Of a DNA stretch of 64,000 nt, positions 1 to 64,000 are shown piece after piece. The first letter of the stretch is position 1, and each line of letters starts with the position of its first letter. A program made the position numbers and the translations under genes. The DNA is taken from contig NZ_CP020474.1 in assembly GCF_002080415.1 (NCBI RefSeq), positions 930,001 to 994,000 on the forward strand, in the 5' to 3' direction. Under the pieces are notes generated by a model that worked only from the letters and a program-made list of their open reading frames with translations, had not been told where the DNA came from and searched no databases. This DNA comes from Roseovarius mucosus (GTDB lineage: Bacteria > Pseudomonadota > Alphaproteobacteria > Rhodobacterales > Rhodobacteraceae).

Positions 1-468
1 CGACGGGTCCGCCAGCACCATCAACCCCTGCGCCGACACGATGCCGATCATCTGCACGATCATATAGAGCGACAGCGCCTTGCCGCGCGTGGCATTGGTT
101 GCGGAATTGTTCAGCCAGCTTTCGGCGGTCACATAAACGCCAGAAAAGCAGAATCCGATCAACACCCGCCCAATCGACCAGGCCCAAGGCTCTGTAATCG
201 TCGGATAAAGGATCAGAACCGCCGAAATCATCGAGCCAAGGGCCGCAAAGACCCGCACATGCCCGACCCGGCGGATCATATCCGGCGCCATCCGCGACCC
301 AAACAGAAAGCCCACGAAATAAGACGACATGACCACCGACATCTCGTAGGTCGAAAACCCTTCAAGAGCGCCCCGAACCCCCAGAAGCGTGCCCTGCATG
401 CCATTGCCAACCTGCAACAACATCATGCCCAGCAAGAGGGCCCACGCCCCCGACAGCACCTGAAACAT
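1..468 (-). CDS. MFS transporter, N-terminal part (runs off window)
   Basis: Reading leftward, 156 codons are open to the window edge and the C-terminus is missing. The protein begins MFQVLSGAWALLLGMMLLQ and shows alternating hydrophobic helices with a short charged loop (GSRMAPDMIRRVGHVRV) after the second helix. That loop resembles the MFS motif-A region between helices 2 and 3. A perfect AAGGAG ribosome binding site (revcomp of 471-480) precedes the ATG and fixes the start. MFS proteins are inner-membrane secondary transporters; no substrate can be inferred. The gene runs in the same direction as queA, about 66 bp downstream of it, and may be transcribed with it. Confidence 0.8.
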   Translation of the reverse strand, partial: MFQVLSGAWALLLGMMLLQVGNGMQGTLLGVRGALEGFSTYEMSVVMSSYFVGFLFGSRMAPDMIRRVGHVRVFAALGSMISAVLILYPTITEPWAWSIGRVLIGFCFSGVYVTAESWLNNSATNATRGKALSLYMIVQMIGIVSAQGLMVLADPS

Positions 469-534
469 CGCGCTCTCCTTATTCTTCGGGACCAGCCTAA
501 CAGATGCACGACTGTGCGGCACCCCAAAGACGAC

Positions 535-1623
535 TTACTCTGTCCCTTGCGCGCCCCGCCTGTCAGCCTTTGCCGCAGGGATCAATAGCGACGCATCCCC
601 ATAAGAGAAAAAGCGATAGCGCGCCGCCACCGCATGGGCATAGATCCGCCGGATCGTATCCTGCCCCATCAGCGCGGACACCAGCATCATCAATGTCGAT
701 TTCGGCAGGTGAAAATTGGTCATCAAGGCATCGGCAACGCGGAACTCAAAACCGGGATAGATGAAAATATCCGTATCCCCTGACCAGGCCGCGATTTCGC
801 CAGTGGCCCGCGCCGCCGTCTCGATCAATCGCAGCGCGGTGGTGCCCACCGGAATGATGCGCCCGCCCGCCGCGCGCGTTGCGGCCATCTCGGCGGCAGC
901 CTTGGCACTGACTTCGCCCCATTCGGCATGCATCCGGTGGGTGGTAACATCCTCGACCTTGACCGGCAAAAACGTCCCCGCCCCCACATGCAGCGTGACA
1001 TGGCTAAACCCCACGCCCAGCGCCGCCAGTTCCGCAAGCAGCGCCTCATCAAAGTGCAACGAGGCCGTCGGTGCCGCCACCGCCCCCGGTGCCCGCGCCC
1101 AAACAGTCTGATAATCCACCTTGTCCTGTTCATCCGCAGGTCGGCGCGCGGCGATATAGGGCGGCAGCGGCATTGCCCCCGCCTCTGCCAGCGCCGCATC
1201 GAAATCGTCGCCCACAAGGTTGAATCGCAGCCGCCCCTGCCCCTCTTCCTTGGCCAAAAGCACCGCCGAGAGCCGCTCGGAAAACACGATTTCCTCGCCC
1301 TCGCTCACCTTTTTCAACGGCTTGATCAGCGCACCCCAGCTTCCATCCGCCCCCGGCTCCAGCAGCGTGACCTCGATCTTCGCCGCCGTGTCCCCCTGCG
1401 CGCCAGAGCGATGGCGCAAACCCGACAGCCGCGCCGGGATCACCCGCGTGTCATTCAGGACCAACCGATCACCGGGCCGCAGCCAGCGCCCCAGATCAGC
1501 CACCCCCGCATCGGTGATCCCCTCACCCTCGGCCACCAGCAACCGCGCCGCACGTCGGGGCCTTGCGGGGCGCGTGGCAATCAGCGCCTCCGGCAGGTCA
1601 AAATCAAAATCCGATAGCTTCAT
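535..1623 (-). CDS. queA: S-adenosylmethionine:tRNA ribosyltransferase-isomerase
   Basis: The 362-residue product matches QueA over its whole length. It transfers the ribosyl moiety of SAM to preQ1 in tRNA anticodons and forms epoxyqueuosine, the penultimate step of queuosine synthesis, in the cytoplasm. Visible family motifs are [10 protein letters not shown] (residues 57-66), PLPPYI (152-157), [10 protein letters not shown] (182-191) and [11 protein letters not shown] (211-221), followed by the HRMHAE segment. The start overlaps the stop of the upstream AsmA-like gene in an ATGA tetranucleotide, indicating translational coupling. Length and motifs are typical and no defect is seen. Confidence 0.96.
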
Positions 1624-4600
1624 CTGTCCTGTCTTCGGTGAATGTCCTGCGCCTCGCGCTCTTGCGGCTTTTCGACCTGACCCGAGGTGGCTGCCCGCCC
1701 CGTGCCCACCGTGGGCGCAGGCCGCCGGAACATCTCGCGCAGGAATCCCGGCGCAAGCGCCGACAACGGATTGACCGACACCGCCGGGTCCGAAGATGGC
1801 CCCTTGAGCGTATAGTTCATCCCGATAAGCCCCTCACCGGGCCGGGTAAAGGCCTCTCCGATGCCATTGAGCAGATAGACGGGCGAGACCACGCCTTGCA
1901 TATCCATCTGCTTCTCGGCCAGACCATAATAGCCATCCATCGAAATTCCGACCGAGGCCCCCACCGCACTGCCCTCCAACAGGATCAGCCGCTCCGGCGT
2001 CAGCCGAAACCGCGCATCGACCCGACCAAAATGCAGCCCCTGCCCATAGAACTGCTCCAAAAGCCCAACCACACTGACCGTATTCAGCAGCGCCGCCAGC
2101 GCCGGGGCTTCCTTTATACGAACCTGATCAATGCCCAATACCCCGTCATAGCTCCCGGGTTCCGGCGCGGGCGTCAGCACCAGTTCCAGCGCCCCCTCGC
2201 GCGCTTGCCGCAACAACCCCGCCGCCTTGAGAACGCCACCGGCATCGTCAGATCTGATCCGAAAGGCACTGCGCCCCCCCACCGGCACCACCTGCCCGCT
2301 GATTGGCGCGATATCGTTCAAAAGCCCCGTAAAGCTCCCACTCGCGCCGCCCGTGGTATCCAGATCGGCGCTAAACCTGGTCAACGCCAACCCTTCCGAG
2401 ATTTGCAACCGCTCCAACCGCAAGGCAATCGGCACCCCATCGCCGCCGCCGCCGTCACGCGTGCCAGTGCCCGCACCGCCCAGCGATGTCTGCCGCAGAT
2501 CAACCGTTCCGCCCGTCACCTCGATACGCGGTGCGACGCCCACCCCACGCCCGACCAGCGCCACCGGCGCATCAAGCCATCCGCCCAGCGTGACCCGGCT
2601 GAACTCGGCCCGGTCCAGCCCACCGCCTGCGTTCAGGCTCACCCGCCCGCGCGCCTCTAACCCGGCACCGCTCAGGCCCAGCGCCGTGATCTCGGGCACA
2701 GAACCCAGACGGCCCGTCACATCCAGCCGCCCAAGCTGCGCTTCTCCCAATGCCCAATCCAGTTGCGGCAACCGCAAACCGACACCCGCCAGATCGGAAC
2801 TCAGCGCAAACTCCGGCGCCTGTCCCTTGGCAAAGCCGATTTCCATCACCCCCAGCCCGGCCCCCGTCACACTGCCCGGCGGCAGCCCGATCTTGAACTC
2901 CTCCAGAAACCGCTGCGACAGCTCGATCTGCCCGCGCACGCGGCTTTCGCCTTGCGGGTTGCCACCAATCGCGATGTTCCAACTGCCCCGCACCGGCACG
3001 TCGCCAACCTGCGCCGCGCCGCCAATCTCCAAACCTGTGTTACTCGCCTCGATCTCCAGCGTCTCCGCCGCAAGCCGCCGCCCCTTGAGCAGCGTGTCAC
3101 TTTGCACCGCACTCAATGTGCCGGTCACATCAAAGGCCACCTCTTCCGCCGTCAGTTGCTTTTTCAAGAGGAACACCAACTGCCCCCCCAACTCGGCTTG
3201 CCCCTCGGCGACCGTCACCGGCTGCCCGGCCTTTTGCAAAAACCGGAAGGGCGGCGAATCAAGCAGCGACAGCGCCGCCGTGATCGTGCTTCGGCTTTGC
3301 AGCATAACCTCAGCCGGGCTTTCCTTGATGCGCACATCCGGGATGATGAAACTGGTCCCCGCAACATTCAGGAACCCGCCCTCTTCCGCCTCGACATGCC
3401 CGCGCTCGGCATGAATGACAAAGCGATGGTCATAAAGCGACGCCCGCCCAGAGGCCCCGGAAAGGGCCGGCACGTCACGGATATAGACCGTCTCCAGATC
3501 CGCGAAATCAAACCCAATGTAGAATTCGGGCCGATGGTTTGGCCGCAACTGCAAGGCCAGTTGGATATCTCGCAGATCCGCCGTCTTCACGTTCTGATCA
3601 ATCCAGTTACGGGTATTGGCCAGCGCCGCACGTGGCCAGAGCGCCATCAGACGTTCTGGGGCCAGCCCGTCCATTTCCCCCTCAAACGAGATATCCCACC
3701 CCGCCTCGCTGCCCCGCGCTTCGCCACGCGCCCGCAGATACTGACCCTGATCGCTCAGGGTCAACGCGCCTAGGGTCAGCACGAATGGATCAAGCCGCAA
3801 TCGCAGCGCCACTTGCGCCTCTTCGAACCGGATCGGTTCGGGATAAAGATCGGCGGGGTCCGCGACCACATCGCTCACCCGGATCTGTGCCTGCAATTCG
3901 CGCGGCCACCCGGCCTCCATCCCCACCAGCCGCGCCGTGCCCTCGGCCCGCGCCTGCCCCCAGGCGCTATCGACCGACAATTCGGTAAACCGGATTTCCT
4001 GCACCATGGGATCATAGGTGAAATAGCTGCGCGCCGAGCGAAACTTGATCGGGGCCGTGGCGGCTGTAGGCTGAAGCACACCGGCCCCAATCTGCAACGT
4101 GGCGTTGAGCGGGCCCAGCCGCCCCTCGGCGTCCACCTCCGCCCGCAGCGCCCCGGAAATCGGCGCTTGCAACGCCCCCAGCCACGCCAGCGCCGGCGAC
4201 TGTCCGGCAATATCACCTGCCGGCATATCCTCAAAAGTAGCGCCAAACTCGGCTACCTTGCTGCCAATCCGGCCCGTGTAGTTCACCGCCAGCGTTGTCG
4301 CATAATCGCGCGCCCCCAAAAGCGCCACATCGCCCCGCAAGGTCAGATCATCGCCTGCGCGCGTCAACTCCAACCGCCCGCCATCCGCACTCCAGGCGCG
4401 GCCCGCGCGCGCATCCTCATAGCGCAGCGTCAGGTTATCCGCCGTCACTCGGGACAGCGCATCCAGTTGTGGTCGGGCAAAGAGCGCATCCATCTGCTCA
4501 TTGAATGTCCCGTTCTGCCCCGTGCCCTCGAACATGATCGCGAACTCGCCCGACGCCATCCGCCGCAGCCCCAAACGCGCCCCCGACAGATGCACCGCCT

Positions 4601-5024
4601 TGGGCTGCACCTCGCCGCGCAAAAGCGGCGCGGGCGCCACCGTGACCGCAAGCGATCCCAGCGTGACCAGCGGCACCCCGTCCAGATTGGCCAGCACCAC
4701 ATCGCGCAGCGCCACACGCGGCACCAGATCCTCACCCACCACCAAAGACATCTCGCCAAAACGAAGGGCATACCCCGGCACACTTGCATCAATCCGCGTG
4801 GCGATGCGTTCCTGCAACCAACCGGGCGCGCGCAGGCTTGCGCCAATGCTCATCGCCACACCAAGGCCCAGCACCACAACCAGCACCGCGCAGGAAAAGA
4901 AAAACTGCATCACATGCCGCAGCGCACGCCGACCCTGACGCCGCGTGCGGGGGCGCGCGGTCGGGTTTGCGACAGGCTCTGACGTTTCCGCCGCGCCCTG
5001 CTCTTGTGTCGGCTGCGTGCTCAT
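1620..5024 (-). CDS. Large AsmA/YhdP-like envelope protein (DUF3971-type)
   Basis: A 1134-residue protein with a basic N-terminus rich in Arg, Thr and Pro (about residues 1-35), one membrane anchor (about 37-60, [20 protein letters not shown]), then a long beta-rich periplasmic body of repeated short strands. The C-terminal third (around residue 930 onward, [20 protein letters not shown] and the following [16 protein letters not shown]) looks like the AsmA-like C-terminal domain of YhdP/DUF3971 proteins. Members of the AsmA/YhdP group are thought to bridge the periplasm and help phospholipids reach the outer membrane; that role is inferred here from family resemblance. The gene ends in a 4-bp ATGA overlap with queA. 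Position upstream of queA and divergent from the peroxiredoxin gene suggests a two-gene transcript. Confidence 0.8.
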
Positions 5025-5131
5025 CCTATCCGTTCGGGCGCGTCTTGCGCCTCTCTTCTGCCTCGTGGCTTTATTCTGGTCTCTTGCGTCCTAATATGGA
5101 ATTCACAATTTTTCATCCCAGAGGATACCCC

Positions 5132-5593
5132 ATGCCCGATACATCCGAAATGGCCCCCGATTTCACCCTGCCGCGTACCGGGGGTGACAGTACTACGCTC
5201 TCGGCCCTGCGTCCCGGCGCAGTTGTCCTGTTTTTCTATCCCCGCGATGACACTTCGGGCTGCACAAAAGAGGCGGTGGCCTTTTCCACCCTCAAGGATC
5301 AGTTCGACGCCTCTGGTGTGACGGTCATGGGCATCTCCAAAGACAGCCTCGCAAGCCACGAAAAATTCGCATCGAAACATGCACTTACTGTGCCTCTCCT
5401 GTCTGACGAGCACGCGGATGTTTGCGAAGCCTACGGCGTCTGGGCGGAAAAGAGCATGTATGGCAAGAAATACTTTGGCATCGAACGCTCGACCTTCCTG
5501 ATTGATGGCGAGGGTCGCATCGCGCGTGTCTGGCGCAAGGTCAAGGTGCCGGGCCACGCCGAAGAGGTGCTGGACGCGGTCAAGGCCCTGTGA
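5132..5593 (+). CDS. bcp: Thioredoxin-dependent thiol peroxidase (BCP-type peroxiredoxin)
   Basis: The 153-residue product is a BCP/PrxQ-family peroxiredoxin that reduces hydroperoxides. The peroxidatic cysteine is Cys44 in YPRDDTSGCTKEA. Unlike classical BCPs, the position five residues later (Val49) is not the resolving Cys, so the enzyme must work as a 1-Cys peroxidase or use another cysteine such as the one in DVCEAYG. The start at MPDTSEM is chosen because GAGGA lies just upstream (5121-5125) and the conserved domain begins at once; an in-frame upstream ATG at 5096 would only add an unconserved peptide. The next gene starts in a GTGA overlap with the stop. Confidence 0.93.
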   Translation: MPDTSEMAPDFTLPRTGGDSTTLSALRPGAVVLFFYPRDDTSGCTKEAVAFSTLKDQFDASGVTVMGISKDSLASHEKFASKHALTVPLLSDEHADVCEAYGVWAEKSMYGKKYFGIERSTFLIDGEGRIARVWRKVKVPGHAEEVLDAVKAL

Positions 5594-6417
5594 CCCCCCA
5601 AACCCTGACAGACATGGCCGTCGCGGTGCTCTCTACCCACGACGGCCGCACCAAAACGGCGCTGTCGCGCGCCCATGCCGCCACATGGTTCGCCGCGCGC
5701 GCGGCAGGGCGCGACATTCCTTTGGGGCATGCGCAACCGCCCCTGCGTCCCGCCCGGCCCGCCCAGCCCGTACTGCTCGACCCGCGCGACGTGCCGCGCC
5801 GCCGCCCCGGTTCGGTGCAGGGCCGCATCGCGCTTCTTCATGCCGTGGCCCATATCGAACTCAACGCCGTCGATCTGCATTGGGATATCATCGCACGCTT
5901 TGCAGATATCCCAATGCCGCTTGGCTTTTACGATGATTGGGTCAAATCCGCTGATGAAGAATCAAAGCATTTCAACATGATATGCGACTGTCTTGAAGCG
6001 ATGGGCAGCCATTATGGCGCTCTGCCCGCCCATGCAGGCATGTGGCGCGCCGCCGAGGATACGGCGCAGGATTTCATGGGTCGGCTTGCCGTCGTGCCCA
6101 TGGTGCTCGAGGCGCGCGGCCTTGATGTCACCCCCGGCATGATCGAAGTGTTCGACCGCGCAGGAGAGTCCGCCGCCGTCGCCGCCATGCAGGTGATCTA
6201 TGCCGAAGAGGTGCATCACGTCGCCTATGGCTCCAAATGGTTCCACTTTCTGTGCGGTCGCCATGACCTCGACCCCAAGACCACCTTCCACGACCTCGTA
6301 CGCCGCTACTTCCACGGCGCGCTGAAACCGCCCTTTAACGAGGAAAAACGGGCCGAAGCAGGCATTCCACCCGATTTTTACTGGCCTTTAAGCGAGGCTG
6401 GCTCAATTCAAGGTTGA
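5590..6417 (+). CDS. Ferritin-like DUF455 family protein
   Basis: A 275-residue protein of the DUF455 ferritin-like family. Carboxylate/histidine clusters expected for a di-metal four-helix bundle are visible: HAVAHIELNAVDLH in the middle, EESKHFNMI about 30 residues later, and YAEEVHHVAYG near residue 205. The function of the family is not established; oxidoreductase or metal-handling roles are usually proposed. Translation starts at GTG 5590 inside the stop of the peroxiredoxin gene (GTGA), so the two genes are coupled, which is compatible with a role linked to oxidative stress (inference). Confidence 0.85.
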   Translation: MTPQTLTDMAVAVLSTHDGRTKTALSRAHAATWFAARAAGRDIPLGHAQPPLRPARPAQPVLLDPRDVPRRRPGSVQGRIALLHAVAHIELNAVDLHWDIIARFADIPMPLGFYDDWVKSADEESKHFNMICDCLEAMGSHYGALPAHAGMWRAAEDTAQDFMGRLAVVPMVLEARGLDVTPGMIEVFDRAGESAAVAAMQVIYAEEVHHVAYGSKWFHFLCGRHDLDPKTTFHDLVRRYFHGALKPPFNEEKRAEAGIPPDFYWPLSEAGSIQG

Positions 6418-6600
6418 AATTCAGGCCGCAGTATCGGCGAATTTCCGCCACTCGGGCAAGAAACAGCCCAGCCTCGCCCCCTGATTGGTCAAAAATCTTG
6501 CCCAAAGCCCGACCGCTGGCTAATCACGGTTCATTACGGTGCCTGCAATCAATGCGGCATCCTTTAGGACTACGGCAGGGGCAACAGGGACAATGAGCGC

Positions 6601-7920
6601 GTGAGAACAAGACTTGCGATAAAAATCCATGCGATCCTTGAAAGGTATTTTCCCGAACGTCGGGTCTTTTTGCGATCCGACAATGACACGCGGTTCATTC
6701 GCCTGCGCCCCTCAACACAGCTTTTCGCCTTTCTCGGGGCCTCGGCGATCATAGCGTGGTCAATCATCGCCACCTCTATCCTCGTGATGGACAATATCGG
6801 GGCCGGCAACTTCCGCGAACAGGCCAAGCGCGATCAGCGCACCTATGAAAACCGCCTCAACGCCCTGTCCTCCGAACGCGACAAGCGCGCGCAAGAGGCG
6901 ATTGCCGCACAAGAGCGGTTCTCTTCCGCTCTCGAACAGATTTCGCTGATGCAGTCCGAATTGCTGGCGTCCGAAACCCGCCGCCGCGAATTGGAAACCG
7001 GCATCGAGGTGATCCAATCCACCCTGCGCCGCACCATGTCAGAGCGCGAAGAAGCGCGCGACGAGGTCGAGCAATTGGCCCTCTCCCTCGAGTCAGAAGG
7101 CGGCACCGGCGTCGGGCCGACGGCCGACGCAGGCTCTGATGCCACCGTCGATTTCCTGACCGCCGCACTCGAGGATGCCGCAGAGGAACGCGATACAACC
7201 ATCGCCAATGCCCAGGATGCCCTCCTCAAAGCCGAAGAGATGGCGCTGGAACTGGACCTGCTCAAGGATCAGAACGACCAGATCTTCAGCCAGCTTGAGG
7301 ATGCGATGGCGATCTCTGTCGAACCGCTCGACAAGATGTTTCGTGCCGCAGGGCTGAATACCGATTCTTTGCTTGATACTGTGCGCCGGGGCTATTCCGG
7401 CCAGGGCGGCCCGCTGATGCCGCTGTCCTTCTCTACACGTGGCGAAGAACCCTCCGTCGATGCCGAGCGCGCAAACCGCATCCTTGGCCGGATGGACGAG
7501 CTGAACCTCTACCGCATTGCCGCGCAAAAGGCGCCCTTTGCCCTGCCCGTCAAAAGCGCATTCCGCTACACATCGGGCTATGGCATGCGCTGGGGCCGGA
7601 TGCACCAAGGCACCGATTTCGCCGCCCCCCATGGCACGCCGATCTATTCCACCGCCGATGGCGTCGTGACCCACGCGGGCTGGCTGTCGGGCTATGGCCG
7701 CCTGATCAAGATCCAGCACGCCTTTGGCATCGAAACCCGCTACGCGCATCTGTCTCAAATCCGTGTCAACGTCGGGCAAAGGGTCTCGCGCGGGGAACGG
7801 ATTGGTGATATGGGCAACTCTGGACGTTCTACGGGCACACATCTACACTACGAGGTCCGCGTCGGCGACAAGTCCGTCAACCCCATGATATATATCAAGG
7901 CTGCAAACAATGTTTTCTAA
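6601..7920 (+). CDS. M23 family (LytM) peptidoglycan endopeptidase
   Basis: A 439-residue membrane-anchored peptidase. One transmembrane helix is visible at about residues 38-62, followed by a long charged coiled coil (about 75-270, rich in Glu, Arg and Ala), then the LytM domain (about 318-430). The zinc ligands are all present: His335 and Asp339 in MHQGTDFAAP, and His414/His416 in THLHYEV. The predicted activity is cleavage of peptide cross-links in the periplasm. The start is GTG 6601, with AGGGA ten bases upstream. The 3' end overlaps the bactofilin gene by 11 bp. M23 peptidases paired with bactofilins shape cells in other bacteria, so a morphogenetic role is likely (inference). Confidence 0.93.
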   Translation: MRTRLAIKIHAILERYFPERRVFLRSDNDTRFIRLRPSTQLFAFLGASAIIAWSIIATSILVMDNIGAGNFREQAKRDQRTYENRLNALSSERDKRAQEAIAAQERFSSALEQISLMQSELLASETRRRELETGIEVIQSTLRRTMSEREEARDEVEQLALSLESEGGTGVGPTADAGSDATVDFLTAALEDAAEERDTTIANAQDALLKAEEMALELDLLKDQNDQIFSQLEDAMAISVEPLDKMFRAAGLNTDSLLDTVRRGYSGQGGPLMPLSFSTRGEEPSVDAERANRILGRMDELNLYRIAAQKAPFALPVKSAFRYTSGYGMRWGRMHQGTDFAAPHGTPIYSTADGVVTHAGWLSGYGRLIKIQHAFGIETRYAHLSQIRVNVGQRVSRGERIGDMGNSGRSTGTHLHYEVRVGDKSVNPMIYIKAANNVF

Positions 7921-8440
7921 GAGCAAAATCAACGAACCCGCGCAAAAGCCTGCAGAGGCCAAACCGGCTGCCTCCGAGAACCGGCTCGATTCGGCGCGGC
8001 CTGACGCGCTGAATACGGAATTCAAGGCCTCCGCCCCCAAGGCCAAGCCGCCCGCCTCTGTGCTGTCCTCGGACCTGCACGTGACCGGCAACCTCAAGAC
8101 CACCGGCGATATTCAGGTCGAAGGCTCGATCGAGGGCGATATCCGCGCGCATCTGCTGACCGTGGGCGAAGGCGCCACCATCAAGGGCGAAGTGATCGCC
8201 GATGACGTGGTGATCAACGGTCGTATCGTGGGCCGCGTGCGTGGCCTCAAGGTGCGCCTGACCTCGACCGCCCGCGTCGAGGGGGACATCATCCACAAGA
8301 CCATCGCCATCGAAAGCGGCGCGCATTTCGAAGGCTCGGTGCAGCGTCAGGACGATCCTCTGACCGGCAACAAGAACGCCCCCAAGCCCGCGGCCCCCGC
8401 CGCCGCAGCCCCCGCGGCACCCAAGCCCGCCGAAGGCTAA
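7910..8440 (+). CDS. Bactofilin (polymer-forming cytoskeletal protein)
   Basis: A 176-residue bactofilin. A Lys/Ala/Pro-rich N-terminal tail (1-45) precedes the beta-helical DUF583 core (about 48-145), recognisable from regular short repeats such as GDIQVEGSIEGDIRAH and VVINGRIVGRVRG. An Ala/Pro/Lys-rich C-terminal tail follows. Bactofilins polymerise without nucleotides and scaffold peptidoglycan enzymes at the membrane. The ATG lies 11 bp inside the M23 peptidase gene, so expression is coupled and the peptidase is the obvious partner. A strong terminator hairpin follows 15 bp after the stop. Confidence 0.94.
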   Translation: MFSKSKINEPAQKPAEAKPAASENRLDSARPDALNTEFKASAPKAKPPASVLSSDLHVTGNLKTTGDIQVEGSIEGDIRAHLLTVGEGATIKGEVIADDVVINGRIVGRVRGLKVRLTSTARVEGDIIHKTIAIESGAHFEGSVQRQDDPLTGNKNAPKPAAPAAAAPAAPKPAEG

Positions 8441-8455
8441 GCCAAGCACAGAACC

Positions 8456-8493
8456 AAAAAGGCGGCGTGGCCCCGTGCCATAGCCGCCTTTTT
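8456..8493. terminator. Bidirectional Rho-independent terminator
   Basis: AAAAAGGCGGC (8456-8466) is perfectly complementary to GCCGCCTTTTT (8483-8493), with an additional inner TGGC/GCCA pairing. The A-run and T-run make it functional in both directions. It ends the M23-bactofilin operon; the T1SS operon also points towards it from the right. Confidence 0.9.
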
Positions 8494-8543
8494 CATGCCC
8501 ATTGCCCTGCCTCTATGGCGTGTTGCGCCCCATCGCCCCCCCC

Positions 8544-8565
8544 GTCCCGGGCTTGCTCCCGGGAC
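8544..8565. repeat. Intergenic palindrome GTCCCGGG-N6-CCCGGGAC
   Basis: A perfect 8-bp inverted repeat with loop CTTGCT, followed by CTCTCCGAGG. The same layout (GTCCCGG palindrome followed by C-rich CGAGG) occurs at 51837-51866, so the two look like members of one dispersed intergenic element. It lies between the bactofilin terminator and the end of the HlyD gene and could also act as a 3' hairpin for the latter. Confidence 0.55.
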
Positions 8566-8636
8566 CTCTCCGAGGCAGCGTCGTAGCCCCGGCGCGGGAG
8601 CCGGTGCGATATGCCCCCGATCAGACGCAAGGTACC

Positions 8637-9836
8637 TTACGGCTCGCGCAGCGCCTGTTGGCTCTTGTAGAGCGGTTTCAGCAAGTACTGCAGCACGGTC
8701 TTTTCGCCCGTGTGCAACTCCACCTCGGCCTGCATACCGGGCCTGATCTCTATCCCCGCCTGCCGGGGTGTCAGCGCGCTCATATCCACCCGCAGCGATA
8801 CTTTGTAATGCGGATCACCATCCGCCTCACGCGCCCGCTCATCCTTGAACGTATCGGCGGAAATGAAATCCACCCGGCCCTTTAGCGTGCCATAAATCGT
8901 ATAGTCATAGGCGGTCAGTTTGATCGTCGCCTCCTGCCCGCGCCGGATATTGGCGATATTGCGTGGCTCGACCCGCGCCTCGACAAACATCTCTTCATCC
9001 AGCGGGATGATCTCCAGAATCTCTTCGCCGGGGCGCACCACACCGCCAATCGTCGTCACGCTCAGATTGTTGACCACCCCGCGCAATGGGCTCAGCAGCA
9101 CCGTCCGGTTCAACTGATCCTGACTGGCGCGCAAATTCTGGCGCAGCGTCGCCAATTCCTTCAGGGTCTCGGAATAGGCCTCTGCCCGCTCCAACTCGGC
9201 TTGGGTGATGATCTCATCATAGCGTTTCTCGGAATCCGCATGCGCCTTGCGGGCGCGCGTAACCTCAATCAGCGCAACGATCTTTTTCTCCAGCAATCCT
9301 TCCAACAGCCGCTTTTCCTCGGCGGATTGCTGCATCACGCGCTTGGCCCCTTCGCTGCGCTTGACGAAATCCTCTTGCCGCGCCTTCAAAAGCGCGCGCT
9401 CAGAGGCGACCATTTCCCCCGCCTGCCCCGCCAGCCCGTCGGGCACCGTAAAATCGAACTGCCCCGCCAATTCCGCCTCAAGCCGCAGTTGCCGCACCTC
9501 AAGCCCCGCGATCTGGTCCTGGAGATCCGCCACTTCGGAATTGAACCGCGTATCGTGCAGCCGCGCCAGAACATCGCCGCGCGCCACCACATCCCCCTCC
9601 TGCACCAGCAATTCCGCCAGAATACCCCCTTCAAGATTCTGGATGATCTGCGGCCGCGAGGTGGAAATAAACTCGCCCGGCGCGCGCACGATCTCGTCGA
9701 TCCACGCAAACGCCGCCCAAAGGATGAAAATCCACACGCTCGCCGCACAAAGCCAAACCATCAGGCTCGGCCCGCGCAAGCGCCCGTTCAATTCCGCCAG
9801 AATGCTGGCCGTACTGCGCGCGCCCACGTCGCTCAT
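8637..9836 (-). CDS. Type I secretion periplasmic adaptor (HlyD family)
   Basis: A 399-residue membrane fusion protein linking the ABC exporter to the outer-membrane channel. A single N-terminal membrane helix lies at about residues 27-45, followed by the first half of the lipoyl/barrel domain (IIQNLEGGILAELLVQEGDVV), a long alpha-helical hairpin (about 95-230), and the second lipoyl half with beta-barrel (LSPLRGVVNNLSVTTIGGVV onwards). The C-terminal region (GIEIRPGMQAEVELHTGEKT) is the usual end of HlyD/PrtE proteins. It is the last gene of the T1SS operon, 1 bp from the ABC gene. Confidence 0.94.
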   Translation of the reverse strand: MSDVGARSTASILAELNGRLRGPSLMVWLCAASVWIFILWAAFAWIDEIVRAPGEFISTSRPQIIQNLEGGILAELLVQEGDVVARGDVLARLHDTRFNSEVADLQDQIAGLEVRQLRLEAELAGQFDFTVPDGLAGQAGEMVASERALLKARQEDFVKRSEGAKRVMQQSAEEKRLLEGLLEKKIVALIEVTRARKAHADSEKRYDEIITQAELERAEAYSETLKELATLRQNLRASQDQLNRTVLLSPLRGVVNNLSVTTIGGVVRPGEEILEIIPLDEEMFVEARVEPRNIANIRRGQEATIKLTAYDYTIYGTLKGRVDFISADTFKDERAREADGDPHYKVSLRVDMSALTPRQAGIEIRPGMQAEVELHTGEKTVLQYLLKPLYKSQQALREP

Positions 9837-9837
9837 C

Positions 9838-12054
9838 TCATGCCCCTCCCGGCCCGGTGCCCGCCGCCTGCGCCAGATGCGCCAGCACCTGATCGCGCGG
9901 CCCGTCCACCGCCATCCGCCCGGCTTGCAGAATAAGTGTCCGGCTTGTCAGGCTCAGGATCGGCATCCGGTGCGTCGCGATCACCGCCGTGCGCCCCTTC
10001 AGCCATGTCTCCAACCGGCTGACCAGCGTGCGCTCCAGCGTCTGATCCAGCGCCGCCGTCGGCTCGTCCAACAGGCACACCGCCGGGTCCTGCAACCATA
10101 GCCGCGCCCAGCCAATGCTCTGCCGCTGTCCTTGGCTCAGCCCTTGACCGCCGTCCAGTATCTCGAGGTCCAACCCCTTGGGATGCCCGCGCACAAAGGG
10201 CCCCAAACCGGCAAAATCCAGCGCCTGCATCAGCCGCGCGTCATCGCGCTCCAGCAAGGTCAGGTTCAGGTTCTCGCGCAGGCTGCCGGTGAACAGCCGC
10301 ACATCCTGCCCCAGATAGCCGATCATCCGCCGCAAATCGCGCGGCGCGATCTGCCCCATATCGGTGCCATCCAGCATCAATCGCCCCCGGCTTGGGGCAT
10401 AAAGCCCTGACAAGAGCTTGAGAAAGGTCGATTTGCCAGACCCGTTGGTGCCCAGCACCGCCACCACCTGACCGGGTTGAATGATCAACCCCGGAATATC
10501 CAGCACCGGCGCTCCGCCTGCGTCATAGGCAAACTGCACCTCGCGCAGCTCATAGGCGCCGGTCAACGCCGTGCGCCGCAAATAGCTGCGCCCCTCGCCC
10601 TCGTCCTGATCCGCCAGCGCAATCGCATCCAACCCCACCAGCGCCGATTTCACATTTCCCCAGCGTGCCAGCGTGCTCGAAAGCTGCGTCAGCGGCCCCA
10701 GTGTGCGGCTGGTCAAAATCCCCACGGCGATGATCGAACCCACAGTAAACTCGCCCGCGAACACCAGATAAGAGCCAAGGATCACCGCCACGATATAAGT
10801 CGCCTGCTGCACCGCCTGCGCCCAGAAACTCAGCACCGATCCCAGCCGCCGCTGCTCGCTCGACTTGATCGCCTGAAGCGCCGTCAACTCGCCCCAAATC
10901 CGGCGAAACCGGTCCTCGGCCCGCTGCGTCTTGAGCGTATCCAACTCGAATATCGCCTCATGCAACAGCCGCGCCCCCCGCGCGCTCGCCCCCTGCATCT
11001 CTTGCGTCAGCCGCATCATCCGGCGTTGCAACAAGAAACCGGGCAGAACCATGATCACCCCGCCCAGGATCAAGACCCAAACCACATTGCCCGCAATCGA
11101 CGCCACCAGCGCCAGAAACACCACGATGAACGGCAAATCCGTCAGCGTGCCAATGGTCGAGGCGGTAAAGAACTCCCGTACCGATCCGAATTCCCGCATC
11201 GCCGAGAATATCTGCGACGGGCTCTTGCTCGCAATCTCGGACCGCATCCCAAGAATACGGTCCATCAGAATTCGCTGCACATTGAGTTCGATCTGCCGCC
11301 CGGCCCCGTCCATCAACTGCGCCCGCGCAATTTTCAGCGCGGCTTCCATCACCAGCGCAAGACCCGCCCCCGCCGCCAATACCCACAGCGTCGCCTCAGA
11401 TTGATGCGGGATCACCCGGTCGTAAACCTGAAGCGCAAAAAGCGCGACCGCCACCGCCAGAATATTGGCCACGAAAGAGCCAAGCGCCACCTCTGCAATA
11501 TGCCGCCGGAACCCGGCAAACTGGCTCCAGAACCAATGCGGCGCGGCCTCGGGCGCATCATGCGCGCGGCTCAGGCTTTGCACCGGGGCATCGGCCCGCA
11601 CCACAAGGCCGGTAAAGAACGGCTCGAACTCGGCCAGCGGCACCTCGGCGCGCTGATCGGCGCAGGTGGTGTCGTGGATCGTCAACACGCTGCCCGCCTG
11701 TGACAGCACCAGCACGAATTGCCCGCTCGTCATCTGCGCCAGCGCCGGCCATTGATCAGGATGCGGATGCGCCACCGGCTTGACCCGCGCCATCAGCCCC
11801 GCCGCCTCCAACCCATCGGCCAGGGCGCGCGGTTGCGGCTGGTCAGTAGGGCCACCCCCCGCCTTGCTGGCGATCATCGCCTCCAGAATATCGCGCTCGA
11901 CCGCTTCGATACCCAAAAGCGCGGCATAGGCCACCCCCAGTTTCGCCCGCGCCACAGCCCGCTCACCAAACCGCGCTGGCGCAGGTTGTGGGCCACTTGC
12001 CTCACCCCCGCGCGCGCCGGTCGTGATCGTCAGGGCGACGGGGGCCTTGGTCAA
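9838..12054 (-). CDS. Type I secretion ABC transporter (permease-ATPase)
   Basis: A 738-residue exporter with three parts. The N-terminal C39-like domain (about 30-150) lacks the peptidase catalytic Cys, so it resembles the degenerate recognition domain of LapB/HlyB exporters. A six-helix membrane domain spans about 180-470. The nucleotide-binding domain (about 505-720) carries Walker A GTNGSGKST, signature LSQGQRQ and Walker B VCLLDEPTAALD. It should move unfolded substrates straight to the outside with the HlyD and TolC-like partners. Its start overlaps the stop of the TolC-like gene (ATGA). The adjacent Ig-repeat protein is the obvious substrate (inference from context). Confidence 0.95.
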   Translation of the reverse strand: MTKAPVALTITTGARGGEASGPQPAPARFGERAVARAKLGVAYAALLGIEAVERDILEAMIASKAGGGPTDQPQPRALADGLEAAGLMARVKPVAHPHPDQWPALAQMTSGQFVLVLSQAGSVLTIHDTTCADQRAEVPLAEFEPFFTGLVVRADAPVQSLSRAHDAPEAAPHWFWSQFAGFRRHIAEVALGSFVANILAVAVALFALQVYDRVIPHQSEATLWVLAAGAGLALVMEAALKIARAQLMDGAGRQIELNVQRILMDRILGMRSEIASKSPSQIFSAMREFGSVREFFTASTIGTLTDLPFIVVFLALVASIAGNVVWVLILGGVIMVLPGFLLQRRMMRLTQEMQGASARGARLLHEAIFELDTLKTQRAEDRFRRIWGELTALQAIKSSEQRRLGSVLSFWAQAVQQATYIVAVILGSYLVFAGEFTVGSIIAVGILTSRTLGPLTQLSSTLARWGNVKSALVGLDAIALADQDEGEGRSYLRRTALTGAYELREVQFAYDAGGAPVLDIPGLIIQPGQVVAVLGTNGSGKSTFLKLLSGLYAPSRGRLMLDGTDMGQIAPRDLRRMIGYLGQDVRLFTGSLRENLNLTLLERDDARLMQALDFAGLGPFVRGHPKGLDLEILDGGQGLSQGQRQSIGWARLWLQDPAVCLLDEPTAALDQTLERTLVSRLETWLKGRTAVIATHRMPILSLTSRTLILQAGRMAVDGPRDQVLAHLAQAAGTGPGGA

Positions 12055-13358
12055 ATCCGGCTCCCCTCCGCCAGCACGCCCAAATGCCGCGCCAGTTCCA
12101 GCCGCGCCAGCGCCAGTTCGTATTTCAGGGCCAGCGCGCGCGCTTGCCGCTGGGCAAAGGTCTCATAGACACCAACCACATCCATGACATCACGCTGCCC
12201 GGCATCGTATTGCGCTTGGAAAAGATCAAGATTGGCCTTGGCAGTATCGCGCAGCGTGCTTGCCTCGCCCACCTGCCGCGACAGGGCGCTCAACTGCCCC
12301 TCCAGCCGCTGCACAACCCGGTTGCTATCCTCATCCGCCTGCGCGCGGCGGCGCTTGGCGGCTTCTTTATCGGCGTCCACCGCCTTCAATTGCGCCCCGG
12401 TGCCCAAACCCAGCAATTGTTCGGACCGCAGGTTCAGCCCAAAACTCGTGTCGCCATTGCCAACCGTGCCCCCCGCCGTCAATCCGGGCAAGAAACCCGC
12501 CCGCGCCATCACCGCCTCAGCGGTGTCGCGTTCGGCCTCGGCCATGGCGCGCAGAACGTCCAAGGATTGCACAGACCCCGCGTCAACCGGCACCTCCGAC
12601 AGGCCCGTCACCCCCCCAAGGGGCCGCGCCGCCATGGCGTTCAATTCTGCCAGCGCCGTGGCTTCGGCCTCTTGCTGCCCAGCCATCACCTCGCGGATTT
12701 CCGCCAGACGCGAGCGCAGGATATTGAGGTCAGACATATCCGATACGCCGCCCTTGACCCGCTCCGACATGATCCATTCAAAATGGCTCATATCCTCCAG
12801 CGTGCGCCGTTCCAGCACCAGCCGCTCGCGCGCCTGCGCCGCATCCAGATAGAGCGAGAGCGCCTCGAACACGCGCCCGTTCACATCCTCGGCCAGCGTC
12901 ACGGCGGCCACCTCGACATCGGCCTTGGCAAAGTCGCGCTCCGCCTTTTTGCGGCCGTTGTCGAACAACACCTGCTCGACGATCAACTGGCTGACCAGAT
13001 CGCTCAGACTGGTCAGGCTGATATTGGGCCCAACGCGCGGCAACCAGTTCTTGGATGCCGCCTCGGCGCGCAACCGCGCACTCAGCAAATCCGCTTCGGC
13101 ACTGCGGCTATAGGCGGCCAAAACCGATCCAGCGACCTGATCAAAACTGCTGCCCGGCGCCAAAACCGATCGGCGCGCCTGCAAATCGCGGATGATCTCG
13201 GAACCTGCGGCCTCTTTGGCCCGCGCCACCTCATCCGGGCGAAGGTCTGGCCCTGCGGCGGCGCGTGACACTTCGGCATCGCTACCGTCGTCGCGCCAAC
13301 ACCCTGCAAGCGCCAAACAGACCCCCGCAAGCAAAAAGCCCCTCGTTACAGTCCCCAT
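12051..13358 (-). CDS. TolC-family outer-membrane lipoprotein of the T1SS
   Basis: A 435-residue outer-membrane efflux protein. The start at MGTVTRGFLLAG is preferred over a longer reading because GGAGG sits seven bases upstream. The N-terminus is then a lipoprotein signal with lipobox LALAGC. The rest is alpha-helical with two repeats typical of TolC/OEP proteins, including the ISLTSLSDLVSQLIVEQVLFD and LNLRSEQLLGLG regions. The product should form the outer-membrane tunnel for the exporter. It is the first gene of the tolC-abc-hlyD operon, about 75 bp downstream of the adhesin gene, probably co-regulated with it. Confidence 0.9.
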   Translation of the reverse strand: MGTVTRGFLLAGVCLALAGCWRDDGSDAEVSRAAAGPDLRPDEVARAKEAAGSEIIRDLQARRSVLAPGSSFDQVAGSVLAAYSRSAEADLLSARLRAEAASKNWLPRVGPNISLTSLSDLVSQLIVEQVLFDNGRKKAERDFAKADVEVAAVTLAEDVNGRVFEALSLYLDAAQARERLVLERRTLEDMSHFEWIMSERVKGGVSDMSDLNILRSRLAEIREVMAGQQEAEATALAELNAMAARPLGGVTGLSEVPVDAGSVQSLDVLRAMAEAERDTAEAVMARAGFLPGLTAGGTVGNGDTSFGLNLRSEQLLGLGTGAQLKAVDADKEAAKRRRAQADEDSNRVVQRLEGQLSALSRQVGEASTLRDTAKANLDLFQAQYDAGQRDVMDVVGVYETFAQRQARALALKYELALARLELARHLGVLAEGSRI

Positions 13359-13433
13359 ACATAGTCCTCCGACCGTTCCGGCCTTGTCTTTGGAGACGCG
13401 CACCCCGGCACGGGCGCGCGTCCCTGTCCGGCA

Positions 13434-16400
13434 TCAGGTGACGATCTGGATATCCTCATCCACCACGACCGTGGCATCATTGCCCAGCGTGTAGATGTCA
13501 TAGGTCTGACCGTCGATCTGTGTGCGGCCTGCGGCCTCGGCCCCGGTCAGCGTCACGCGGTCATCCGCGCCCCCCTGAACCAGAACCGTATCGCTATTGC
13601 CCGAAAGCGCCAGAACCTGCTCTTCGGTCAGGCTCAATTGCGCCTGATCGCCAAACCGCAGATCAATCGTCTCGATGTCAAAGGCGCTAAGATTGGGATT
13701 GGCGATGTTCACAACCGATGTGCTGGTCTCATCCAGCACGACATAGGTGCTCGCGGTATTGCCCCCGGCATCTGTGCTGGTCACCACCAATTGCGAGCCA
13801 TCCGATACCGGTGCCAACTGGCCTGCCCCGTTGAGAAAGAAGTAATCCGTCTCGCCGGTGAATTGGTTGGCCTGCTCACCCAGTGCCAATTCGCGCACAT
13901 TGCCGCCCGCATCGACCTGATGAATGCTCACATCGTCCGCGCTCGTTTCCACCGTGGCATTGCGATAGCCGTCGCCCTGCCGGAAATAGCCCACGATCCC
14001 CGGTGTCTCAGGCGCGACCATATCGAGCGTCAGGCTGCTCGTGATCTGATGCGTATTGCCTGCCCCATCGGTCGCAAAAACCACCATCGGGGCTTGACCA
14101 TCCTGCCGGGGAATATCCGCAGTGGGCAAGCTTACAGACCAGTTGCCTGCCGCATCGACCACCGCCTGATAGGTCCGGCCAAAAACCCGCACCTCGGCGC
14201 TTGATCCCGGCTCCACCTGCCCGGTCAGAGTAACACCTGCCGCCGCCTCAGAGATGTTGATGATGTTGTCCGATGTCACCGGCCCATCCTGGCTCAGCTC
14301 ATTGACCAAGGTATCGACCCGCACCGTATCGGTGAGGAATGCGATATTTCCCGCCGGATCGGTCACATCGACCCGCAACGCAACGTCGCGCTCGCCGGGT
14401 GCAATCTCATTGGGGCCAAAGCGTGCCACCCAATTTCCATTGGCCGCCACCTGCGCCTCGTGCTGCACCCCGTCGATGGTGACAAATACCCGGCTGCCCG
14501 GCTCGATCGTGCCGGTGACGTTGAAACCACCCGTCGCGATGTCATTATTGATGACATCGCGCCCATCGGCCCCAATCGCAAGGTTCAGATCGCTGAGGCT
14601 AAGGTTGTCGACCTGCGTATCCACGCGCACCGTCGCCTCGACCTCGGTCGGATTGCCTGCCGCATCGACCGTGCGCGCGCTCACCTCGGGCACATGCGTG
14701 CCACGCGTGATCTCGGCGCTTTCATAGCGGCTCTGCCAACGACCTGCGCCATCGGCCTGCACCGTATGCTCCACCCCGTCGAGACTGACAATCACGGTTG
14801 CCCCGACATCAGCCGTGCCGGTGACCAGCACGCCAGCATCCGCCTCGGCCCCATTGATCACGCCGTCGCCACCAATCGCCCCCGCGTTCAGCGTCAAAAG
14901 ACCGGCCTCGGTATCCACACTCACCGCTTGGCGCAACTCGCTGACATTGCCTGCGGCATCCGTGGCCACCGCCACGATATCACCGGTATAAGTGCCGCCC
15001 GCGATCTGCGCGCCCGTAAAGCTCGCGGTCCAGCGGCCATCCGCCGCCACCACGGCATCCACCATCGCCGTGCCAAAGGTCAGGCGCACCGTCGAGCCCG
15101 GCTCGACCGTGCCGCTCATCGTAAAGCCATCGCCCTGCTCAGCTGCGTTGATCACACCATCGGCCCCACCGGGCGCACCGGTCATGCCGAAATCGCGCAC
15201 TTCGGTGTCAACACGCACCGAACCGCTTACATCGGCGCGATTGCCCGCTGCATCGACGGATACGGCCGTGACCGGGGCGTCATAGGTTCCCGCCGCCAGC
15301 GCGCTGCCCGCGACAGTGGCCACCCAAGCGCCCGACGCATTGGCAACCACATCCTGCGTCACGCCTGCGAATGTGACGGTCACTGTAGCCCCCGGCGTGG
15401 CAGTGCCGGTGATCGCCACCTGCCCGCCCGTTTCGACAAGGTTCACCGTGCCGTCGCCCCCGACCGTATCGGTCGCAAGACTCAGATCATTGGCCTCGGT
15501 ATCCACACTCACCGCTTGGCGCAATTCGCTGACATTGCCTGCGGCATCCGTGGCGACCGCCACGATATCACCGGTATAGGTGCCGCCCGCAATCTGCGCG
15601 CCGGTGAATGTCGCGGTCCAGCGGCCATCCGCCGCCACCGCCGCATCCACCACTGCCGTGCCAAAGGTCAGGCGCACCGTCGAGCCCGGCTCGACCGTGC
15701 CGCTCATCGTAAAGCCATCGCCCTGCTCAGCGGCGTTGATCACACCATCGGCCCCACCGGGCGCACCGGTCATGCCGAAATCGCGCACTTCAGTGTCAAC
15801 GCGGAATGTCCCTGTGGTGCTGCTGGCATTGCCCGCCGCATCAACAGTGGTTGCCGTCACCACAGTCTCATATTGCCCACCGGGCAGGGTGCCCGGATCA
15901 AATTCTGCTCGCCAGGTGCCATCTTCGCCCACGAGCACATCGCGGGATACACCCTCGACCGTCACCGTGACAGTGGCCCCCGGCGTCGAACTGCCGGTGA
16001 TTGCCACACCGGCCCCCTCTTCCACCAGATTGACAACACCATCGCCCCCAACCTCAGACGCGTTGATCACAATCGGATGCGGCACCGTATCAATCGCCAC
16101 AACATCCGTGACCACGGTCGAATTGCCAAACGCATCCGTCGCGGTGATCACCACCGCCACCTCGCGCTCGCCCCCGGGAATATCGGCAGGATCAAACACC
16201 ACTTCCCACTGACCATCCTCACCGATGACCGTGGTTTCGGTGACGCCCTCGATCACAACGGAAATCTCGGCCCCCGGTTCTCCGCTGCCGGTGATCTCGA
16301 TGCCGTCCTCATAGTCGTCGGCATTGACGATATCGTCGGTCGACACCACACCATCCTCGATCACCACCTCGGGCGGCGTGGTGTCGATCACCACCACCGG

Positions 16401-17204
16401 CCCTTCTAGCGTGGTCTCGGTGCCGTCAGGCTCTGTGACGACGACAACCACATCATGCTCGCCATCTTCGGGGAAGGTCTCGTCTTCGAACACGACCTCC
16501 CATTTCCCGTCTTCGTCAGCCTCAGTGGTGACCGTCTGATCGCCGATGGTCACATCCACCTCGGATCCCGGTTCGGCATCGCCGGTGATTGTGATCTTGG
16601 GATCATCCTGATCCCCGCCAATCGTGATCGTGCCATCCTCATTGACCGTGGGCTCGATCCGACCGCGGCCACCGCCACCATCGCCGCCGCCGCTACCGGC
16701 GACAACCGCTGCCGCAGCCCCCGCAGCCCCGACGCCGCCCAACCCCAAAAGACCGCCGCCCCCCAAAAAGGCCGCCCCCAGCATTGACACTTCGTCATCT
16801 TCAACCGGCCCCGTCACCTCGTTGCCGCCCAAAAAGATCAGCTCTTCATCCGGGCTCCATTTGGCCCAATTTTCGGTCGGGCCATACTGTGCATAGACCG
16901 GCCCATCGCCGCCCTCGCTCAGCGTCACCTCATTGAGATAACCGTCGGCGCTGATGAACAGCCGGCTCACAGGCGCCCCGGTTGCGGAATAATATCCCTC
17001 CAGCACAACCACCCTGCCATCTGACAGGTTGATCACAAGGTTAGAGCCATCCCGGGCATAACCCTGAATGTCCATTTGCCGAAGATTAAGAGAAATTTCT
17101 TGTCCGTTGCCCGCCGGAATGATGCTTACGCCATCTTGTCCCGGAATTGACCCACGCTGCGAATTGCCCGCATCTGTGCGAGCGACAAAATCAATCGCTT
17201 TCAT
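13434..17204 (-). CDS. Large Ig-like repeat surface protein (BapA-type), probable T1SS substrate
   Basis: A 1256-residue acidic protein. Residues 1-130 resemble the BapA/Lap prefix domain (ending near YGPTENWAKWSPDEELIFLG). A Gly/Ala-rich hydrophobic stretch spans about 139-172. About nine Ig-like repeats of roughly 98 residues follow (each with a xPGSxVxVTxxG core, a GxWxAxF segment and xxAxDxAGN before a VDT junction). A distinct C-terminal region ends TYDIYTLGNDATVVVDEDIQ and looks like a type I secretion target. No signal peptide and no RTX nonapeptides are seen. Two repeats are almost identical (see repeat entries). Inferred role: cell-surface adhesion or biofilm matrix, exported by the downstream T1SS. 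No strong ribosome binding site precedes the ATG. Confidence 0.85.
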   Translation of the reverse strand: MKAIDFVARTDAGNSQRGSIPGQDGVSIIPAGNGQEISLNLRQMDIQGYARDGSNLVINLSDGRVVVLEGYYSATGAPVSRLFISADGYLNEVTLSEGGDGPVYAQYGPTENWAKWSPDEELIFLGGNEVTGPVEDDEVSMLGAAFLGGGGLLGLGGVGAAGAAAAVVAGSGGGDGGGGRGRIEPTVNEDGTITIGGDQDDPKITITGDAEPGSEVDVTIGDQTVTTEADEDGKWEVVFEDETFPEDGEHDVVVVVTEPDGTETTLEGPVVVIDTTPPEVVIEDGVVSTDDIVNADDYEDGIEITGSGEPGAEISVVIEGVTETTVIGEDGQWEVVFDPADIPGGEREVAVVITATDAFGNSTVVTDVVAIDTVPHPIVINASEVGGDGVVNLVEEGAGVAITGSSTPGATVTVTVEGVSRDVLVGEDGTWRAEFDPGTLPGGQYETVVTATTVDAAGNASSTTGTFRVDTEVRDFGMTGAPGGADGVINAAEQGDGFTMSGTVEPGSTVRLTFGTAVVDAAVAADGRWTATFTGAQIAGGTYTGDIVAVATDAAGNVSELRQAVSVDTEANDLSLATDTVGGDGTVNLVETGGQVAITGTATPGATVTVTFAGVTQDVVANASGAWVATVAGSALAAGTYDAPVTAVSVDAAGNRADVSGSVRVDTEVRDFGMTGAPGGADGVINAAEQGDGFTMSGTVEPGSTVRLTFGTAMVDAVVAADGRWTASFTGAQIAGGTYTGDIVAVATDAAGNVSELRQAVSVDTEAGLLTLNAGAIGGDGVINGAEADAGVLVTGTADVGATVIVSLDGVEHTVQADGAGRWQSRYESAEITRGTHVPEVSARTVDAAGNPTEVEATVRVDTQVDNLSLSDLNLAIGADGRDVINNDIATGGFNVTGTIEPGSRVFVTIDGVQHEAQVAANGNWVARFGPNEIAPGERDVALRVDVTDPAGNIAFLTDTVRVDTLVNELSQDGPVTSDNIINISEAAAGVTLTGQVEPGSSAEVRVFGRTYQAVVDAAGNWSVSLPTADIPRQDGQAPMVVFATDGAGNTHQITSSLTLDMVAPETPGIVGYFRQGDGYRNATVETSADDVSIHQVDAGGNVRELALGEQANQFTGETDYFFLNGAGQLAPVSDGSQLVVTSTDAGGNTASTYVVLDETSTSVVNIANPNLSAFDIETIDLRFGDQAQLSLTEEQVLALSGNSDTVLVQGGADDRVTLTGAEAAGRTQIDGQTYDIYTLGNDATVVVDEDIQIVT
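14904..15218 (-). repeat. Adhesin Ig repeat, copy B of a near-identical pair
   Basis: This segment encodes an Ig-like unit beginning VRDFGMTGAPGGADGVINAA. It matches 15492-15806 almost base for base at a fixed offset of 588 bp (196 codons, two repeat lengths). The differences seen are mostly third-position changes. The other repeats in the gene are clearly more diverged. Confidence 0.85.
15492..15806 (-). repeat. Adhesin Ig repeat, copy A of a near-identical pair
   Basis: Near-identical counterpart of 14904-15218. The one-repeat gap between the copies points to duplication of a two-repeat block or gene conversion between alternating units. Confidence 0.85.
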
Positions 17205-17519
17205 AACACCACCACTCTGACCTCAGGGTTCGGCACTTTGGTGTGCCGATTTGTTTTATTGTGTCTTAATTATCTTTTTTCCGCCGCAATCGCTAGATGT
17301 TTTTGATCCCGCCCCCCCAAAATACGCCGCTTTTCCATAGATATGGACAGACTGAGTCTCTTTGAGCACGCCCCACCACACGGCTGAGACGATCAGAAAC
17401 CCCACAACACAATCAAACCGGACATAGCGCAGGCTGCTCCCAGACGGGGGGTTGACGGGCCGCGCGGCGATCCACACTGTCGGGCAGTTGTTCATTTTGC
17501 CATCACAGGACCCTTCCCC
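17205..17519. other. Divergent intergenic region (adhesin / argE)
   Basis: No supported gene. It contains an AT-rich tract (about 17249-17281) that is likely to hold the leftward adhesin promoter. A small hairpin CGGCAC-N6-GTGCCG (17231-17248) would lie in the adhesin 5' leader. The right half is GC-rich and should contain the argE promoter, which I could not place. Confidence 0.5.
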
Positions 17520-18683
17520 GTGACCACTCAGCTTTCCGATACCGTTGGCCTCCTGCGCGAGTTGATCGCGTTTCCCACGATTTCCGAACTCAGTAATCTC
17601 GACATGATCGCCTATCTCGGGCACCGCCTCGAATCCGCAGGCGCGCGCGTCGACATCTTTCACGACGATATCGGCCACAAGGCCAATCTCTTTGCCACCA
17701 TCGGGCCAGAGGTGGACGGCGGCATCGTGCTGTCAGGCCATTCCGATGTGGTGCCGGTGGCCGAACAGGATTGGGCCTCAGACCCGTTCGAACTGACCGA
17801 ACACGAGGGACGGCTCTATGGGCGCGGCACCTGCGACATGAAAGGCTTTATCGCGGCGGCCACCGCCATGGCCCCCTATTTCGCAGAGCGGGTGCGCGAC
17901 CGTCCCATTCACTTTGCCTTCACCTATGACGAGGAAGTCGGCTGTTTCGGTGCGCAGGCCTTGGTCGAAAGCCTGCGTGCCCGCAACCTGCGCCCCGGCG
18001 TGGCCATCATCGGCGAACCCACGATGATGCGCGTGATCGAAGGGCACAAGGGCTGCTATGAATACACCACCCATTTCTGCGGTTTGGCCGGGCACGGCTC
18101 TGCCCCGGACCGGGGCGTGAACGCGGTGGAATACGCGGTGCGCTACGTCAACCGCCTTCTGGAACTCAAAGAGGCGCTGCGCGCCCGCGCCCCCAAAGAC
18201 AGCCGCTTCGATCCGCCTTGGACCACAATCAACACCGGCTCGCTCAAGGGCGGCGTGGCGCATAACGTCATCGCCTCCAACGCCACCATTGAATGGGAGA
18301 TGCGCCCCGTTCAGGCCGCCGATGCCAATTTCGTCAAAGAGGACCTGCGCCGCTATTGCGAAGAAATGCTGCTCCCCCGCATGCGCGAGATTTGCCCCGA
18401 TGCCAGCGTCGTCACCGAAATCATCGGCGAGGTGGACGGGCTCGAACCCACCGATCTGAACGAAGCCCGCGACATCATGATGGAACTCACCGGCGCCAAT
18501 GGCGCAGATCTCGTGCCCTTCGGCACCGAGGCGGGGCTGTTCCAAAGCTATGGTATGTCGGCGGTCGTCTGCGGCCCCGGCTCGATTGATCAGGCGCACA
18601 AGCCCGACGAATACCTCTCGCTCGACCAACTCCAGCAATGTCTCGACATGTTGGGGCGCTTGGGCGATCGGCTTGGGCGCTGA
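17520..18683 (+). CDS. argE: Acetylornithine deacetylase
   Basis: A 387-residue M20-family metallohydrolase that removes the acetyl group from N-acetylornithine in arginine synthesis. The zinc-site motifs are present: SGHSDVVPV (near residue 77), GRGTCDMKGF, the catalytic pair in TYDEEVGCFGA, and EPTMMRVIEGHKG. The C-terminal segment GPGSIDQAHKPDEYL carries the last metal-binding His. The start is GTG 17520. Related M20 enzymes such as succinyl-diaminopimelate desuccinylase are possible alternatives, but length and motif spacing favour ArgE. It converges on trmB. Confidence 0.9.
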   Translation: MTTQLSDTVGLLRELIAFPTISELSNLDMIAYLGHRLESAGARVDIFHDDIGHKANLFATIGPEVDGGIVLSGHSDVVPVAEQDWASDPFELTEHEGRLYGRGTCDMKGFIAAATAMAPYFAERVRDRPIHFAFTYDEEVGCFGAQALVESLRARNLRPGVAIIGEPTMMRVIEGHKGCYEYTTHFCGLAGHGSAPDRGVNAVEYAVRYVNRLLELKEALRARAPKDSRFDPPWTTINTGSLKGGVAHNVIASNATIEWEMRPVQAADANFVKEDLRRYCEEMLLPRMREICPDASVVTEIIGEVDGLEPTDLNEARDIMMELTGANGADLVPFGTEAGLFQSYGMSAVVCGPGSIDQAHKPDEYLSLDQLQQCLDMLGRLGDRLGR

Positions 18684-18700
18684 GGGGCGCTCGTTGATCT

Positions 18701-18719
18701 GCGCGGCGCGCCGCCGCGC
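18701..18719. terminator. GC hairpin between argE and trmB
   Basis: GCGCGGC (18701-18707) pairs with GCCGCGC (18713-18719) across a 5-base loop, in the 36 bp between two convergent genes. There is no T-run, so termination is only a suggestion. Confidence 0.35.
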
Positions 18720-19433
18720 TTACACCCGCCGAAACGTCAGGTAATGCGGCACACGCCCTTCGCGCAGCGCCTTTTGCTCGTAGCGCGTCGAAATCCAATC
18801 CCCCCAAGGATTGCGCCAATCCGCAGGCCCCTCTGCCAGCCACTCAAAGCCCGCGCGCGGCACTTCCTCTAGGGTCTGGCGCACATAATCGGGAATATCC
18901 GTGGCCACACGGAAAATCGCACCCTTTTTCAACACCTTGGCCAGCGGTTCCAGATGCTCTTGCGTCACAAAGCGCCGCCTGTGGTGGCGCGCCTTGGGCC
19001 AGGGATCAGGATAAAGCAGAAACGCCCGTGACACCGACGCCTCGGGCAAAACATCAAACATATTGCGGACATCGCCGGGATATACCGCGACATTCTGTGT
19101 CTCTGCCGCCCGGATTTTCCCCAAGAGCATCGCCACACCGTTGATGAACGGCTCACAGCCGATGATCCCGACCTGCGGATTTTGCGCGGCCTGATGCACC
19201 ATATGCTCTCCGCCGCCAAACCCGATCTCAAGCCAGATCTCGCGGTCGCCGAAAAGCGACGGCAAATCAATTTCTTGCCGCTCGGGGTTCACATCCCAAT
19301 CGACGGCACCCGGTGACAATTTCGCTAGATCTTCGTCCAGATAGGTCTCTTGGCTTGGCCGCAGGGTCTTACCCTTGAACCGGCCATAAAAATTGCGCCA
19401 AGGCGCGCCTGTCGGATGTCTGTCTTGGCTCAT
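18720..19433 (-). CDS. trmB: tRNA (guanine-N7)-methyltransferase
   Basis: The 237-residue product is TrmB, which forms m7G46 in the tRNA variable loop using SAM. Visible features are the N-terminal YGRFKGKTL segment, the SAM-binding motif LEIGFGGGEHMV (about residues 90-101), and the conserved YPDPWPKARHHRRRF segment (about 141-155). The C-terminus ends in YLTFRRV. It lies 44 bp downstream of metK, the SAM synthetase gene, and is probably co-transcribed from the riboswitch-controlled metK promoter. Confidence 0.95.
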   Translation of the reverse strand: MSQDRHPTGAPWRNFYGRFKGKTLRPSQETYLDEDLAKLSPGAVDWDVNPERQEIDLPSLFGDREIWLEIGFGGGEHMVHQAAQNPQVGIIGCEPFINGVAMLLGKIRAAETQNVAVYPGDVRNMFDVLPEASVSRAFLLYPDPWPKARHHRRRFVTQEHLEPLAKVLKKGAIFRVATDIPDYVRQTLEEVPRAGFEWLAEGPADWRNPWGDWISTRYEQKALREGRVPHYLTFRRV

Positions 19434-19477
19434 GCAAACTTAAACTGGCGCGTGAAGATCACGCGCCAGCCCTCTGA

Positions 19478-20644
19478 TCAAACAGCTTTTTTCAGAGCGT
19501 CAACCAGATCGGTCCGCTCCCAGCTAAAGCCGCCATCGGCCTCGGGCGCACGCCCGAAATGGCCATAGGCTGCGGTGCGCGCATAGATCGGCCGCGTCAG
19601 CGACAGATGCTCACGAATACCGCGCGGCGTCAGGTCCATGCACTGTGCCACGGCCTTTTCAATGGCACTTTCATGCACTTGGCCGGTGCCATGCGTATCG
19701 ACATAGATCGACAGCGGCTTGGCCACACCAATGGCATAGCTCAGTTGCAGCGTGCAGCGCTGCGCCAGACCGGCCGCGACCACGTTCTTGGCCAGATAGC
19801 GCGCGGCATAGGCCGCCGAACGGTCCACCTTGGTCGGATCTTTGCCCGAAAACGCACCACCACCATGCGGGGCCGCGCCACCATAGGTATCCACAATGAT
19901 CTTGCGCCCCGTCAGGCCCGCATCCCCATCCGGCCCGCCGATCACAAAGGTGCCGGTGGGGTTCACATGCCACTCGGTCTCATCGCTCAGCCAACCTGCA
20001 GGCAGAACCTCGCGGATATAGGGCTCTACAATCGCGCGGATGTCATCGCTGGTCTGGCTCTCATCCGCATGCTGCGTCGAAAGCACCAGTTGCGTCACCG
20101 CCACCGGGCGACCCCCCTCATAGCGCAACGTCAGCTGCGATTTGGCATCCGGCCCCAGCGTCGGCTCGGCACCGGATTTACGCACCTCCGCCAACCGCTT
20201 GAGGATCGCATGCGAATAAAGGATCGGTGCCGGCATGAATTCCGGTGTTTCATCCACGGCATAGCCAAACATGATGCCCTGATCCCCGGCCCCGTCCCGG
20301 TCCACACCCTGCGCGATATGCGCCGATTGCGGATGCAGCAGGTTCTGCAATTTCAGAGTACTCCAATGAAAGGCATCCTGCTCATAACCGATGTCGCGCA
20401 CGCAATCGCGCACGATCCCGTCAATCCGGCCCATGAAATCCTTGAGCCGCGACTGATCACTCAGCCCGACCTCACCGCCGACAACCACGCAATTGGTCGT
20501 GGCAAAGGTCTCACAGGCGACCCGCGCATTGGCTTCTTCGGTCAGAAATGCATCAAGAATAGCGTCGGAAATCCGGTCACACACTTTATCCGGATGCCCC
20601 TCCGAAACGGATTCGGAAGTGAAAAGGTAATTCTGTCTTGACAT
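19478..20644 (-). CDS. metK: S-adenosylmethionine synthetase
   Basis: A 388-residue MetK that makes SAM from methionine and ATP. Landmarks are [20 protein letters not shown] (residues 9-28), DQGIMFGYA near residue 122, the phosphate loop [19 protein letters not shown] near 255, and the C-terminal YGHFGR. Typical length and complete. The Shine-Dalgarno GGAGCA (20650-20655) is part of a SAM/SAH riboswitch pseudoknot, so translation is expected to fall when SAM or SAH is high. A good promoter lies at 20704-20732. Confidence 0.98.
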
Positions 20645-20649
20645 GAAGT

Positions 20650-20694
20650 TGCTCCATTTGATGTCACCGCCACGCCAGGAAGCCGTTGTGGGGG
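20650..20694 (-). promoter_or_regulatory. SAM/SAH riboswitch upstream of metK
   Basis: Read leftward, CCAC pairs with GTGG around ACAACGGCTTCCTGGC. The GGCTTCC segment can pair with the downstream GGAGC to form an H-type pseudoknot. The core matches the SAM/SAH riboswitch consensus (CACAACGGCUUCCUGGCGUG followed by AUUGGAGCA) described upstream of metK in Rhodobacterales. The pseudoknot sequesters the metK Shine-Dalgarno, so ligand binding should repress translation. Confidence 0.93.
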
Positions 20695-20703
20695 ATTAGC
20701 GTG

Positions 20704-20732
20704 TGGTTACGCCCCTCTAGAACCTGCGTCAA
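20704..20732 (-). promoter_or_regulatory. metK promoter
   Basis: Read leftward, a -35 TTGACG (20732-20727) and a -10 TAACCA (20709-20704) are separated by exactly 17 bases. Initiation about 7 bases further on would place the 5' end right at the first base of the riboswitch. The promoter starts just past the stop codon of lnt. Confidence 0.65.
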
Positions 20733-20735
20733 TGC

Positions 20736-22256
20736 CTATATGCGCGCGGCCCTGCGCCTGTGATCCAACCGCGACAGCCCCAGCAAAACAAGGAAAATTG
20801 CCAGCATCGGCGCATCGCCCAGCCGCGCATAAACCGTGGGCGGCAAAGGTGGCGGCAGCGCCGCATCGCGCCACCCCGCCTCGCCCAAGGGCAAAGACTC
20901 AGTCACCCGCCCGGCTGCGTCGATCATTGCCGAAACGCCGGTATTGGCCACCCGGATCATCGGCAGGCCAAATTCCGCACTGCGCAACCGCGCCTGCGCA
21001 AGATGCTGATAGGGGCCAGAAAACTTGCCAAACCACGCGTCATTGGTGATGAGCAGGATGAAATCCGCCCGCCCCGGTGCCGCCCGCAAATCCTGCGCGA
21101 AAACCCCCTCGTAGCAGATCAGCGGCAGCGCGCGCCCCAGCGCACCCATCTCGATCACCTGTGCCCCCGGACCAGACGAGAACCCCTGCCCGTCCTTAGA
21201 GGCCATCCCGTGAATACCCCACTGCGCCAAGACATCCCCATAGGGCATGTATTCGCCAAACGGCACCAGATGATGCTTGTCATAAACCGCCGCCACACTG
21301 CCCCCGGCCTCAACCAGCGCCAGCGTGTTGAAAAGACGCAGCTCCTCGCGGCGTTGCAGGCCGACCACCACCGGCACGCCCCCCGCCGCGTCCGAGATCA
21401 CCTCGAGTGTGCGCGCGGCATTCTCGAGCATCACCGGCACCGCCGTTTCCGGCCAGACGATCAGATCGGGCCGCCCCTCGCCCGCCGCCGAAAACGCCAA
21501 TTGGCGGTCAAAGAAGCCTTGGATCTTTTCAGGGTCCCATTTCTCATGCTGCGGCGCGTTGGGCTGGATCAACCGCACTATTGCGGCCTCTGGCCCGGCC
21601 CCCGCGTCAGGCGTCAGCATCGCTCCGACAGGCCACAAAAGCGCCATAGCCCCCAAGGCAGCAAATCCTGCCCGCGCCCCCGTCAGTGCCATCCACAAGG
21701 CCACCGCCGCCAGCAGCACCAGCGCCGTCAACCCAAGCGATCCAAGGTACGAGGCCCAATGCAAAAGTGGCGTGTCGATCAACACATGCCCCGGCTGCGC
21801 CCAAGGAAACCCCGTCAGCACATATCCCCGCGCCAGTTCGACCAGCCCCAGACCCCCGACAAACCCCAAGGCACCGCCGCCAAAGGAACGCCCAAGCCCA
21901 AGGGCCGCCGCCGCAAAAAGCGCAAGCCCCCCAGATAATCCCAACAGGGCAAAAGGGGCCATCCAGCCATGCCGCGCCACATCGACCAAAAACGGCTCGA
22001 TGATCCAGTTGAGCGAAACAAGAAAATAGCCGGTGCCAAAGGCCCAGCCGATCCATGCCGCCTGCCGTACACCCGCAGCGCGCAAGAACACCCCGTACAG
22101 CAGCGCAAAGGCCAGAATGCTCAGCGGCCATGCCCCGACCGGCGCCTGCCCCAATGCGGCCACGGCCCCCAGCGCCCCCAACACCAGAACACGCCCGCGC
22201 CATGACAGGCCCACAACCCGATCAATCAGGGCCGCGGCCCGGCCTGTTTCAGGCAT
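20736..22256 (-). CDS. lnt: Apolipoprotein N-acyltransferase
   Basis: A 506-residue inner-membrane enzyme that adds the third acyl chain to lipoproteins. Several membrane helices fill residues 20-210, then a nitrilase-fold domain (about 225-470). The catalytic triad regions are visible: Glu in VWPETAVPV, Lys in YDKHHLVPFGEYMPY, and Cys in PLICYEGVF. A last helix lies at the C-terminus. The gene starts inside the end of corC (8-bp overlap), in the conserved phoH-ybeY-corC-lnt order. Confidence 0.96.
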   Translation of the reverse strand: MPETGRAAALIDRVVGLSWRGRVLVLGALGAVAALGQAPVGAWPLSILAFALLYGVFLRAAGVRQAAWIGWAFGTGYFLVSLNWIIEPFLVDVARHGWMAPFALLGLSGGLALFAAAALGLGRSFGGGALGFVGGLGLVELARGYVLTGFPWAQPGHVLIDTPLLHWASYLGSLGLTALVLLAAVALWMALTGARAGFAALGAMALLWPVGAMLTPDAGAGPEAAIVRLIQPNAPQHEKWDPEKIQGFFDRQLAFSAAGEGRPDLIVWPETAVPVMLENAARTLEVISDAAGGVPVVVGLQRREELRLFNTLALVEAGGSVAAVYDKHHLVPFGEYMPYGDVLAQWGIHGMASKDGQGFSSGPGAQVIEMGALGRALPLICYEGVFAQDLRAAPGRADFILLITNDAWFGKFSGPYQHLAQARLRSAEFGLPMIRVANTGVSAMIDAAGRVTESLPLGEAGWRDAALPPPLPPTVYARLGDAPMLAIFLVLLGLSRLDHRRRAARI

Positions 22257-23136
22257 TCTTTGCCTCGGGCAGACGCACGCGCACGCGTTTGATGCGCCGC
22301 GGGTCGGCCTCCATCACCTCGATCACCGGCCCGGCGGGATGCTCGATCACCTCGCCACGCACCGGCACCCGGCCAAGCAACATAAAGACCAAACCACCCA
22401 GCGTGTCGATTTCTTCCTCATCGACTTCGTCCGCCTCGGTCAGAGACATCCCAATCTCGGCCTCGAAATCCTCAAGCGGGGTCTTGGCAAGGGCCACGTA
22501 GCAGCCGGGTTTTTCCTGCGTCCAGTAATGATCTTCGTCGATGTCGTGCTCATCCTCGATCTCGCCCACCACCTGTTCGATCAGGTCCTCGATGGTCACA
22601 AGTCCGTCCACCCCGCCATATTCGTCGATCACCAGCGCCATATGCCGCCGCTCGGCCTGCATTTTCTGCAAAAGCACACCAATCGGCATTGACGGCGGCA
22701 CAAAAAGCAGCGGGCGCAGCATATCTTCGAGCTTGAATTCCTCAGTCTCGCCGTTGAACCCATGCTTCAGCGCAAAATCCTTGAGATGCAGCATGCCGAT
22801 GGGCGAATCCAAGGTTCCCTCATAGACCGGAAGACGCGACATGCCGCTGTCACGAAACACATGCACAAGGTCTTCTTTGGAAATCGAATTGGGCACCGAC
22901 ACGATATCGGCCTTTGGAATGGCCACATCCTCGACCGCCATATGCCGCAGATTGCCCATGCCCGGCACGCCGTTGGCTTGCGCCGGATGCTCATCCTCAG
23001 CCGCTTCGGCCTCATCAGTCGTGGAAAAAACCCCAAGGATCCGGCGAAAAAACCCGCCTGATTCCTCTGTTTCCTTGTCATCGTCAGGCTGCGCGCTCTG
23101 CGCTGCCATAGACGATCCGTCGATACTCTCGCCCAT
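22249..23136 (-). CDS. corC: CBS-domain protein, CorC/TlyC family
   Basis: A cytoplasmic CorC-type protein of 295 residues starting at MGESIDGSSM, preceded by GGAAAGAG; a longer in-frame start at 23175 is less likely. An acidic N-terminal region is followed by two CBS motifs (about 65-185; VPNSISKEDLVHVFRDSG and IEDLIEQVVGEIEDEHD mark the core) and the CorC_HlyC C-terminal domain (about 200-285). The family is linked to magnesium/cobalt efflux and to membrane lipid homeostasis, but the biochemical role is unsettled. Overlap with lnt and tight spacing to ybeY indicate an operon. Confidence 0.92.
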   Translation of the reverse strand: MGESIDGSSMAAQSAQPDDDKETEESGGFFRRILGVFSTTDEAEAAEDEHPAQANGVPGMGNLRHMAVEDVAIPKADIVSVPNSISKEDLVHVFRDSGMSRLPVYEGTLDSPIGMLHLKDFALKHGFNGETEEFKLEDMLRPLLFVPPSMPIGVLLQKMQAERRHMALVIDEYGGVDGLVTIEDLIEQVVGEIEDEHDIDEDHYWTQEKPGCYVALAKTPLEDFEAEIGMSLTEADEVDEEEIDTLGGLVFMLLGRVPVRGEVIEHPAGPVIEVMEADPRRIKRVRVRLPEAKNA

Positions 23137-23177
23137 CCATCTCTTTCCAGGTGACGGGGCACAGGGCCCCAGCACGG

Positions 23178-23666
23178 TTAATATGGGTCACTGACCCCAA
23201 GTTTGCCAAGTATCTCCACCTCAGTTGTTTCCATGAGAGTGGCATCTTGGTCACGCACGTGATCATAGCCTAGTAAATGTAACACCGCATGAACGATCAG
23301 ATGCGTCACATGGTCCGCCAGCGGTTTTTCGCCCTCTGCCGCCTCACGCACACAGGTGTCCCAGGCAATCGCAATATCCCCCAGCTCCGGATCGGGGCTA
23401 GGCATGGGGGGCGCAGGGCGTACCCCCGGCACCTCCGCCGCCCTCTCTTCGCTGGGCCAACTCAGCACATTGGTCGGCTGCGGCTTGTCGCGGAAATCCT
23501 CGTTCAGCACTGCAATCCGCGCATCATCACAGGCCAGAATGCTGATTTCCCAATCCTCGGGGTCCATCGCCAGATGCTCCAGCGTGGCTCTTGCGGCGCG
23601 TTCGGCCAAATCCCCCAGCGCCGCCGCCTGCCAGCGGTCGTCCTCGATCACCACATCGCACAGCAT
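23178..23666 (-). CDS. ybeY: rRNA maturation endoribonuclease
   Basis: A 162-residue YbeY. The metal-binding signature HLIVHAVLHLLGYDH (about residues 125-139) carries the three histidines. The upstream NVLSWPS segment is also family-specific. YbeY processes 16S rRNA 3' ends and takes part in ribosome quality control. It sits between phoH (6 bp upstream) and corC in the classical cluster. Confidence 0.95.
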   Translation of the reverse strand: MLCDVVIEDDRWQAAALGDLAERAARATLEHLAMDPEDWEISILACDDARIAVLNEDFRDKPQPTNVLSWPSEERAAEVPGVRPAPPMPSPDPELGDIAIAWDTCVREAAEGEKPLADHVTHLIVHAVLHLLGYDHVRDQDATLMETTEVEILGKLGVSDPY

Positions 23667-23672
23667 GGCGTC

Positions 23673-24677
23673 TTAACCTTCCGCCTCATAGGCCTCGATG
23701 ATCGCGGCCACCAGCGGATGCCGCACCACATCCTTGGACGTGAAGTAATTGAAACTGATCTGCGGAATCCGCGTCAACAGCCGCTCCGCATCGGCAAGCC
23801 CCGAGGGAACACCGCGCGGCAGGTCGATCTGCGTGCGGTCGCCAGTGATCACCATCCGGCTGCCTTCGCCCAAGCGCGTCAGGAACATCTTCATCTGCAT
23901 CGAGGTCGCATTCTGCGCCTCATCCAGCACCACAAAGGCATTCGACAGCGTGCGCCCGCGCATGAACGCCAAGGGCGCAATCTCGATCTTTTTCTCTTCG
24001 ATCAGCTTTTGCACCTGCTTGGCGGGCAGAAAATCGTTCAGCGCATCATAAAGCGGCTGCATATAGGGATCGACCTTGTCCTTCATATCCCCCGGCAAAT
24101 AGCCCAGCTTTTCACCCGCCTCGACCGCCGGGCGGCTCAGGATGATGCGGTCCACATGCCCCTCGATGAACATATTGACCCCCACAGCCACCGCCAGATA
24201 GGTCTTGCCGGTGCCCGCAGGCCCGATGCCAAACGCCAGCTCATGCGCAAACAACGACCGCACATAAGATTTCTGCGCCTCGGTGCGCGGCTCCACATAT
24301 TTCTTGCGGGTCTTGATCTCGACCGGGCCGCTTTTGAACATCTCAAGCTGATCACCCGCATGTGCGCCAGTCTCGACCTCCGATCCGCCCATGCGCAATT
24401 CGCGGTCCACATCGCCGCTCTCAACCGCACGCCCACTCTCCAGCCGGGAATACAGCGCCTGCAACACGCCCGAGGCTTCACGCACCGGTCCATCCTCGCC
24501 CAAAACCGACAAGTGATTGCCGCGCCGGACAATCTGCACCGCCAGCTTACGCTCGATTTCGGCTAGGTTTCGATCATATTCGCCGCAGAGGTCAATCAGC
24601 AGCATGTTGTCGGGGAATTCGATCACGGACTCTTGCAAAGTGCCCAGATCGGCGGCGGGGGGCGGCGCGTTGTTACC
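23673..24677 (-). CDS. phoH: PhoH-like ATPase
   Basis: A PhoH-family P-loop ATPase. The open frame extends further upstream, but the only start with a good ribosome binding site (GGGAG, six-base spacing) is TTG at 24677, which gives 334 residues beginning LGNNAPPPAADLGTLQ (Met in the protein). Walker A GPAGTGKTYLAV lies near residue 155 and Walker B FVVLDEAQNA near 240. The protein is thought to act in RNA metabolism with YbeY, its neighbour. The start codon is inferred and could differ by a few codons. Confidence 0.9.
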   Translation of the reverse strand, partial: GNNAPPPAADLGTLQESVIEFPDNMLLIDLCGEYDRNLAEIERKLAVQIVRRGNHLSVLGEDGPVREASGVLQALYSRLESGRAVESGDVDRELRMGGSEVETGAHAGDQLEMFKSGPVEIKTRKKYVEPRTEAQKSYVRSLFAHELAFGIGPAGTGKTYLAVAVGVNMFIEGHVDRIILSRPAVEAGEKLGYLPGDMKDKVDPYMQPLYDALNDFLPAKQVQKLIEEKKIEIAPLAFMRGRTLSNAFVVLDEAQNATSMQMKMFLTRLGEGSRMVITGDRTQIDLPRGVPSGLADAERLLTRIPQISFNYFTSKDVVRHPLVAAIIEAYEAEG

Positions 24678-24831
24678 CAAGCATATCTCCCACGGGGTCA
24701 GAGGTTCCCCTTTACAGTGCCAAGATGCCGCCGCCTGCGCAAGCAGCCAGCCACGATTCCGTGAAAACCGGCGAAAAAAATGCGGGCCACACCGGGCCCG
24801 CACATTGGTTCAGCATATGGGGCAAGCCCGA

Positions 24832-25137
24832 TCAAATCGGATCGCCGATCAGGCTTGTCGAGCCACCTTTGAAATTGCCCGTCGCCACGGTCGGCGGGGC
24901 GACACCCGAACAGACCGGCTTGCCGAACTTGTCCAAACGCTGCGACAGATACCCCTCGACGCCATCGTCGATGATCCAATGGTCACAGCCGTTGGGATCA
25001 ACCCAAATGCCGGCCTGCATCTGACTCAGATGCCCCCGGTCAAAGATATTCCGGTCTACTGTCTTGTCCGGCCCCGCGTCACAGGCGGCCAACATCCCGA
25101 CGATAGGCAGGGCGAGTGCTAATTTATAGGTTTTCAT
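24832..25137 (-). CDS. Small lipoprotein with a WVDPxGCxHW module
   Basis: A 101-residue predicted lipoprotein: signal sequence followed by lipobox MLAAC (Cys at residue 19). After a short linker comes a 32-residue block, WVDPNGCDHWIIDDGVEGYL and on to KPVC (about residues 45-77), then a Gly/Ser/Thr tail. The same block occurs in the adjacent OmpA-family gene, with most positions identical, including two Cys, one His and two Trp. I do not recognise a named family. The AGGGGG ribosome binding site is good. It lies 12 bp downstream of the OmpA-like gene, so the two form one operon. Confidence 0.8.
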   Translation of the reverse strand: MKTYKLALALPIVGMLAACDAGPDKTVDRNIFDRGHLSQMQAGIWVDPNGCDHWIIDDGVEGYLSQRLDKFGKPVCSGVAPPTVATGNFKGGSTSLIGDPI

Positions 25138-25149
25138 TGCACAGCCCCC

Positions 25150-25725
25150 TCAGCGCCAGCACAGGATTTCGACACGGCGATTCTGCGCCATGCCCTCGGC
25201 GGTGTTGTTCGACGCCTTGGGCACCCGCTCGCCATAGCCGCGGACATCCGCGATGCTTGCGCCGCTGCTGCGGGCAACCGCCGCAACAGAATTCGCCCGC
25301 CGCAGCGACAGGTCCATGTTATACTCATCCGATGCGCGGCTGTCGGTATGGCCAACGATGGTATAGGATACCGCCCCGGCCTGCTGGAAAAACTCTCGCA
25401 GGCGCTGCTGCCCAGAGGCGTGGATACGCGCGCTGTCCGTTGCAAAAAGCTGGTCGGTGTTGACAACGCCGCAGAGATTGACCTCGCGACACACCGGAAT
25501 ACCTTGGCGCGTCACATGCGGGCTCATATAGCCCTCAGCCCCGTCATCCATCACCCAATGTTCGCACCCATCGGGGTCCACCCAGATAGTTGGAATATAC
25601 CGTTCACCGACGACAGTCCGCTGTTGCTGCGCGGATGCGCCACTCGCCATCACCGCGACACCAAGAGCAATGGCACTCGCCCCCCGCATGACCGCGTGAA
25701 GCGTATTCGAAATCCTTTTCGTCAC
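25150..25725 (-). CDS. OmpA-family protein with a WVDPxGCxHW module
   Basis: A 191-residue envelope protein from GTG 25725 (AAAGGA upstream); a longer frame to 25782 lacks support. The N-terminal signal peptide ends near ASGASAQQ. Then comes WVDPDGCEHWVMDDGAEGYM to IPVC, the same module as in the next gene. The C-terminal half is an OmpA-like peptidoglycan-binding domain with TIVGHTDSRASDEYN, LSLRRANSV and the final NRRVEI. The likely role is to tie a periplasmic or outer-membrane component to peptidoglycan; the function of the N-terminal module is unknown. The two-gene unit is inserted between miaB and phoH. Confidence 0.85.
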   Translation of the reverse strand: MTKRISNTLHAVMRGASAIALGVAVMASGASAQQQRTVVGERYIPTIWVDPDGCEHWVMDDGAEGYMSPHVTRQGIPVCREVNLCGVVNTDQLFATDSARIHASGQQRLREFFQQAGAVSYTIVGHTDSRASDEYNMDLSLRRANSVAAVARSSGASIADVRGYGERVPKASNNTAEGMAQNRRVEILCWR

Positions 25726-25798
25726 GACCCCAGTCCTTTTATTGCCCCCCGGATAGAAGCCGAAAGAAAGGCCCCCAACCACTTAATCATGTCAAATA

Positions 25799-25827
25799 GT
25801 ATCAAGTCTTCGCTTAAAGTGAAGCAA
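25799..25827 (-). promoter_or_regulatory. Candidate promoter with embedded palindrome for the OmpA/lipoprotein operon
   Basis: Read leftward, -35 TTGCTT (25827-25822), 17-base spacer and -10 TGATAC (25804-25799). The spacer and part of the -35 are covered by a 17-bp palindrome CTTCGCTTAAAGTGAAG (25808-25824) with one mismatch, a plausible operator position. The surrounding 25783-25912 is unusually AT-rich. Confidence 0.4.
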
Positions 25828-25912
25828 ATTTCACCACATATTGTGTCCCTTAAGGAAACAATGCCACGCTCTGGCCACAATTCACCCAAAGCATACGAAA
25901 ATCGCCTAAGAA

Positions 25913-27235
25913 TCAAGAGGACAGCAAACGCCCAGCCAATGAATTGGGGCCGCTCTCGATGATCTCGACCTGACGCAGATCGCCAATCGCGACATCCCCC
26001 GTGACATGCACCGCATGCAAATGATCCGACTTGCCCACCATTTGCCCCGGCATCCGCCCCGCCTTTTCAAAGAGCACCCCAACCCTACGCCCGACCATCG
26101 CATCTTGTGCGGCGCGCTGCTGACGCGTGATGAGCTCTTGCAAACGATAGAGCCTCTCGGTCTTGACCTCTTCGGGCACCTGCGGACGCTCGGCAGCGGG
26201 CGTGCCGGGACGGGTGGAATATTTGAACGAAAACGCAGACCCATAGTTGACCGCCTCGATCAACTCCATCGTCGCCTGAAAATCGGCATCCGTTTCCTCG
26301 GGAAACCCGACGATGAAATCCCCCGACAACAGGATATCCGGCCGCGCCGCGCGGATGCGCTCGATCAGCCGCAGATAGCTTTCGGCGGTATGGCTGCGGT
26401 TCATCCGCTTAAGGATACGGTCAGACCCGGATTGTACCGGCAAATGCAGATAGGGCATCAGCTTCGCGCACTCCCCATGCGCGGCAATCAGATCATCATC
26501 CATGTCATTGGGATGGCTTGTCGTGAACCGGATACGCTCCAGCCCGTCAATCTCGCTCAAGGCCCAGACAAGCCGCGCAAGGCCCCAATCGCCCCCCTCA
26601 CCGGCCCCGTGATAGGCATTGACGTTCTGACCCAAAAGCGTGATCTCGCGCACGCCGCGCTCGACCAGGTCGCGCGCCTCCTCCAGCACGCGGCCCGCCG
26701 GGCGGCTTACCTCGGCCCCGCGCGTATACGGCACCACGCAAAACGCGCAGAACTTGTCGCAACCTTCCTGCACCGTCAAAAACGCCGTCGGCCCGCGCCG
26801 CGCCTTTGGCCGGTGCCGCAACGTGTCAAACTTATCCTCAATCGGAAACTCGGTATCGAGCGCCTTTTCCCCCGCGCGCACCCGTGCCTCCATCTCGGGC
26901 AGACGGTGATAGCTCTGCGGCCCCACCACCAGATCGACCAGCGGCTGACGGCGCATGATCTCTTCACCCTCGGCCTGTGCGACGCAGCCCGTTACCCCGA
27001 TCTTCAAATCGGGCTTGTCCAGCTTGAGTTGCTTCATCCGCCCCAGTTCGGAATAGACCTTTTCCGCAGCCTTTTCGCGGATATGACAGGTGTTGAGCAG
27101 GATCATATCGGCCTCAGCCGGATCTTGCGTCTCGACATACCCAGACCCGCCCATGGCCTCGGCCATACGCTCGCTGTCATAGACATTCATCTGACAGCCA
27201 TAGGTCTTGATATAGAGCTTTTTCACATCCGCCAT
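25913..27235 (-). CDS. miaB: tRNA-2-methylthio-N6-dimethylallyladenosine synthase
   Basis: A 440-residue radical-SAM methylthiotransferase that acts on i6A37 of tRNA, the step after MiaA (whose gene starts at 63348). The start at [17 protein letters not shown] is chosen for GGAGG eight bases upstream. The N-terminal cluster Cys are in [19 protein letters not shown] and GVTGCVAQ. The radical-SAM motif is [15 protein letters not shown] (about residue 153). A TRAM domain occupies the last 65 residues. It is the first gene of the housekeeping cluster but is separated from phoH by the two-gene envelope insert. Confidence 0.96.
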
Positions 27236-27349
27236 GCGCCCGGCCTCCGCCCTTGGGTTCAAGATGTCTGACTACATCAGGGGAGAGGGCACTTGCAATG
27301 CCTCTGCGTTTGGCGGATTCTGCATCCAAAACCAAGGGTAAAGCCGCGC

Positions 27350-28225
27350 ATGACCGCCCCCGATCTCAAGACCTTTCTCGCCAACCCCGGCAAGGCGCTG
27401 GCCAAGGGGCCCATCGCCATGGTCTTTGCCGAGGATGAAAGCGAACTCAACTCCACCTTGCGTCACCATCTCGACACCGGCTTTGCCGCCGTGCTGCTCT
27501 TTGCCCCCGACAATTTCGCCTTGGCCCGCGACGTGGCAGAGGCACCCGGCCTCAGCCGGATTCGCCATGATCTGTCCTCCGGCGATAGCCTGACCGAGGC
27601 CGTGAATGCGGTCATCGCCGCCGCCCCCGGCCTTTGGATGTATTACTGCTACAACGCCGAATACCTGTTCTACCCCTTCTGCGAGACCCGCACCGTGGGT
27701 GAAATGCTGGCCTTTCACACCGAAGAACGCCGCGATGCGATGCTGACCTATGTGATCGACCTCTACGCCGGCGATCTGGATCGCTATCCCGATGCCGTGT
27801 CCCTTGAGGCCGCGCATATGGACAAATCCGGCTATTACGCCCTCGCCCGTCCCGACCCCGAGAACCACAACCACCCCAGAGAACGGCAGCTCGATTTCTA
27901 CGGCGGCCTGCGGTGGCGCTACGAAGAACACATCCCCGCCAAACGCCGCAAGATCGACCGCATCGCGATTTTCCGCGCCAAACCGGAACTAAGCTTGCGC
28001 GAGGATCACACCTTCTCGGACGAGGAATACAACACCTACGCCTGCCCGTGGCACCACAACCTTACCAGCGCCATCGTGTCCTTTCGCACCGCCAAGGCGC
28101 TCAAGCGCAACCCCGGCTCGACCTTTGACATCCACAGCTTCAAATGGCGCAACTCCATCCCGTTCGAATGGCATTCGCGGCAATTGCTCGATCTGGGGCT
28201 GATGGAACCGGGACAGTGGTTCTAA
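27350..28225 (+). CDS. Putative glycosyltransferase (family 2-like)
   Basis: A 291-residue cytoplasmic protein starting at MTAPDLKTF; a longer in-frame ATG at 27293 has no ribosome binding site. The sequence has an alternating beta/alpha N-terminal half and characteristic blocks MYYCYNAEYLFYPF, TYVIDLYAGDLDRYPDA and a C-terminal HSFKWRNSIPFEWHS. It resembles the roseobacter proteins usually annotated as glycosyl transferase family 2 (Glyco_tranf_2_4-like), but a clear DxD motif in the expected position is not obvious. No gene of a polysaccharide pathway is next to it. It diverges from miaB and converges with a small membrane protein. The function is uncertain. Confidence 0.5.
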   Translation: MTAPDLKTFLANPGKALAKGPIAMVFAEDESELNSTLRHHLDTGFAAVLLFAPDNFALARDVAEAPGLSRIRHDLSSGDSLTEAVNAVIAAAPGLWMYYCYNAEYLFYPFCETRTVGEMLAFHTEERRDAMLTYVIDLYAGDLDRYPDAVSLEAAHMDKSGYYALARPDPENHNHPRERQLDFYGGLRWRYEEHIPAKRRKIDRIAIFRAKPELSLREDHTFSDEEYNTYACPWHHNLTSAIVSFRTAKALKRNPGSTFDIHSFKWRNSIPFEWHSRQLLDLGLMEPGQWF

Positions 28226-28253
28226 GCACGGCTGAAAGCGAACGCACCTAGCC

Positions 28254-28292
28254 AAAGCGTTCTGGTCATTCAACGATCCGCCAGAACGCTTT
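28254..28292. terminator. Convergent-gene terminator hairpin
   Basis: AAAGCGTTCTGG (28254-28265) and CCAGAACGCTTT (28281-28292) form a perfect 12-bp stem with a 15-base loop, with short A and T runs at the ends. It lies between two convergent genes and overlaps the stop codon of the leftward one, so it probably serves both. Confidence 0.75.
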
Positions 28293-28602
28293 ACTCTGTC
28301 GCCCTCAGCAACAGCGCGGTGATCGGCGCAAGCCCGGCATCCTTGGCCACGTCCACGCCGCCATCCACACCGGCCAGCAGGGCACGAACGGCCTCGTTGC
28401 CGTCCATCACGCCCTGCGCCTGCGCCACCAGACGCTGCATCCCGTCATGCACCCCCGGTGCCAGCGCCCGCTCTTGCCATATCGCCAACAGCCCACAAAC
28501 CCCCAAGGAGACCCCTGCCACCCATGTCCAGCGCCGCGCGCGGCGCGCACGGGCGGCGGTTTTGCTTTCGGCGGGATCGGCAAAATGGCGGATGTGTGTC
28601 AT
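28291..28602 (-). CDS. Small single-pass membrane protein, unknown
   Basis: A 103-residue protein starting at MTHIRHFADP, with GGAAGG upstream. A basic, Ala/Arg-rich cytoplasmic segment precedes one helix (about 27-44, WTWVAGVSLGVCGLLAIW). The rest is an Ala/Gly/Val/Asp-rich domain of about 55 residues. I recognise no family. Its stop codon lies inside the convergent terminator. Confidence 0.6.
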   Translation of the reverse strand: MTHIRHFADPAESKTAARARRARRWTWVAGVSLGVCGLLAIWQERALAPGVHDGMQRLVAQAQGVMDGNEAVRALLAGVDGGVDVAKDAGLAPITALLLRATE

Positions 28603-28693
28603 GCCCGCTACCTTCCAAATCCACATGGCAAGACTGTGGCAAGAATTCGGCCAGACCCGGGAATAAACCCCGCAGCCCAGCGTTCACCTGACA

Positions 28694-28716
28694 TCCCGGA
28701 TCACTGCGATCCGGGA
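28694..28716. repeat. Palindrome TCCCGGATC-N5-GATCCGGGA
   Basis: A perfect 9-bp inverted repeat about 50 bp upstream of the RTX gene. CCGGGAATA, which overlaps its right arm, is repeated at 28657-28665. It could be an operator or an intergenic repeat; no evidence decides between them. Confidence 0.4.
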
Positions 28717-28766
28717 ATAGGAACGCAACCGCGCCCATGAGCGGCGCTTGAAAAAGGACCAGCACC

Positions 28767-29558
28767 ATGGCTCGACTGACAGGAACCGACAGCGCCGACC
28801 GCTTGGTCGGCACCGCCTTTGCGGATCAAATCACCGGCCTTGACGGCAACGATACGATCTTTGGCGGCGGGGGCAATGACGCCATCAATGGCAATGACGA
28901 CGGCGACCGCCTCGACGGTGGTGCAGGCAATGACACCATCGCGGGCGGCAAGGGCGAAGACACGCTTTTGGGCGGTCTCGGCAATGACCGCCTCACCGAT
29001 GAAAGCGGCGATGACAGGCTCTTTGGTGGGGATGGCGACGACACGCTCGATGCAGGCGAAGGCAACGACCGCCTCGATGGCGGCACCGGCAATGACCGGA
29101 TGTTCGGCGGCGAAGGCAATGACACCATGAACGGTGGCACCGGAAATGACGTGATGCACGGCGGTTCCGGCGACGATGTGATGAACGCCGGGGCCGGCGC
29201 GGATCGCCTCTTTGGTGGCGAAGGCAATGATGTGATGCGTGGCGGCGGTGGCCGTGACGTGCTCTCGGGTGGCGAGGGCAATGATTTCATCGACGGTGGC
29301 CACGGCAATGACCTGATGACCGGCGGCGTGGGGGCCGATACTTTCGTCTTCAAATTCGGGCGCGATGTCATCACCGATTTTGAGCCCGGCGATGATCAGA
29401 TCGACCTCACCGGCATCAGCGGCCTCAACGATTTCGATGATGTGCTCAGCGCCGCCCGCATCTCGGGCAGCGATGTCGTGCTCGACTTCGGCGCGCATGA
29501 ACTCACCCTGCGCAATTTCAGCCTGTCACAGCTCGACTCGGATGATTTCATCCTGTGA
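28767..29558 (+). CDS. RTX calcium-binding repeat protein
   Basis: A 263-residue acidic protein made almost entirely of RTX nonapeptides (GGxGxDxUx type; for example GLDGNDTIFGGGGNDAINGN) from about residue 8 to 190. A C-terminal cap, GADTFVFKFGRDVITDFEPG and onwards to DSDDFIL, is typical of type I secreted RTX proteins. There is no signal peptide and no enzymatic domain. It should fold on calcium binding outside the cell after T1SS export; no exporter is adjacent, and the T1SS at 8.6-13.4 kb is a possible but unproven route. AAGGA precedes the ATG. Confidence 0.9.
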   Translation: MARLTGTDSADRLVGTAFADQITGLDGNDTIFGGGGNDAINGNDDGDRLDGGAGNDTIAGGKGEDTLLGGLGNDRLTDESGDDRLFGGDGDDTLDAGEGNDRLDGGTGNDRMFGGEGNDTMNGGTGNDVMHGGSGDDVMNAGAGADRLFGGEGNDVMRGGGGRDVLSGGEGNDFIDGGHGNDLMTGGVGADTFVFKFGRDVITDFEPGDDQIDLTGISGLNDFDDVLSAARISGSDVVLDFGAHELTLRNFSLSQLDSDDFIL

Positions 29559-29571
29559 CGTCTTGCGCGCT

Positions 29572-29597
29572 CCCGCCACCGGCGGGGGCGTGCCCCC
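29572..29597. terminator. GC-rich hairpin between the RTX gene and fabI
   Basis: CCCGCC-ACC-GGCGGG (29572-29586) overlaps an alternative GGGGGC-GT-GCCCCC (29584-29597) in the 41 bp between two convergent genes. Probably a 3' hairpin for one or both; there is no T-run. Confidence 0.4.
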
Positions 29598-29599
29598 GA

Positions 29600-30391
29600 T
29601 CAGAGGTTCTCGGCCTGCGGCATCCCCAGCACGTGATAGCCGCCATCAACATGGATGACCTCACCGCTGGTGCAGGCCCCCGCATCGGACGCCAGATAAA
29701 CCGCCGTGCCACCAATAGCCTCGAGCGTCGCATTGGCGCGCATCGGCGCATTCAGCTCGGTATGGCGAAACGTCTTGCGCGCGCCGCCAATCGCGGCCCC
29801 TGCCAGCGTTTTCATCGGGCCGGGGCTGATCGCGTTGACGCGGATACCATCCGGCCCCAGATCATTCGCCAAATAGCGCGTCGCCGATTCCAGCGCCGCC
29901 TTGGCCACGCCCATCACATTGTAATTCGGCACAACCTTGTTCGACCCTTGATAGGTCAGGGTCAGCAGACAGCCGCCGTTGTCCTTCATCATCGGATAGG
30001 CGCGCCGCGCCACCTCGATAAGAGAATAGGCCGAGATTTCCAGCGAATGCTTGAAATTGGCGCGGCTGGTGTTCAGGAACCGCCCGGTCAATTCCGACTT
30101 GTCGGAATAAGCCACCGCATGCACCACGAAATCAATCGTCGGCCACCGCGCCGCCAGCGCCCCAAAGGCCGCATCAAGCGAGGCATCATCGGTCACATCG
30201 ACATCGAGCAGCAGGTCAGAGCCAACGCTCGCCGCCAAGGGCTCCACCCGCTTGGCGAAATTCTCGCCCTGATAGGAAAAGGCCAGCTCCGCCCCCGCCG
30301 CATGCATCGCCCGTGCAATGCCCCAAGCGATAGAGCGGTCATTGGCCACCCCCATGATCAGGCCGCGCTTGCCCTGCATCGCAATCGTCAT
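29600..30391 (-). CDS. fabI: Enoyl-[acyl-carrier-protein] reductase (NADH)
   Basis: A 263-residue short-chain-dehydrogenase-fold FabI that reduces enoyl-ACP in type II fatty acid synthesis. The atypical nucleotide-binding loop GVANDRSIAWGIA (residues 14-26) is characteristic. The catalytic YxxxxxxK lies in NYNVMGVAKAALE (Tyr and Lys about 158/165). It ends in a conserved IHVDGGYHVLG. It follows fabB by 6 bp in one operon. Confidence 0.96.
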   Translation of the reverse strand: MTIAMQGKRGLIMGVANDRSIAWGIARAMHAAGAELAFSYQGENFAKRVEPLAASVGSDLLLDVDVTDDASLDAAFGALAARWPTIDFVVHAVAYSDKSELTGRFLNTSRANFKHSLEISAYSLIEVARRAYPMMKDNGGCLLTLTYQGSNKVVPNYNVMGVAKAALESATRYLANDLGPDGIRVNAISPGPMKTLAGAAIGGARKTFRHTELNAPMRANATLEAIGGTAVYLASDAGACTSGEVIHVDGGYHVLGMPQAENL

Positions 30392-30397
30392 CTCATC

Positions 30398-31627
30398 TCA
30401 CCCGTGAAATTTGCTCAGCAACATCGAGCCATTGGTGCCGCCAAAACCAAAGGAATTCGTCATCACCGTATCCAGTCCGGCCTTGTCCACCCGCACCGTG
30501 GCAATCTCGGCCGGATCAAGGGCCGGATCGAGCGTCTCAACATTGATCGACGGGGCAATGAAATCGTTTTCCAGCATCAAAAGGCAGTAAATCGCCTCTT
30601 GCGCGCCGGTGGCCCCTTGGGAATGCCCTGTCATCGACTTGGTGGAACTGATCGGCGGGGTGCTGCCCTGCCCAAAGACCCGGCGCACCGCCTCAACCTC
30701 GCCCACATCGCCGACAGGCGTCGAGGTGCCATGCGCGTTGATATAGCTCACGCGGCGTCCCTCAGGCAGTGTCGCCACCGCCAAACGCATCGCGCGTTCG
30801 CCGCCCTCGCCCGAAGGTGCCACCATATCGGCCCCGTCCGACGTCGCGCCATAGCCCGTCACTTCGGCATAGATCTTGGCCCCGCGCGCCTTCGCCCGCT
30901 CCAACTCTTCCAGGACGACAATACCGCCCCCCGCCGAGATCACGAACCCGTCGCGCCCCACGTCAAAGGCCCGGCTCGCAGTCTCGGGCGTGTCATTGTA
31001 CTTGGACGACATCGCGCCCATCGCATCAAAGAGGCACGACAGCGACCAATCCAATTCCTCTCCACCACCTGCAAACATCACATCCTGCTTGCCGAACATG
31101 ATCTGCTCTGCAGCATGGCCGATACAATGCAGGCTTGTGGAACAGGCCGAGGTAATCGAATAGTTCAGACCCTTGATCTTGTAGGACGTGGCCAGATTGG
31201 CCGAAATCGTCGAACACATGGTCTTGGGCACAGCAAACGGCCCGATCCGCTTGGTCGATCCGGTGTCCAGCGCCACCTGATGCGCCGCCAGCATGGCACT
31301 GGTCGATGGCCCGCCCGATCCCGCAACAACCCCGGTGCGCGGGTTGATCACGTCTTTTTCCTCAAGCCCCGCATCGGCAATGGCCTGCGCCATGGCGATA
31401 TGCGCATAGGCCGCCCCGCCCCCCATGAACCGCAACGCGCGCTTGTCCACATGCTCGGTCACATCGAGCTTGATCGCCCCGGCCACCCGGCTGCGAAAGC
31501 CATGCTCGGCCATAGCCTCATTCGCGGTGATGCCCGAGCGCCCCTCTCGGAGCGATGCCAGAACCTCTTGGGCGTTGTTGCCAATGCTGGAGACGATCCC
31601 CAGACCTGTGACGACGACACGACGCAT
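30398..31627 (-). CDS. fabB: Beta-ketoacyl-ACP synthase I
   Basis: A 409-residue KAS I/II condensing enzyme. The start is at [16 protein letters not shown] with GGGAGG upstream. The catalytic Cys is in [14 protein letters not shown] (about residue 160), and the two His are in [12 protein letters not shown] (about 295) and [14 protein letters not shown] (about 330). [12 protein letters not shown] closes the protein. FabB-type enzymes elongate unsaturated intermediates made by FabA. In other alphaproteobacteria fabA usually precedes fabB, but it is not present in the 340 bp upstream here. Confidence 0.95.
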
Positions 31628-31647
31628 GGGTGCCTCCCTCTGCTTTG

Positions 31648-31662
31648 TTACAGCCTCTGTAA
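31648..31662. promoter_or_regulatory. Palindrome TTACAG-CCT-CTGTAA in the fabB leader
   Basis: A perfect 6-bp inverted repeat with 3-base spacer, 21 bp upstream of the fabB start and just before its ribosome binding site. Related CCTTACA half-sites occur twice around 31859-31892. The position suits an operator for the fabB-fabI operon; no regulator can be named from the sequence. Confidence 0.45.
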
Positions 31663-31964
31663 GACAGCGTGACTTGAGGGGCAAGCGGTTAGCGGGACGA
31701 TCCGCGCAACACCGCGCGCACTGGTCACCCTTTGCGCAGAAGCCCGGCCAGATATGCAAGCGCGGGCTTCATAGGTTAACGCCCCGCACACCCGCAAAGG
31801 TTAAGCCTCCGACAACCGCCCGCCCGCGCATCGCACATGACGCAGCACGAGGCCGCGACCTTACAAAATCCCCTGACAAACCTTACAGAGATTACACGCG
31901 CCAGATGCCCGCACAGGGCCTGATCCGGGCCTGATCCGGGGCCTCGCATATTCAGCGCATTCGC
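31663..31964. other. Intergenic region upstream of fabB
   Basis: About 300 bp without a supported gene. It holds scattered CCTTACA and GGTTAA repeats and a short tandem CCTGATCCGGG (about 31919-31942) just before the end of the hlyU-like gene. Rightward open frames here have no ribosome binding site or family likeness. Confidence 0.5.
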
Positions 31965-32243
31965 CTATTTGCGGAAAACTGCCTCGCCCTGCTCGTCGAT
32001 AACCTGCTTGGCCTTGCGCACGCAAAACGCCCGCGCCTCATCAAGGCTGGCAATGGTATCGGCCCGCAAAAGCTGGTGAACCTTCACCTCGCCCGCGATG
32101 TCCTTTTCAATCCGCGCCGCCACGCGGTATCCCCCATCTGCCGCCTGTGGCGCGGGGAAGATACGGAAATCCTTATAAATTTCCGGCTGCGCCTCAGGCT
32201 CTGCTTTGGGCTTGCCCCCAAACAATCGCGACAGGATCGACAT
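31965..32243 (-). CDS. HlyU-family protein
   Basis: A 92-residue protein that matches the HlyU family in length and sequence (YKDFRIFPAPQAADGGYRVA, then the LLRADTIASLDEA segment). HlyU is named after a Vibrio hemolysin activator, but the family is widespread and its role in alphaproteobacteria is unknown. GGAGG precedes the ATG. It lies 85 bp downstream of rpoD. Confidence 0.8.
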   Translation of the reverse strand: MSILSRLFGGKPKAEPEAQPEIYKDFRIFPAPQAADGGYRVAARIEKDIAGEVKVHQLLRADTIASLDEARAFCVRKAKQVIDEQGEAVFRK

Positions 32244-32328
32244 ACGGCCTCCAGATTATGCACCGTAGGGTGCGCATTCATTGCGCACCCCATAACCCCC
32301 TGTTTTCAAACGTGGGCTTTCACCCAGC

Positions 32329-34314
32329 TCATTGATCCAGAAAACTCCGCAGCTTGCGGCTCCGGCTCGGATGCTTCAGCTTGCGCAGCGCTTTGGCTTC
32401 GATCTGCCGGATACGTTCGCGGGTGACAGAGAACTGTTGCCCCACCTCTTCCAGCGTATGATCGGTGTTCATGCCGATACCAAACCGCATCCGCAACACC
32501 CGCTCTTCGCGCGGTGTGAGCGATGACAGAACCCGTGTCGTGGTTTCCTTGAGGTTGTCCTGAATAGCGCTATCCAACGGAAGAATAACGTTTTTATCCT
32601 CAATGAAATCACCAAGCTGGCTGTCTTCCTCGTCGCCAATCGGGGTCTCGAGCGAAATCGGCTCCTTGGCGATCTTCATCACCTTGCGGACCTTTTCCAG
32701 CGGCATTTGCAGCTTTTCGGCCAGTTCCTCGGGCGTTGGTTCGCGGCCAATCTCGTGCAGCATCTGACGACCCGTGCGCACCAGCTTGTTGATCGTCTCG
32801 ATCATATGCACCGGAATCCGGATGGTGCGCGCCTGATCCGCGATCGAGCGGGTGATCGCCTGACGGATCCACCAGGTCGCATAGGTGCTGAATTTATAGC
32901 CCCGGCGATACTCGAACTTATCCACCGCCTTCATCAGGCCGATATTGCCTTCCTGAATAAGATCAAGGAATTGCAGGCCACGGTTGGTGTATTTCTTGGC
33001 AATCGAAATCACCAGACGCAGGTTGGCTTCGACCATTTCCTTCTTGGCTTGGCGCGCCTCTTTCTCGCCCTTCTGCACTTGCTGCACGATGCGGCGGAAT
33101 TCGGAAATGTCCAAACCCACATACTGCCCCACCTGCGCCATGTCGGCGCGCAACTCGGCTACCTTTTCAGGGCTGCGCTCAATGAACATCTGCCAGCCGC
33201 GCCCGGCCTTGCGGGCCATATCGTCCAACCAGTTGGGATCAAGCTCGCGACCGCGATATTCTTCAATGAATTCAGAACGGTTGATACGCGCCTGATCGGC
33301 CAGTTTGACCATGGCACTGTCGATCTGCATGATCCGGCGGTTGATGCCGTAAAGCTGATCAATCAGCGCCTCGATCCGGTTGTTGTGCAGATGCAGCTCG
33401 TTAACCAGCTCGACAATCTCGCTGCGCAGGGTCTGATAGGTGGCTTCCTGCTCGCGGCTGAACGATCCATCCTCGTTCAGCGTGGCCGAAATCCGGCTAT
33501 CCTGCATCTCGCTCAGCTTGGCATAATCCGCCGCAATCCGGTCCAGCGTATCCAGAACGCGCGGCTTGAGCGCGGCTTCCATCGCCGCAAGGCTCATATT
33601 GGCCTGTTCGTCGTCCTCGTCATCGTCGTCGGAATGGATCGGATTGCCATCGGCATCCAGATCAGGCTCGCTGTCATCACGCCCCATACCGCCGGGGGCG
33701 CTGGTCACATTGGCAGCCCCCACCACCGGCTCGGCGTCTTCGTCGCCCAATTGCGTGCCAAACGTGGCCTCAAGGTCGATCACATCGCGCAACAGGATGT
33801 CTTCACCCAAAAGTTCGTCGCGCCAGATGGTAATCGCCTGAAAGGTCAGCGGGCTTTCGCAGAGACCTGCGATCATTGTGTTGCGCCCGGCTTCGATCCG
33901 CTTGGCGATGGCAATCTCGCCCTCACGGCTCAAAAGCTCGACAGATCCCATCTCGCGCAGATACATCCGCACCGGGTCATCTGTACGGTCGAGCTTTTCT
34001 TCCTTGCCCGAGCCAAGGGTGATCTCGCCCCGTCGCCCGATCTCGGCAACGGCGGTCGAACGCCCCTCTTCCTCTTCCGCATCCTCGGCCTCGATGATGT
34101 TGATCCCCATTTCCGAGAGCATCGACATCACGTCTTCGATCTGTTCCGACGACACCTGATCCGGGGGCAAAACCTCGTTCAGCTGGTCATAGGTGATAAA
34201 GCCCTTTTCCCGCGCCTCCGCGATCATCCGCTTGACCGCCGCCTGGCTCATGTCGAGCGAAACCTCGGCTTCGGCTTCCTCTGGCTTATCGTCGTCGGTA
34301 TCTTTGGCGGCCAT
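32329..34314 (-). CDS. rpoD: RNA polymerase primary sigma factor (sigma-70)
   Basis: A 661-residue RpoD. Region 1.1 occupies the first 90 residues, region 1.2 follows ([20 protein letters not shown]), and a long acidic non-conserved insert comes between regions 1.2 and 2. Region 2 is clear ([37 protein letters not shown]), as are region 3 ([13 protein letters not shown]) and region 4 with the -35-binding HTH ([20 protein letters not shown]). It directs housekeeping transcription and lies directly downstream of dnaG in the conserved dnaG-rpoD order. Confidence 0.98.
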
Positions 34315-34432
34315 GAATGACTCCTCGGCTATGGGCGGGGCGGGTGATTCGGTTGACCCGAATCAATAGCGTGTTCTGTTGATTCGCACACCCGTCTACC
34401 CTGATTTATTCGGCGCTTCCTTACGAAAACAA

Positions 34433-36382
34433 TCATCGTCCCGGTTTAGAAAAGGTTATCTTGTCGAGCAAGGCGTCGAACTGTTGTTTCTCATCTCGTT
34501 TGATCCGCGCGCCATTTTCGCCCAAATCATATTCCGCCCGGTCCTCTTGCTGGCTGCGCACAGCACGATTTCGCGCCTCGGCCGCCTGCCCCAGACGATA
34601 CGTCAGTGACTCGTCCACAAGCCCCTCAATATCCTCGGTCGCCTCGGACAGCTCTGCCATCCAGCCGCGTTGGGCCGTCAGTTTGGCAAATTCTTCGGTC
34701 AGGGTCAGGATGGCAAGCTCCTCATCTCCGGGGCGCCGCACCGGCGGGATGAGCGCGACATGGGGCAAAGTCATCAGCTTTTCAAGGGGGGCCGATCCGA
34801 TCTCGGCTTCAATCCGGGCGCGCAAGCCCTCGGCACCGCTTACCGCATGGCGCAGGATCAGGTCCCGCAGCCGGGCCAAATCAGGGTCTCGACACTCAAG
34901 CCTTTCAAGACCTGCCTCGAACCGCGCAGCCACGGACGGGCACGAGAAGAGCGTCGCAATAACCACCGCCTCGCGCAGATGCACCGTGCCATCCCCGCCC
35001 GCAGCCACCAAGAGCGAGGATTTGGTCGCCGCCCGCGCCGGTTCCGGCGGTGGCCATTTGCCGCCACGGGCACGGGGCGTAAAACCGGTGCTCCGGCGCG
35101 GATTGAACAGCTGCCACCGCAGGTCCTTGATCGCCTGCCCGTAATGGCTGCGAATCGACGGGTCGCGAATCAACATGATCTTTTCACGCAGCACCTTGTC
35201 GAGCGCCGCCCTACGCTCGGGGCTGTCATAATCGCGCCCTTCGGTCTCGCGCTGCCACAAAAGCTGCACCATCGGCAGCGCCGCATCAATCCGCCCCTGC
35301 ACCGCGCCCGCCCCCTCGGACCGCAAGAGATCGTCCGGGTCTTTGCCCTCGGGCATCAACGCAAACCGCAGCGATTTGCCCGCCTGCAAAAGCGGAAGCG
35401 CCAGATCAATCACCCGGTAGGCCGCGCGCAGCCCCGCCGTATCGCCATCAAGAGCAATCACCGGCTCTGGGCTGATCCGCCACATAAGCTGCAACTGATG
35501 CTCGGTCACAGCCGTGCCCAAGGGGGCCACCGCCGCACCAAATCCCGCCGCCACAAGGGCGATCACATCCATATAGCCCTCGGCCACGATCAGCGTTTGG
35601 CCCTTGCCCGATGCCTCCCGCGCAGGCCCGTGATTGTAGAGCGTATGAGATTTGTCAAAAAGCTCGGTTTCCGGCGAATTCAGATACTTGGCCGGGTCAT
35701 CTGGGTCCATTGCCCGCCCGCCAAAGGCAATGCAGCGCCCGCGCGCATCGCGAATGGGAAACATGATCCGGTTGCGAAATGTGTCATAGGGCTTGCCACC
35801 CTTCTGGCTTTCCTTGGCCAAACCGCAGGCAAGGATCATGTCAGGCGGCACGCCCTTGCCCGTCAGATGCTCCCACAGCCCCTGCCAGCCATCGGGCGCA
35901 AAGCCTATGTCGAATTGCGCCTGCGTCGCCTCAGCCAGCTTGCGACCCTTGAGATAGTCACGCGCCGCCGCCCCGGCCCCGCTGCGCAGGTGCAGGCCAA
36001 AAAATTTGACCGCCTGCTCCATCACCTCGATCAACTGCCCGCGCCGATCCGCCTTGGCCTGCGCCTGCGGATCGCGCTCGGGCATCGGCATACCCGCCTC
36101 TGCCGCAAGGATTTTCACCGCTTCCATGAAATCGACATTCTCGGTCTCACGGACAAAGGCAATCGCATTGCCCTTGGCGTGACAGCCAAAGCAATAGTAA
36201 AACCCCTTGCGGTCATCCACATGAAAAGACGCGGTTTTTTCTTGGTGGAACGGGCAAGGTGCCCACATATCGCCCTTGCCTGGATTTGACTTGCGATTGT
36301 CCCACGTCACTTTGCGCCCAACCACATGGGAGAGCGACAGGCGGTTTTGCAACTCGTCTAAAAATCCGGGGGGCAGGCTCAT
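34433..36382 (-). CDS. dnaG: DNA primase
   Basis: A 649-residue DnaG. The N-terminal zinc finger runs from CPFHQEKTASFHV to YYCFGCHAKGNA (about residues 42-71). The RNA polymerase core contains the Toprim motif VAEGYMDVIAL (about 268) and the EPVIALDGDTAGLRAA segment. The C-terminal helicase-binding region is less conserved, as usual. It synthesises primers for replication. 118 bp separate it from rpoD; that gap contains no gene. Confidence 0.97.
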   Translation of the reverse strand: MSLPPGFLDELQNRLSLSHVVGRKVTWDNRKSNPGKGDMWAPCPFHQEKTASFHVDDRKGFYYCFGCHAKGNAIAFVRETENVDFMEAVKILAAEAGMPMPERDPQAQAKADRRGQLIEVMEQAVKFFGLHLRSGAGAAARDYLKGRKLAEATQAQFDIGFAPDGWQGLWEHLTGKGVPPDMILACGLAKESQKGGKPYDTFRNRIMFPIRDARGRCIAFGGRAMDPDDPAKYLNSPETELFDKSHTLYNHGPAREASGKGQTLIVAEGYMDVIALVAAGFGAAVAPLGTAVTEHQLQLMWRISPEPVIALDGDTAGLRAAYRVIDLALPLLQAGKSLRFALMPEGKDPDDLLRSEGAGAVQGRIDAALPMVQLLWQRETEGRDYDSPERRAALDKVLREKIMLIRDPSIRSHYGQAIKDLRWQLFNPRRSTGFTPRARGGKWPPPEPARAATKSSLLVAAGGDGTVHLREAVVIATLFSCPSVAARFEAGLERLECRDPDLARLRDLILRHAVSGAEGLRARIEAEIGSAPLEKLMTLPHVALIPPVRRPGDEELAILTLTEEFAKLTAQRGWMAELSEATEDIEGLVDESLTYRLGQAAEARNRAVRSQQEDRAEYDLGENGARIKRDEKQQFDALLDKITFSKPGR

Positions 36383-36429
36383 GCCCCTATATTGGGCGCG
36401 CGCCGCTCAGAGTCCAGAGGTCAGAGGTG

Positions 36430-36717
36430 TTACTGTGCCTCGCATTGCGTGACATAGCTGCCCGCCACATCCTCGGCCAATTGCGCTTCGTCCAGCGAAT
36501 AGACCCAATCGACCAAAGGCTGCACCGCAGGCGCGTAGACGGCCATATCACCCGTCATTTCGGCTGTGATCGTGGTGATCGTAGCGGGGGCATCCTCACC
36601 CGCTTTGCGCGCGTCAACGGCGCTCGCCACGATTTCACCCGTGGGCGCACAGATCGGGTTTTCGGCCATGGCCATAGCAGGCATCAGGCTTAGGGCGGCA
36701 CTCAGCATCAGGCGCAT
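36430..36717 (-). CDS. Small secreted protein, unknown
   Basis: A 95-residue protein with a clear signal peptide (MRLMLSAALSLMPAMAMAEN, cleavage probably after AMA) and a mature part of about 75 residues that contains two Cys, one near each end, compatible with a disulfide. GAGAGGA precedes the ATG. No family is recognised. It lies between the sarcosine oxidase operon and dnaG. Confidence 0.65.
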   Translation of the reverse strand: MRLMLSAALSLMPAMAMAENPICAPTGEIVASAVDARKAGEDAPATITTITAEMTGDMAVYAPAVQPLVDWVYSLDEAQLAEDVAGSYVTQCEAQ

Positions 36718-36777
36718 TGGCGATCCTCTCTTTCAGACCCCGCTCTCATAAGCCAGTTTCTCGGCCCTGTCAGCGCC

Positions 36778-37335
36778 TCAGATGGGGGAATTTTGTCGCG
36801 CCGCGACCCGACGCATGGCGATTTCCGCCTCATGCACCAGTGTCGCCGCCATCGAGCGGAACACCATAATCTGCCAAAGCTGTGGCCCCAACCGGCTGAT
36901 CGACCCGGCCATATGCGCCACATCCGTGCGCGCCGTATGGCCCGGCGCAAAGACTGCATCGCGCAGATCAAGCGGGCAGAGCCGCGCCAGAACCTCGGCC
37001 GCCCGCCGCCCCTCCAACTGCACGACCGCCCAGCCATCCGACTGATCCGTCAGCGCCGCATGCGCCGCCAAACCGGCCTCAGGCTCCGGACCGATCAAAA
37101 GCGCCATGTCGCGCCCAAACCACAGGGCGCGCGCCTGCGTATCCCCTGTCATACGCCCCGGTTCCGGCCAAGCGACACCATGCGCCGCCTGCATCGCCGC
37201 AGACAGCGCCGCCACGCAGCCCCGGTAGGGTGCCAGCGATGTCATCCGCACCGGCCCCATCTCGGTCAGGCTCAGATCGCCCACCGACACCGGCAAAAGC
37301 CCCGCGCAGGGGGTCTGAACCTTGAAGTCAGCCAC
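36778..37335 (-). CDS. soxG: Sarcosine oxidase, gamma subunit
   Basis: A 185-residue SoxG, the smallest-conserved subunit of heterotetrameric sarcosine oxidase. The start is GTG 37335 with GGAGG eight bases upstream, overlapping the end of soxA by 8 bp. The GcvT-like fold is recognised from the LWFGRDMALLIGPEP and CPLDLRDAVFAPGHTARTDVAHM segments, the latter typical of SoxG. Last gene of the soxBDAG operon. Confidence 0.88.
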   Translation of the reverse strand: MADFKVQTPCAGLLPVSVGDLSLTEMGPVRMTSLAPYRGCVAALSAAMQAAHGVAWPEPGRMTGDTQARALWFGRDMALLIGPEPEAGLAAHAALTDQSDGWAVVQLEGRRAAEVLARLCPLDLRDAVFAPGHTARTDVAHMAGSISRLGPQLWQIMVFRSMAATLVHEAEIAMRRVAARQNSPI

Positions 37336-40258
37336 GCAACCGCCCTCCTTCTGGATCAAACGCCACAAGGGGCGTCACTTCGCAGATCGTCTCGGACTTG
37401 CGCAAATGGTCCACCACGCGCACCCGGTCGCCCATCCGCTCTGGTCCGCGCTGCAGAAACCCGATGCCGATCACATGCCCCAACGTGGGCGAGTAGCACG
37501 CGCTCGTGACATAGCCCTGATCCTGCGCGCGAACTGCTTCGGCCCCCTCGTCAAACATATGCGCGCCGGCCAGCAATTCCTTGACCGCGCCCACCGGCTT
37601 CAATCCCACCATCCGCTCTCGATCAGCCTTGACCAGACCGGGGCGTGCGGCCGCCGCCTTGCCGATGAAATCCTTCTTGGCGCTCATCATCCCCTGCATC
37701 CCGATGTCATAGGCGGTGACGCGGCCATGGATTTCAGCATGGGTGATGAACCCCTTCTCGATCCGCAACACATTAAGCGCCTCCAGCCCGTAAGCCCCGC
37801 CGCCCATCTCTTCGGCGCGCGCCACCAAGGCCGCAAAGAGCGCCGCCCCATAGCGCGCAGGCACCGCGATTTCATAGGCATGCTCCCCCGAGAACGAGAT
37901 CCGAAACAGCCGCGCCGCGACCCCACCAATCCGCGCCGTCCCACAGGCCATATAGGGAAACCCCGCCTCGTCAATCGGCGCGTCCAGCATGCCATTCAGC
38001 AGGGCGCGCGATTTTGGCCCGGCCACCGCGAATTGCGCCCATTGCTCTGTCACGGAAACAAGGCGCACATCCCAGTCAGGCCGCAAAACCTGCGAGACGA
38101 ATTCCAGATGCCGCATCACCTGCCCCGCCGCAGCCGTCGTGGTGGTCATCACGAAATGGGTCTCTGCCATGCGCGCACAGGTGCCGTCGTCCATCACATG
38201 CCCATCCTCGCGCAGCATGAGACCATAACGCACACGGCCCACCTTCAGCGTCGAAAACATGTTGGTATAGACGAAATCAAGAAACCGTGCCGCATCAGCG
38301 CCTTGCACGTCGATCTTGCCTAGGGTGGACACATCGCAGATCCCGACCGCGCTGCGCACCATCGCCACTTCGCGGTCGCAGGACTGCCGCCAGGTATTCT
38401 CGCCTTTCTGCGGGAAATAGCTGGGCCGATACCAGAGCCCCGCCTCGATCATCGGCGCATTGCGCGCCACGCTTTCGGCATGCGATGTGGTGCGCCGTTC
38501 GGGGGCAAAGCCTTTGCCCTTCCCCCCTGCCCCCAGGGCCGCGATCGGAACCGGCACATAGGGCGGACGAAAGGTGGTGGTGCCAGTCTCGGCAATAGCG
38601 CGCCCCGTCGCCTCGGCCAGCACCGCCAGAGCCGCCACATTCGAGTTTTTGCCCTGATCGGGGGCCATACCCTGCGTCGTGTAGCGCTTCATATGCTCGA
38701 CCGAGCGGAAATTTTCGGCCGCTGCCTGCACCACATCCTTGACCGTCACATCATTCTGGAAATCAAGCCAGGCACGCCCCTTTCCCGGCACATGCCAGAG
38801 CGGAAAGATGTCATAGGCCGCGTCACCTGCCATGGGTGCGGCCAGATCCGGCACGCGCAATCCAAGATCCTGCGCGGCGCGCGCCCCCTCAGCCAATCCG
38901 CTCTCCAGACAGGCGCGGGTGGAAAACGCCCCCGCTGCCGCCCCCGCCGCACACAGCCCCGGCACGGCATTCGCAGGCGGCAGAAACGCCTGTCGGGCCA
39001 CGTCCCACTCGGGCCGCGCGCCCATGTGACAGGCCAGATGCACCGTCGGGTTCCACCCGCCCGAAATCGCAAGACAATCCGCAGCGATCCGGTCCTCACC
39101 CCGCTGCGTGGAAATCGTCACCGCCTCAAGCCCACGCCGCCCGCTCGTGCCACAGACCTGCGCGCCGGGATAAAACGGCACGTCCAGAGCAGAGCGCGCA
39201 TAGGGCCGCGCGTCGATCAATGCCGCCACATGCACCCCCGCCGCCTGCAAATCAGAGACGGTGCGATGCGCGCTGTCATTGTTGCCAAAGACCACCGTGC
39301 TCTGTCCCGGTGCCACGCCCCAGCGGTTGACATAGGCACGCACCGCCCCTGCCATCATCACGCCGGGCCGGTCATTGTTGGGAAAGGCAATGGCCCGTTC
39401 CAATGCGCCCGCCGCCAACACCGCGCGCCGCGCCACGATCCGCCAAAAACACCCCTTGGGCGCATGGGGCCGAGTGGCCAGATCAGGCGCCAACCGCTCA
39501 AGCGCGCCATAGGTGCCGCCATCATACACGCCGGTAACCGCCGTGCGCGTCATGATCCGCACATTGGGCATGGCCGCAAGTTCTGCCGCGATCTCTTCTA
39601 CCCAATCCACAGCGGGCAGCCCGTCAACCTCTTCCGTCTCGGCCAAGAGACGCCCACCAAGCCGCGTGTCCTCTTCGGCAAGGATCACATCCGCCCCCGC
39701 CTCTGCCGCCACCCGCGCCGCCATCAGGCCCGCAGGACCGCCGCCGATCACCAGAACGTCACAATGGGCGTAGGCGCGCTCATAACTGTCTTCTGCCGCA
39801 TCCCCCGACAACGCGCCAAGCCCCGCCGCACGGCGGATCACAGGCTCATAAACCCGCTCCCAAAACGGACGCGGCCACATGAACGTCTTGTAATAGAACC
39901 CCGCCCCAAGGAACGGCGCAAAAAGATCGTTGGCGGCCAGCACATCCAGCCCCAGCGTCGGCCAACGGTTCTGGCTACGCGCCTCCAGACCCTCATGCAA
40001 CTCGACCGTGGTCGCCCGCAAATTGGGCCTTTGTGCCGCCCCCCGCCCAACCGTCACAAGGGCATTGGGCTCTTCGCTGCCAGCGGTCATCACCCCGCGC
40101 GGGCGGTGATACTTGAAGGACCGCGCCACCATCCGCACCCCGTTGGCCAAAAGCGCCGAGGCCAACGTATCCCCCGCGAACCCTTCATAGCGGTGCCCGT
40201 CGAATTGAAATTGCACCCGGCGCGAGCGGTCGATCAGGCCCTTGTCCTCGATCCTCAT
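37328..40258 (-). CDS. soxA: Sarcosine oxidase, alpha subunit
   Basis: A 976-residue SoxA starting at MRIEDKGLIDRSRRVQF; the start overlaps the soxD stop (ATGA). The N-terminal Fer2_4-like domain spans about residues 10-100, the NAD-binding domain with CDVLVIGGGPAGLMAARVA lies near 170, and the C-terminal half (about 590-970) is an aminomethyltransferase (GcvT-like) domain that binds tetrahydrofolate. The complex demethylates sarcosine to glycine, passing the one-carbon unit to folate and electrons to oxygen. Confidence 0.95.
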   Translation of the reverse strand: MRIEDKGLIDRSRRVQFQFDGHRYEGFAGDTLASALLANGVRMVARSFKYHRPRGVMTAGSEEPNALVTVGRGAAQRPNLRATTVELHEGLEARSQNRWPTLGLDVLAANDLFAPFLGAGFYYKTFMWPRPFWERVYEPVIRRAAGLGALSGDAAEDSYERAYAHCDVLVIGGGPAGLMAARVAAEAGADVILAEEDTRLGGRLLAETEEVDGLPAVDWVEEIAAELAAMPNVRIMTRTAVTGVYDGGTYGALERLAPDLATRPHAPKGCFWRIVARRAVLAAGALERAIAFPNNDRPGVMMAGAVRAYVNRWGVAPGQSTVVFGNNDSAHRTVSDLQAAGVHVAALIDARPYARSALDVPFYPGAQVCGTSGRRGLEAVTISTQRGEDRIAADCLAISGGWNPTVHLACHMGARPEWDVARQAFLPPANAVPGLCAAGAAAGAFSTRACLESGLAEGARAAQDLGLRVPDLAAPMAGDAAYDIFPLWHVPGKGRAWLDFQNDVTVKDVVQAAAENFRSVEHMKRYTTQGMAPDQGKNSNVAALAVLAEATGRAIAETGTTTFRPPYVPVPIAALGAGGKGKGFAPERRTTSHAESVARNAPMIEAGLWYRPSYFPQKGENTWRQSCDREVAMVRSAVGICDVSTLGKIDVQGADAARFLDFVYTNMFSTLKVGRVRYGLMLREDGHVMDDGTCARMAETHFVMTTTTAAAGQVMRHLEFVSQVLRPDWDVRLVSVTEQWAQFAVAGPKSRALLNGMLDAPIDEAGFPYMACGTARIGGVAARLFRISFSGEHAYEIAVPARYGAALFAALVARAEEMGGGAYGLEALNVLRIEKGFITHAEIHGRVTAYDIGMQGMMSAKKDFIGKAAAARPGLVKADRERMVGLKPVGAVKELLAGAHMFDEGAEAVRAQDQGYVTSACYSPTLGHVIGIGFLQRGPERMGDRVRVVDHLRKSETICEVTPLVAFDPEGGRLRG

Positions 40259-40512
40259 GCGCCCAACTCCGCCGCTAACGCCACGCCAAGCACCGCATGC
40301 GAAACCGTGTCGCGCGTCACGATCAGCCAGGCCCCGCACCCCTGCTCATGCTGCCACAGATCGCGCGTCACACCCGCCGGATTGTCGCGATTGTGAATGT
40401 AATCGTCCCACTCCGGGCTCCAGACTTCACCCTCCGGGCGCACGAGCGCGGCACCTTGATAATAGAATTCGCGACGATCCCGCTCGCCACAGATCGGACA
40501 GCCCAGCCTCAT
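40255..40512 (-). CDS. soxD: Sarcosine oxidase, delta subunit
   Basis: An 85-residue SoxD. The zinc site is formed by CPICGERDRREF near the N-terminus and the His/Cys of LWQHEQGCGAWL. The HNRDNPAGVTRDLW segment is typical of the family. It is coupled to soxA by a 4-bp overlap and lies 57 bp after soxB. Confidence 0.95.
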   Translation of the reverse strand: MRLGCPICGERDRREFYYQGAALVRPEGEVWSPEWDDYIHNRDNPAGVTRDLWQHEQGCGAWLIVTRDTVSHAVLGVALAAELGA

Positions 40513-40569
40513 TTCGCGCGCGCTTTCATCGTTCCAAGAATACTCAAGATTTCGCCCTCTCTGCGCTGC

Positions 40570-41823
40570 TCAATGCAGGTTGTGCTGCGCCCCGGTGCCT
40601 TCTTCGTCCATCAGCCCCCGGCCCGTGCGGAACCGGTCCAGCCTGAATCCGGTAGCCGCCGGATGTGGGCGGTCGGTTGCGATAAGATGCGCCATCGCAT
40701 CCCCCGAACCGGGAACCGCCTTGAACCCGCCATAGCACCACCCACAATTGAGATAGAGCCCCTCGATCCCCGCGTGATCAATGATGGGTGAACCATCGGG
40801 CGACATATCCATGATCCCGCCCCAACTGCGCAGCAGGCTTGCATTGCCGATCATCGGCATCAAGGTCATGCCCGCCTCCATCACATGCTCGACAATCGGC
40901 AGATTGCCCCGCGCGGCGTAAGAGGCATACATGTCCAGATCCCCGCCAAAGACCAGCCCCCCCTTGTCGGATTGGCTGATATAGAAATGTCCCATGCCAA
41001 AGCTGATGACATGGTCGATGCAGGGCTTTAACCCTTCTGTGACAAAGGCCTGAAGAACATGGCTCTCGATGGGCAGGCGCATCCCCGCCATTGCCGCCAC
41101 TTGGCTGGATCGTCCAGCCACCACAATCGCCAGCTTTTTGGCACGAATAGCCCCGCGTGTCGTCTGCACGCCGCGCACCTGACCATTCTCGATGTCAATG
41201 CCCGTCACTTCACAATTCTGGATAAGGTCCACGCCCCGCGTGCTGGCCCCCCGTGCATAGCCCCAGGCCACCGCATCATGGCGTGCCGTGCCTGCGCGCC
41301 GCTGCAACAGGCCGCCATGGATCGGAAACCGCGCCTGATCATAATCGAGATAAGGCACCATGCGTTTCAGCTGCGCCACGCTCAGCAATTCGGCATCATC
41401 GCCCTGATTGATCATCGCATTGCCGCGCCGGGCAATGGCGTCGCGCTGCCCGTCCGAGTGAAACAGCACGATCTGCCCGCGCTGGCTGTGCATCACGTTG
41501 TAATTCAGGTCCTCCTCCAGACCCTCCCACAGCTTGAGGGAATGGCTGTAGAACTCCGAATTGCCCGGCAGGAAATAATTGGCGCGCACGATGGTGGTGT
41601 TGCGCCCCACGCTGCCGCCGCCCAGATAGCCCTTTTCCAGCACCGCCACATTGGTGATGCCATGCCGCTTGGCCAGATAATAGGCGGTCGCCAGACCATG
41701 CCCCCCGCCGCCGATGATCACCACGTCATACGCGGGTTTGGGCGTCGCATCGCGCCAATGCGCCTGCCAGCCCTTGTTGCCGGTCAGCCCTTCCTTCAAA
41801 ACCCGCAGGCCGGAAAACCGCAT
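40570..41823 (-). CDS. soxB: Sarcosine oxidase, beta subunit
   Basis: A 417-residue flavoprotein. The start MRFSGLRVLKEGLTGN has GGGGAG upstream and gives the usual family length. The FAD-binding motif DVVIIGGGGHGLATAYYLAK lies near residue 34, and the C-terminal NCGWCYGGFKAVPGSG is characteristic. This subunit holds the sarcosine site with covalent FMN and FAD in the tetramer. First gene of soxBDAG; glyA and folate genes that often accompany the operon are not present beside it. Confidence 0.95.
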   Translation of the reverse strand: MRFSGLRVLKEGLTGNKGWQAHWRDATPKPAYDVVIIGGGGHGLATAYYLAKRHGITNVAVLEKGYLGGGSVGRNTTIVRANYFLPGNSEFYSHSLKLWEGLEEDLNYNVMHSQRGQIVLFHSDGQRDAIARRGNAMINQGDDAELLSVAQLKRMVPYLDYDQARFPIHGGLLQRRAGTARHDAVAWGYARGASTRGVDLIQNCEVTGIDIENGQVRGVQTTRGAIRAKKLAIVVAGRSSQVAAMAGMRLPIESHVLQAFVTEGLKPCIDHVISFGMGHFYISQSDKGGLVFGGDLDMYASYAARGNLPIVEHVMEAGMTLMPMIGNASLLRSWGGIMDMSPDGSPIIDHAGIEGLYLNCGWCYGGFKAVPGSGDAMAHLIATDRPHPAATGFRLDRFRTGRGLMDEEGTGAQHNLH

Positions 41824-41955
41824 GCCACTCCCCTTGCGCCATTTTCTGCGCCAATCTGGCGCGACTGAACCAACTTCACCCATCAATAGCAATGGCAGAG
41901 CCGAAGCTCTGCCATCTTTCCCGCCATTTTCAGGCCCATGCGCGACCCGAGCGTG

Positions 41956-43386
41956 TCAGAGCCCCATCGCGCGATAGCTCGCCGCGACCTTGGCGATCGA
42001 CACGAGATAGGCCGCCGTGCGCAGGTCTGTCACGTCCTGACGACTGTGCCAGACCTCGCGCATCGACTGATACGCGGTGCGCATCGTGTCATCGAGACCC
42101 GAGCGCACCAGTTCCAACTCGCCCGCACCCTTGAGGTATTTCTGCTTGAAATCGGGCGACATTTCCCAAGCATCCCCCAGCCCCCGGTTGAGCCGCTGCA
42201 ATTCCGTCACCAAGAGTTGATGCCGCGCTTCCTCCTGTCGCCGCCCGATCCGGCCAAAGCGGATATGGCTCAGGTTCTTGACCCATTCGAAATAAGACAC
42301 CGTGACACCGCCTGCATTGGCGTACATATCCGGAATAATGACCGTGCCTTTCTGGCGCAGGATGTCATCGGCCCCCGCCGTGATCGGCCCATTCGCCGCC
42401 TCGATGATCAGGGATGCCTTGATCTGTGCGGCATTGCTCAGGTTGATCACCCCTTCCATCGCTGCGGGGATCAGAATGTCACAGGCCTGTTCCAGAACCT
42501 TGGCACCCTCCTTGACAAATTGCCCCTCGGGATAGCCCTCCACACCGCCATGCCGCGCGATCCAGTTGCGCACCGCTTCGACATTCAGCCCCTTCGCATC
42601 AACCAAAGCACCATCACGCTCGATGATCCCGGTGATCAGACAACCATCCTCTTCGCTCAGAAACTTGGCCGCGTGATAGCCCACATTGCCAAGCCCCTGC
42701 ACGACCACCCGCTTGCCATCCAGCGTGCCCGACAGCTTCGCCGCCGCGATATCCTCGGGATGGCGAAAGAATTCGTGCAGCGCATATTGCACACCCCGCC
42801 CCGTCGCCTCGACCCGGCCCTGAATCCCGCCCGCATTGATCGGCTTGCCGGTCACGCAGGCGCGGTAATTGATGTCCGTGGTATTCATGCGCTTATATTG
42901 ATCCGCGATCCATGCCATCTCGCGCTCGCCCGTGCCCATGTCGGGGGCAGGCACGTTTTGCGCCGGGTTGATCAGGTCGCGCTTGATCAGCTCATAGGCA
43001 AAGCGCCGGGTGATCAACTCCAGCTCATGCTCTTCCCACTGGCGCGGATCAAGCCGCAATCCCCCCTTGGAGCCGCCAAACGGGGCCTCTACCAGCGCGC
43101 ATTTATAGGTCATCAGCGCGGCCAAGGCCTCGACCTCGTCCTGATTGACGCCCATGGCATAGCGGATCCCGCCCTTGACCGGTTCCATATGTTCGGAATG
43201 AACGCTGCGATAGCCGGTAAAGGTGTGGATTTGTCCGCGCAAACGCACGCCAAAGCGCACGGTATAGGTGGCATTGCAAACGCGGATCTTTTCCTCGAGC
43301 CCCGGCGGCAGATCCATCAGCGCCACCGCGCGATTGAACATCAGATCCACACTTTCGCGAAAGCTCGGTTCCTTGCTGGCGTTCAT
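41956..43386 (-). CDS. Glu/Leu/Phe/Val dehydrogenase (glutamate dehydrogenase type)
   Basis: A 476-residue amino-acid dehydrogenase. The substrate-binding segment GGIRYAMGVNQDEVEALAALM, the active-site KCALVEAPFGGSKGGL and the DMGTGEREMAWI block lie in the first 160 residues. The NAD(P)-binding Rossmann motif VVVQGLGNVGYHAA is at about 230. Family knowledge suggests reversible oxidative deamination of glutamate; the exact substrate cannot be fixed by eye. GGGAGAGGA precedes the ATG. It is upstream of, but 130 bp from, the sarcosine oxidase operon. Confidence 0.92.
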   Translation of the reverse strand: MNASKEPSFRESVDLMFNRAVALMDLPPGLEEKIRVCNATYTVRFGVRLRGQIHTFTGYRSVHSEHMEPVKGGIRYAMGVNQDEVEALAALMTYKCALVEAPFGGSKGGLRLDPRQWEEHELELITRRFAYELIKRDLINPAQNVPAPDMGTGEREMAWIADQYKRMNTTDINYRACVTGKPINAGGIQGRVEATGRGVQYALHEFFRHPEDIAAAKLSGTLDGKRVVVQGLGNVGYHAAKFLSEEDGCLITGIIERDGALVDAKGLNVEAVRNWIARHGGVEGYPEGQFVKEGAKVLEQACDILIPAAMEGVINLSNAAQIKASLIIEAANGPITAGADDILRQKGTVIIPDMYANAGGVTVSYFEWVKNLSHIRFGRIGRRQEEARHQLLVTELQRLNRGLGDAWEMSPDFKQKYLKGAGELELVRSGLDDTMRTAYQSMREVWHSRQDVTDLRTAAYLVSIAKVAASYRAMGL

Positions 43387-43701
43387 TCGTCCTCTCCCTG
43401 TTGCAGCCCGGCTCTGTCGACTGGCCCAAGTAGCGCGCAGCCCCGGTGCAGTCGTATGCTACCCGATGAAAGCCGTTTGTCTACCCGCCGCCAGCGCGCC
43501 CCTTGGCGGATTCGGGCCACCTTGGGTGTTTGTCGCCAAAGATCATACAATCGAGCGCCAGCTTTTACATTGTTGATTTTGATTGATTAACTTCTGCATT
43601 TTCGTCCGAAACCCGCCACAATTCAGCCATAGAGAATAAGGATAAAGCCAGATGGTGCAGTGCGGGGTTGGGGAAATGCTCCGTCACAATGAGGTGTTTA
43701 C
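43387..43701. other. Divergent region between the dehydrogenase and the Tad genes
   Basis: 315 bp without a supported gene. It must contain the two divergent promoters. An AT-rich stretch at about 43563-43600 (TTGATTTTGATTGATTAACT) is the best candidate site for the rightward one. I see no clear operator. Confidence 0.5.
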
Positions 43702-45501
43702 ATGCTTTGGAATGGCAAGACGTCGGGTCGGGGGGCACGGTCGAACTTGCGCGAGACGACGCGCGCAGCAGAATATGCGGAACGGTTCGCCAAGGATGAA
43801 GAGGGCACCGTAACGGTACTCGCATTTGCGATTTTCGTTATGTTCCTCGTCATGGGCGGTATCGGCATTGATATGATGCGTCAGGAAATGGCGCGTGCCA
43901 GCCTTCAGGCTACGCTGGATCGGGCCGTTCTGGCTGGGGCCACAGCGGTCAACAACGCCACGGCCAGGGCCGTGATCGAGGATTACTTCGCCAAATCAGG
44001 TCAGTCCGACTATCTCGCGGCGCAGGAAGCCGGCGATATCGACATTCGTCTCAACTCGTCCAAGGTCACGGCACGGGCGACCCAGACGCTTGACACCTAC
44101 CTGATGCGCCTTGCCGGGGTGGACACGCTGACCTCAGCGGGCAACTCTACCGCAGAGGTGACGATCCCCAAGCTGGAAATCGCCATGGCGCTCGACGTCT
44201 CGGGCTCCATGATTGGCGCTCGTATCGACGCATTGAAACCCGCCGCCATCGAATTTGTCGACTCCATTCTCGACAGCACAGAACCGAATGATGCGGTGAT
44301 CTCAGTGGTCCCGTTCAGCTGGGGCGTGACCCCGTCCAAGGAAATCTACGAGGCGCTGACCGTCAACGAAACTCACAAGTATTCATCGTGCCTAGAGTTG
44401 AATGACTCGCATTTCACCGACACCACGATTGATCCGAACACAGCCTATAATCAGCTGATCTATACCTCCCGCGAGGGCGTAACCTTTGGCGATCTCACGA
44501 CAACACCACTGGGCGACTTCCTCGATACCTATAACCAGACGTGCTATACGCAGGATTATTTCAACATCCTGCCCTACGCCACCACCAAAACAGCGCTGCA
44601 CGACAAGATCAATGGGCTACAGGCGGGCGGCAGTACCTCGAACGACGAAGGCGTGAAATGGGCCGCAGCTTTGCTGGACCCGGCCTTCCAGCCCGTTGTC
44701 ACAAGCCTCCAGCAACCGATCCAGGTGCCTCAGGATGACGGCACCATCCTGACCTATTCCTTGGTTGAACCCGCGCTCAGCGACATGCCCGCCGTCTTCA
44801 ACGAAAGCGAAACGCTCAAGGTGATCGTGCTCATGGGCGACGGGGCGAATGACAATTCGTATAGCTTCAGCAGCACCTATCGCGGGGCGAACTCGGATCT
44901 GTTCAAGCTGACATACGAGCAAATGCAGTTCCTTTACCTCCAGCGGAACTATGACAATCGCCGTTGGTATGGGTCAGAGTATCAGCAATACTGCAGCTAC
45001 AGCGGCTATACATGCATCTATGAGCCGACAGGCGAGGAACAGGTGGCTTATTTCCTGCGCCGCCCCTCGGACAGCCGCATGTACAACGTCACCGATGGCG
45101 GTTCCGTAACGTGGTCCACCTTTAACAACTACAACTCCAACACCCTGCCCGGCTTCATTTCCAGCGAGCGTCTGAGCTGGGAAACCGCTTGGGGCCTCAT
45201 GTCGCCGCGCTTTTATGGCAACACGACTGGCAACTGGGGACCGTGGAACAACTTCCTAAACAATCCGATTAACCGCTCGAAGAAAGATGAACGTCTCGAC
45301 GACATCTGCCGCGAGGCCAAATCCGAAGGTATCGTGATCTATACCATCGCCTTTGAGATGGGCAATCAGCCAACGGGGGCCGACAAGATCAAGAAATGCG
45401 CCTCGTCGGTCAATCATCACTACAATGCGACAACCGTCAATATTGCCAGTGCCTTCAGCGCCATCGCGGCGAATGTGAAACAGTTGAGGTTGACCCAATG
45501 A
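43702..45501 (+). CDS. TadG-like Flp pilus protein with von Willebrand factor A domain
   Basis: A 599-residue protein with an N-terminal TadE/TadG-type helix (about 35-60, TVTVLAFAIFVMFLVMGGIG) followed by the conserved MRQEMARASLQATLDRAVLAGA. A vWA domain runs from about residue 155 onward; the MIDAS motif is ALDVSGSM. The middle is rich in Tyr, Asn and Ser and contains several Cys (for example near QYCSYSGYTC), suggesting disulfides in an extracytoplasmic part. GAGGTG precedes the ATG. TadG-like proteins act in Flp/Tad pilus assembly. First of three coupled genes. Confidence 0.88.
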   Translation: MLWNGKTSGRGARSNLRETTRAAEYAERFAKDEEGTVTVLAFAIFVMFLVMGGIGIDMMRQEMARASLQATLDRAVLAGATAVNNATARAVIEDYFAKSGQSDYLAAQEAGDIDIRLNSSKVTARATQTLDTYLMRLAGVDTLTSAGNSTAEVTIPKLEIAMALDVSGSMIGARIDALKPAAIEFVDSILDSTEPNDAVISVVPFSWGVTPSKEIYEALTVNETHKYSSCLELNDSHFTDTTIDPNTAYNQLIYTSREGVTFGDLTTTPLGDFLDTYNQTCYTQDYFNILPYATTKTALHDKINGLQAGGSTSNDEGVKWAAALLDPAFQPVVTSLQQPIQVPQDDGTILTYSLVEPALSDMPAVFNESETLKVIVLMGDGANDNSYSFSSTYRGANSDLFKLTYEQMQFLYLQRNYDNRRWYGSEYQQYCSYSGYTCIYEPTGEEQVAYFLRRPSDSRMYNVTDGGSVTWSTFNNYNSNTLPGFISSERLSWETAWGLMSPRFYGNTTGNWGPWNNFLNNPINRSKKDERLDDICREAKSEGIVIYTIAFEMGNQPTGADKIKKCASSVNHHYNATTVNIASAFSAIAANVKQLRLTQ

Positions 45502-46034
45502 CCCGCGTGTTCAAAAACTTCCTGCGCCGTTTCCGGCAGGACGATACCGGCACCGCTTCGCTCGAATTCGTTCTGGTGGCCCCGTTCTTCATCGGCATCA
45601 TGATCTTTTCGATCGAAATGGGGTTTGTGACCATGCGCGCCACCTTGCTCGAGCGCGGGCTGGATATGGCGGTGCGCGAGGTGCGCCTAGGCACCGGAAC
45701 GGCACCGCAGCATGATGACATCAAACAGATCATCTGCACCAACGCGATCATGATCAACGATTGCGAAAACAACCTGCGCCTGGAAATGCGCCCCGCAGAT
45801 ATCCGCAACTTCAATGGGCTGGATGCAGAGGCCGATTGCACGGATCAGGCAGAGCCCGCCAAGCCGGTGCGCGAATTCGTGCCCGGCCAACAAAACGCGC
45901 TCATGCTCTTGCGCGCCTGCCTCAAGTTCCGGCCGCTGTTTCCTGCGGGGATGCTCGGAAGCCGCCTTGTCCCAGACGGTGACAGCCAAGCGTCCCTCGT
46001 CGCCACGACTGCCTTTGTTCAGGAGCCAATCTGA
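45498..46034 (+). CDS. TadE-like pilus assembly protein
   Basis: A 178-residue protein starting at MTRVFKNFLRRF in an ATGA overlap with the TadG-like gene. The TadE motif GTASLEFVLVAPFFIGIMIF (about residues 18-37) is a membrane helix with the pilin-like Glu. The rest is extracytoplasmic with four Cys. Pseudopilin-like role in the Flp pilus. Confidence 0.88.
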   Translation: MTRVFKNFLRRFRQDDTGTASLEFVLVAPFFIGIMIFSIEMGFVTMRATLLERGLDMAVREVRLGTGTAPQHDDIKQIICTNAIMINDCENNLRLEMRPADIRNFNGLDAEADCTDQAEPAKPVREFVPGQQNALMLLRACLKFRPLFPAGMLGSRLVPDGDSQASLVATTAFVQEPI

Positions 46035-46621
46035 TGACCCTGCGCCCTGCTCTCAAACTGCTGCGCCGGTTTTGGAAACAAGAAACCGGAACCGCCGCCA
46101 TGGAAACGGTCGTGATGTTCCCCTTCCTGTTCATGGGGCTCACCTTCAGCTACGAATATTTCGACATGTTCCGCTATCAGAGCGTCCGAGAAAAGGCGAC
46201 CTACACAGTTGCCGACATGCTCTCGCGCGAAACCTCTGAGGTGAACGAGGCCTATATCGACAACGTCAAAGTCCTGTTCGACATCATGACCAATGATGAC
46301 GGGAACAATCAGGTGCGTGTCACCGTGGTTCGCTACCACGTCGACGCCACCAACAACATTGACGAGTTCGAACTGCGCTGGTCCGAAGTGCGCGGCTCGG
46401 GCGATCTCAACCCTCTGAGCGCGGATGATGTGCGCAACGCCCATGCGACGCTGCCGCAAATGCTGAATGGCCAGGAAATCATCTTGGTCGAGACATCCTC
46501 GGATTATGACCCGGTCTTCTCCACCGGGTTCACCGATGGCACCAATATCAAAACACGGATGTTCGTGCCGCTGCGCTTTGCGTCGCAACTGTGCTTCGAG
46601 GGTGTCTGTACTGCCGCCTAA
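46034..46621 (+). CDS. TadE/TadF-like pilus assembly protein
   Basis: A 195-residue paralogue of the preceding gene, starting in a TGATG overlap with its stop. The N-terminal signature GTAAMETVVMFPFLFMGLTF (about residues 19-38) carries the conserved Glu. The mature part is polar and ends with two Cys. It completes a tightly coupled tadG-tadE-tadE unit. No other tad genes (cpa, rcp, tadA-D) are in the window. Confidence 0.86.
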   Translation: MTLRPALKLLRRFWKQETGTAAMETVVMFPFLFMGLTFSYEYFDMFRYQSVREKATYTVADMLSRETSEVNEAYIDNVKVLFDIMTNDDGNNQVRVTVVRYHVDATNNIDEFELRWSEVRGSGDLNPLSADDVRNAHATLPQMLNGQEIILVETSSDYDPVFSTGFTDGTNIKTRMFVPLRFASQLCFEGVCTAA

Positions 46622-47097
46622 TCCTGCGACTGCCGGGTGATCAACTCTTGAATCTGCTCGGCCATGTACTTGGCTGGCGTGCCAGCGGTTACTCCGCCCA
46701 CGCCAACACTGCGCCCAACACGCCACCAAAGCCCCGGTTGCCAGACAGCCGGGGCTTTTTCCGTCAGCAGGATGCGAAAGCCGTTTGACGGCTTGAACGC
46801 AAACACGCCCCGATCCACCGATCTAATCTGTGCCGCTGGCGCGATCATCCGGCCCGTGTTGTCGCGCAATCCGTCGCGCGTCAGCACCAGCCATTGCGCC
46901 GTCGCCCGCCACATCCGCTCGGCCAGAAAAACGCACGTGCCTCCGAACCCGACCATGAACACCTGCCAGCCAAGGCTCGGGGATTGGACAAGTGCCAGAT
47001 AAAGCAGCGTCAGCCCCAGGCCCGCAACCGAACCGACACCCAGAATCCGCCGCCCCGCCGACGCCCCTAATGCCGCCAAAACCTCTTCATCCTGCAT
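46618..47097 (-). CDS. Membrane protein, unknown (two helices plus a soluble beta domain)
   Basis: A 159-residue protein starting at MQDEEVLAAL (GGGAGAGA upstream). Two membrane helices at about residues 17-36 and 46-60 are followed by a soluble part with alternating strands (WLVLTRDGLRDNTGRM, FRILLTEKAPAVWQ) that resembles a small PH-like domain. The family is not certain. Its last 4 bp overlap the end of the convergent TadE-like gene. Confidence 0.6.
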   Translation of the reverse strand: MQDEEVLAALGASAGRRILGVGSVAGLGLTLLYLALVQSPSLGWQVFMVGFGGTCVFLAERMWRATAQWLVLTRDGLRDNTGRMIAPAAQIRSVDRGVFAFKPSNGFRILLTEKAPAVWQPGLWWRVGRSVGVGGVTAGTPAKYMAEQIQELITRQSQD

Positions 47098-47252
47098 GCG
47101 ATCTCTCCCTTTGCGCCTGCCTTTACCCCGGATCGCCCCCCATGGCGAGAGGGGCACCGCGCAAAACGCACAGGTGCCGTTCAGCCATGAACAGACAGCA
47201 TCATTTCACCAGCGCCTACGCTGCCTATATGCTGTCTCAAAGGAGATTTACC

Positions 47253-48155
47253 ATGTCCATCAGACCCGTTTTGGAACAACGTCAGGCCATTCCCACACGC
47301 GAGGGGGCCGGCGTAGACCTTCACCGCGCGTTCGGCTTTCAGGACCCAACCGAACTTGACCCGTTCCTTTTGTTCGACGACTTCCGCAATGACGATCCCG
47401 CACGCTATACGGCGGGCTTTCCCTGGCATCCGCATCGCGGCATCGAAACGATCACCTACGTCCTTGCAGGCGAGGTCGCGCATGGCGACAGCTTGGGCAA
47501 TCAGGGCAGCTTGGGCGCAGGCGATGTGCAATGGATGACTGCCGGATCGGGCATCCTGCATCAGGAAATGCCGCGCGGCAACGCGCAGGGTCAGATGCAC
47601 GGCTTTCAACTCTGGGCCAACCTGCCCGCCGCACAAAAGATGACCGCCCCCCGCTACCAAGACGTGCAATCGGCGCACATACCCGAGATCATCGACGATG
47701 ACGGCACGCGTGTGCGCGTGATCGTGGGGGAGTTCTGGGGGCGGCGCGGCCCTGTGGACGGCATTGCCGCCGATCCGCAATACCTCGATATCTCGGTCCC
47801 TGCAGGAGTGAAAAAGACCTTTCCGGTCGACACGTACCGGCGCAGCTTTGCCTATGTGTTCGAGGGGGCCGGTGCCTTTGCCGATGCCTCAAAACCCACC
47901 GGAGTCTTGCTGGAAAAGGAAGTTGCCGGTCAAGAGATCCACATCCGCGACTTCTCTGGCGACCGTACGTTGATCCGTTTTGGCAGCGGCGATAGCGTGA
48001 CGGTGCAGGCAGGCGAAAAAGGCGTGCGGTTCCTGCTCATTTCCGGTGCACCGATCCAAGAACCGGTCGCGTGGCACGGCCCGATCGTGATGAACACCAA
48101 GGACGAGTTGCGTCAAGCGATGCGAGAATTGCGAGAGGGCAGTTTCATCAAGTGA
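47253..48155 (+). CDS. Pirin family protein
   Basis: A 300-residue bicupin. The start is at MSIRPVLEQRQAI with AGGAGA at 47241-47246; longer upstream frames lack support. The N-terminal cupin carries the iron-binding motif FPWHPHRGIETITYV (about residues 55-69) and GSGILHQEMP (about 98-107), the latter supplying the remaining His and Glu. Bacterial pirins act as redox-sensitive iron proteins or as quercetin dioxygenases; which applies here is unknown. Confidence 0.92.
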   Translation: MSIRPVLEQRQAIPTREGAGVDLHRAFGFQDPTELDPFLLFDDFRNDDPARYTAGFPWHPHRGIETITYVLAGEVAHGDSLGNQGSLGAGDVQWMTAGSGILHQEMPRGNAQGQMHGFQLWANLPAAQKMTAPRYQDVQSAHIPEIIDDDGTRVRVIVGEFWGRRGPVDGIAADPQYLDISVPAGVKKTFPVDTYRRSFAYVFEGAGAFADASKPTGVLLEKEVAGQEIHIRDFSGDRTLIRFGSGDSVTVQAGEKGVRFLLISGAPIQEPVAWHGPIVMNTKDELRQAMRELREGSFIK

Positions 48156-48375
48156 AGCAGCGGGGCAGGCAGGGATTTAAGAGCGCGACTGGCCTGTTGC
48201 CGGGCATCAACCAACATCCGCGCGGAACAAGGTGCTGAACGCGCCGCCGCGCGGAGCAAGGCGCGGATCGCTGGGCCGTCCCGCGGCCCAGCGATCCGCG
48301 CGGCTCAACGTTTAGGGCAAACGTCCTCTCTCTGCTCATCTCTCGCAAAAGGCTCCCGAAGGCCAATTTTGCCCC
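48156..48375. other. Intergenic region with a very stable hairpin
   Basis: GCGCGGATCGCTGGGCC (48261-48277) and GGCCCAGCGATCCGCGC (48285-48301) form a perfect 17-bp stem with a 7-base loop between two convergent genes. It probably stops or protects both transcripts, but there is no T-run. Nothing else was seen in these 220 bp. Confidence 0.6.
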
Positions 48376-48963
48376 TCACCCTTCCACCGACCGCCGCACC
48401 ATATCCCAGTAAACCGCCTCCACGTCTGCCAGCGACAGACGCCCCTGCGCGCGATACCAGGTGTTGACCCCGGTCAGCATCGCAATCAACGCCATGCTGG
48501 CGATCCGTGGCTCGGCAACAACCATCGTGCCCGCCTCCGCCCCATGCCGCAACACCGCTTCAAGCCGCGTCTCATAATCCCGCCGCAGCCCCTCGATCAC
48601 CGCAAAATTCGCAGGCTCAAGGTTGCGCAATTCCATATAGGACACAAAGACCGCATCCGCCCGGCTGGTGTTGAAACGAATGTGAAACCGCGTGAACGCC
48701 TCCAGCGCCGCCATCGCATCGCCCTGAGGCTCCGCCCGATCCCAAGCGGCCAACAACTCTTCCATATGCCCGCGCATCAGATCAAACAGCAGCGTCTGCT
48801 TGTCAGGCGTGTAATTATAGAGCGCGCCCGCCTGCACCCCCACCGCCGCTGCGATCTGCCGCATCGAGACCGCCGCATAGCCATGCCGCGCAAAAAGCCG
48901 CAACGCCGCCTCGCGCACACGCGGGCCTGTAATATCGGAATGAGAGCCTTGGGTTCGTGCCAT
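48376..48963 (-). CDS. TetR/AcrR family transcriptional regulator
   Basis: A 195-residue repressor starting at MARTQGSHSDITG. The N-terminal helix-turn-helix is clear (ALRLFARHGYAAVSMRQIAA then VQAGALYNYTPDKQTLL, about residues 19-57). The C-terminal ligand-binding domain is typical in size. A palindrome TGAACACGCGTTCA lies 15 bp before the start, suggesting autoregulation. The ligand and other targets are unknown. Confidence 0.88.
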   Translation of the reverse strand: MARTQGSHSDITGPRVREAALRLFARHGYAAVSMRQIAAAVGVQAGALYNYTPDKQTLLFDLMRGHMEELLAAWDRAEPQGDAMAALEAFTRFHIRFNTSRADAVFVSYMELRNLEPANFAVIEGLRRDYETRLEAVLRHGAEAGTMVVAEPRIASMALIAMLTGVNTWYRAQGRLSLADVEAVYWDMVRRSVEG

Positions 48964-48978
48964 GACATCGGGTTTAAC

Positions 48979-48992
48979 TGAACACGCGTTCA
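48979..48992. promoter_or_regulatory. Candidate TetR operator TGAACACGCGTTCA
   Basis: TGAAC and GTTCA arms with a 4-base centre form an inverted repeat. It lies in the short gap between the TetR gene and the divergent lipoprotein gene, so it could control both. Confidence 0.5.
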
Positions 48993-49071
48993 AATCAAAG
49001 CCCGGCTTGCCCTTTGCCCCCAAAGAATGGCAAGACAAGCACACCCTCCGGCACAAAGGACACCGGCCCCG

Positions 49072-49377
49072 ATGACACCGGCCCTCATGGCTCTGCGCTT
49101 GCCCCTTTTGATCCTGATCACCGGCCTCGTGACGGGATGCAGCGATATCCTGCCACTCGACCGCTCTGTCGATAAACGCACACGGGATGCGGCCTATCCC
49201 GATCTGATCCCGGCCGAAAACATCCGCGCCAAGGCAACCACACCTCAGATCACGCCCGACACCGCCGACAATCTCGATCAGCGCAGCGCCGGGTTGCGCG
49301 CCCGTGCGGCGCGGCTCAAGGGTGGCGTGGTCGATCCCGGCACGCAAGAGCGCCTGCAAACCGGCGTGCGCGAGTGA
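49072..49377 (+). CDS. Small lipoprotein, unknown
   Basis: A 101-residue lipoprotein. Start MTPALMALRLPLLILITGLV; the internal Met at 49087 is also possible. The lipobox is LVTGC. The mature part is polar, with an Arg/Ala-rich helical segment (LDQRSAGLRARAARLKGG) near the end. No family is recognised. AAAGGA lies upstream. It is about 100 bp before hom and divergent from the TetR gene. Confidence 0.65.
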   Translation: MTPALMALRLPLLILITGLVTGCSDILPLDRSVDKRTRDAAYPDLIPAENIRAKATTPQITPDTADNLDQRSAGLRARAARLKGGVVDPGTQERLQTGVRE

Positions 49378-49473
49378 AAACCAACGTCCATCCCCTGCAA
49401 GCCGCGTTGCAAGGGACCACCGAACCCGCTACATCGCGGCAAAATCCCTGAACAGTGACAATCGGAGAACCCC

Positions 49474-50760
49474 ATGAACACACCCCTGCGCCTTGGCATC
49501 GCCGGATTGGGCACGGTTGGCACGGGTGTCGTGCGGATCATCCGGCAAAAGGCCAATCTTTTGGCCGCCCGCGCAGGCCGCCCCGTGGTGATCACCGCTG
49601 TCTCAGCCCGCACAAGGGACAAGGATCGTGGCGTCACCCTTAGCGATTACGCATGGGAAGACGATCCCGTCGCTTTGGCCAAACGTGCCGATGTGGATGT
49701 GTTTGTCGAACTGATGGGCGGCTCTGACGGTCCGGCCAAGGCCGCAACCGAGGCGGCGATTGCTGCTGGCAAGGATATCGTAACCGCCAACAAGGCCATG
49801 CTCGCCCTCCACGGTCAGGCACTGGCAGTGGCCGCAGAGGCCGCAGGCCGCGTGATCCGGTTCGAGGCGGCTGTCGCCGGTGGCATCCCTGTCATCAAGG
49901 CGCTGACCGAAGGTCTGGCAGGCAATGACATCACCCGCGTCATGGGCGTGATGAACGGCACCTGCAACTATATCCTGACCCGCATGCAATCGGCAGGCCT
50001 GCCCTATGCCCAAGTCTTCGACGAGGCCGCCAAACTGGGCTATCTCGAGGCAGATCCGACACTCGACGTGGGCGGCATCGACGCCGGTCACAAGCTTGCG
50101 CTGCTCGCGTCCATCGCCTTTGGCTGTCAGGTGAATTTCGACGGTGTCACGCTGGAGGGGATCGAAAAGATCACCATCGAGGATATCCGCCACGCCGCCG
50201 ATATGGGCTATCGCATCAAACTGCTGGGCGTGGCCCAGATGACAGGGCGCGGCCTTGAACAGCGCATGTCGCCCTGCCTCGTGCCCGATACCAGCCCGCT
50301 TGGACAGCTTGAAGGCGGCACCAATATGGTTGTGCTGGAAGGCGACAATGTCGAGCAGATCGTGCTGCGCGGTCCCGGTGCAGGCATGGGCCCCACGGCG
50401 AGCGCGGTGATGGGCGATGTGATGGACATCGCGCGCGGCGCCCGCCTGCCCACCTTTGGCCAACCCGCCGCCAGCCTTGCGCAGTGCCAGACCGCGACCA
50501 GCGCCACCCCCGCCCCCTATTACATGCGCATGTCGCTGATCGACAAACCGGGCGCCTTGGCGAAGGTTGCGACCCTTCTGGGCGAGGCCGGCATCTCCAT
50601 CGACCGGATGCGCCAGTATCGCCACGATGCCACCACAGCGCCCGTGCTGATCGTCACCCACAAGACGACGCGCGACGCGCTCGACACGGCCCTGACCGGC
50701 ATCAGCCGTCTTGATGTTCTCCACGGAGAGCCGGTCGCACTGCGCATCGAAACCGTCTGA
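49474..50760 (+). CDS. hom: Homoserine dehydrogenase
   Basis: A 428-residue enzyme that reduces aspartate semialdehyde to homoserine for threonine and methionine synthesis. The NAD(P) motif GIAGLGTVGTGVV is at residues 9-21, VTANKAMLA near 108, and the catalytic region GGIPVIKALTEGLAGNDITR near 137. A C-terminal ACT domain (about 350-425) suggests feedback control by an amino acid. GGAGA precedes the ATG. hom-glpX-recJ is a recurrent order in related bacteria. Confidence 0.97.
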   Translation: MNTPLRLGIAGLGTVGTGVVRIIRQKANLLAARAGRPVVITAVSARTRDKDRGVTLSDYAWEDDPVALAKRADVDVFVELMGGSDGPAKAATEAAIAAGKDIVTANKAMLALHGQALAVAAEAAGRVIRFEAAVAGGIPVIKALTEGLAGNDITRVMGVMNGTCNYILTRMQSAGLPYAQVFDEAAKLGYLEADPTLDVGGIDAGHKLALLASIAFGCQVNFDGVTLEGIEKITIEDIRHAADMGYRIKLLGVAQMTGRGLEQRMSPCLVPDTSPLGQLEGGTNMVVLEGDNVEQIVLRGPGAGMGPTASAVMGDVMDIARGARLPTFGQPAASLAQCQTATSATPAPYYMRMSLIDKPGALAKVATLLGEAGISIDRMRQYRHDATTAPVLIVTHKTTRDALDTALTGISRLDVLHGEPVALRIETV

Positions 50761-50839
50761 CATAGCCCCGCCCGCCAGACTTGTGCGCCAGAGCGCGCGG
50801 CGCTAATGCTGATTTGACCTGATTTACAAGGACCATCCC

Positions 50840-51805
50840 ATGACCTCCGATACCGCTTTCAACGATCGCATGCTTTCGCTCGGCCTCGCGCGCGTGGCCG
50901 AACAGGCCGCCCTCGCCTGCGCCGACCTGATCGGACGCGGCGATGAAAAGGCTGCCGATCAGGCCGCCGTGAACGCCATGCGCGAACAGCTCAACATCCT
51001 TGCCATCAAGGGTGTCGTGGTCATCGGCGAGGGCGAGCGCGACGAGGCCCCGATGCTTTTCATCGGCGAGGAAGTGGGCACCGGCGACGGCCCCGGCGTC
51101 GATATCGCCCTTGATCCGCTCGAAGGCACCACCCTGACCGCCAAGGCCATGCCCAATGCCCTGACCGTCATCGCCATGGCCCCGCGCGGCACGCTTCTGC
51201 ATGCGCCCGACACCTATATGGACAAGCTGGCCATTGGGCCGGGATATCCTGAGAATGTCGTCTCCCTCGCCATGAGCCCACGGGAGCGCGTCGAGGCGCT
51301 GGCCGCCGCGCGTGGCTGCCGCCCCTCCGAAATCACTGTTTGCGTGCTGGAACGGCCCCGCCATCAGGAAATGATCGACGAATTGCGCAGCACCGGCGCT
51401 GCCGTGTTTCTGATCCCCGATGGCGATGTCGCAGGCGTGATCCATTGCGCCGAGGCTGACCGCACCGGCATTGATATGTATATGGGCACCGGCGGCGCAC
51501 CCGAAGGCGTGCTCGCGGCCTCTGCGCTCAAATGCATGGGCGGGCAGATGTGGGGACGCCTTGTGTTCCGCAACGAAGATGAACGCGCCCGCGCCGCCAA
51601 GGCCGGGATCACCGATTTCGACCGCATCTATTCGCGCGACGAGATGGTGACATCAGACGTGATCTTTGCAGCCACCGGCGTCACCGACGGCTCGATCCTG
51701 TCGGGCGTCAAACGCCGCCCCGGCTATGTCGAAACGGAAACCCTGCTGATGCGCTCGCGCACGGGATCCGTGCGGCGCATGACCTATCGCAGCAAGCGGG
51801 ACTAA
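50840..51805 (+). CDS. glpX: Fructose-1,6-bisphosphatase, class II
   Basis: A 321-residue GlpX-type phosphatase for gluconeogenesis. Metal-binding and active-site motifs are present: GEGERDEAPMLFIGEEVG (about residues 58-75), DIALDPLEGTTLTAKAM (about 91-107), and GTGGAPEGVLAASALKCMGG (about 217-236). AAGGA is upstream. A SAL-type bifunctional sedoheptulose bisphosphatase activity is known in the family and cannot be excluded. Confidence 0.95.
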   Translation: MTSDTAFNDRMLSLGLARVAEQAALACADLIGRGDEKAADQAAVNAMREQLNILAIKGVVVIGEGERDEAPMLFIGEEVGTGDGPGVDIALDPLEGTTLTAKAMPNALTVIAMAPRGTLLHAPDTYMDKLAIGPGYPENVVSLAMSPRERVEALAAARGCRPSEITVCVLERPRHQEMIDELRSTGAAVFLIPDGDVAGVIHCAEADRTGIDMYMGTGGAPEGVLAASALKCMGGQMWGRLVFRNEDERARAAKAGITDFDRIYSRDEMVTSDVIFAATGVTDGSILSGVKRRPGYVETETLLMRSRTGSVRRMTYRSKRD

Positions 51806-51836
51806 GCGCGGCACAGGGGAAGGGGGCGCTGCCCCC

Positions 51837-51889
51837 GTCCCGGACCAAGTCCGGGACTCCCCCGAGGTATTTTGGGCCAGATGAGGAAG
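51837..51889. repeat. Dispersed intergenic palindrome with CCCCCGAGGTATTTT tail
   Basis: GTCCCGGAC-CAA-GTCCGGGAC (51837-51857) is followed by TCCCCCGAGGTATTTTGGGC and an A/G-rich tail. The first part resembles the element at 8544-8570. The tail runs into the recJ ribosome binding site. From memory, similar CCCCGAGGTATTTTxGGCC strings are common between genes in Rhodobacteraceae. Confidence 0.6.
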
Positions 51890-51900
51890 AGGAGGCGCGC

Positions 51901-53649
51901 ATGCAATCGGCCTTTCTCGGAGTTGAGAGCTCGTTGACAAGTCGCCGATGGGTCGGTCCGGGCGTCGAGGCCGACCGACTGGCCGAGGCCATGGCACAGG
52001 CCACCGCCCTGCCCCGCCCCCTGTGTCAGACATTGGCGCGCCTTGGCGTGCCAGAGGACGCAGCCGAGGCCTATCTCGCCCCGACCCTGCGGGATCTTCT
52101 GCCTGACCCGCACGCGTTGCGCGACATGGAACGGGCCGCCGCGCGGTTTCTCAAGGCGCTGCGTGGCGGGGAACGCATCGCCATCTTCGCCGATTACGAT
52201 GTCGATGGTGGCACCTCTGCTGCGCTGCTGATCGACTGGCTGCGCCAGATGCGCGCGCCCAGCCCCACGCTCTATATCCCCGACCGGATAGACGAGGGAT
52301 ATGGGCCAAACGTGCCCGCCATGTCCGATCTAGCCGCGCGCCACGATCTTATTGTCTGCGTCGATTGCGGCACCCTCAGCCATGAGGCGATTGCCGCAGC
52401 GACAGGCGCGGATGTGGTGGTGCTCGATCACCACTTGGGCGGAGAAACCCTGCCGCCCGCCCATGCCGTGGTCAATCCCAACCGTCAGGACGAGAGCGGT
52501 GATCTGGCGCATCTTTGCGCCGCCAGTGTCGTGTTCCTGATGCTGGTCGAGGCCGGGCGGCAATTGCGCGACAGCGGCGCTCAGGGGCCAGACCTGATGG
52601 CGATGCTCGATCTGGTGGCGCTGGCCACCGTGGCCGATGTAGCGCCTCTGATTGGCGTCAACCGCGCCTTTGTGCGCCAAGGGCTGCGCGTTATGGCTGC
52701 GCGCGCGCGTCCCGGTTTGGTGGCGCTGGCAGATGTGGCGCGGATGGACACCGCCCCCAACGCCTATCACCTAGGCTTTCTGCTCGGGCCGCGCGTCAAC
52801 GCAGGCGGGCGGATCGGCAAGGCGGACTTGGGCGCGCGCCTTCTGGCCTGTGACAATCCCGCCGAGGCACGCGCCATGGCCGAACGTCTTGACCAGCTCA
52901 ACACCGAACGCCGCGAGGTCGAGGCGCAGGTGCGCGATGCCGCCCTTGCCCAAGCCGAGGCGCGAGGCCTGGACGCGCCCCTTGTCTGGGCCGCAGGCGA
53001 GGGTTGGCATCCCGGTGTCGTGGGCATCGTCGCCAGCCGCCTCAAGGAACGCGCCAACCGCCCCGCCATCGTGATCGGGTTGGACGGCGACGAGGGCAAA
53101 GGCTCGGGTCGCTCGGTCTCGGGCGTTGATCTGGGGGCCGCCATTCAGCGGCTGGCCAGCGAGGGCCTCTTGATCAAAGGCGGCGGGCACAAGATGGCGG
53201 CGGGTCTCACCGTCGCGCGTGAGCGGCTAGAGGCCGCCATGGCGCGTCTTTCAGAGTTGCTTGCCAAACAGGGCGCAGGCGTGGGCGGTGCCGCCGATCT
53301 GCGGCTTGACGGTCTTTTGATGCCCGGTGCCGCAACGGTCGAGCTTGTCGAACAGATCGAGGCCGCAGGCCCCTTTGGCGCAGGCGCGCCCGGCCCCCGT
53401 TATGTCTTTCCCGACTGCCAGATCACCTTTGCCAAGGCGCTGAGCGGCGCACATCTCAAGTTGCGCTTCGGGGATGGCATGGGGGCAAGCCTTGACGCCA
53501 TCGCATTTGGGGCGCTTGACGGCCCGTTGGGGCCTGCGCTCTTGAACCATGGCGGCGCGCGATTCCACCTCGCCGGGCGGCTTGATCTCAACAGTTGGGG
53601 CGGTCGGCAAACCGTGCAACTGCGCCTGGAGGACGCCGCCCCAGCCTGA
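51901..53649 (+). CDS. recJ: Single-stranded-DNA-specific exonuclease
   Basis: A 582-residue RecJ. The DHH domain has IAIFADYDVDGGTSAALL (about residues 96-113), VCVDCGT and VVLDHHLGGE (about 173-182). The DHHA1 domain contains GWHPGVVGIVASRLKE and KGGGHKMAAGLT. The C-terminal OB domain ends near TVQLRLED. It degrades ssDNA 5' to 3' in repair and recombination. AGGAGG lies seven bases before the ATG, at the end of an intergenic repeat. Confidence 0.96.
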   Translation: MQSAFLGVESSLTSRRWVGPGVEADRLAEAMAQATALPRPLCQTLARLGVPEDAAEAYLAPTLRDLLPDPHALRDMERAAARFLKALRGGERIAIFADYDVDGGTSAALLIDWLRQMRAPSPTLYIPDRIDEGYGPNVPAMSDLAARHDLIVCVDCGTLSHEAIAAATGADVVVLDHHLGGETLPPAHAVVNPNRQDESGDLAHLCAASVVFLMLVEAGRQLRDSGAQGPDLMAMLDLVALATVADVAPLIGVNRAFVRQGLRVMAARARPGLVALADVARMDTAPNAYHLGFLLGPRVNAGGRIGKADLGARLLACDNPAEARAMAERLDQLNTERREVEAQVRDAALAQAEARGLDAPLVWAAGEGWHPGVVGIVASRLKERANRPAIVIGLDGDEGKGSGRSVSGVDLGAAIQRLASEGLLIKGGGHKMAAGLTVARERLEAAMARLSELLAKQGAGVGGAADLRLDGLLMPGAATVELVEQIEAAGPFGAGAPGPRYVFPDCQITFAKALSGAHLKLRFGDGMGASLDAIAFGALDGPLGPALLNHGGARFHLAGRLDLNSWGGRQTVQLRLEDAAPA

Positions 53650-53773
53650 GGCGCGCGAGGCCTGACCGTTCCGGCCCTCGGCGGATAAATTTCTGAATGG
53701 GGCGCAAAGTTTTTGCAAAATCCCTCTTGCACCCCCCGCCGCTTTTGCCTAGTTACGCGACACGCCAAGGCAT

Positions 53774-53848
53774 GGCCCGTTCGTCTATCGGTTAGGACGT
53801 CAGGTTTTCAACCTGAAAAGAGGGGTTCGACTCCCCTACGGGCTGCCA
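53774..53848 (+). tRNA. tRNA-Glu (anticodon TTC)
   Basis: The cloverleaf is complete: acceptor GGCCCGT pairs with ACGGGCT (one G-U pair), D arm with GGTTAGGAC, anticodon stem TCAGG/CCTGA around loop TTTTCAA (anticodon TTC), and T arm AGGGG-TTCGACT-CCCCT. The 3' end GCCA is encoded. It stands alone between recJ and the DnaE2-like fragment. Confidence 0.97.
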
Positions 53849-53927
53849 CTTTTCCTGATAATTGTTAAAGTCGTGATGCGTCACCGCAGTGCGCTCTTGT
53901 CAGAGATATTCCCACCCGAAAGACCTT

Positions 53928-54302
53928 ATGCCCCCGTCGCGCCCCATTCCCCGCCCCCCTTCTGCCCTGATCGCTGCGGCCCTCCCCGAGGTAGCACCGG
54001 GGCGGCGCGTCACGGTTGCGGGGCTGGTTCTGGTGCGTCAACGCCCCGGCACCGCGCGCGGCGTGGTCTTTGTCACGCTCGAGGATGAGACCGGCACCAT
54101 CAATGTCGTGATCTGGCGCAAGGTGTTTGACCGATTTCGCCGCGCGGTGATCGCCGGGCGCATGCTGCGTGTGACCGGGCGCGTCGAGCGGCAATCCGGC
54201 GTGACCCATCTCGTCGCCGAAGAGATCGAGGATATCTCGGCGCTGCTTGACCTTCTGGCCGATCCCGAAACCCCGCTTTCCCCGCCGGATCAAACAGGCT
54301 AG
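53928..54302 (+). pseudogene. DnaE2 C-terminal OB-fold fragment
   Basis: A 124-residue frame whose central part (VTVAGLVLVRQRPGTARGVV, VTLEDETGTINVVIWRKVF, MLRVTGRVERQSGVTHLVAE) closely resembles the C-terminal OB domain of error-prone DNA polymerase DnaE2. All upstream polymerase domains (about 900 residues) are missing: the fragment begins 80 bp after a tRNA-Glu gene. The frame itself is intact from an ATG at 53928 with only a weak ribosome binding site. It is either the relic of a deleted dnaE2 or a now independent small OB-fold protein; I favour a relic but cannot exclude expression. Confidence 0.7.
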
Positions 54303-54337
54303 GCTCGCCTCGATCATCGCCCGCGAGACGCCCGCCC

Positions 54338-54847
54338 ATGCTGCTGCCCCGCCTGTTCTGCCTTGCGCTGGCCCTCGCCCTCGCCGCGTGTCAGCCCGTG
54401 CCCTCTGGGCCAGAGCGCTCCAACGTCGGGGCCGAAGCGCCACCGGGCGCGCCCCCGGGCACCTGCTGGGGCAAAAAAGACACCCCCGCCGTGATCGAAA
54501 CTGTCACCGAACAGGTGCAGCTTACCCCAGCGGAAACCGATGCATCCGGCCAGACCCTGCGCCCCGCCGCCTATGCGACCGTGACCCGTCAGGCGATTCT
54601 GCGCGAACGCGTCACCACTTGGTATGAAACCCCCTGCGCCGATCTCTTGACGCCCGAGTTCATTGCCTCGGTGCAGCGCGCCCTTGCGGCGCGCGGCCTC
54701 TACACCGGGCAGATCACCGCGCGGTTTGACGCCCGCACCCGCGCCGCCATCGCCCGCTATCAAGCGCCATTGGGCCTTGAGAGCGATACGCTCTCGCTCG
54801 ACAGCGCCCGCCGCCTTGGGTTGGTGGCCACGCCAATCAGCGACTGA
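54338..54847 (+). CDS. Lipoprotein with peptidoglycan-binding domain
   Basis: A 169-residue lipoprotein: signal MLLPRLFCLALALALAAC with Cys18 as the lipidated residue, then a Pro/Gly linker. The middle part contains CWGKKDTPAVIETVTEQVQL and WYETPCADLL. The C-terminal PG_binding_1 domain is SVQRALAARGLYTGQITARF and onwards (about 110-160). Probably an envelope anchor protein. The ribosome binding site is weak. Confidence 0.8.
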   Translation: MLLPRLFCLALALALAACQPVPSGPERSNVGAEAPPGAPPGTCWGKKDTPAVIETVTEQVQLTPAETDASGQTLRPAAYATVTRQAILRERVTTWYETPCADLLTPEFIASVQRALAARGLYTGQITARFDARTRAAIARYQAPLGLESDTLSLDSARRLGLVATPISD

Positions 54848-54893
54848 TCCTGCTCCGCCTTTGGCATTGGGGTCACGCTTGCGGCATTGACCC

Positions 54894-55949
54894 TCACCCA
54901 TGCCCCTCCCGGATCAGACGGAGCGCAAGCTCGGCATAGGCCCGCGCCGCCGGGCTGTCGCCCGCAGCCACCGGGCATCCCGCATCCCCCGCGAGCCGCG
55001 TCTCAAGATCAATCGGCAAAGCCGCCAAGAGCGGCAGGCCAAGCCCCTCCGCCTCGTGCTTCACCCCGCCATGACCAAAGACATGCGCCTCGTGCCCGCA
55101 GTCGGGGCAGGTAAAGAACGACATATTCTCGATCATGCCCAATATCGGCACCTCGAGCGTGCGGAACATATCCATCGCCTTGCGCGCATCAAGGAGCGCC
55201 ACATCCTGTGGTGTCGAGACGATGATCGCCCCATCAGGCCGCGCGCGTTGGCTGAGCGTCAGTTGCACATCGCCCGTGCCCGGCGGCAGATCGACGATGA
55301 GCGCATCCAGATCGCCCCAATCAACCTGCGCCAACATCTGCTGCAAGGCCCCCATCAACATCGGCCCCCGCCATATCACCGCCTTGGCCGGATCGAGCAT
55401 CAGCCCGATCGACATCACCTTGACGCCATGCGCCTCAAGCGGCGTAATCCGCGTGCCATCAGGGCTTGCAGGGCGCGCGCTCAGCCCCATCATGCGGGGC
55501 TGACTTGGCCCATGAATATCGGCATCAAGCAGGCCCACGCGCCGCCCCTGTCGCGCCAGCGCTACCGCCAGATTGGCCGCCACGGTTGATTTGCCCACGC
55601 CACCCTTGCCGCTGGCCACCGCCAGCAACGCGCCAATGCCCTCGGGCCTGATAGAGGCATTGCCCCCCTTGGGATGCTGCCCCAGCTTGAGCACAGGCGG
55701 GGCCGCCTGTGCCGTCAGCACGACGCGGGCGCGGACAACCCCCGGCAGGCTCAGGGCCGCGCGCTCGGCGGCGGCGCGCAAGGGTTCCATCATCCGCGCC
55801 ATCTCGGGGCTTGGGGCCTCGATGACAAAGCGCACCTCACCGGCCTCTTCGGTCAGCGCCCGCACCATGTCTCGGGAGATGAGATCACCGCCATCCGGCA
55901 ATTCCAAATGCCGCAACCGCGCTTCAAGTTCGCTGCGAAAATCGTTCAT
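54894..55949 (-). CDS. mrp: Mrp/NBP35-type Fe-S cluster carrier ATPase
   Basis: A 351-residue ApbC/Mrp protein starting at MNDFRSELEARLRHLE (AAAGGA upstream). An N-terminal MIP18/DUF59-like domain (1-90) precedes the P-loop domain with the deviant Walker A SGKGGVGKSTVAANLA (about 113-128). The metal-binding CPDCG motif (about residue 275) is present. It loads or carries Fe-S clusters for apoproteins in the cytoplasm. It diverges from the DUF1127 gene. Confidence 0.93.
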   Translation of the reverse strand: MNDFRSELEARLRHLELPDGGDLISRDMVRALTEEAGEVRFVIEAPSPEMARMMEPLRAAAERAALSLPGVVRARVVLTAQAAPPVLKLGQHPKGGNASIRPEGIGALLAVASGKGGVGKSTVAANLAVALARQGRRVGLLDADIHGPSQPRMMGLSARPASPDGTRITPLEAHGVKVMSIGLMLDPAKAVIWRGPMLMGALQQMLAQVDWGDLDALIVDLPPGTGDVQLTLSQRARPDGAIIVSTPQDVALLDARKAMDMFRTLEVPILGMIENMSFFTCPDCGHEAHVFGHGGVKHEAEGLGLPLLAALPIDLETRLAGDAGCPVAAGDSPAARAYAELALRLIREGHG

Positions 55950-56197
55950 CTTCGGTCCTTTGGTCCTGGGTTGGTCCTCAGCCACCATCACGGCGACAGC
56001 AGCAAGTCTTCACATAACGCCTAAAAAATGCCGCATTTGCTTAACCTTAGGTCACTTTTAGCTTATGCATTTGCTGCATAGCAGCATTGCTTATCAGGGG
56101 TATTGTGCACGCGCAGCAAAGGCGTATCTTACTCTCAACAAATGGCGAAACGAACCCCGCCGAACCTGAATACAATCAAATCCGCAAGGACCCGAAA
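55950..56197. other. Divergent promoter region of mrp and the DUF1127/sRNA locus
   Basis: 248 bp with an AT-rich centre (about 56000-56060) and a palindrome TGCTGC-ATA-GCAGCA (56072-56086). The rightward promoter of the DUF1127 gene should lie here; in Rhodobacter sphaeroides the equivalent promoter is RpoHI/RpoHII dependent. I could not place a convincing -35/-10 pair. Confidence 0.45.
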
Positions 56198-56425
56198 ATG
56201 CCGACGACGCTTAACACCAGCCGCTCCGCCACCGCCGTCCTCGGCGAAGACCTGAGCGCGGCTTTCTATGCTGCAATGCAGCGCTTTGTGAATTATCGCA
56301 CCTATCGCCGCACGGTCAATGAGCTGTCGCAACTGAGCGCGCATGACCTCGCCGATCTGGGCCTGCACCGTAGCGAAATCCGCCGCGTTGCGCATGAAAC
56401 AGTTTACGGCCACCGGTCGTACTAA
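56198..56425 (+). CDS. DUF1127 small protein (CcaF1-like), host gene of CcsR-like RNAs
   Basis: A 75-residue basic protein. The DUF1127 motif fills the C-terminal half: Arg/Tyr-rich NYRTYRRTVNELSQLSAHDL (about residues 32-51), then ADLGLHRSEIRRVAH. AAGGA precedes the ATG at the right distance. In R. sphaeroides the comparable small DUF1127 protein upstream of CcsR1-4 (CcaF1, RSP_6037) binds RNA and influences sRNA maturation. The same gene order here (5' DUF1127 gene, 3' CCTCCTCCC hairpins, then terminator) supports co-transcription. Confidence 0.9.
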   Translation: MPTTLNTSRSATAVLGEDLSAAFYAAMQRFVNYRTYRRTVNELSQLSAHDLADLGLHRSEIRRVAHETVYGHRSY

Positions 56426-56430
56426 AGGAT

Positions 56431-56508
56431 CAGATACCCCCCTCCTCCTCCCTGGGGTATCTGTTACGGTCACGGGCATCTTTCCTCCTCCCTGATGCTC
56501 GGGGCCGT
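56431..56508 (+). ncRNA. CcsR/cuckoo-type sRNA unit 1 (two anti-Shine-Dalgarno hairpins)
   Basis: First hairpin: stem CAGATACCCC/GGGGTATCTG (56431-56463) with a 13-base loop CCTCCTCCTCCCT. Second hairpin: inner stem GCATC/GATGC and outer ACGG/CCGT (56466-56508) with loop TTTCCTCCTCCCT. Both loops carry CCTCCTCCC, able to pair with ribosome binding sites. Two hairpins per unit with this loop is the hallmark of the CcsR/cuckoo family. Processing from the DUF1127 transcript is inferred. Confidence 0.85.
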
Positions 56509-56514
56509 CAAATC

Positions 56515-56621
56515 GGGACTGAACAAGTCCCTTCGTTTTGCGAATGGCCCTCTCCTCCTCCCTGGGCCGGACGTATAGGAAACGGCGGCACCCCTCCTCC
56601 TCCCTGGTGCCGCCGTTTTTT
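56515..56621 (+). ncRNA. CcsR/cuckoo-type sRNA unit 2
   Basis: A short hairpin GGGACT-GAACA-AGTCCC (56515-56531) is followed by GGCCC/GGGCC (56546-56568) with loop TCTCCTCCTCCCT, and by AACGGCGGCACC/GGTGCCGCCGTT (56581-56617) with loop CCTCCTCCTCCCT and a T-tract. The loops are nearly identical to those of unit 1 while the stems are unrelated, so the loop sequence, not ancestry of the stems, is what is conserved. Confidence 0.85.
56581..56621 (+). terminator. Rho-independent terminator of the DUF1127/CcsR-like transcript
   Basis: A perfect 12-bp stem followed by six T (56616-56621). The terminator loop itself is a CCTCCTCCC anti-Shine-Dalgarno loop. Confidence 0.93.
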
Positions 56622-56710
56622 ATTGCGCGGATGCAAGACAGGGCAAACTTTTCACTAGTCGCACGAACCGCCCCGCGCGGCTCACCCCTCCGGTAGCCGC
56701 ACGGCAAGGC

Positions 56711-56980
56711 TTAGTGCTGCACGCGCGCGCGCCCGCGCCGCATCGTGCCTGCCAGATAAGCCCGGCTCGCCTCTTGCAAGATCCCGACAAAGGCCCGCGC
56801 CGCGTCGCTTTCCGCCGCCACCGCTTCGGGGCAGTCCAACGCCGCGCGCGCCACTTGCGCCGTGACAGGCCCTTCAACCGAACACGCCCAGGTCAAAAAC
56901 CCGATCCGCGCCACTTGCTCGGCCTGACGCCCGATGGCCGGATCACGCTCCAGCCCATTCATGATTCTTAGGAAACTCAT
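56711..56980 (-). CDS. Small unknown protein under a cobalamin riboswitch
   Basis: An 89-residue protein starting at MSFLRIMNGLERDP; GGGGAGAAGAG is upstream. It looks soluble and helical, with the segments RQAEQVARIGFLTWACSVEG, ALDCPEAVAAESDAARAFVG and LQEASRAYLAGTMRRGRARV, and has two Cys. I do not recognise a family and it does not resemble known B12 transporters, CbtB, or cobalamin biosynthesis enzymes. Its leader (about 120 bp) follows directly on the cobalamin riboswitch and no other gene intervenes, so it should be made when cobalamin is scarce. Confidence 0.65.
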   Translation of the reverse strand: MSFLRIMNGLERDPAIGRQAEQVARIGFLTWACSVEGPVTAQVARAALDCPEAVAAESDAARAFVGILQEASRAYLAGTMRRGRARVQH

Positions 56981-57098
56981 TCTGCTCTTCTCCCCGACCG
57001 CACCCCGGGTCGGATGGGGCGAGAGCAGCAGGGGCCATGGCACGACAGAGACGAGGCGCGCACGCCCGCACCGCACCCCGCGATTCGACGATCCGCCA

Positions 57099-57280
57099 AG
57101 GCTGGTTTCCGGGCTTGGGCGGCAGGCCAAATGGCCCTCGCATCTCGGCACCTTCCCGGACAAATTGCCCAGTGGCCTATCGCCGAAATGCCCTCCCTTA
57201 CCGTTGCGGGGGCAGCGCCGGAGTTACACCGGCTTCCCAATTCTCCGCCCCAAAGGGCGGCACCCTGACAGGATCAGCCT
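57099..57280 (-). promoter_or_regulatory. Cobalamin (AdoCbl) riboswitch
   Basis: Read leftward, the conserved blocks occur in order: AGGCTG (P1 5' strand), GGGTGCCGCC, GGGAAGCCGGTG, the GCTGCCCCCGCAACGGTAAG block, the B12-box region GGCCACTGGG, CCGGGAAGGTG, and CCCAAGCCCGGAAACC, then CAGCCT (P1 3' strand, pairing with AGGCTG). This is the classical layout of the adenosylcobalamin riboswitch. It lies between the OsmC gene and the small ORF at 56711-56980, in the orientation of the latter. Confidence 0.93.
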
Positions 57281-57332
57281 AGCCGCGCAGGCCCCCGATC
57301 TGCAAGTCTGAAACCGACGCCGCCCGCACCGC

Positions 57333-57803
57333 TCACGCCAGAACGCGATACCGCGCCGCGTAGCTCACGGGAAAATTCACCGACCGCGCAATAAAGCAGA
57401 ACGCATGCACCTGCCCATGCAACGCATCAACCCGCCCAAGATCGGTTCCCGCCGGCACCGCAATCCGGGGCCGCAGCGTGGCGCGCAGAAACCGGCTGGC
57501 CCCGGTGCTATCCGTCTCACCCACCGCCAGCGGATCATCCTCATAGGCTTGCACGGCAATGCCCGCATCGCTCGCCAGATGCAAAAACCACAGCATGTGA
57601 CAGGCACTGAGCGCGGCAATCAGCATATCCTCGGGATTATGCAGACCGGGATTGCCGCCAAGCAGCGGGTCGTTCGAGCAGTGGATCACGGGCTTGCCCG
57701 GCGTCTCGACATTCCAGGTCCGGTCATAGCCCTTGTAATGCCGCGTCCCGTCGCCCCGGTTGCCGGTCCAGACGACGCGGGCAGTATAATCATGCTCCGT
57801 CAC
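57333..57803 (-). CDS. OsmC family protein
   Basis: A 156-residue OsmC/Ohr-type protein. The two redox Cys are in NPEDMLIAALSACHMLWF (about residue 68) and VHAFCFIARSVNFPVSYAA (about 137). The N-terminal strands include YDRTWNVETPGKPVIHCSND. Such proteins reduce organic hydroperoxides or handle thiols; a specific substrate is not inferable. It follows rseP by 18 bp but is not part of the usual rseP cluster. Confidence 0.9.
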   Translation of the reverse strand: MTEHDYTARVVWTGNRGDGTRHYKGYDRTWNVETPGKPVIHCSNDPLLGGNPGLHNPEDMLIAALSACHMLWFLHLASDAGIAVQAYEDDPLAVGETDSTGASRFLRATLRPRIAVPAGTDLGRVDALHGQVHAFCFIARSVNFPVSYAARYRVLA

Positions 57804-57821
57804 CTTGACCCCTCCCGCGCC

Positions 57822-59171
57822 TTAGGGGCAGAAAATATCGTTGAAGAGGGCGAACAGCATCAGCGACAAGATGAGCGTCAGACCAACAGTCATCAGCACC
57901 CGCAACGCCCGCTCGCTCGGCGGGCGGCCCGAAACGGCCTCATAGGCGTAAAACACCAGATGCCCGCCATCCAGCACCGGCACTGGAAAGAGATTAAGCA
58001 GACCAACCGCCGTTGACAGCACCGCAATGAACCAGATGAAGCTTTCCGCGCCTTGACTGGCCATAGCCCCAGAAACCTGCGCGATGCCAATCGGCCCGGA
58101 CATGTTGCAACTGCTGATCGCCCCGGTGATCATGTGATAAAGGCCCGACAGCGAACTTTGGATGATGTCGCCGGTCTGGCCGACCGCATCCCCCACCGCT
58201 TCAATCAGCCCAAGCCGCTCGGTCGCAGGCTCAAACGCCATGCCGCCCGCGATCCCGATTCGCCATTCGGTGCGAAACCCGCCCTCAGGCTGCGGTTCGT
58301 CCACCCGGCGCGGGGTAATCGTGACCTCGTGGCTTTCGTCGCCCTCGCGCCACACCGTCAGCGCCAGCGGTGCCCCGTTAGACCCCTCGACAACCACCTT
58401 CAGCTCTTCAAAGGCCACAATCGGCGTGCCATTGATCGCCGTAATCACATCGCCCGCTTCCAAATCCGCGGCAAAGGCCGCCGATTGCGGTGCCAGCCCG
58501 CTGATCAACGGCGGCATAAGCTGCGGGCCCATCGCCTCGATCTCGCGTCCCGCGCGCTCAACCGTGTAGCGCAACAGCGCCTCGCGCGGCAGCGCGTCGA
58601 TCATATCATCATAGACCTCGCCCGCCGCAACATCAGGCAGGGGCATACCCTCGACGCTCAGCACCCGGTCGCCCGGCTCTAGCGTGATCCCCTCAACCGG
58701 CAGCGGCTTCAATGCGCCCACGGTCAGCGGGTCGGCGGTCTTGCCCCCGGTCATCATTACAGCACTGAAAATAATGATCGACAGAATGAAATTGAACACC
58801 GGCCCCGCCGCCACGGTCGCCGTGCGCGCCCAAAGCGGGGCACCATGCATCGTCTGGCGCAGCCGTTCAGGCGGCAGCGCCGCCATCGCCGCGCCGTCCT
58901 TGCCGCTCGCAGCATCGGCATCACCCAGAAACTTGACGAACCCGCCAAAGGGCAAAGCCGCGATCTGCCAGCGCGTCCCATGCCGATCCATCCGCGAAAA
59001 CAGCACCGGACCAAATCCCAAAGAGAAAACTTCGGCCTTGATCCCTGACCAGCGTCCAACGATGTAATGGCCATATTCATGCACCGCCACGATCACGGAC
59101 AACGCCACAACAAAGGCCAACAGGGTCAGGAACAGATTGCCGAATTGCGGCAGAGAGGTCAGAATTTCCAC
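57822..59171 (-). CDS. rseP: RIP metalloprotease (site-2 protease)
   Basis: A 449-residue inner-membrane zinc protease. HEYGH (about residues 31-35) is the active-site motif. Two PDZ segments lie in the periplasmic middle (about 130-310), and the C-terminal VPVLDGGHLVFY (LDG motif) provides the third metal ligand. It cleaves anti-sigma factors and signal-peptide remnants within the membrane. It is the last gene of pyrH-frr-uppS-cdsA-dxr-rseP; bamA, usually next, is replaced here by an OsmC gene. Confidence 0.96.
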   Translation of the reverse strand: MEILTSLPQFGNLFLTLLAFVVALSVIVAVHEYGHYIVGRWSGIKAEVFSLGFGPVLFSRMDRHGTRWQIAALPFGGFVKFLGDADAASGKDGAAMAALPPERLRQTMHGAPLWARTATVAAGPVFNFILSIIIFSAVMMTGGKTADPLTVGALKPLPVEGITLEPGDRVLSVEGMPLPDVAAGEVYDDMIDALPREALLRYTVERAGREIEAMGPQLMPPLISGLAPQSAAFAADLEAGDVITAINGTPIVAFEELKVVVEGSNGAPLALTVWREGDESHEVTITPRRVDEPQPEGGFRTEWRIGIAGGMAFEPATERLGLIEAVGDAVGQTGDIIQSSLSGLYHMITGAISSCNMSGPIGIAQVSGAMASQGAESFIWFIAVLSTAVGLLNLFPVPVLDGGHLVFYAYEAVSGRPPSERALRVLMTVGLTLILSLMLFALFNDIFCP

Positions 59172-59174
59172 GCT

Positions 59175-60353
59175 TTATCCTTGGGTTCTTCGCTGAGAGA
59201 CGACCAGATCGGCCTGCTTCCTAGCCAGATGGTCCATATGCGCCACCACATCAAGGGTCATCTCGGAATTCCGCGCCTCTGGCGCATCCTGCAAGGCTGT
59301 CAAAACCTCCTCAACCACGATGTTCATATCGGTAAAGCTGATCCGCCCCGCGATAAAGTGATCCAGCGCCCGCTCCTTGGCCGCATTGAACACCGCCCCC
59401 GAAAGGCCGCGCGCCTGCATCACCTCGCGCGCCAGCCGCAGCGCGGGATAGCGCTCGGGGTCTGGCGGGCGAAATTCCAGCATGCCAATCGCCGCCAAAT
59501 CCAGCGCCTCCACCGGCAGCGCCTGTCGCTGCGGCCAGTTCAGCGCATAGCCAATGGCATGGCGCATATCCGGCGGCCCGACATGCGCCATAAGCGCACC
59601 ATCGCAGAACCCCACCAACGCATGCACCAGCGATTGCGGATGGATAAGCACCTCAATCTGATCGGGGGCAAAGCCAAAAAATTCGCGCGCCTCGATCATC
59701 TCCATCGCCTTGTTGAACATCGAGGCGGAATCAATGGTGATCCTCTGCCCCATGGCCCAATTGGGATGGCTCGACGCCTCAGCCACGGTGGCCCCCGCCA
59801 GCCGCTCCAGCGGCCAATCGCGAAAGGCCCCGCCCGAAGCGGTGATGATCACCCGGCTGACAGCGGCCGCATCCTCACCCACAAGCGCCTGAAATATCGC
59901 GGAATGTTCGCTATCCACGGGCAGAATATTGGCACGGTTGGCACGCGCGGTGCGCATCATCAGCGCCCCCGCCGTCACCAGCGATTCCTTGTTGGCCAAG
60001 GCCAGCGTCGCGCCCTGCTCCAGCGCCGCCAAACCGGGCGCCAGCCCTGCGGCCCCAACGATCGCCGACATCACCCATTGCGCCGGTCGGCTGGCCGCCT
60101 CATTCAACGCCGCCTTGCCCGCCGCCGCCTCAACCTTGCTCCCCTTGAGCGCCTCGCGCAGCGACACCAGCAGATCGTCATGCGCCGTCACCGCCACCTC
60201 GGCCCCGAGGTCTATGGCGTCGCGCGCCAGCTTGTCGATGTGATGCCCCCCCGTCAGCGCCACCACCTGATAGGCCCCCGGCGCGCGCCGGATCAGGTCA
60301 ATCGTATTCTGCCCGACAGAGCCGGTCGCCCCTAAAATGGAAATTCGTTTCAT
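59175..60353 (-). CDS. dxr: 1-deoxy-D-xylulose 5-phosphate reductoisomerase
   Basis: A 392-residue Dxr, the second enzyme of the MEP isoprenoid pathway, NADPH dependent. The start MKRISILGATGSVGQNT overlaps the cdsA stop (ATGA) and gives the Rossmann motif GATGSVG at residues 8-14. ANKESLVTAG (near 121), PVDSEHSAIFQ and NWAMGQRITIDSASMFNKAM cover the metal and substrate site. It feeds UppS, encoded two genes upstream. Confidence 0.97.
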   Translation of the reverse strand: MKRISILGATGSVGQNTIDLIRRAPGAYQVVALTGGHHIDKLARDAIDLGAEVAVTAHDDLLVSLREALKGSKVEAAAGKAALNEAASRPAQWVMSAIVGAAGLAPGLAALEQGATLALANKESLVTAGALMMRTARANRANILPVDSEHSAIFQALVGEDAAAVSRVIITASGGAFRDWPLERLAGATVAEASSHPNWAMGQRITIDSASMFNKAMEMIEAREFFGFAPDQIEVLIHPQSLVHALVGFCDGALMAHVGPPDMRHAIGYALNWPQRQALPVEALDLAAIGMLEFRPPDPERYPALRLAREVMQARGLSGAVFNAAKERALDHFIAGRISFTDMNIVVEEVLTALQDAPEARNSEMTLDVVAHMDHLARKQADLVVSQRRTQG

Positions 60354-61129
60354 GCCACCCCCGGCAAGAGGCCCAGCGCCCACATGATCACCACGACCAA
60401 CGCCGCGCCCAGCATCGCATCAAACCGGTCCAGCACGCCGCCGTGACCGGGAATAAGGTTGGAACTGTCCTTGATCCCGCGCAACCGCTTGACCGCACTT
60501 TCTGCAATATCGCCCATCTGCCCGGCAAACCCCACCAGCACTGACAGCGGCACCAGCGCAAGCCCCGCCCCGGTCGGCGCGGCGAATATCGCCCCGATCA
60601 CCGCCGCACCAACCCAGCCCGCAATCGTGCCTGACCATGTTTTCTTGGGGCTGATGCGCGGCCAGAACTTGGGCCCGCCCAGCATGCGCCCGGCAAAATA
60701 GCCCGCAACGTCAGAGATCACCACCACCGCCACCAGCCATAACACCCAGATCAGCCCCGCCTCGGCGCGCAGCGTGCCCATGGCGTAGCACCCCAACAGG
60801 GCCCAAATCGCAAGCGCAAAGAACGGCCCGCGTTCGCGCTCGACCGAACTTGCGGCAACCACGACCGCAGCCAAAAGGATCGGCAACACCATGATCCCCG
60901 GCAACCACAGCGCCAGTGCCACCGCCACAGCCGCCAGCACGCCCGAGCGCAGCGCGTCAGGGGCCGCGAACATGCGCGCCGCTTCCCAGATCATCGCGCC
61001 CGCCAGCACACAGACCAGCGCGGCAAAGGGCAGACCGCCCAACCAGATTTCAATCGCGCCCACAACGATCAGCAAGATACCCGACACAAGGCGCGGCCAC
61101 AGGTCCGCCCAGCGCGCCGCCCCGCTCAT
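60350..61129 (-). CDS. cdsA: Phosphatidate cytidylyltransferase
   Basis: A 259-residue multi-pass inner-membrane enzyme that makes CDP-diacylglycerol. Most of the chain is hydrophobic helices. The family region SDVAGYFAGRMLGGPKF and KKTWSGTIAGW precede the C-terminal signature SNLIPGHGGVLDRFDAML. Both ends overlap neighbours by 4 bp, so translation is coupled to uppS and dxr. Confidence 0.96.
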   Translation of the reverse strand: MSGAARWADLWPRLVSGILLIVVGAIEIWLGGLPFAALVCVLAGAMIWEAARMFAAPDALRSGVLAAVAVALALWLPGIMVLPILLAAVVVAASSVERERGPFFALAIWALLGCYAMGTLRAEAGLIWVLWLVAVVVISDVAGYFAGRMLGGPKFWPRISPKKTWSGTIAGWVGAAVIGAIFAAPTGAGLALVPLSVLVGFAGQMGDIAESAVKRLRGIKDSSNLIPGHGGVLDRFDAMLGAALVVVIMWALGLLPGVA

Positions 61130-61869
61130 GCAGGCACAGCCCCAAAGCGGCGATCCCGCGCGCCATATTGCGCCAGCAACCGGGCGAACACATCCGGCGT
61201 GAAATCTGGCCAGAGCGTGTCGATGAATTCATATTCCGCATAGGCCGATTGCCACAGCAGGAAATTGGAAATCCGCGCCTCGCCGCTGGTCCGGATCACC
61301 AGATCAGGATCAGGCAGCACGCAGGTATCCAAGTAGCGGGGCAAGGTTTCCTCGTCGACATCCTCGGGGCGCAACCGCCCTTCGGCCACATCAATCGCCA
61401 ACCGCTTGGTGGCGCGCGAAACCTCATCGCGCCCCCCGTAATTCAGCGCGATGGTCAGGTTGGTGCCCGTGCAATGCGCGGTCATCGCCTCGGCCTCATC
61501 CATCAGCCCGCGCAGCTTGGCATCCAGCCGGGGCCGGTCGCCGATGAAACGCACCTGCACATTCTCGCGCACGAATTCCTGCATTTCCTTCATGATGTAG
61601 CGACGAAAGAGGCTCATCAGCCCCGCCACCTCGGTCTGGGTCCGTTTCCAGTTCTCGGTGGAAAAGGCAAATATCGTCAGATACTTGACGCCCAAACCGG
61701 GGCAGGATTGCACGATCTCGCGCACCCGGCGTGCACCGGCATGATGACCAAAGAGACGCGGCCGCCCACGCTTTTGCGCCCAGCGCCCGTTGCCATCCAT
61801 AATGATCGCCACATGGCGCGGCCCCTCGGCCGGCGCGGATATTCCTGCCATGGGCGCGCTTTTTGCCAT
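61126..61869 (-). CDS. uppS: Undecaprenyl diphosphate synthase
   Basis: A 247-residue cis-prenyltransferase that makes the C55 carrier for peptidoglycan and polysaccharides. VAIIMDGNGRWAQKRG (residues 20-35) with the catalytic Asp, the FAFSTENWKR block (about 68-77) and the C-terminal RTSGEARISNFLLWQSAYAE are all present. It starts one base inside the frr stop and overlaps cdsA by 4 bp. Confidence 0.97.
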   Translation of the reverse strand: MAKSAPMAGISAPAEGPRHVAIIMDGNGRWAQKRGRPRLFGHHAGARRVREIVQSCPGLGVKYLTIFAFSTENWKRTQTEVAGLMSLFRRYIMKEMQEFVRENVQVRFIGDRPRLDAKLRGLMDEAEAMTAHCTGTNLTIALNYGGRDEVSRATKRLAIDVAEGRLRPEDVDEETLPRYLDTCVLPDPDLVIRTSGEARISNFLLWQSAYAEYEFIDTLWPDFTPDVFARLLAQYGARDRRFGAVPA

Positions 61870-62432
61870 CAGACCTGCATGATCTCCGCTTGCTTACCCT
61901 CCAGCAATTCATCGACATGCTTGATGAAACGGTCGGTCAGAGATTGCACCTCGGATTCCCAGAATTTCTGATCATCCTCCGACATGCCATCGCCTTTGGC
62001 CTTCTTGATCTGATCCATCCCGTCGCGGCGCACATTGCGCACAGCAACCCGGGCGTGTTCGGCATATTGCGCGGCGACCTTGGTCAATTCCTTGCGCCGC
62101 TGTTCGTTCAGCTCAGGAATCGGCAGCATGATAATGGTGCCGTTAAGCTGCGGATTGATGCCCAAACCACTCTCGCGAATGGCTTTTTCCACCTTACCGA
62201 CAAGGCCCTTGTCCCAGACATTGACCGTCACCATGCGCGGTTCGGGCACGTTGACCGTGCCCACCTGATTGATCGGGGTTTTCTGGCCATAGGCATCGAC
62301 CATGATCGGCTCCAGCATCGAGGCCGAGGCGCGACCGGTGCGCAACGAGGCAAACTCGGTTTTGAGCGCGCCAATCGCACCCTCCATCCGGCGCTCCAGA
62401 TCACCTGTGTCGATTTCGATATCATCCGCCAT
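61869..62432 (-). CDS. frr: Ribosome recycling factor
   Basis: A 187-residue RRF of normal length with the signature [20 protein letters not shown] (about residues 28-47) and the C-terminal helical domain. It splits post-termination ribosomes with EF-G. It lies between pyrH (48 bp upstream) and uppS. Confidence 0.97.
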
Positions 62433-62480
62433 ATTGTCTTGGTCCTTCTTGCGGCTCTTGCGTCTAAGCCTTGTTTTGCC

Positions 62481-63206
62481 TCAACCGTGCACGGTTGTAT
62501 AGGTGCCCTCACCGGCCAGAATGCCCTTGAACCCGCCCGGTTCGTCAAGCGAGAAGACGATAATCGGCAAGTTATTGTCCCGCGCCAGCGCAATCGCCGA
62601 GGCATCCATCACCCCCAGATGCTGCGCCAGCACCTCGTCATAGGTCACACGCTCGAACCGCTTGGCATCCGGATATTTGATCGGGTCCTTGTCATAGACC
62701 CCATCCACCTTGGTCCCCTTAAAGATCGCCTCACAGGCCATTTCATTGGCCCGCAGCGTTGCCGCCGTATCGGTGGTGAAATAGGGGTTGCCGGTTCCAG
62801 CGGCAAAAATGCACACGCGCTTTTTCTCCAGATGCCGCACGGCACGGCGGCGGATATAGGGCTCTGCCACCTCATCCATGCGAATGGCGCTGATCACCCG
62901 GCAAAACACGCCCATTTTCTCCAGCGCGCTCTGCATGGCCAGCGCGTTCATCACTGTGGCCAGCATGCCCATGTAATCCGCTGTCGTGCGCTCCATCCCC
63001 TGAGCGCTGCCTTGCAAGCCGCGAAAAATGTTACCGCCGCCAATCACCATGCAGATCTCAACCCCCAGATCATGCACAATCTTGACCTCGCGCGCGATCC
63101 GCTCAACCGTTGGGGGATGCAACCCATAGCCCAGATCCCCCATCAGCGCCTCCCCGGAAATCTTGAGCATCACACGGGTGAATTTGGCTCTCTCCGGGGT
63201 GGTCAT
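62481..63206 (-). CDS. pyrH: Uridylate kinase
   Basis: A 241-residue UMP kinase. The start is at [20 protein letters not shown], with GGAG seven bases upstream; longer frames lack support. [19 protein letters not shown] (about 53-63) and the [16 protein letters not shown] block (about 137-152) are conserved. It phosphorylates UMP for pyrimidine nucleotide supply. First gene of the leftward cluster, divergent from miaA. Confidence 0.97.
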
Positions 63207-63347
63207 CGGCATTCTCCGTTCGGTCGTGTCAATCTCGCGCAAAATGTCGCAAATGCCGCCCATGTGCAATCGCTGATCACCCCGTTTCGCGGGGAAAAGG
63301 CGGCAAACCGCCTCGCCAAACCGCGCGATTGGCGCTAACCGGGGCCT

Positions 63348-64000
63348 ATGAGCCTGCCCGTTGAGATCCACCCTGACCGTCCCGTCTTGATCGCTGGCCC
63401 CACCGCCAGCGGCAAATCGGCGCTCGCGATGCATATCGCGCGCAGCCAAGGTGGCGTCATCGTCAACGCCGACGCCCTGCAAGTCTATGGAAACTGGCGC
63501 ATTCTCAGCGCAAGACCCAGCGCCGAGGACACAGCAACCGTTCCCCACCGCCTGTACGGGCATATCGGCGCGCAGGCCGACTATTCCACCGGCCATTGGC
63601 TGCGCGAGGTGGCAGCAATCCTCCAGACGCCGGTACGCGCGATCATCATCGGCGGCACCGGCCTCTATTTCAGCGCGTTGACCGAAGGTCTGGCCGAGAT
63701 TCCCCCAACCCCACCCGCTTTGCGCGCCGAGGCCGATCACGTCATGGCCACACAAGGGCTATCCACACTCCTTGCCGCCCTTGATCCCACGACCCTTGCG
63801 CGCATCGACACCCGCAACCCCATGCGCGTCCAGCGCGCGTGGGAGGTGCAGCGCGCCACAGGTCGCGGGCTGGCCGCATGGCAGGATGACACGCCGCCGC
63901 CCCTTCTGCCACTCACCGCCTGCACCCCGCTTTTGATCACCGCCAACAAGGATTGGTTAAATGCCCGCATCGCCCGCCGCTTTGACGCCATGCTCGCCGC
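63348..64000 (+). CDS. miaA: tRNA dimethylallyltransferase, N-terminal part (runs off window)
   Basis: 217 codons are open to the window edge. The N-terminus has the P-loop [13 protein letters not shown] (about residues 15-27), then [20 protein letters not shown] with the conserved Asp, and [16 protein letters not shown] (about 99-114). MiaA adds the dimethylallyl group to A37 of tRNAs reading UNN codons, the substrate made available to MiaB (25913-27235). The C-terminal third lies outside the window. Confidence 0.95.

Follow-up and report, generated by a model that had tools for sequence, protein, structure and literature searches.

A ccaF1-CcsR-type small RNA operon in Roseovarius mucosus with two overlapping conserved palindromes, one of them a putative PhaR site, at its promoter

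We identified, in a 64,000-nucleotide stretch of the Roseovarius mucosus genome (contig NZ_CP020474.1, positions 930,001 to 994,000; hereafter the window, in whose numbering all positions are given unless stated otherwise), a gene for a short DUF1127 protein followed by four hairpins with a common loop. The locus, which has the look of a functional one, belongs to the CcaF1-CcsR/'cuckoo' class of small RNA (sRNA) loci, a membership that covers the class and not the curated Rfam entry, and it is not a new kind. What seems to be new is a conserved double palindrome at its promoter, and the useful novelty lies there: the two overlapping palindromes are kept across dozens of genera, and one of them matches the PhaR site of Rhodobacter sphaeroides.

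The locus begins with a forward-strand gene (56198–56425) that is preceded by GCAAGGA at ribosome-binding distance. Its 75-aa product matches PF06568 (56.8 bits, E = 1.8e-15), which bears out the sequence-only reading of a 75-residue DUF1127 protein at the start of the locus, and its nearest named relatives come from Roseovarius species. This protein has the features of the CcaF1 type, namely a DUF1127 domain, a length of about 70 aa and the first place in a CcsR operon, and is likely, judging from homology, to bind RNA. Two riboswitches were also detected in the window, both on the reverse strand: a cobalamin riboswitch (RF00174, 57083–57282, 123.8 bits) between the array locus and an OsmC-like gene region, and a SAM/SAH riboswitch (RF01727, 20650–20697, 57.6 bits).

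The four hairpins lie on the forward strand in two pairs. The first pair consists of hairpin 1 (56431–56463, 10 pairs, loop CCTCCTCCTCCCT at 56441–56453) and hairpin 2 (56466–56508, 14 pairs, loop TTTCCTCCTCCCT at 56481–56493), and the second of hairpin 3 (56539–56575, 10 pairs, loop TCTCCTCCTCCCT at 56551–56563) and hairpin 4 (56576–56622, loop CCTCCTCCTCCCT at 56593–56605). Hairpin 4 has a stem of 17 pairs followed by a T run, in agreement with its earlier description as the transcription terminator, and it would also form the end of the second sRNA. The loop motif CCTCCTCCC starts at 56444, 56484, 56554 and 56596 and has no other copy in the window on either strand (four copies against 0.89 expected; none of 100 shuffles reached four). 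Each copy forms the 3' part of a 13-nt loop, and the closing stem is different every time, the stems of hairpins 1–4 bearing no relation to one another. The 10-mer CCTCCTCCCT is confined, in the entire 4.38-Mb genome, to the 3' ends of these four loops, and its reverse complement is absent from the whole genome; the same pattern read backwards, used as a control, occurs three times. The 204-nt stretch folds with a minimum free energy of −90.4 kcal/mol (z = −5.98), and none of 200 shuffles was equally stable. The motif positions and the fold thus confirm the four hairpins with a shared 13-nt loop that had been proposed from the letters alone.

It had also been proposed that the loop is conserved and the stem is not. 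This holds between the hairpins of the locus and between genera but not between close species, as each of the four stems is rather well conserved inside the genus (18 aligned loci), those of hairpins 3 and 4 most of all. Between the two units, the fold contains a further short hairpin, GGGACT-GAACA-AGTCCC (56515–56531, forward strand), whose loop has no CCTCC. In a comparison of relatives from the genus, a short hairpin was found in 28 spacers of 58–90 nt each between neighbouring loops (27 of 30 loci), and its stem letters show compensating changes (GGGACT/AGTCCC, GGGATC/GATCCC, GGGGCA/TGCCCC, GGGCCA/TGGCCC, GGGTC/GACCC and others). Shuffled spacers equalled the real hairpin in 5% of cases on average (range 0% to 26%), a fair comparison because the hairpin had been picked by maximising pairing. 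This spacer hairpin may mark the cut between two sRNAs.

When the Rfam model of CcsR1 (RF02791) was run in e-value mode, it matched both hairpin pairs, with 53.8 bits for 56535–56621 (E = 3.1e-12) and 28.4 bits for 56427–56509 (E = 1e-4). The covariance search suggested by the sequence-only reading therefore gave significant matches, though both lie under the gathering score of 65.3, and a scan of the window at the gathering threshold returned no CcsR match. The ar14 family (RF02344) likewise matched 56534–56651 with 50.2 bits, its gathering score being 58.8. Over 394 genomes of the family Rhodobacteraceae, RF02791 had a match at E ≤ 0.001 in 324 and a match above the gathering score in 17, which indicates that the cut-off is narrow rather than that the locus is foreign. 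The Rfam cut-off thus misses this class of sRNA over most of its range.

The arrangement is that of the ccaF1-CcsR1-4 locus of R. sphaeroides: a DUF1127 gene comes first and is followed by tandem double hairpins with CCUCCUCCC loops, with a terminator at the 3' end and an RpoH-like promoter in front. For the R. sphaeroides locus, the available parts of three papers report co-transcription, processing by RNase E and CcaF1, control by RpoHI and RpoHII, binding of Hfq and the target flhR (PMC10253847, PMC8625941, PMC8307010). Unlike R. sphaeroides, which has four CcsR sRNAs, Roseovarius has two hairpin pairs, and its stems have diverged from CcsR1 so that Rfam scores fall below gathering; the Roseovarius locus also has the hairpin between the pairs, a feature for which our comparison covered Roseovarius loci. 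A variable number of hairpins with a common anti-Shine-Dalgarno loop is also typical of the 'cuckoo' family, including the CIN1 locus, Sinorhizobium SmelA075 and SmelA099, and RF02344 ar14. Cuckoo RNAs are described, in the portion of PMC3927594 at hand, as having two to four adjacent hairpins per RNA with the same anti-Shine-Dalgarno loop and variable stems. Adjacent hairpins with CCUCCUCCC loops and variable stems, placed behind a short DUF1127 gene, are what we find here; in contrast to the rhizobial cuckoo loci, this array belongs to the Rhodobacterales.

Conservation of the array was assessed with a loop-blind test on the best 30 DUF1127 protein matches in each of two draws, one from the genus and one from the family, the window's own locus included. 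A locus counted as positive if the gene was followed, within 1300 nt and on its own strand, by at least two CTCCTCC loops. With the window excluded, the positives numbered 28 of 29 in the genus and 26 of 29 in the family (29/30 and 27/30 with it), one of the 26 (L021) having loops only from 652 nt downstream. The sequence-only reading had named the lack of the loop motif behind the DUF1127 gene in close relatives as evidence against it, and the genus counts show the opposite; together with the RF02791 matches, the loops behind DUF1127 genes in relatives support its assignment of the locus to the CcsR/cuckoo type. At L034/L049 (genome G120), most loops lie upstream, not downstream, of the best DUF1127 match. 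Of 292 genomes of the order, 278 contain a tandem-loop pattern at some position; read backwards, the pattern gave 0 in most order genomes and up to 6, among the matches listed. In four genomes of a single genus (g158), the number of tandem-pattern matches was 13 to 19, also among the matches listed.

A larger set, drawn from 109 genomes each of another genus, comprised 110 DUF1127 loci; in all, 131 genomes had a DUF1127 match, and the remaining 22 were left out. One best match per genome was used, except for G033, which gave two, so that paralogues elsewhere lie outside the count. An array starting no more than about 160 nt from the protein match was present at 86 of the 110 loci, the window's own locus being counted in both numbers, and the arrays contained from 2 to 17 loops. 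Arrays of 14 to 17 loops behind a single DUF1127 gene were seen in other genera (L024, L016, L030 and L199). For 77 genera, we further collected all copies of CCTCCTCCC behind the gene without any stem filter, which gave 547 loops. On average 5.31 of the 8 flanking positions could pair, compared with a mean of 4.07 and a maximum of 4.20 in 200 shuffles of the 3' arms; a single 13-nt register was applied to all loops and does not suit some of them. The stem columns mostly carry 0.2–0.6 bits, with 0.76 and 1.0 adjoining the loop. Nine of the loop letters were set by the search itself and are uninformative on loop conservation, and the letters ahead of them are mostly C or T as well.

Upstream of the DUF1127 gene, the genus alignment revealed a long conserved block. 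It contains the element TTAACCTTAGGTCA (56041–56054, forward strand), two overlapping palindromes and an RpoH-like promoter (56103–56130, forward strand) that consists of TTG at 56103–56105, a 19-nt spacer and the TAT of TATCTT at 56125–56130. The element TTGTGCA-N3-GCAGCAA overlaps the −35 region and the spacer of this promoter. In the available text of PMC10673084, the RpoHI/RpoHII consensus has TTG at −35 and TAT at −12 and is matched by the promoter of another DUF1127 gene of R. sphaeroides, rsp_0557, and the importance of TTG in RpoH promoters is noted in the consulted part of PMC3441632. TTG combined with TAT at N19 (29 genera), CAT at N20 (29) or CAT at N19 (1) was found in 59 of 77 genera; the element is present without the TTG-TAT/CAT core in 15 and missing in 3. 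The segment 56103–56130 is a plausible candidate for the RpoH-type promoter that the earlier reading had suggested looking for ahead of the gene.

Palindrome A (56064–56080), TATGCA-N5-TGCATA, is by its conservation a putative operator of a second dimeric regulator, and may belong to a regulator other than PhaR. Its core, ATGC-N7-GCAT, is exact at 76 of the 86 array loci, each from another genus, and one mismatch away at the other 10. At the 24 loci without an array it is exact in 8 and one letter off in 7, and among control stretches further up and down, an exact core occurs once in 85 and once in 82. Covariation was sought in palindrome A and was absent for the outer letters (T/C versus A/G, Fisher p = 0.27) and for the inner pair (p = 0.74). 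Palindrome B (56071–56086), TTGCTGCATAGCAGCA or TTGCTGC-ATA-GCAGCA, was found with at most two mismatches at 76 of the 86 loci that have an array and at 10 of the 24 that have none, and is therefore not strictly tied to the array. Similar counts came from further sets that partly overlap with the 110 loci and with one another and are not independent samples: among 80 named loci, 77 have arrays, and of these the A core is exact in 72 and B (≤2 mismatches) is present in 64; among 30 loci found with the CcsR1 model, A (≤1 mismatch) is present in 28 and B (≤2 mismatches) in 25, two loci (L376 and L379) having neither; and among the 17 loci above the RF02791 gathering score, the A core is exact in 16 and B (≤2 mismatches) is present in 14.

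Palindrome B includes the 11-mer CTGCATAGCAG, which conforms to CTGCNNNGCAG, the published binding site of R. sphaeroides PhaR, whose N positions are unconstrained according to the accessible part of PMC12542648. The promoter carries this site and phaR is present in the genome, as expected of a member of the PhaR regulon. An exact CTGCN3GCAG precedes the DUF1127 gene at 54 of 86 array loci but at only 6 of the 24 that have no array (Fisher p = 0.0012), and was absent from all full-length control stretches further up (0/85) and down (0/82). The longer sequence TTGCTGCANNGCAGCA occurs exactly at two places in the genome, one of them the ccaF1-type promoter. The other (L095, genome position 1014042) lies some 146 bp upstream of a gene for a cytochrome P460. 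With one mismatch there are nine places, two of which lie between phaC and a phasin-like gene, and with at most two mismatches there are 87 matches compared with 13 for the sequence read backwards (a palindrome may count on both strands). The phasin-like gene (Phasin_2, 23.4 bits, just under the cut-off) precedes phaR in this genome. The 11-mer CTGCATAGCAG is found again 36 bp before phaC, and two further exact CTGCN3GCAG sites precede the phasin-like and phaR genes.

The three letters between the half-sites bear on the PhaR assignment. At the ccaF1 sites they are ATA in 28 and ATG in 21, together 49 of 55. The 3-kb phaR loci of 29 genomes from the same set hold 45 exact sites, spread over 23 of the loci, of which 42 have RNY and none has ATA or ATG; the site studied here, with ATA, departs from the RNY of the phaR and phasin sites. 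For phaC, regions from 20 of the 29 phaR genomes were compared. In 7 of these 20 genera, all different from that of the window, an exact site was found 35 bp ahead of the long ORF taken as phaC, a lower bound because the longest ORF is probably not phaC in at least two of the regions. These seven sites, whose distance from the start is constant, have ATA in three, GTA in three and ACG in one, so that six read CTGC-RTA-GCAG. In its spacer letters, the ccaF1 site thus resembles the phaC site and not the phasin site. The spacer comparison weakened the plain reading of palindrome B as a site for PhaR, and the phaC sites partly restored it. Palindrome A, which overlaps B and spans the ATR letters, could impose these letters on B.

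Genomes that lack phaR offer a further comparison. The gene was found in 144 of 149 genomes of the family and 388 of 390 of the order, and was not detected in the other 5 and 2, respectively. Three genomes of 99–100% completeness (G003, G216 and G366, from the two genera g4 and g180) have arrays and no phaR; in all three the palindrome A core is exact and palindrome B is lost, its best match having four or five mismatches. G098, which is 84% complete and in which phaR was not detected, retains B. Among the other genomes without phaR, G033 has two DUF1127 loci, neither with an array, and G090 and G136 gave no DUF1127 match. Array loci in phaR-bearing genomes have B in 75 of 84 cases and lack it in 9. 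Loss of B is associated with absence of phaR when counted by genome (Fisher p = 0.007) and by genus (p = 0.041 with G098, 0.015 without it), and mean GC content does not separate loci with B (0.622) from those without it (0.627). Because PhaR is nearly universal, the test rests on few cases, and the co-loss is suggestive, not decisive, support for the PhaR link.

If PhaR acts at this promoter, the locus would resemble MmgR of Sinorhizobium meliloti, a PhaR/AniA-controlled sRNA whose gene has a PhaR-type palindrome at its promoter. MmgR is not known to be related to CcsR-type sRNAs or to have a DUF1127 gene. In the section of PMC12542648 available, PhaR is stated to repress mmgR, and the mmgR site listed there includes TTGTGCACCGCAGCA, which is similar to the second promoter element of the Roseovarius locus, TTGTGCACGCGCAGCA, the latter being one base longer. 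None of the literature searched (including PMC10371769, PMC9230146 and PMC11354728, as far as their text was accessible) joins CcaF1/CcsR or DUF1127 with PhaR; the main CcaF1, CcsR and cuckoo papers fall outside this set, and the link may be there.

The explanation that, taken as a whole, we hold with considerable confidence is that of a ccaF1-CcsR operon with an RpoH-type promoter, two anti-Shine-Dalgarno sRNAs and gating by PhaR; its expression, processing, pairing and PhaR binding in Roseovarius are what we infer. A single transcript would start from the RpoH-type promoter, some 60 nt ahead of the DUF1127 gene, encode the CcaF1-like RNA-binding protein, pass through the four anti-Shine-Dalgarno hairpins and end at the terminator of hairpin 4. 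RNase E, either helped or braked by the DUF1127 protein, would cut the 3' UTR into a pair of sRNAs with two hairpins each (about 56427–56509 and 56535–56621) and the spacer hairpin between them. Their exposed 13-nt loops would pair with ribosome-binding sites rich in purines (GGGAGGAG) on selected mRNAs, whose translation would be blocked under stress. The promoter would also be gated by its two overlapping palindromes, with B bound by the PHB-sensing repressor PhaR, and the carbon-storage state and stress would jointly set the output of CcsR. The loop CTCCTCCC is complementary to GGGAGGAG. Genome-wide, this 8-mer precedes an ATG by 3–12 nt in 24 cases, a raw count without background that yields candidates only. 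One of the 24 is the antisense strand of the array locus itself, and 22, the antisense one included, open a frame of at least 45 aa. The candidate targets include three subunits of molybdenum hydroxylases, which score below the NCBIfam cut-offs, an alpha chain like that of formate dehydrogenase, which is truncated where the locus ends, solute receptors of the DctP, TctC and TAXI types, dxs and alanine dehydrogenase.

Other explanations of the hairpins have to be weighed. That they are ordinary repeats, namely low-complexity CT stretches with a functionless terminator, would suit a short, CT-rich motif, but hardly a motif that is unique in 4.38 Mb within so stable a fold (z = −5.98), with loops behind the same gene across the family and stems that pair despite differing letters, and we give this idea practically no credence. 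The loops might instead act as a general translation dimmer, mimicking the anti-Shine-Dalgarno end of 16S rRNA and sequestering many ribosome-binding sites rather than a few targets. The CCUCC inside the loop, the C/T-rich letters preceding the nine fixed by the search and the occurrence of up to 17 loops at one locus, which suggests dosage, would all fit. We nonetheless think a general dimmer unlikely, given that the loops of the window exceed the rRNA end in length and specificity (CTCCTCCC requires GGGAGGAG) and that, in the available portion of PMC8307010, CcsR1-4 of R. sphaeroides are reported to act on the mRNA of a single regulator, FlhR. Alternatively, the hairpins could mainly serve the DUF1127 protein as a 3'-UTR platform or decoy for self-control of CcaF1, with no trans-acting sRNA. 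Array and protein are usually found together, and for R. sphaeroides the accessible texts describe an effect of CcaF1 on maturation of the ccaF1-CcsR transcript (PMC10253847, PMC8307010) and its binding to CcsR1 in vitro (PMC10371769). However, a role of this kind leaves the complementarity of the loop to the ribosome-binding site unexplained, 24 of the 110 DUF1127 loci (some of which may be paralogues) have no array, and the R. sphaeroides CcsR sRNAs are reported, in the same partial sources, to act on another mRNA; it appears improbable to us.

The closest competitor concerns the promoter: palindrome B could be part of a composite operator for another regulator, its likeness to the PhaR site being fortuitous or historical. 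The systematic ATR spacer, as opposed to RNY in phaR loci, speaks for a composite operator, as does palindrome A, which spans this DNA too and persists in each of the three near-complete array genomes without phaR. On the other hand, the R. sphaeroides site CTGCNNNGCAG, as published in the part of PMC12542648 consulted, sets no constraint on N, exact sites occupy a fixed place before phaC in 7 of 20 other genera and in this genome, and B was lost in both near-complete genera without phaR (g4 and g180). We take the composite operator as a serious possibility but not the leading one. Control of palindrome B by PhaR, as judged from the operator match, is the likely reading.

On this PhaR reading, a model for the Rhodobacterales as a whole can be put forward, tentatively and as something possible rather than probable. 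PhaR would repress the ccaF1-cuckoo operon through a dedicated operator that overlaps that of a second regulator, and would leave the DNA when PHB granules form. The sRNAs would then be released only if stress and a filled carbon store occur together, and would restrain uptake transporters and the molybdoenzymes of small-carbon oxidation. The status of PHB and carbon, besides stress, may thus set the output of CcsR-type sRNAs and, if this is true, a widespread anti-Shine-Dalgarno sRNA system would be tied to the sensing of carbon storage.
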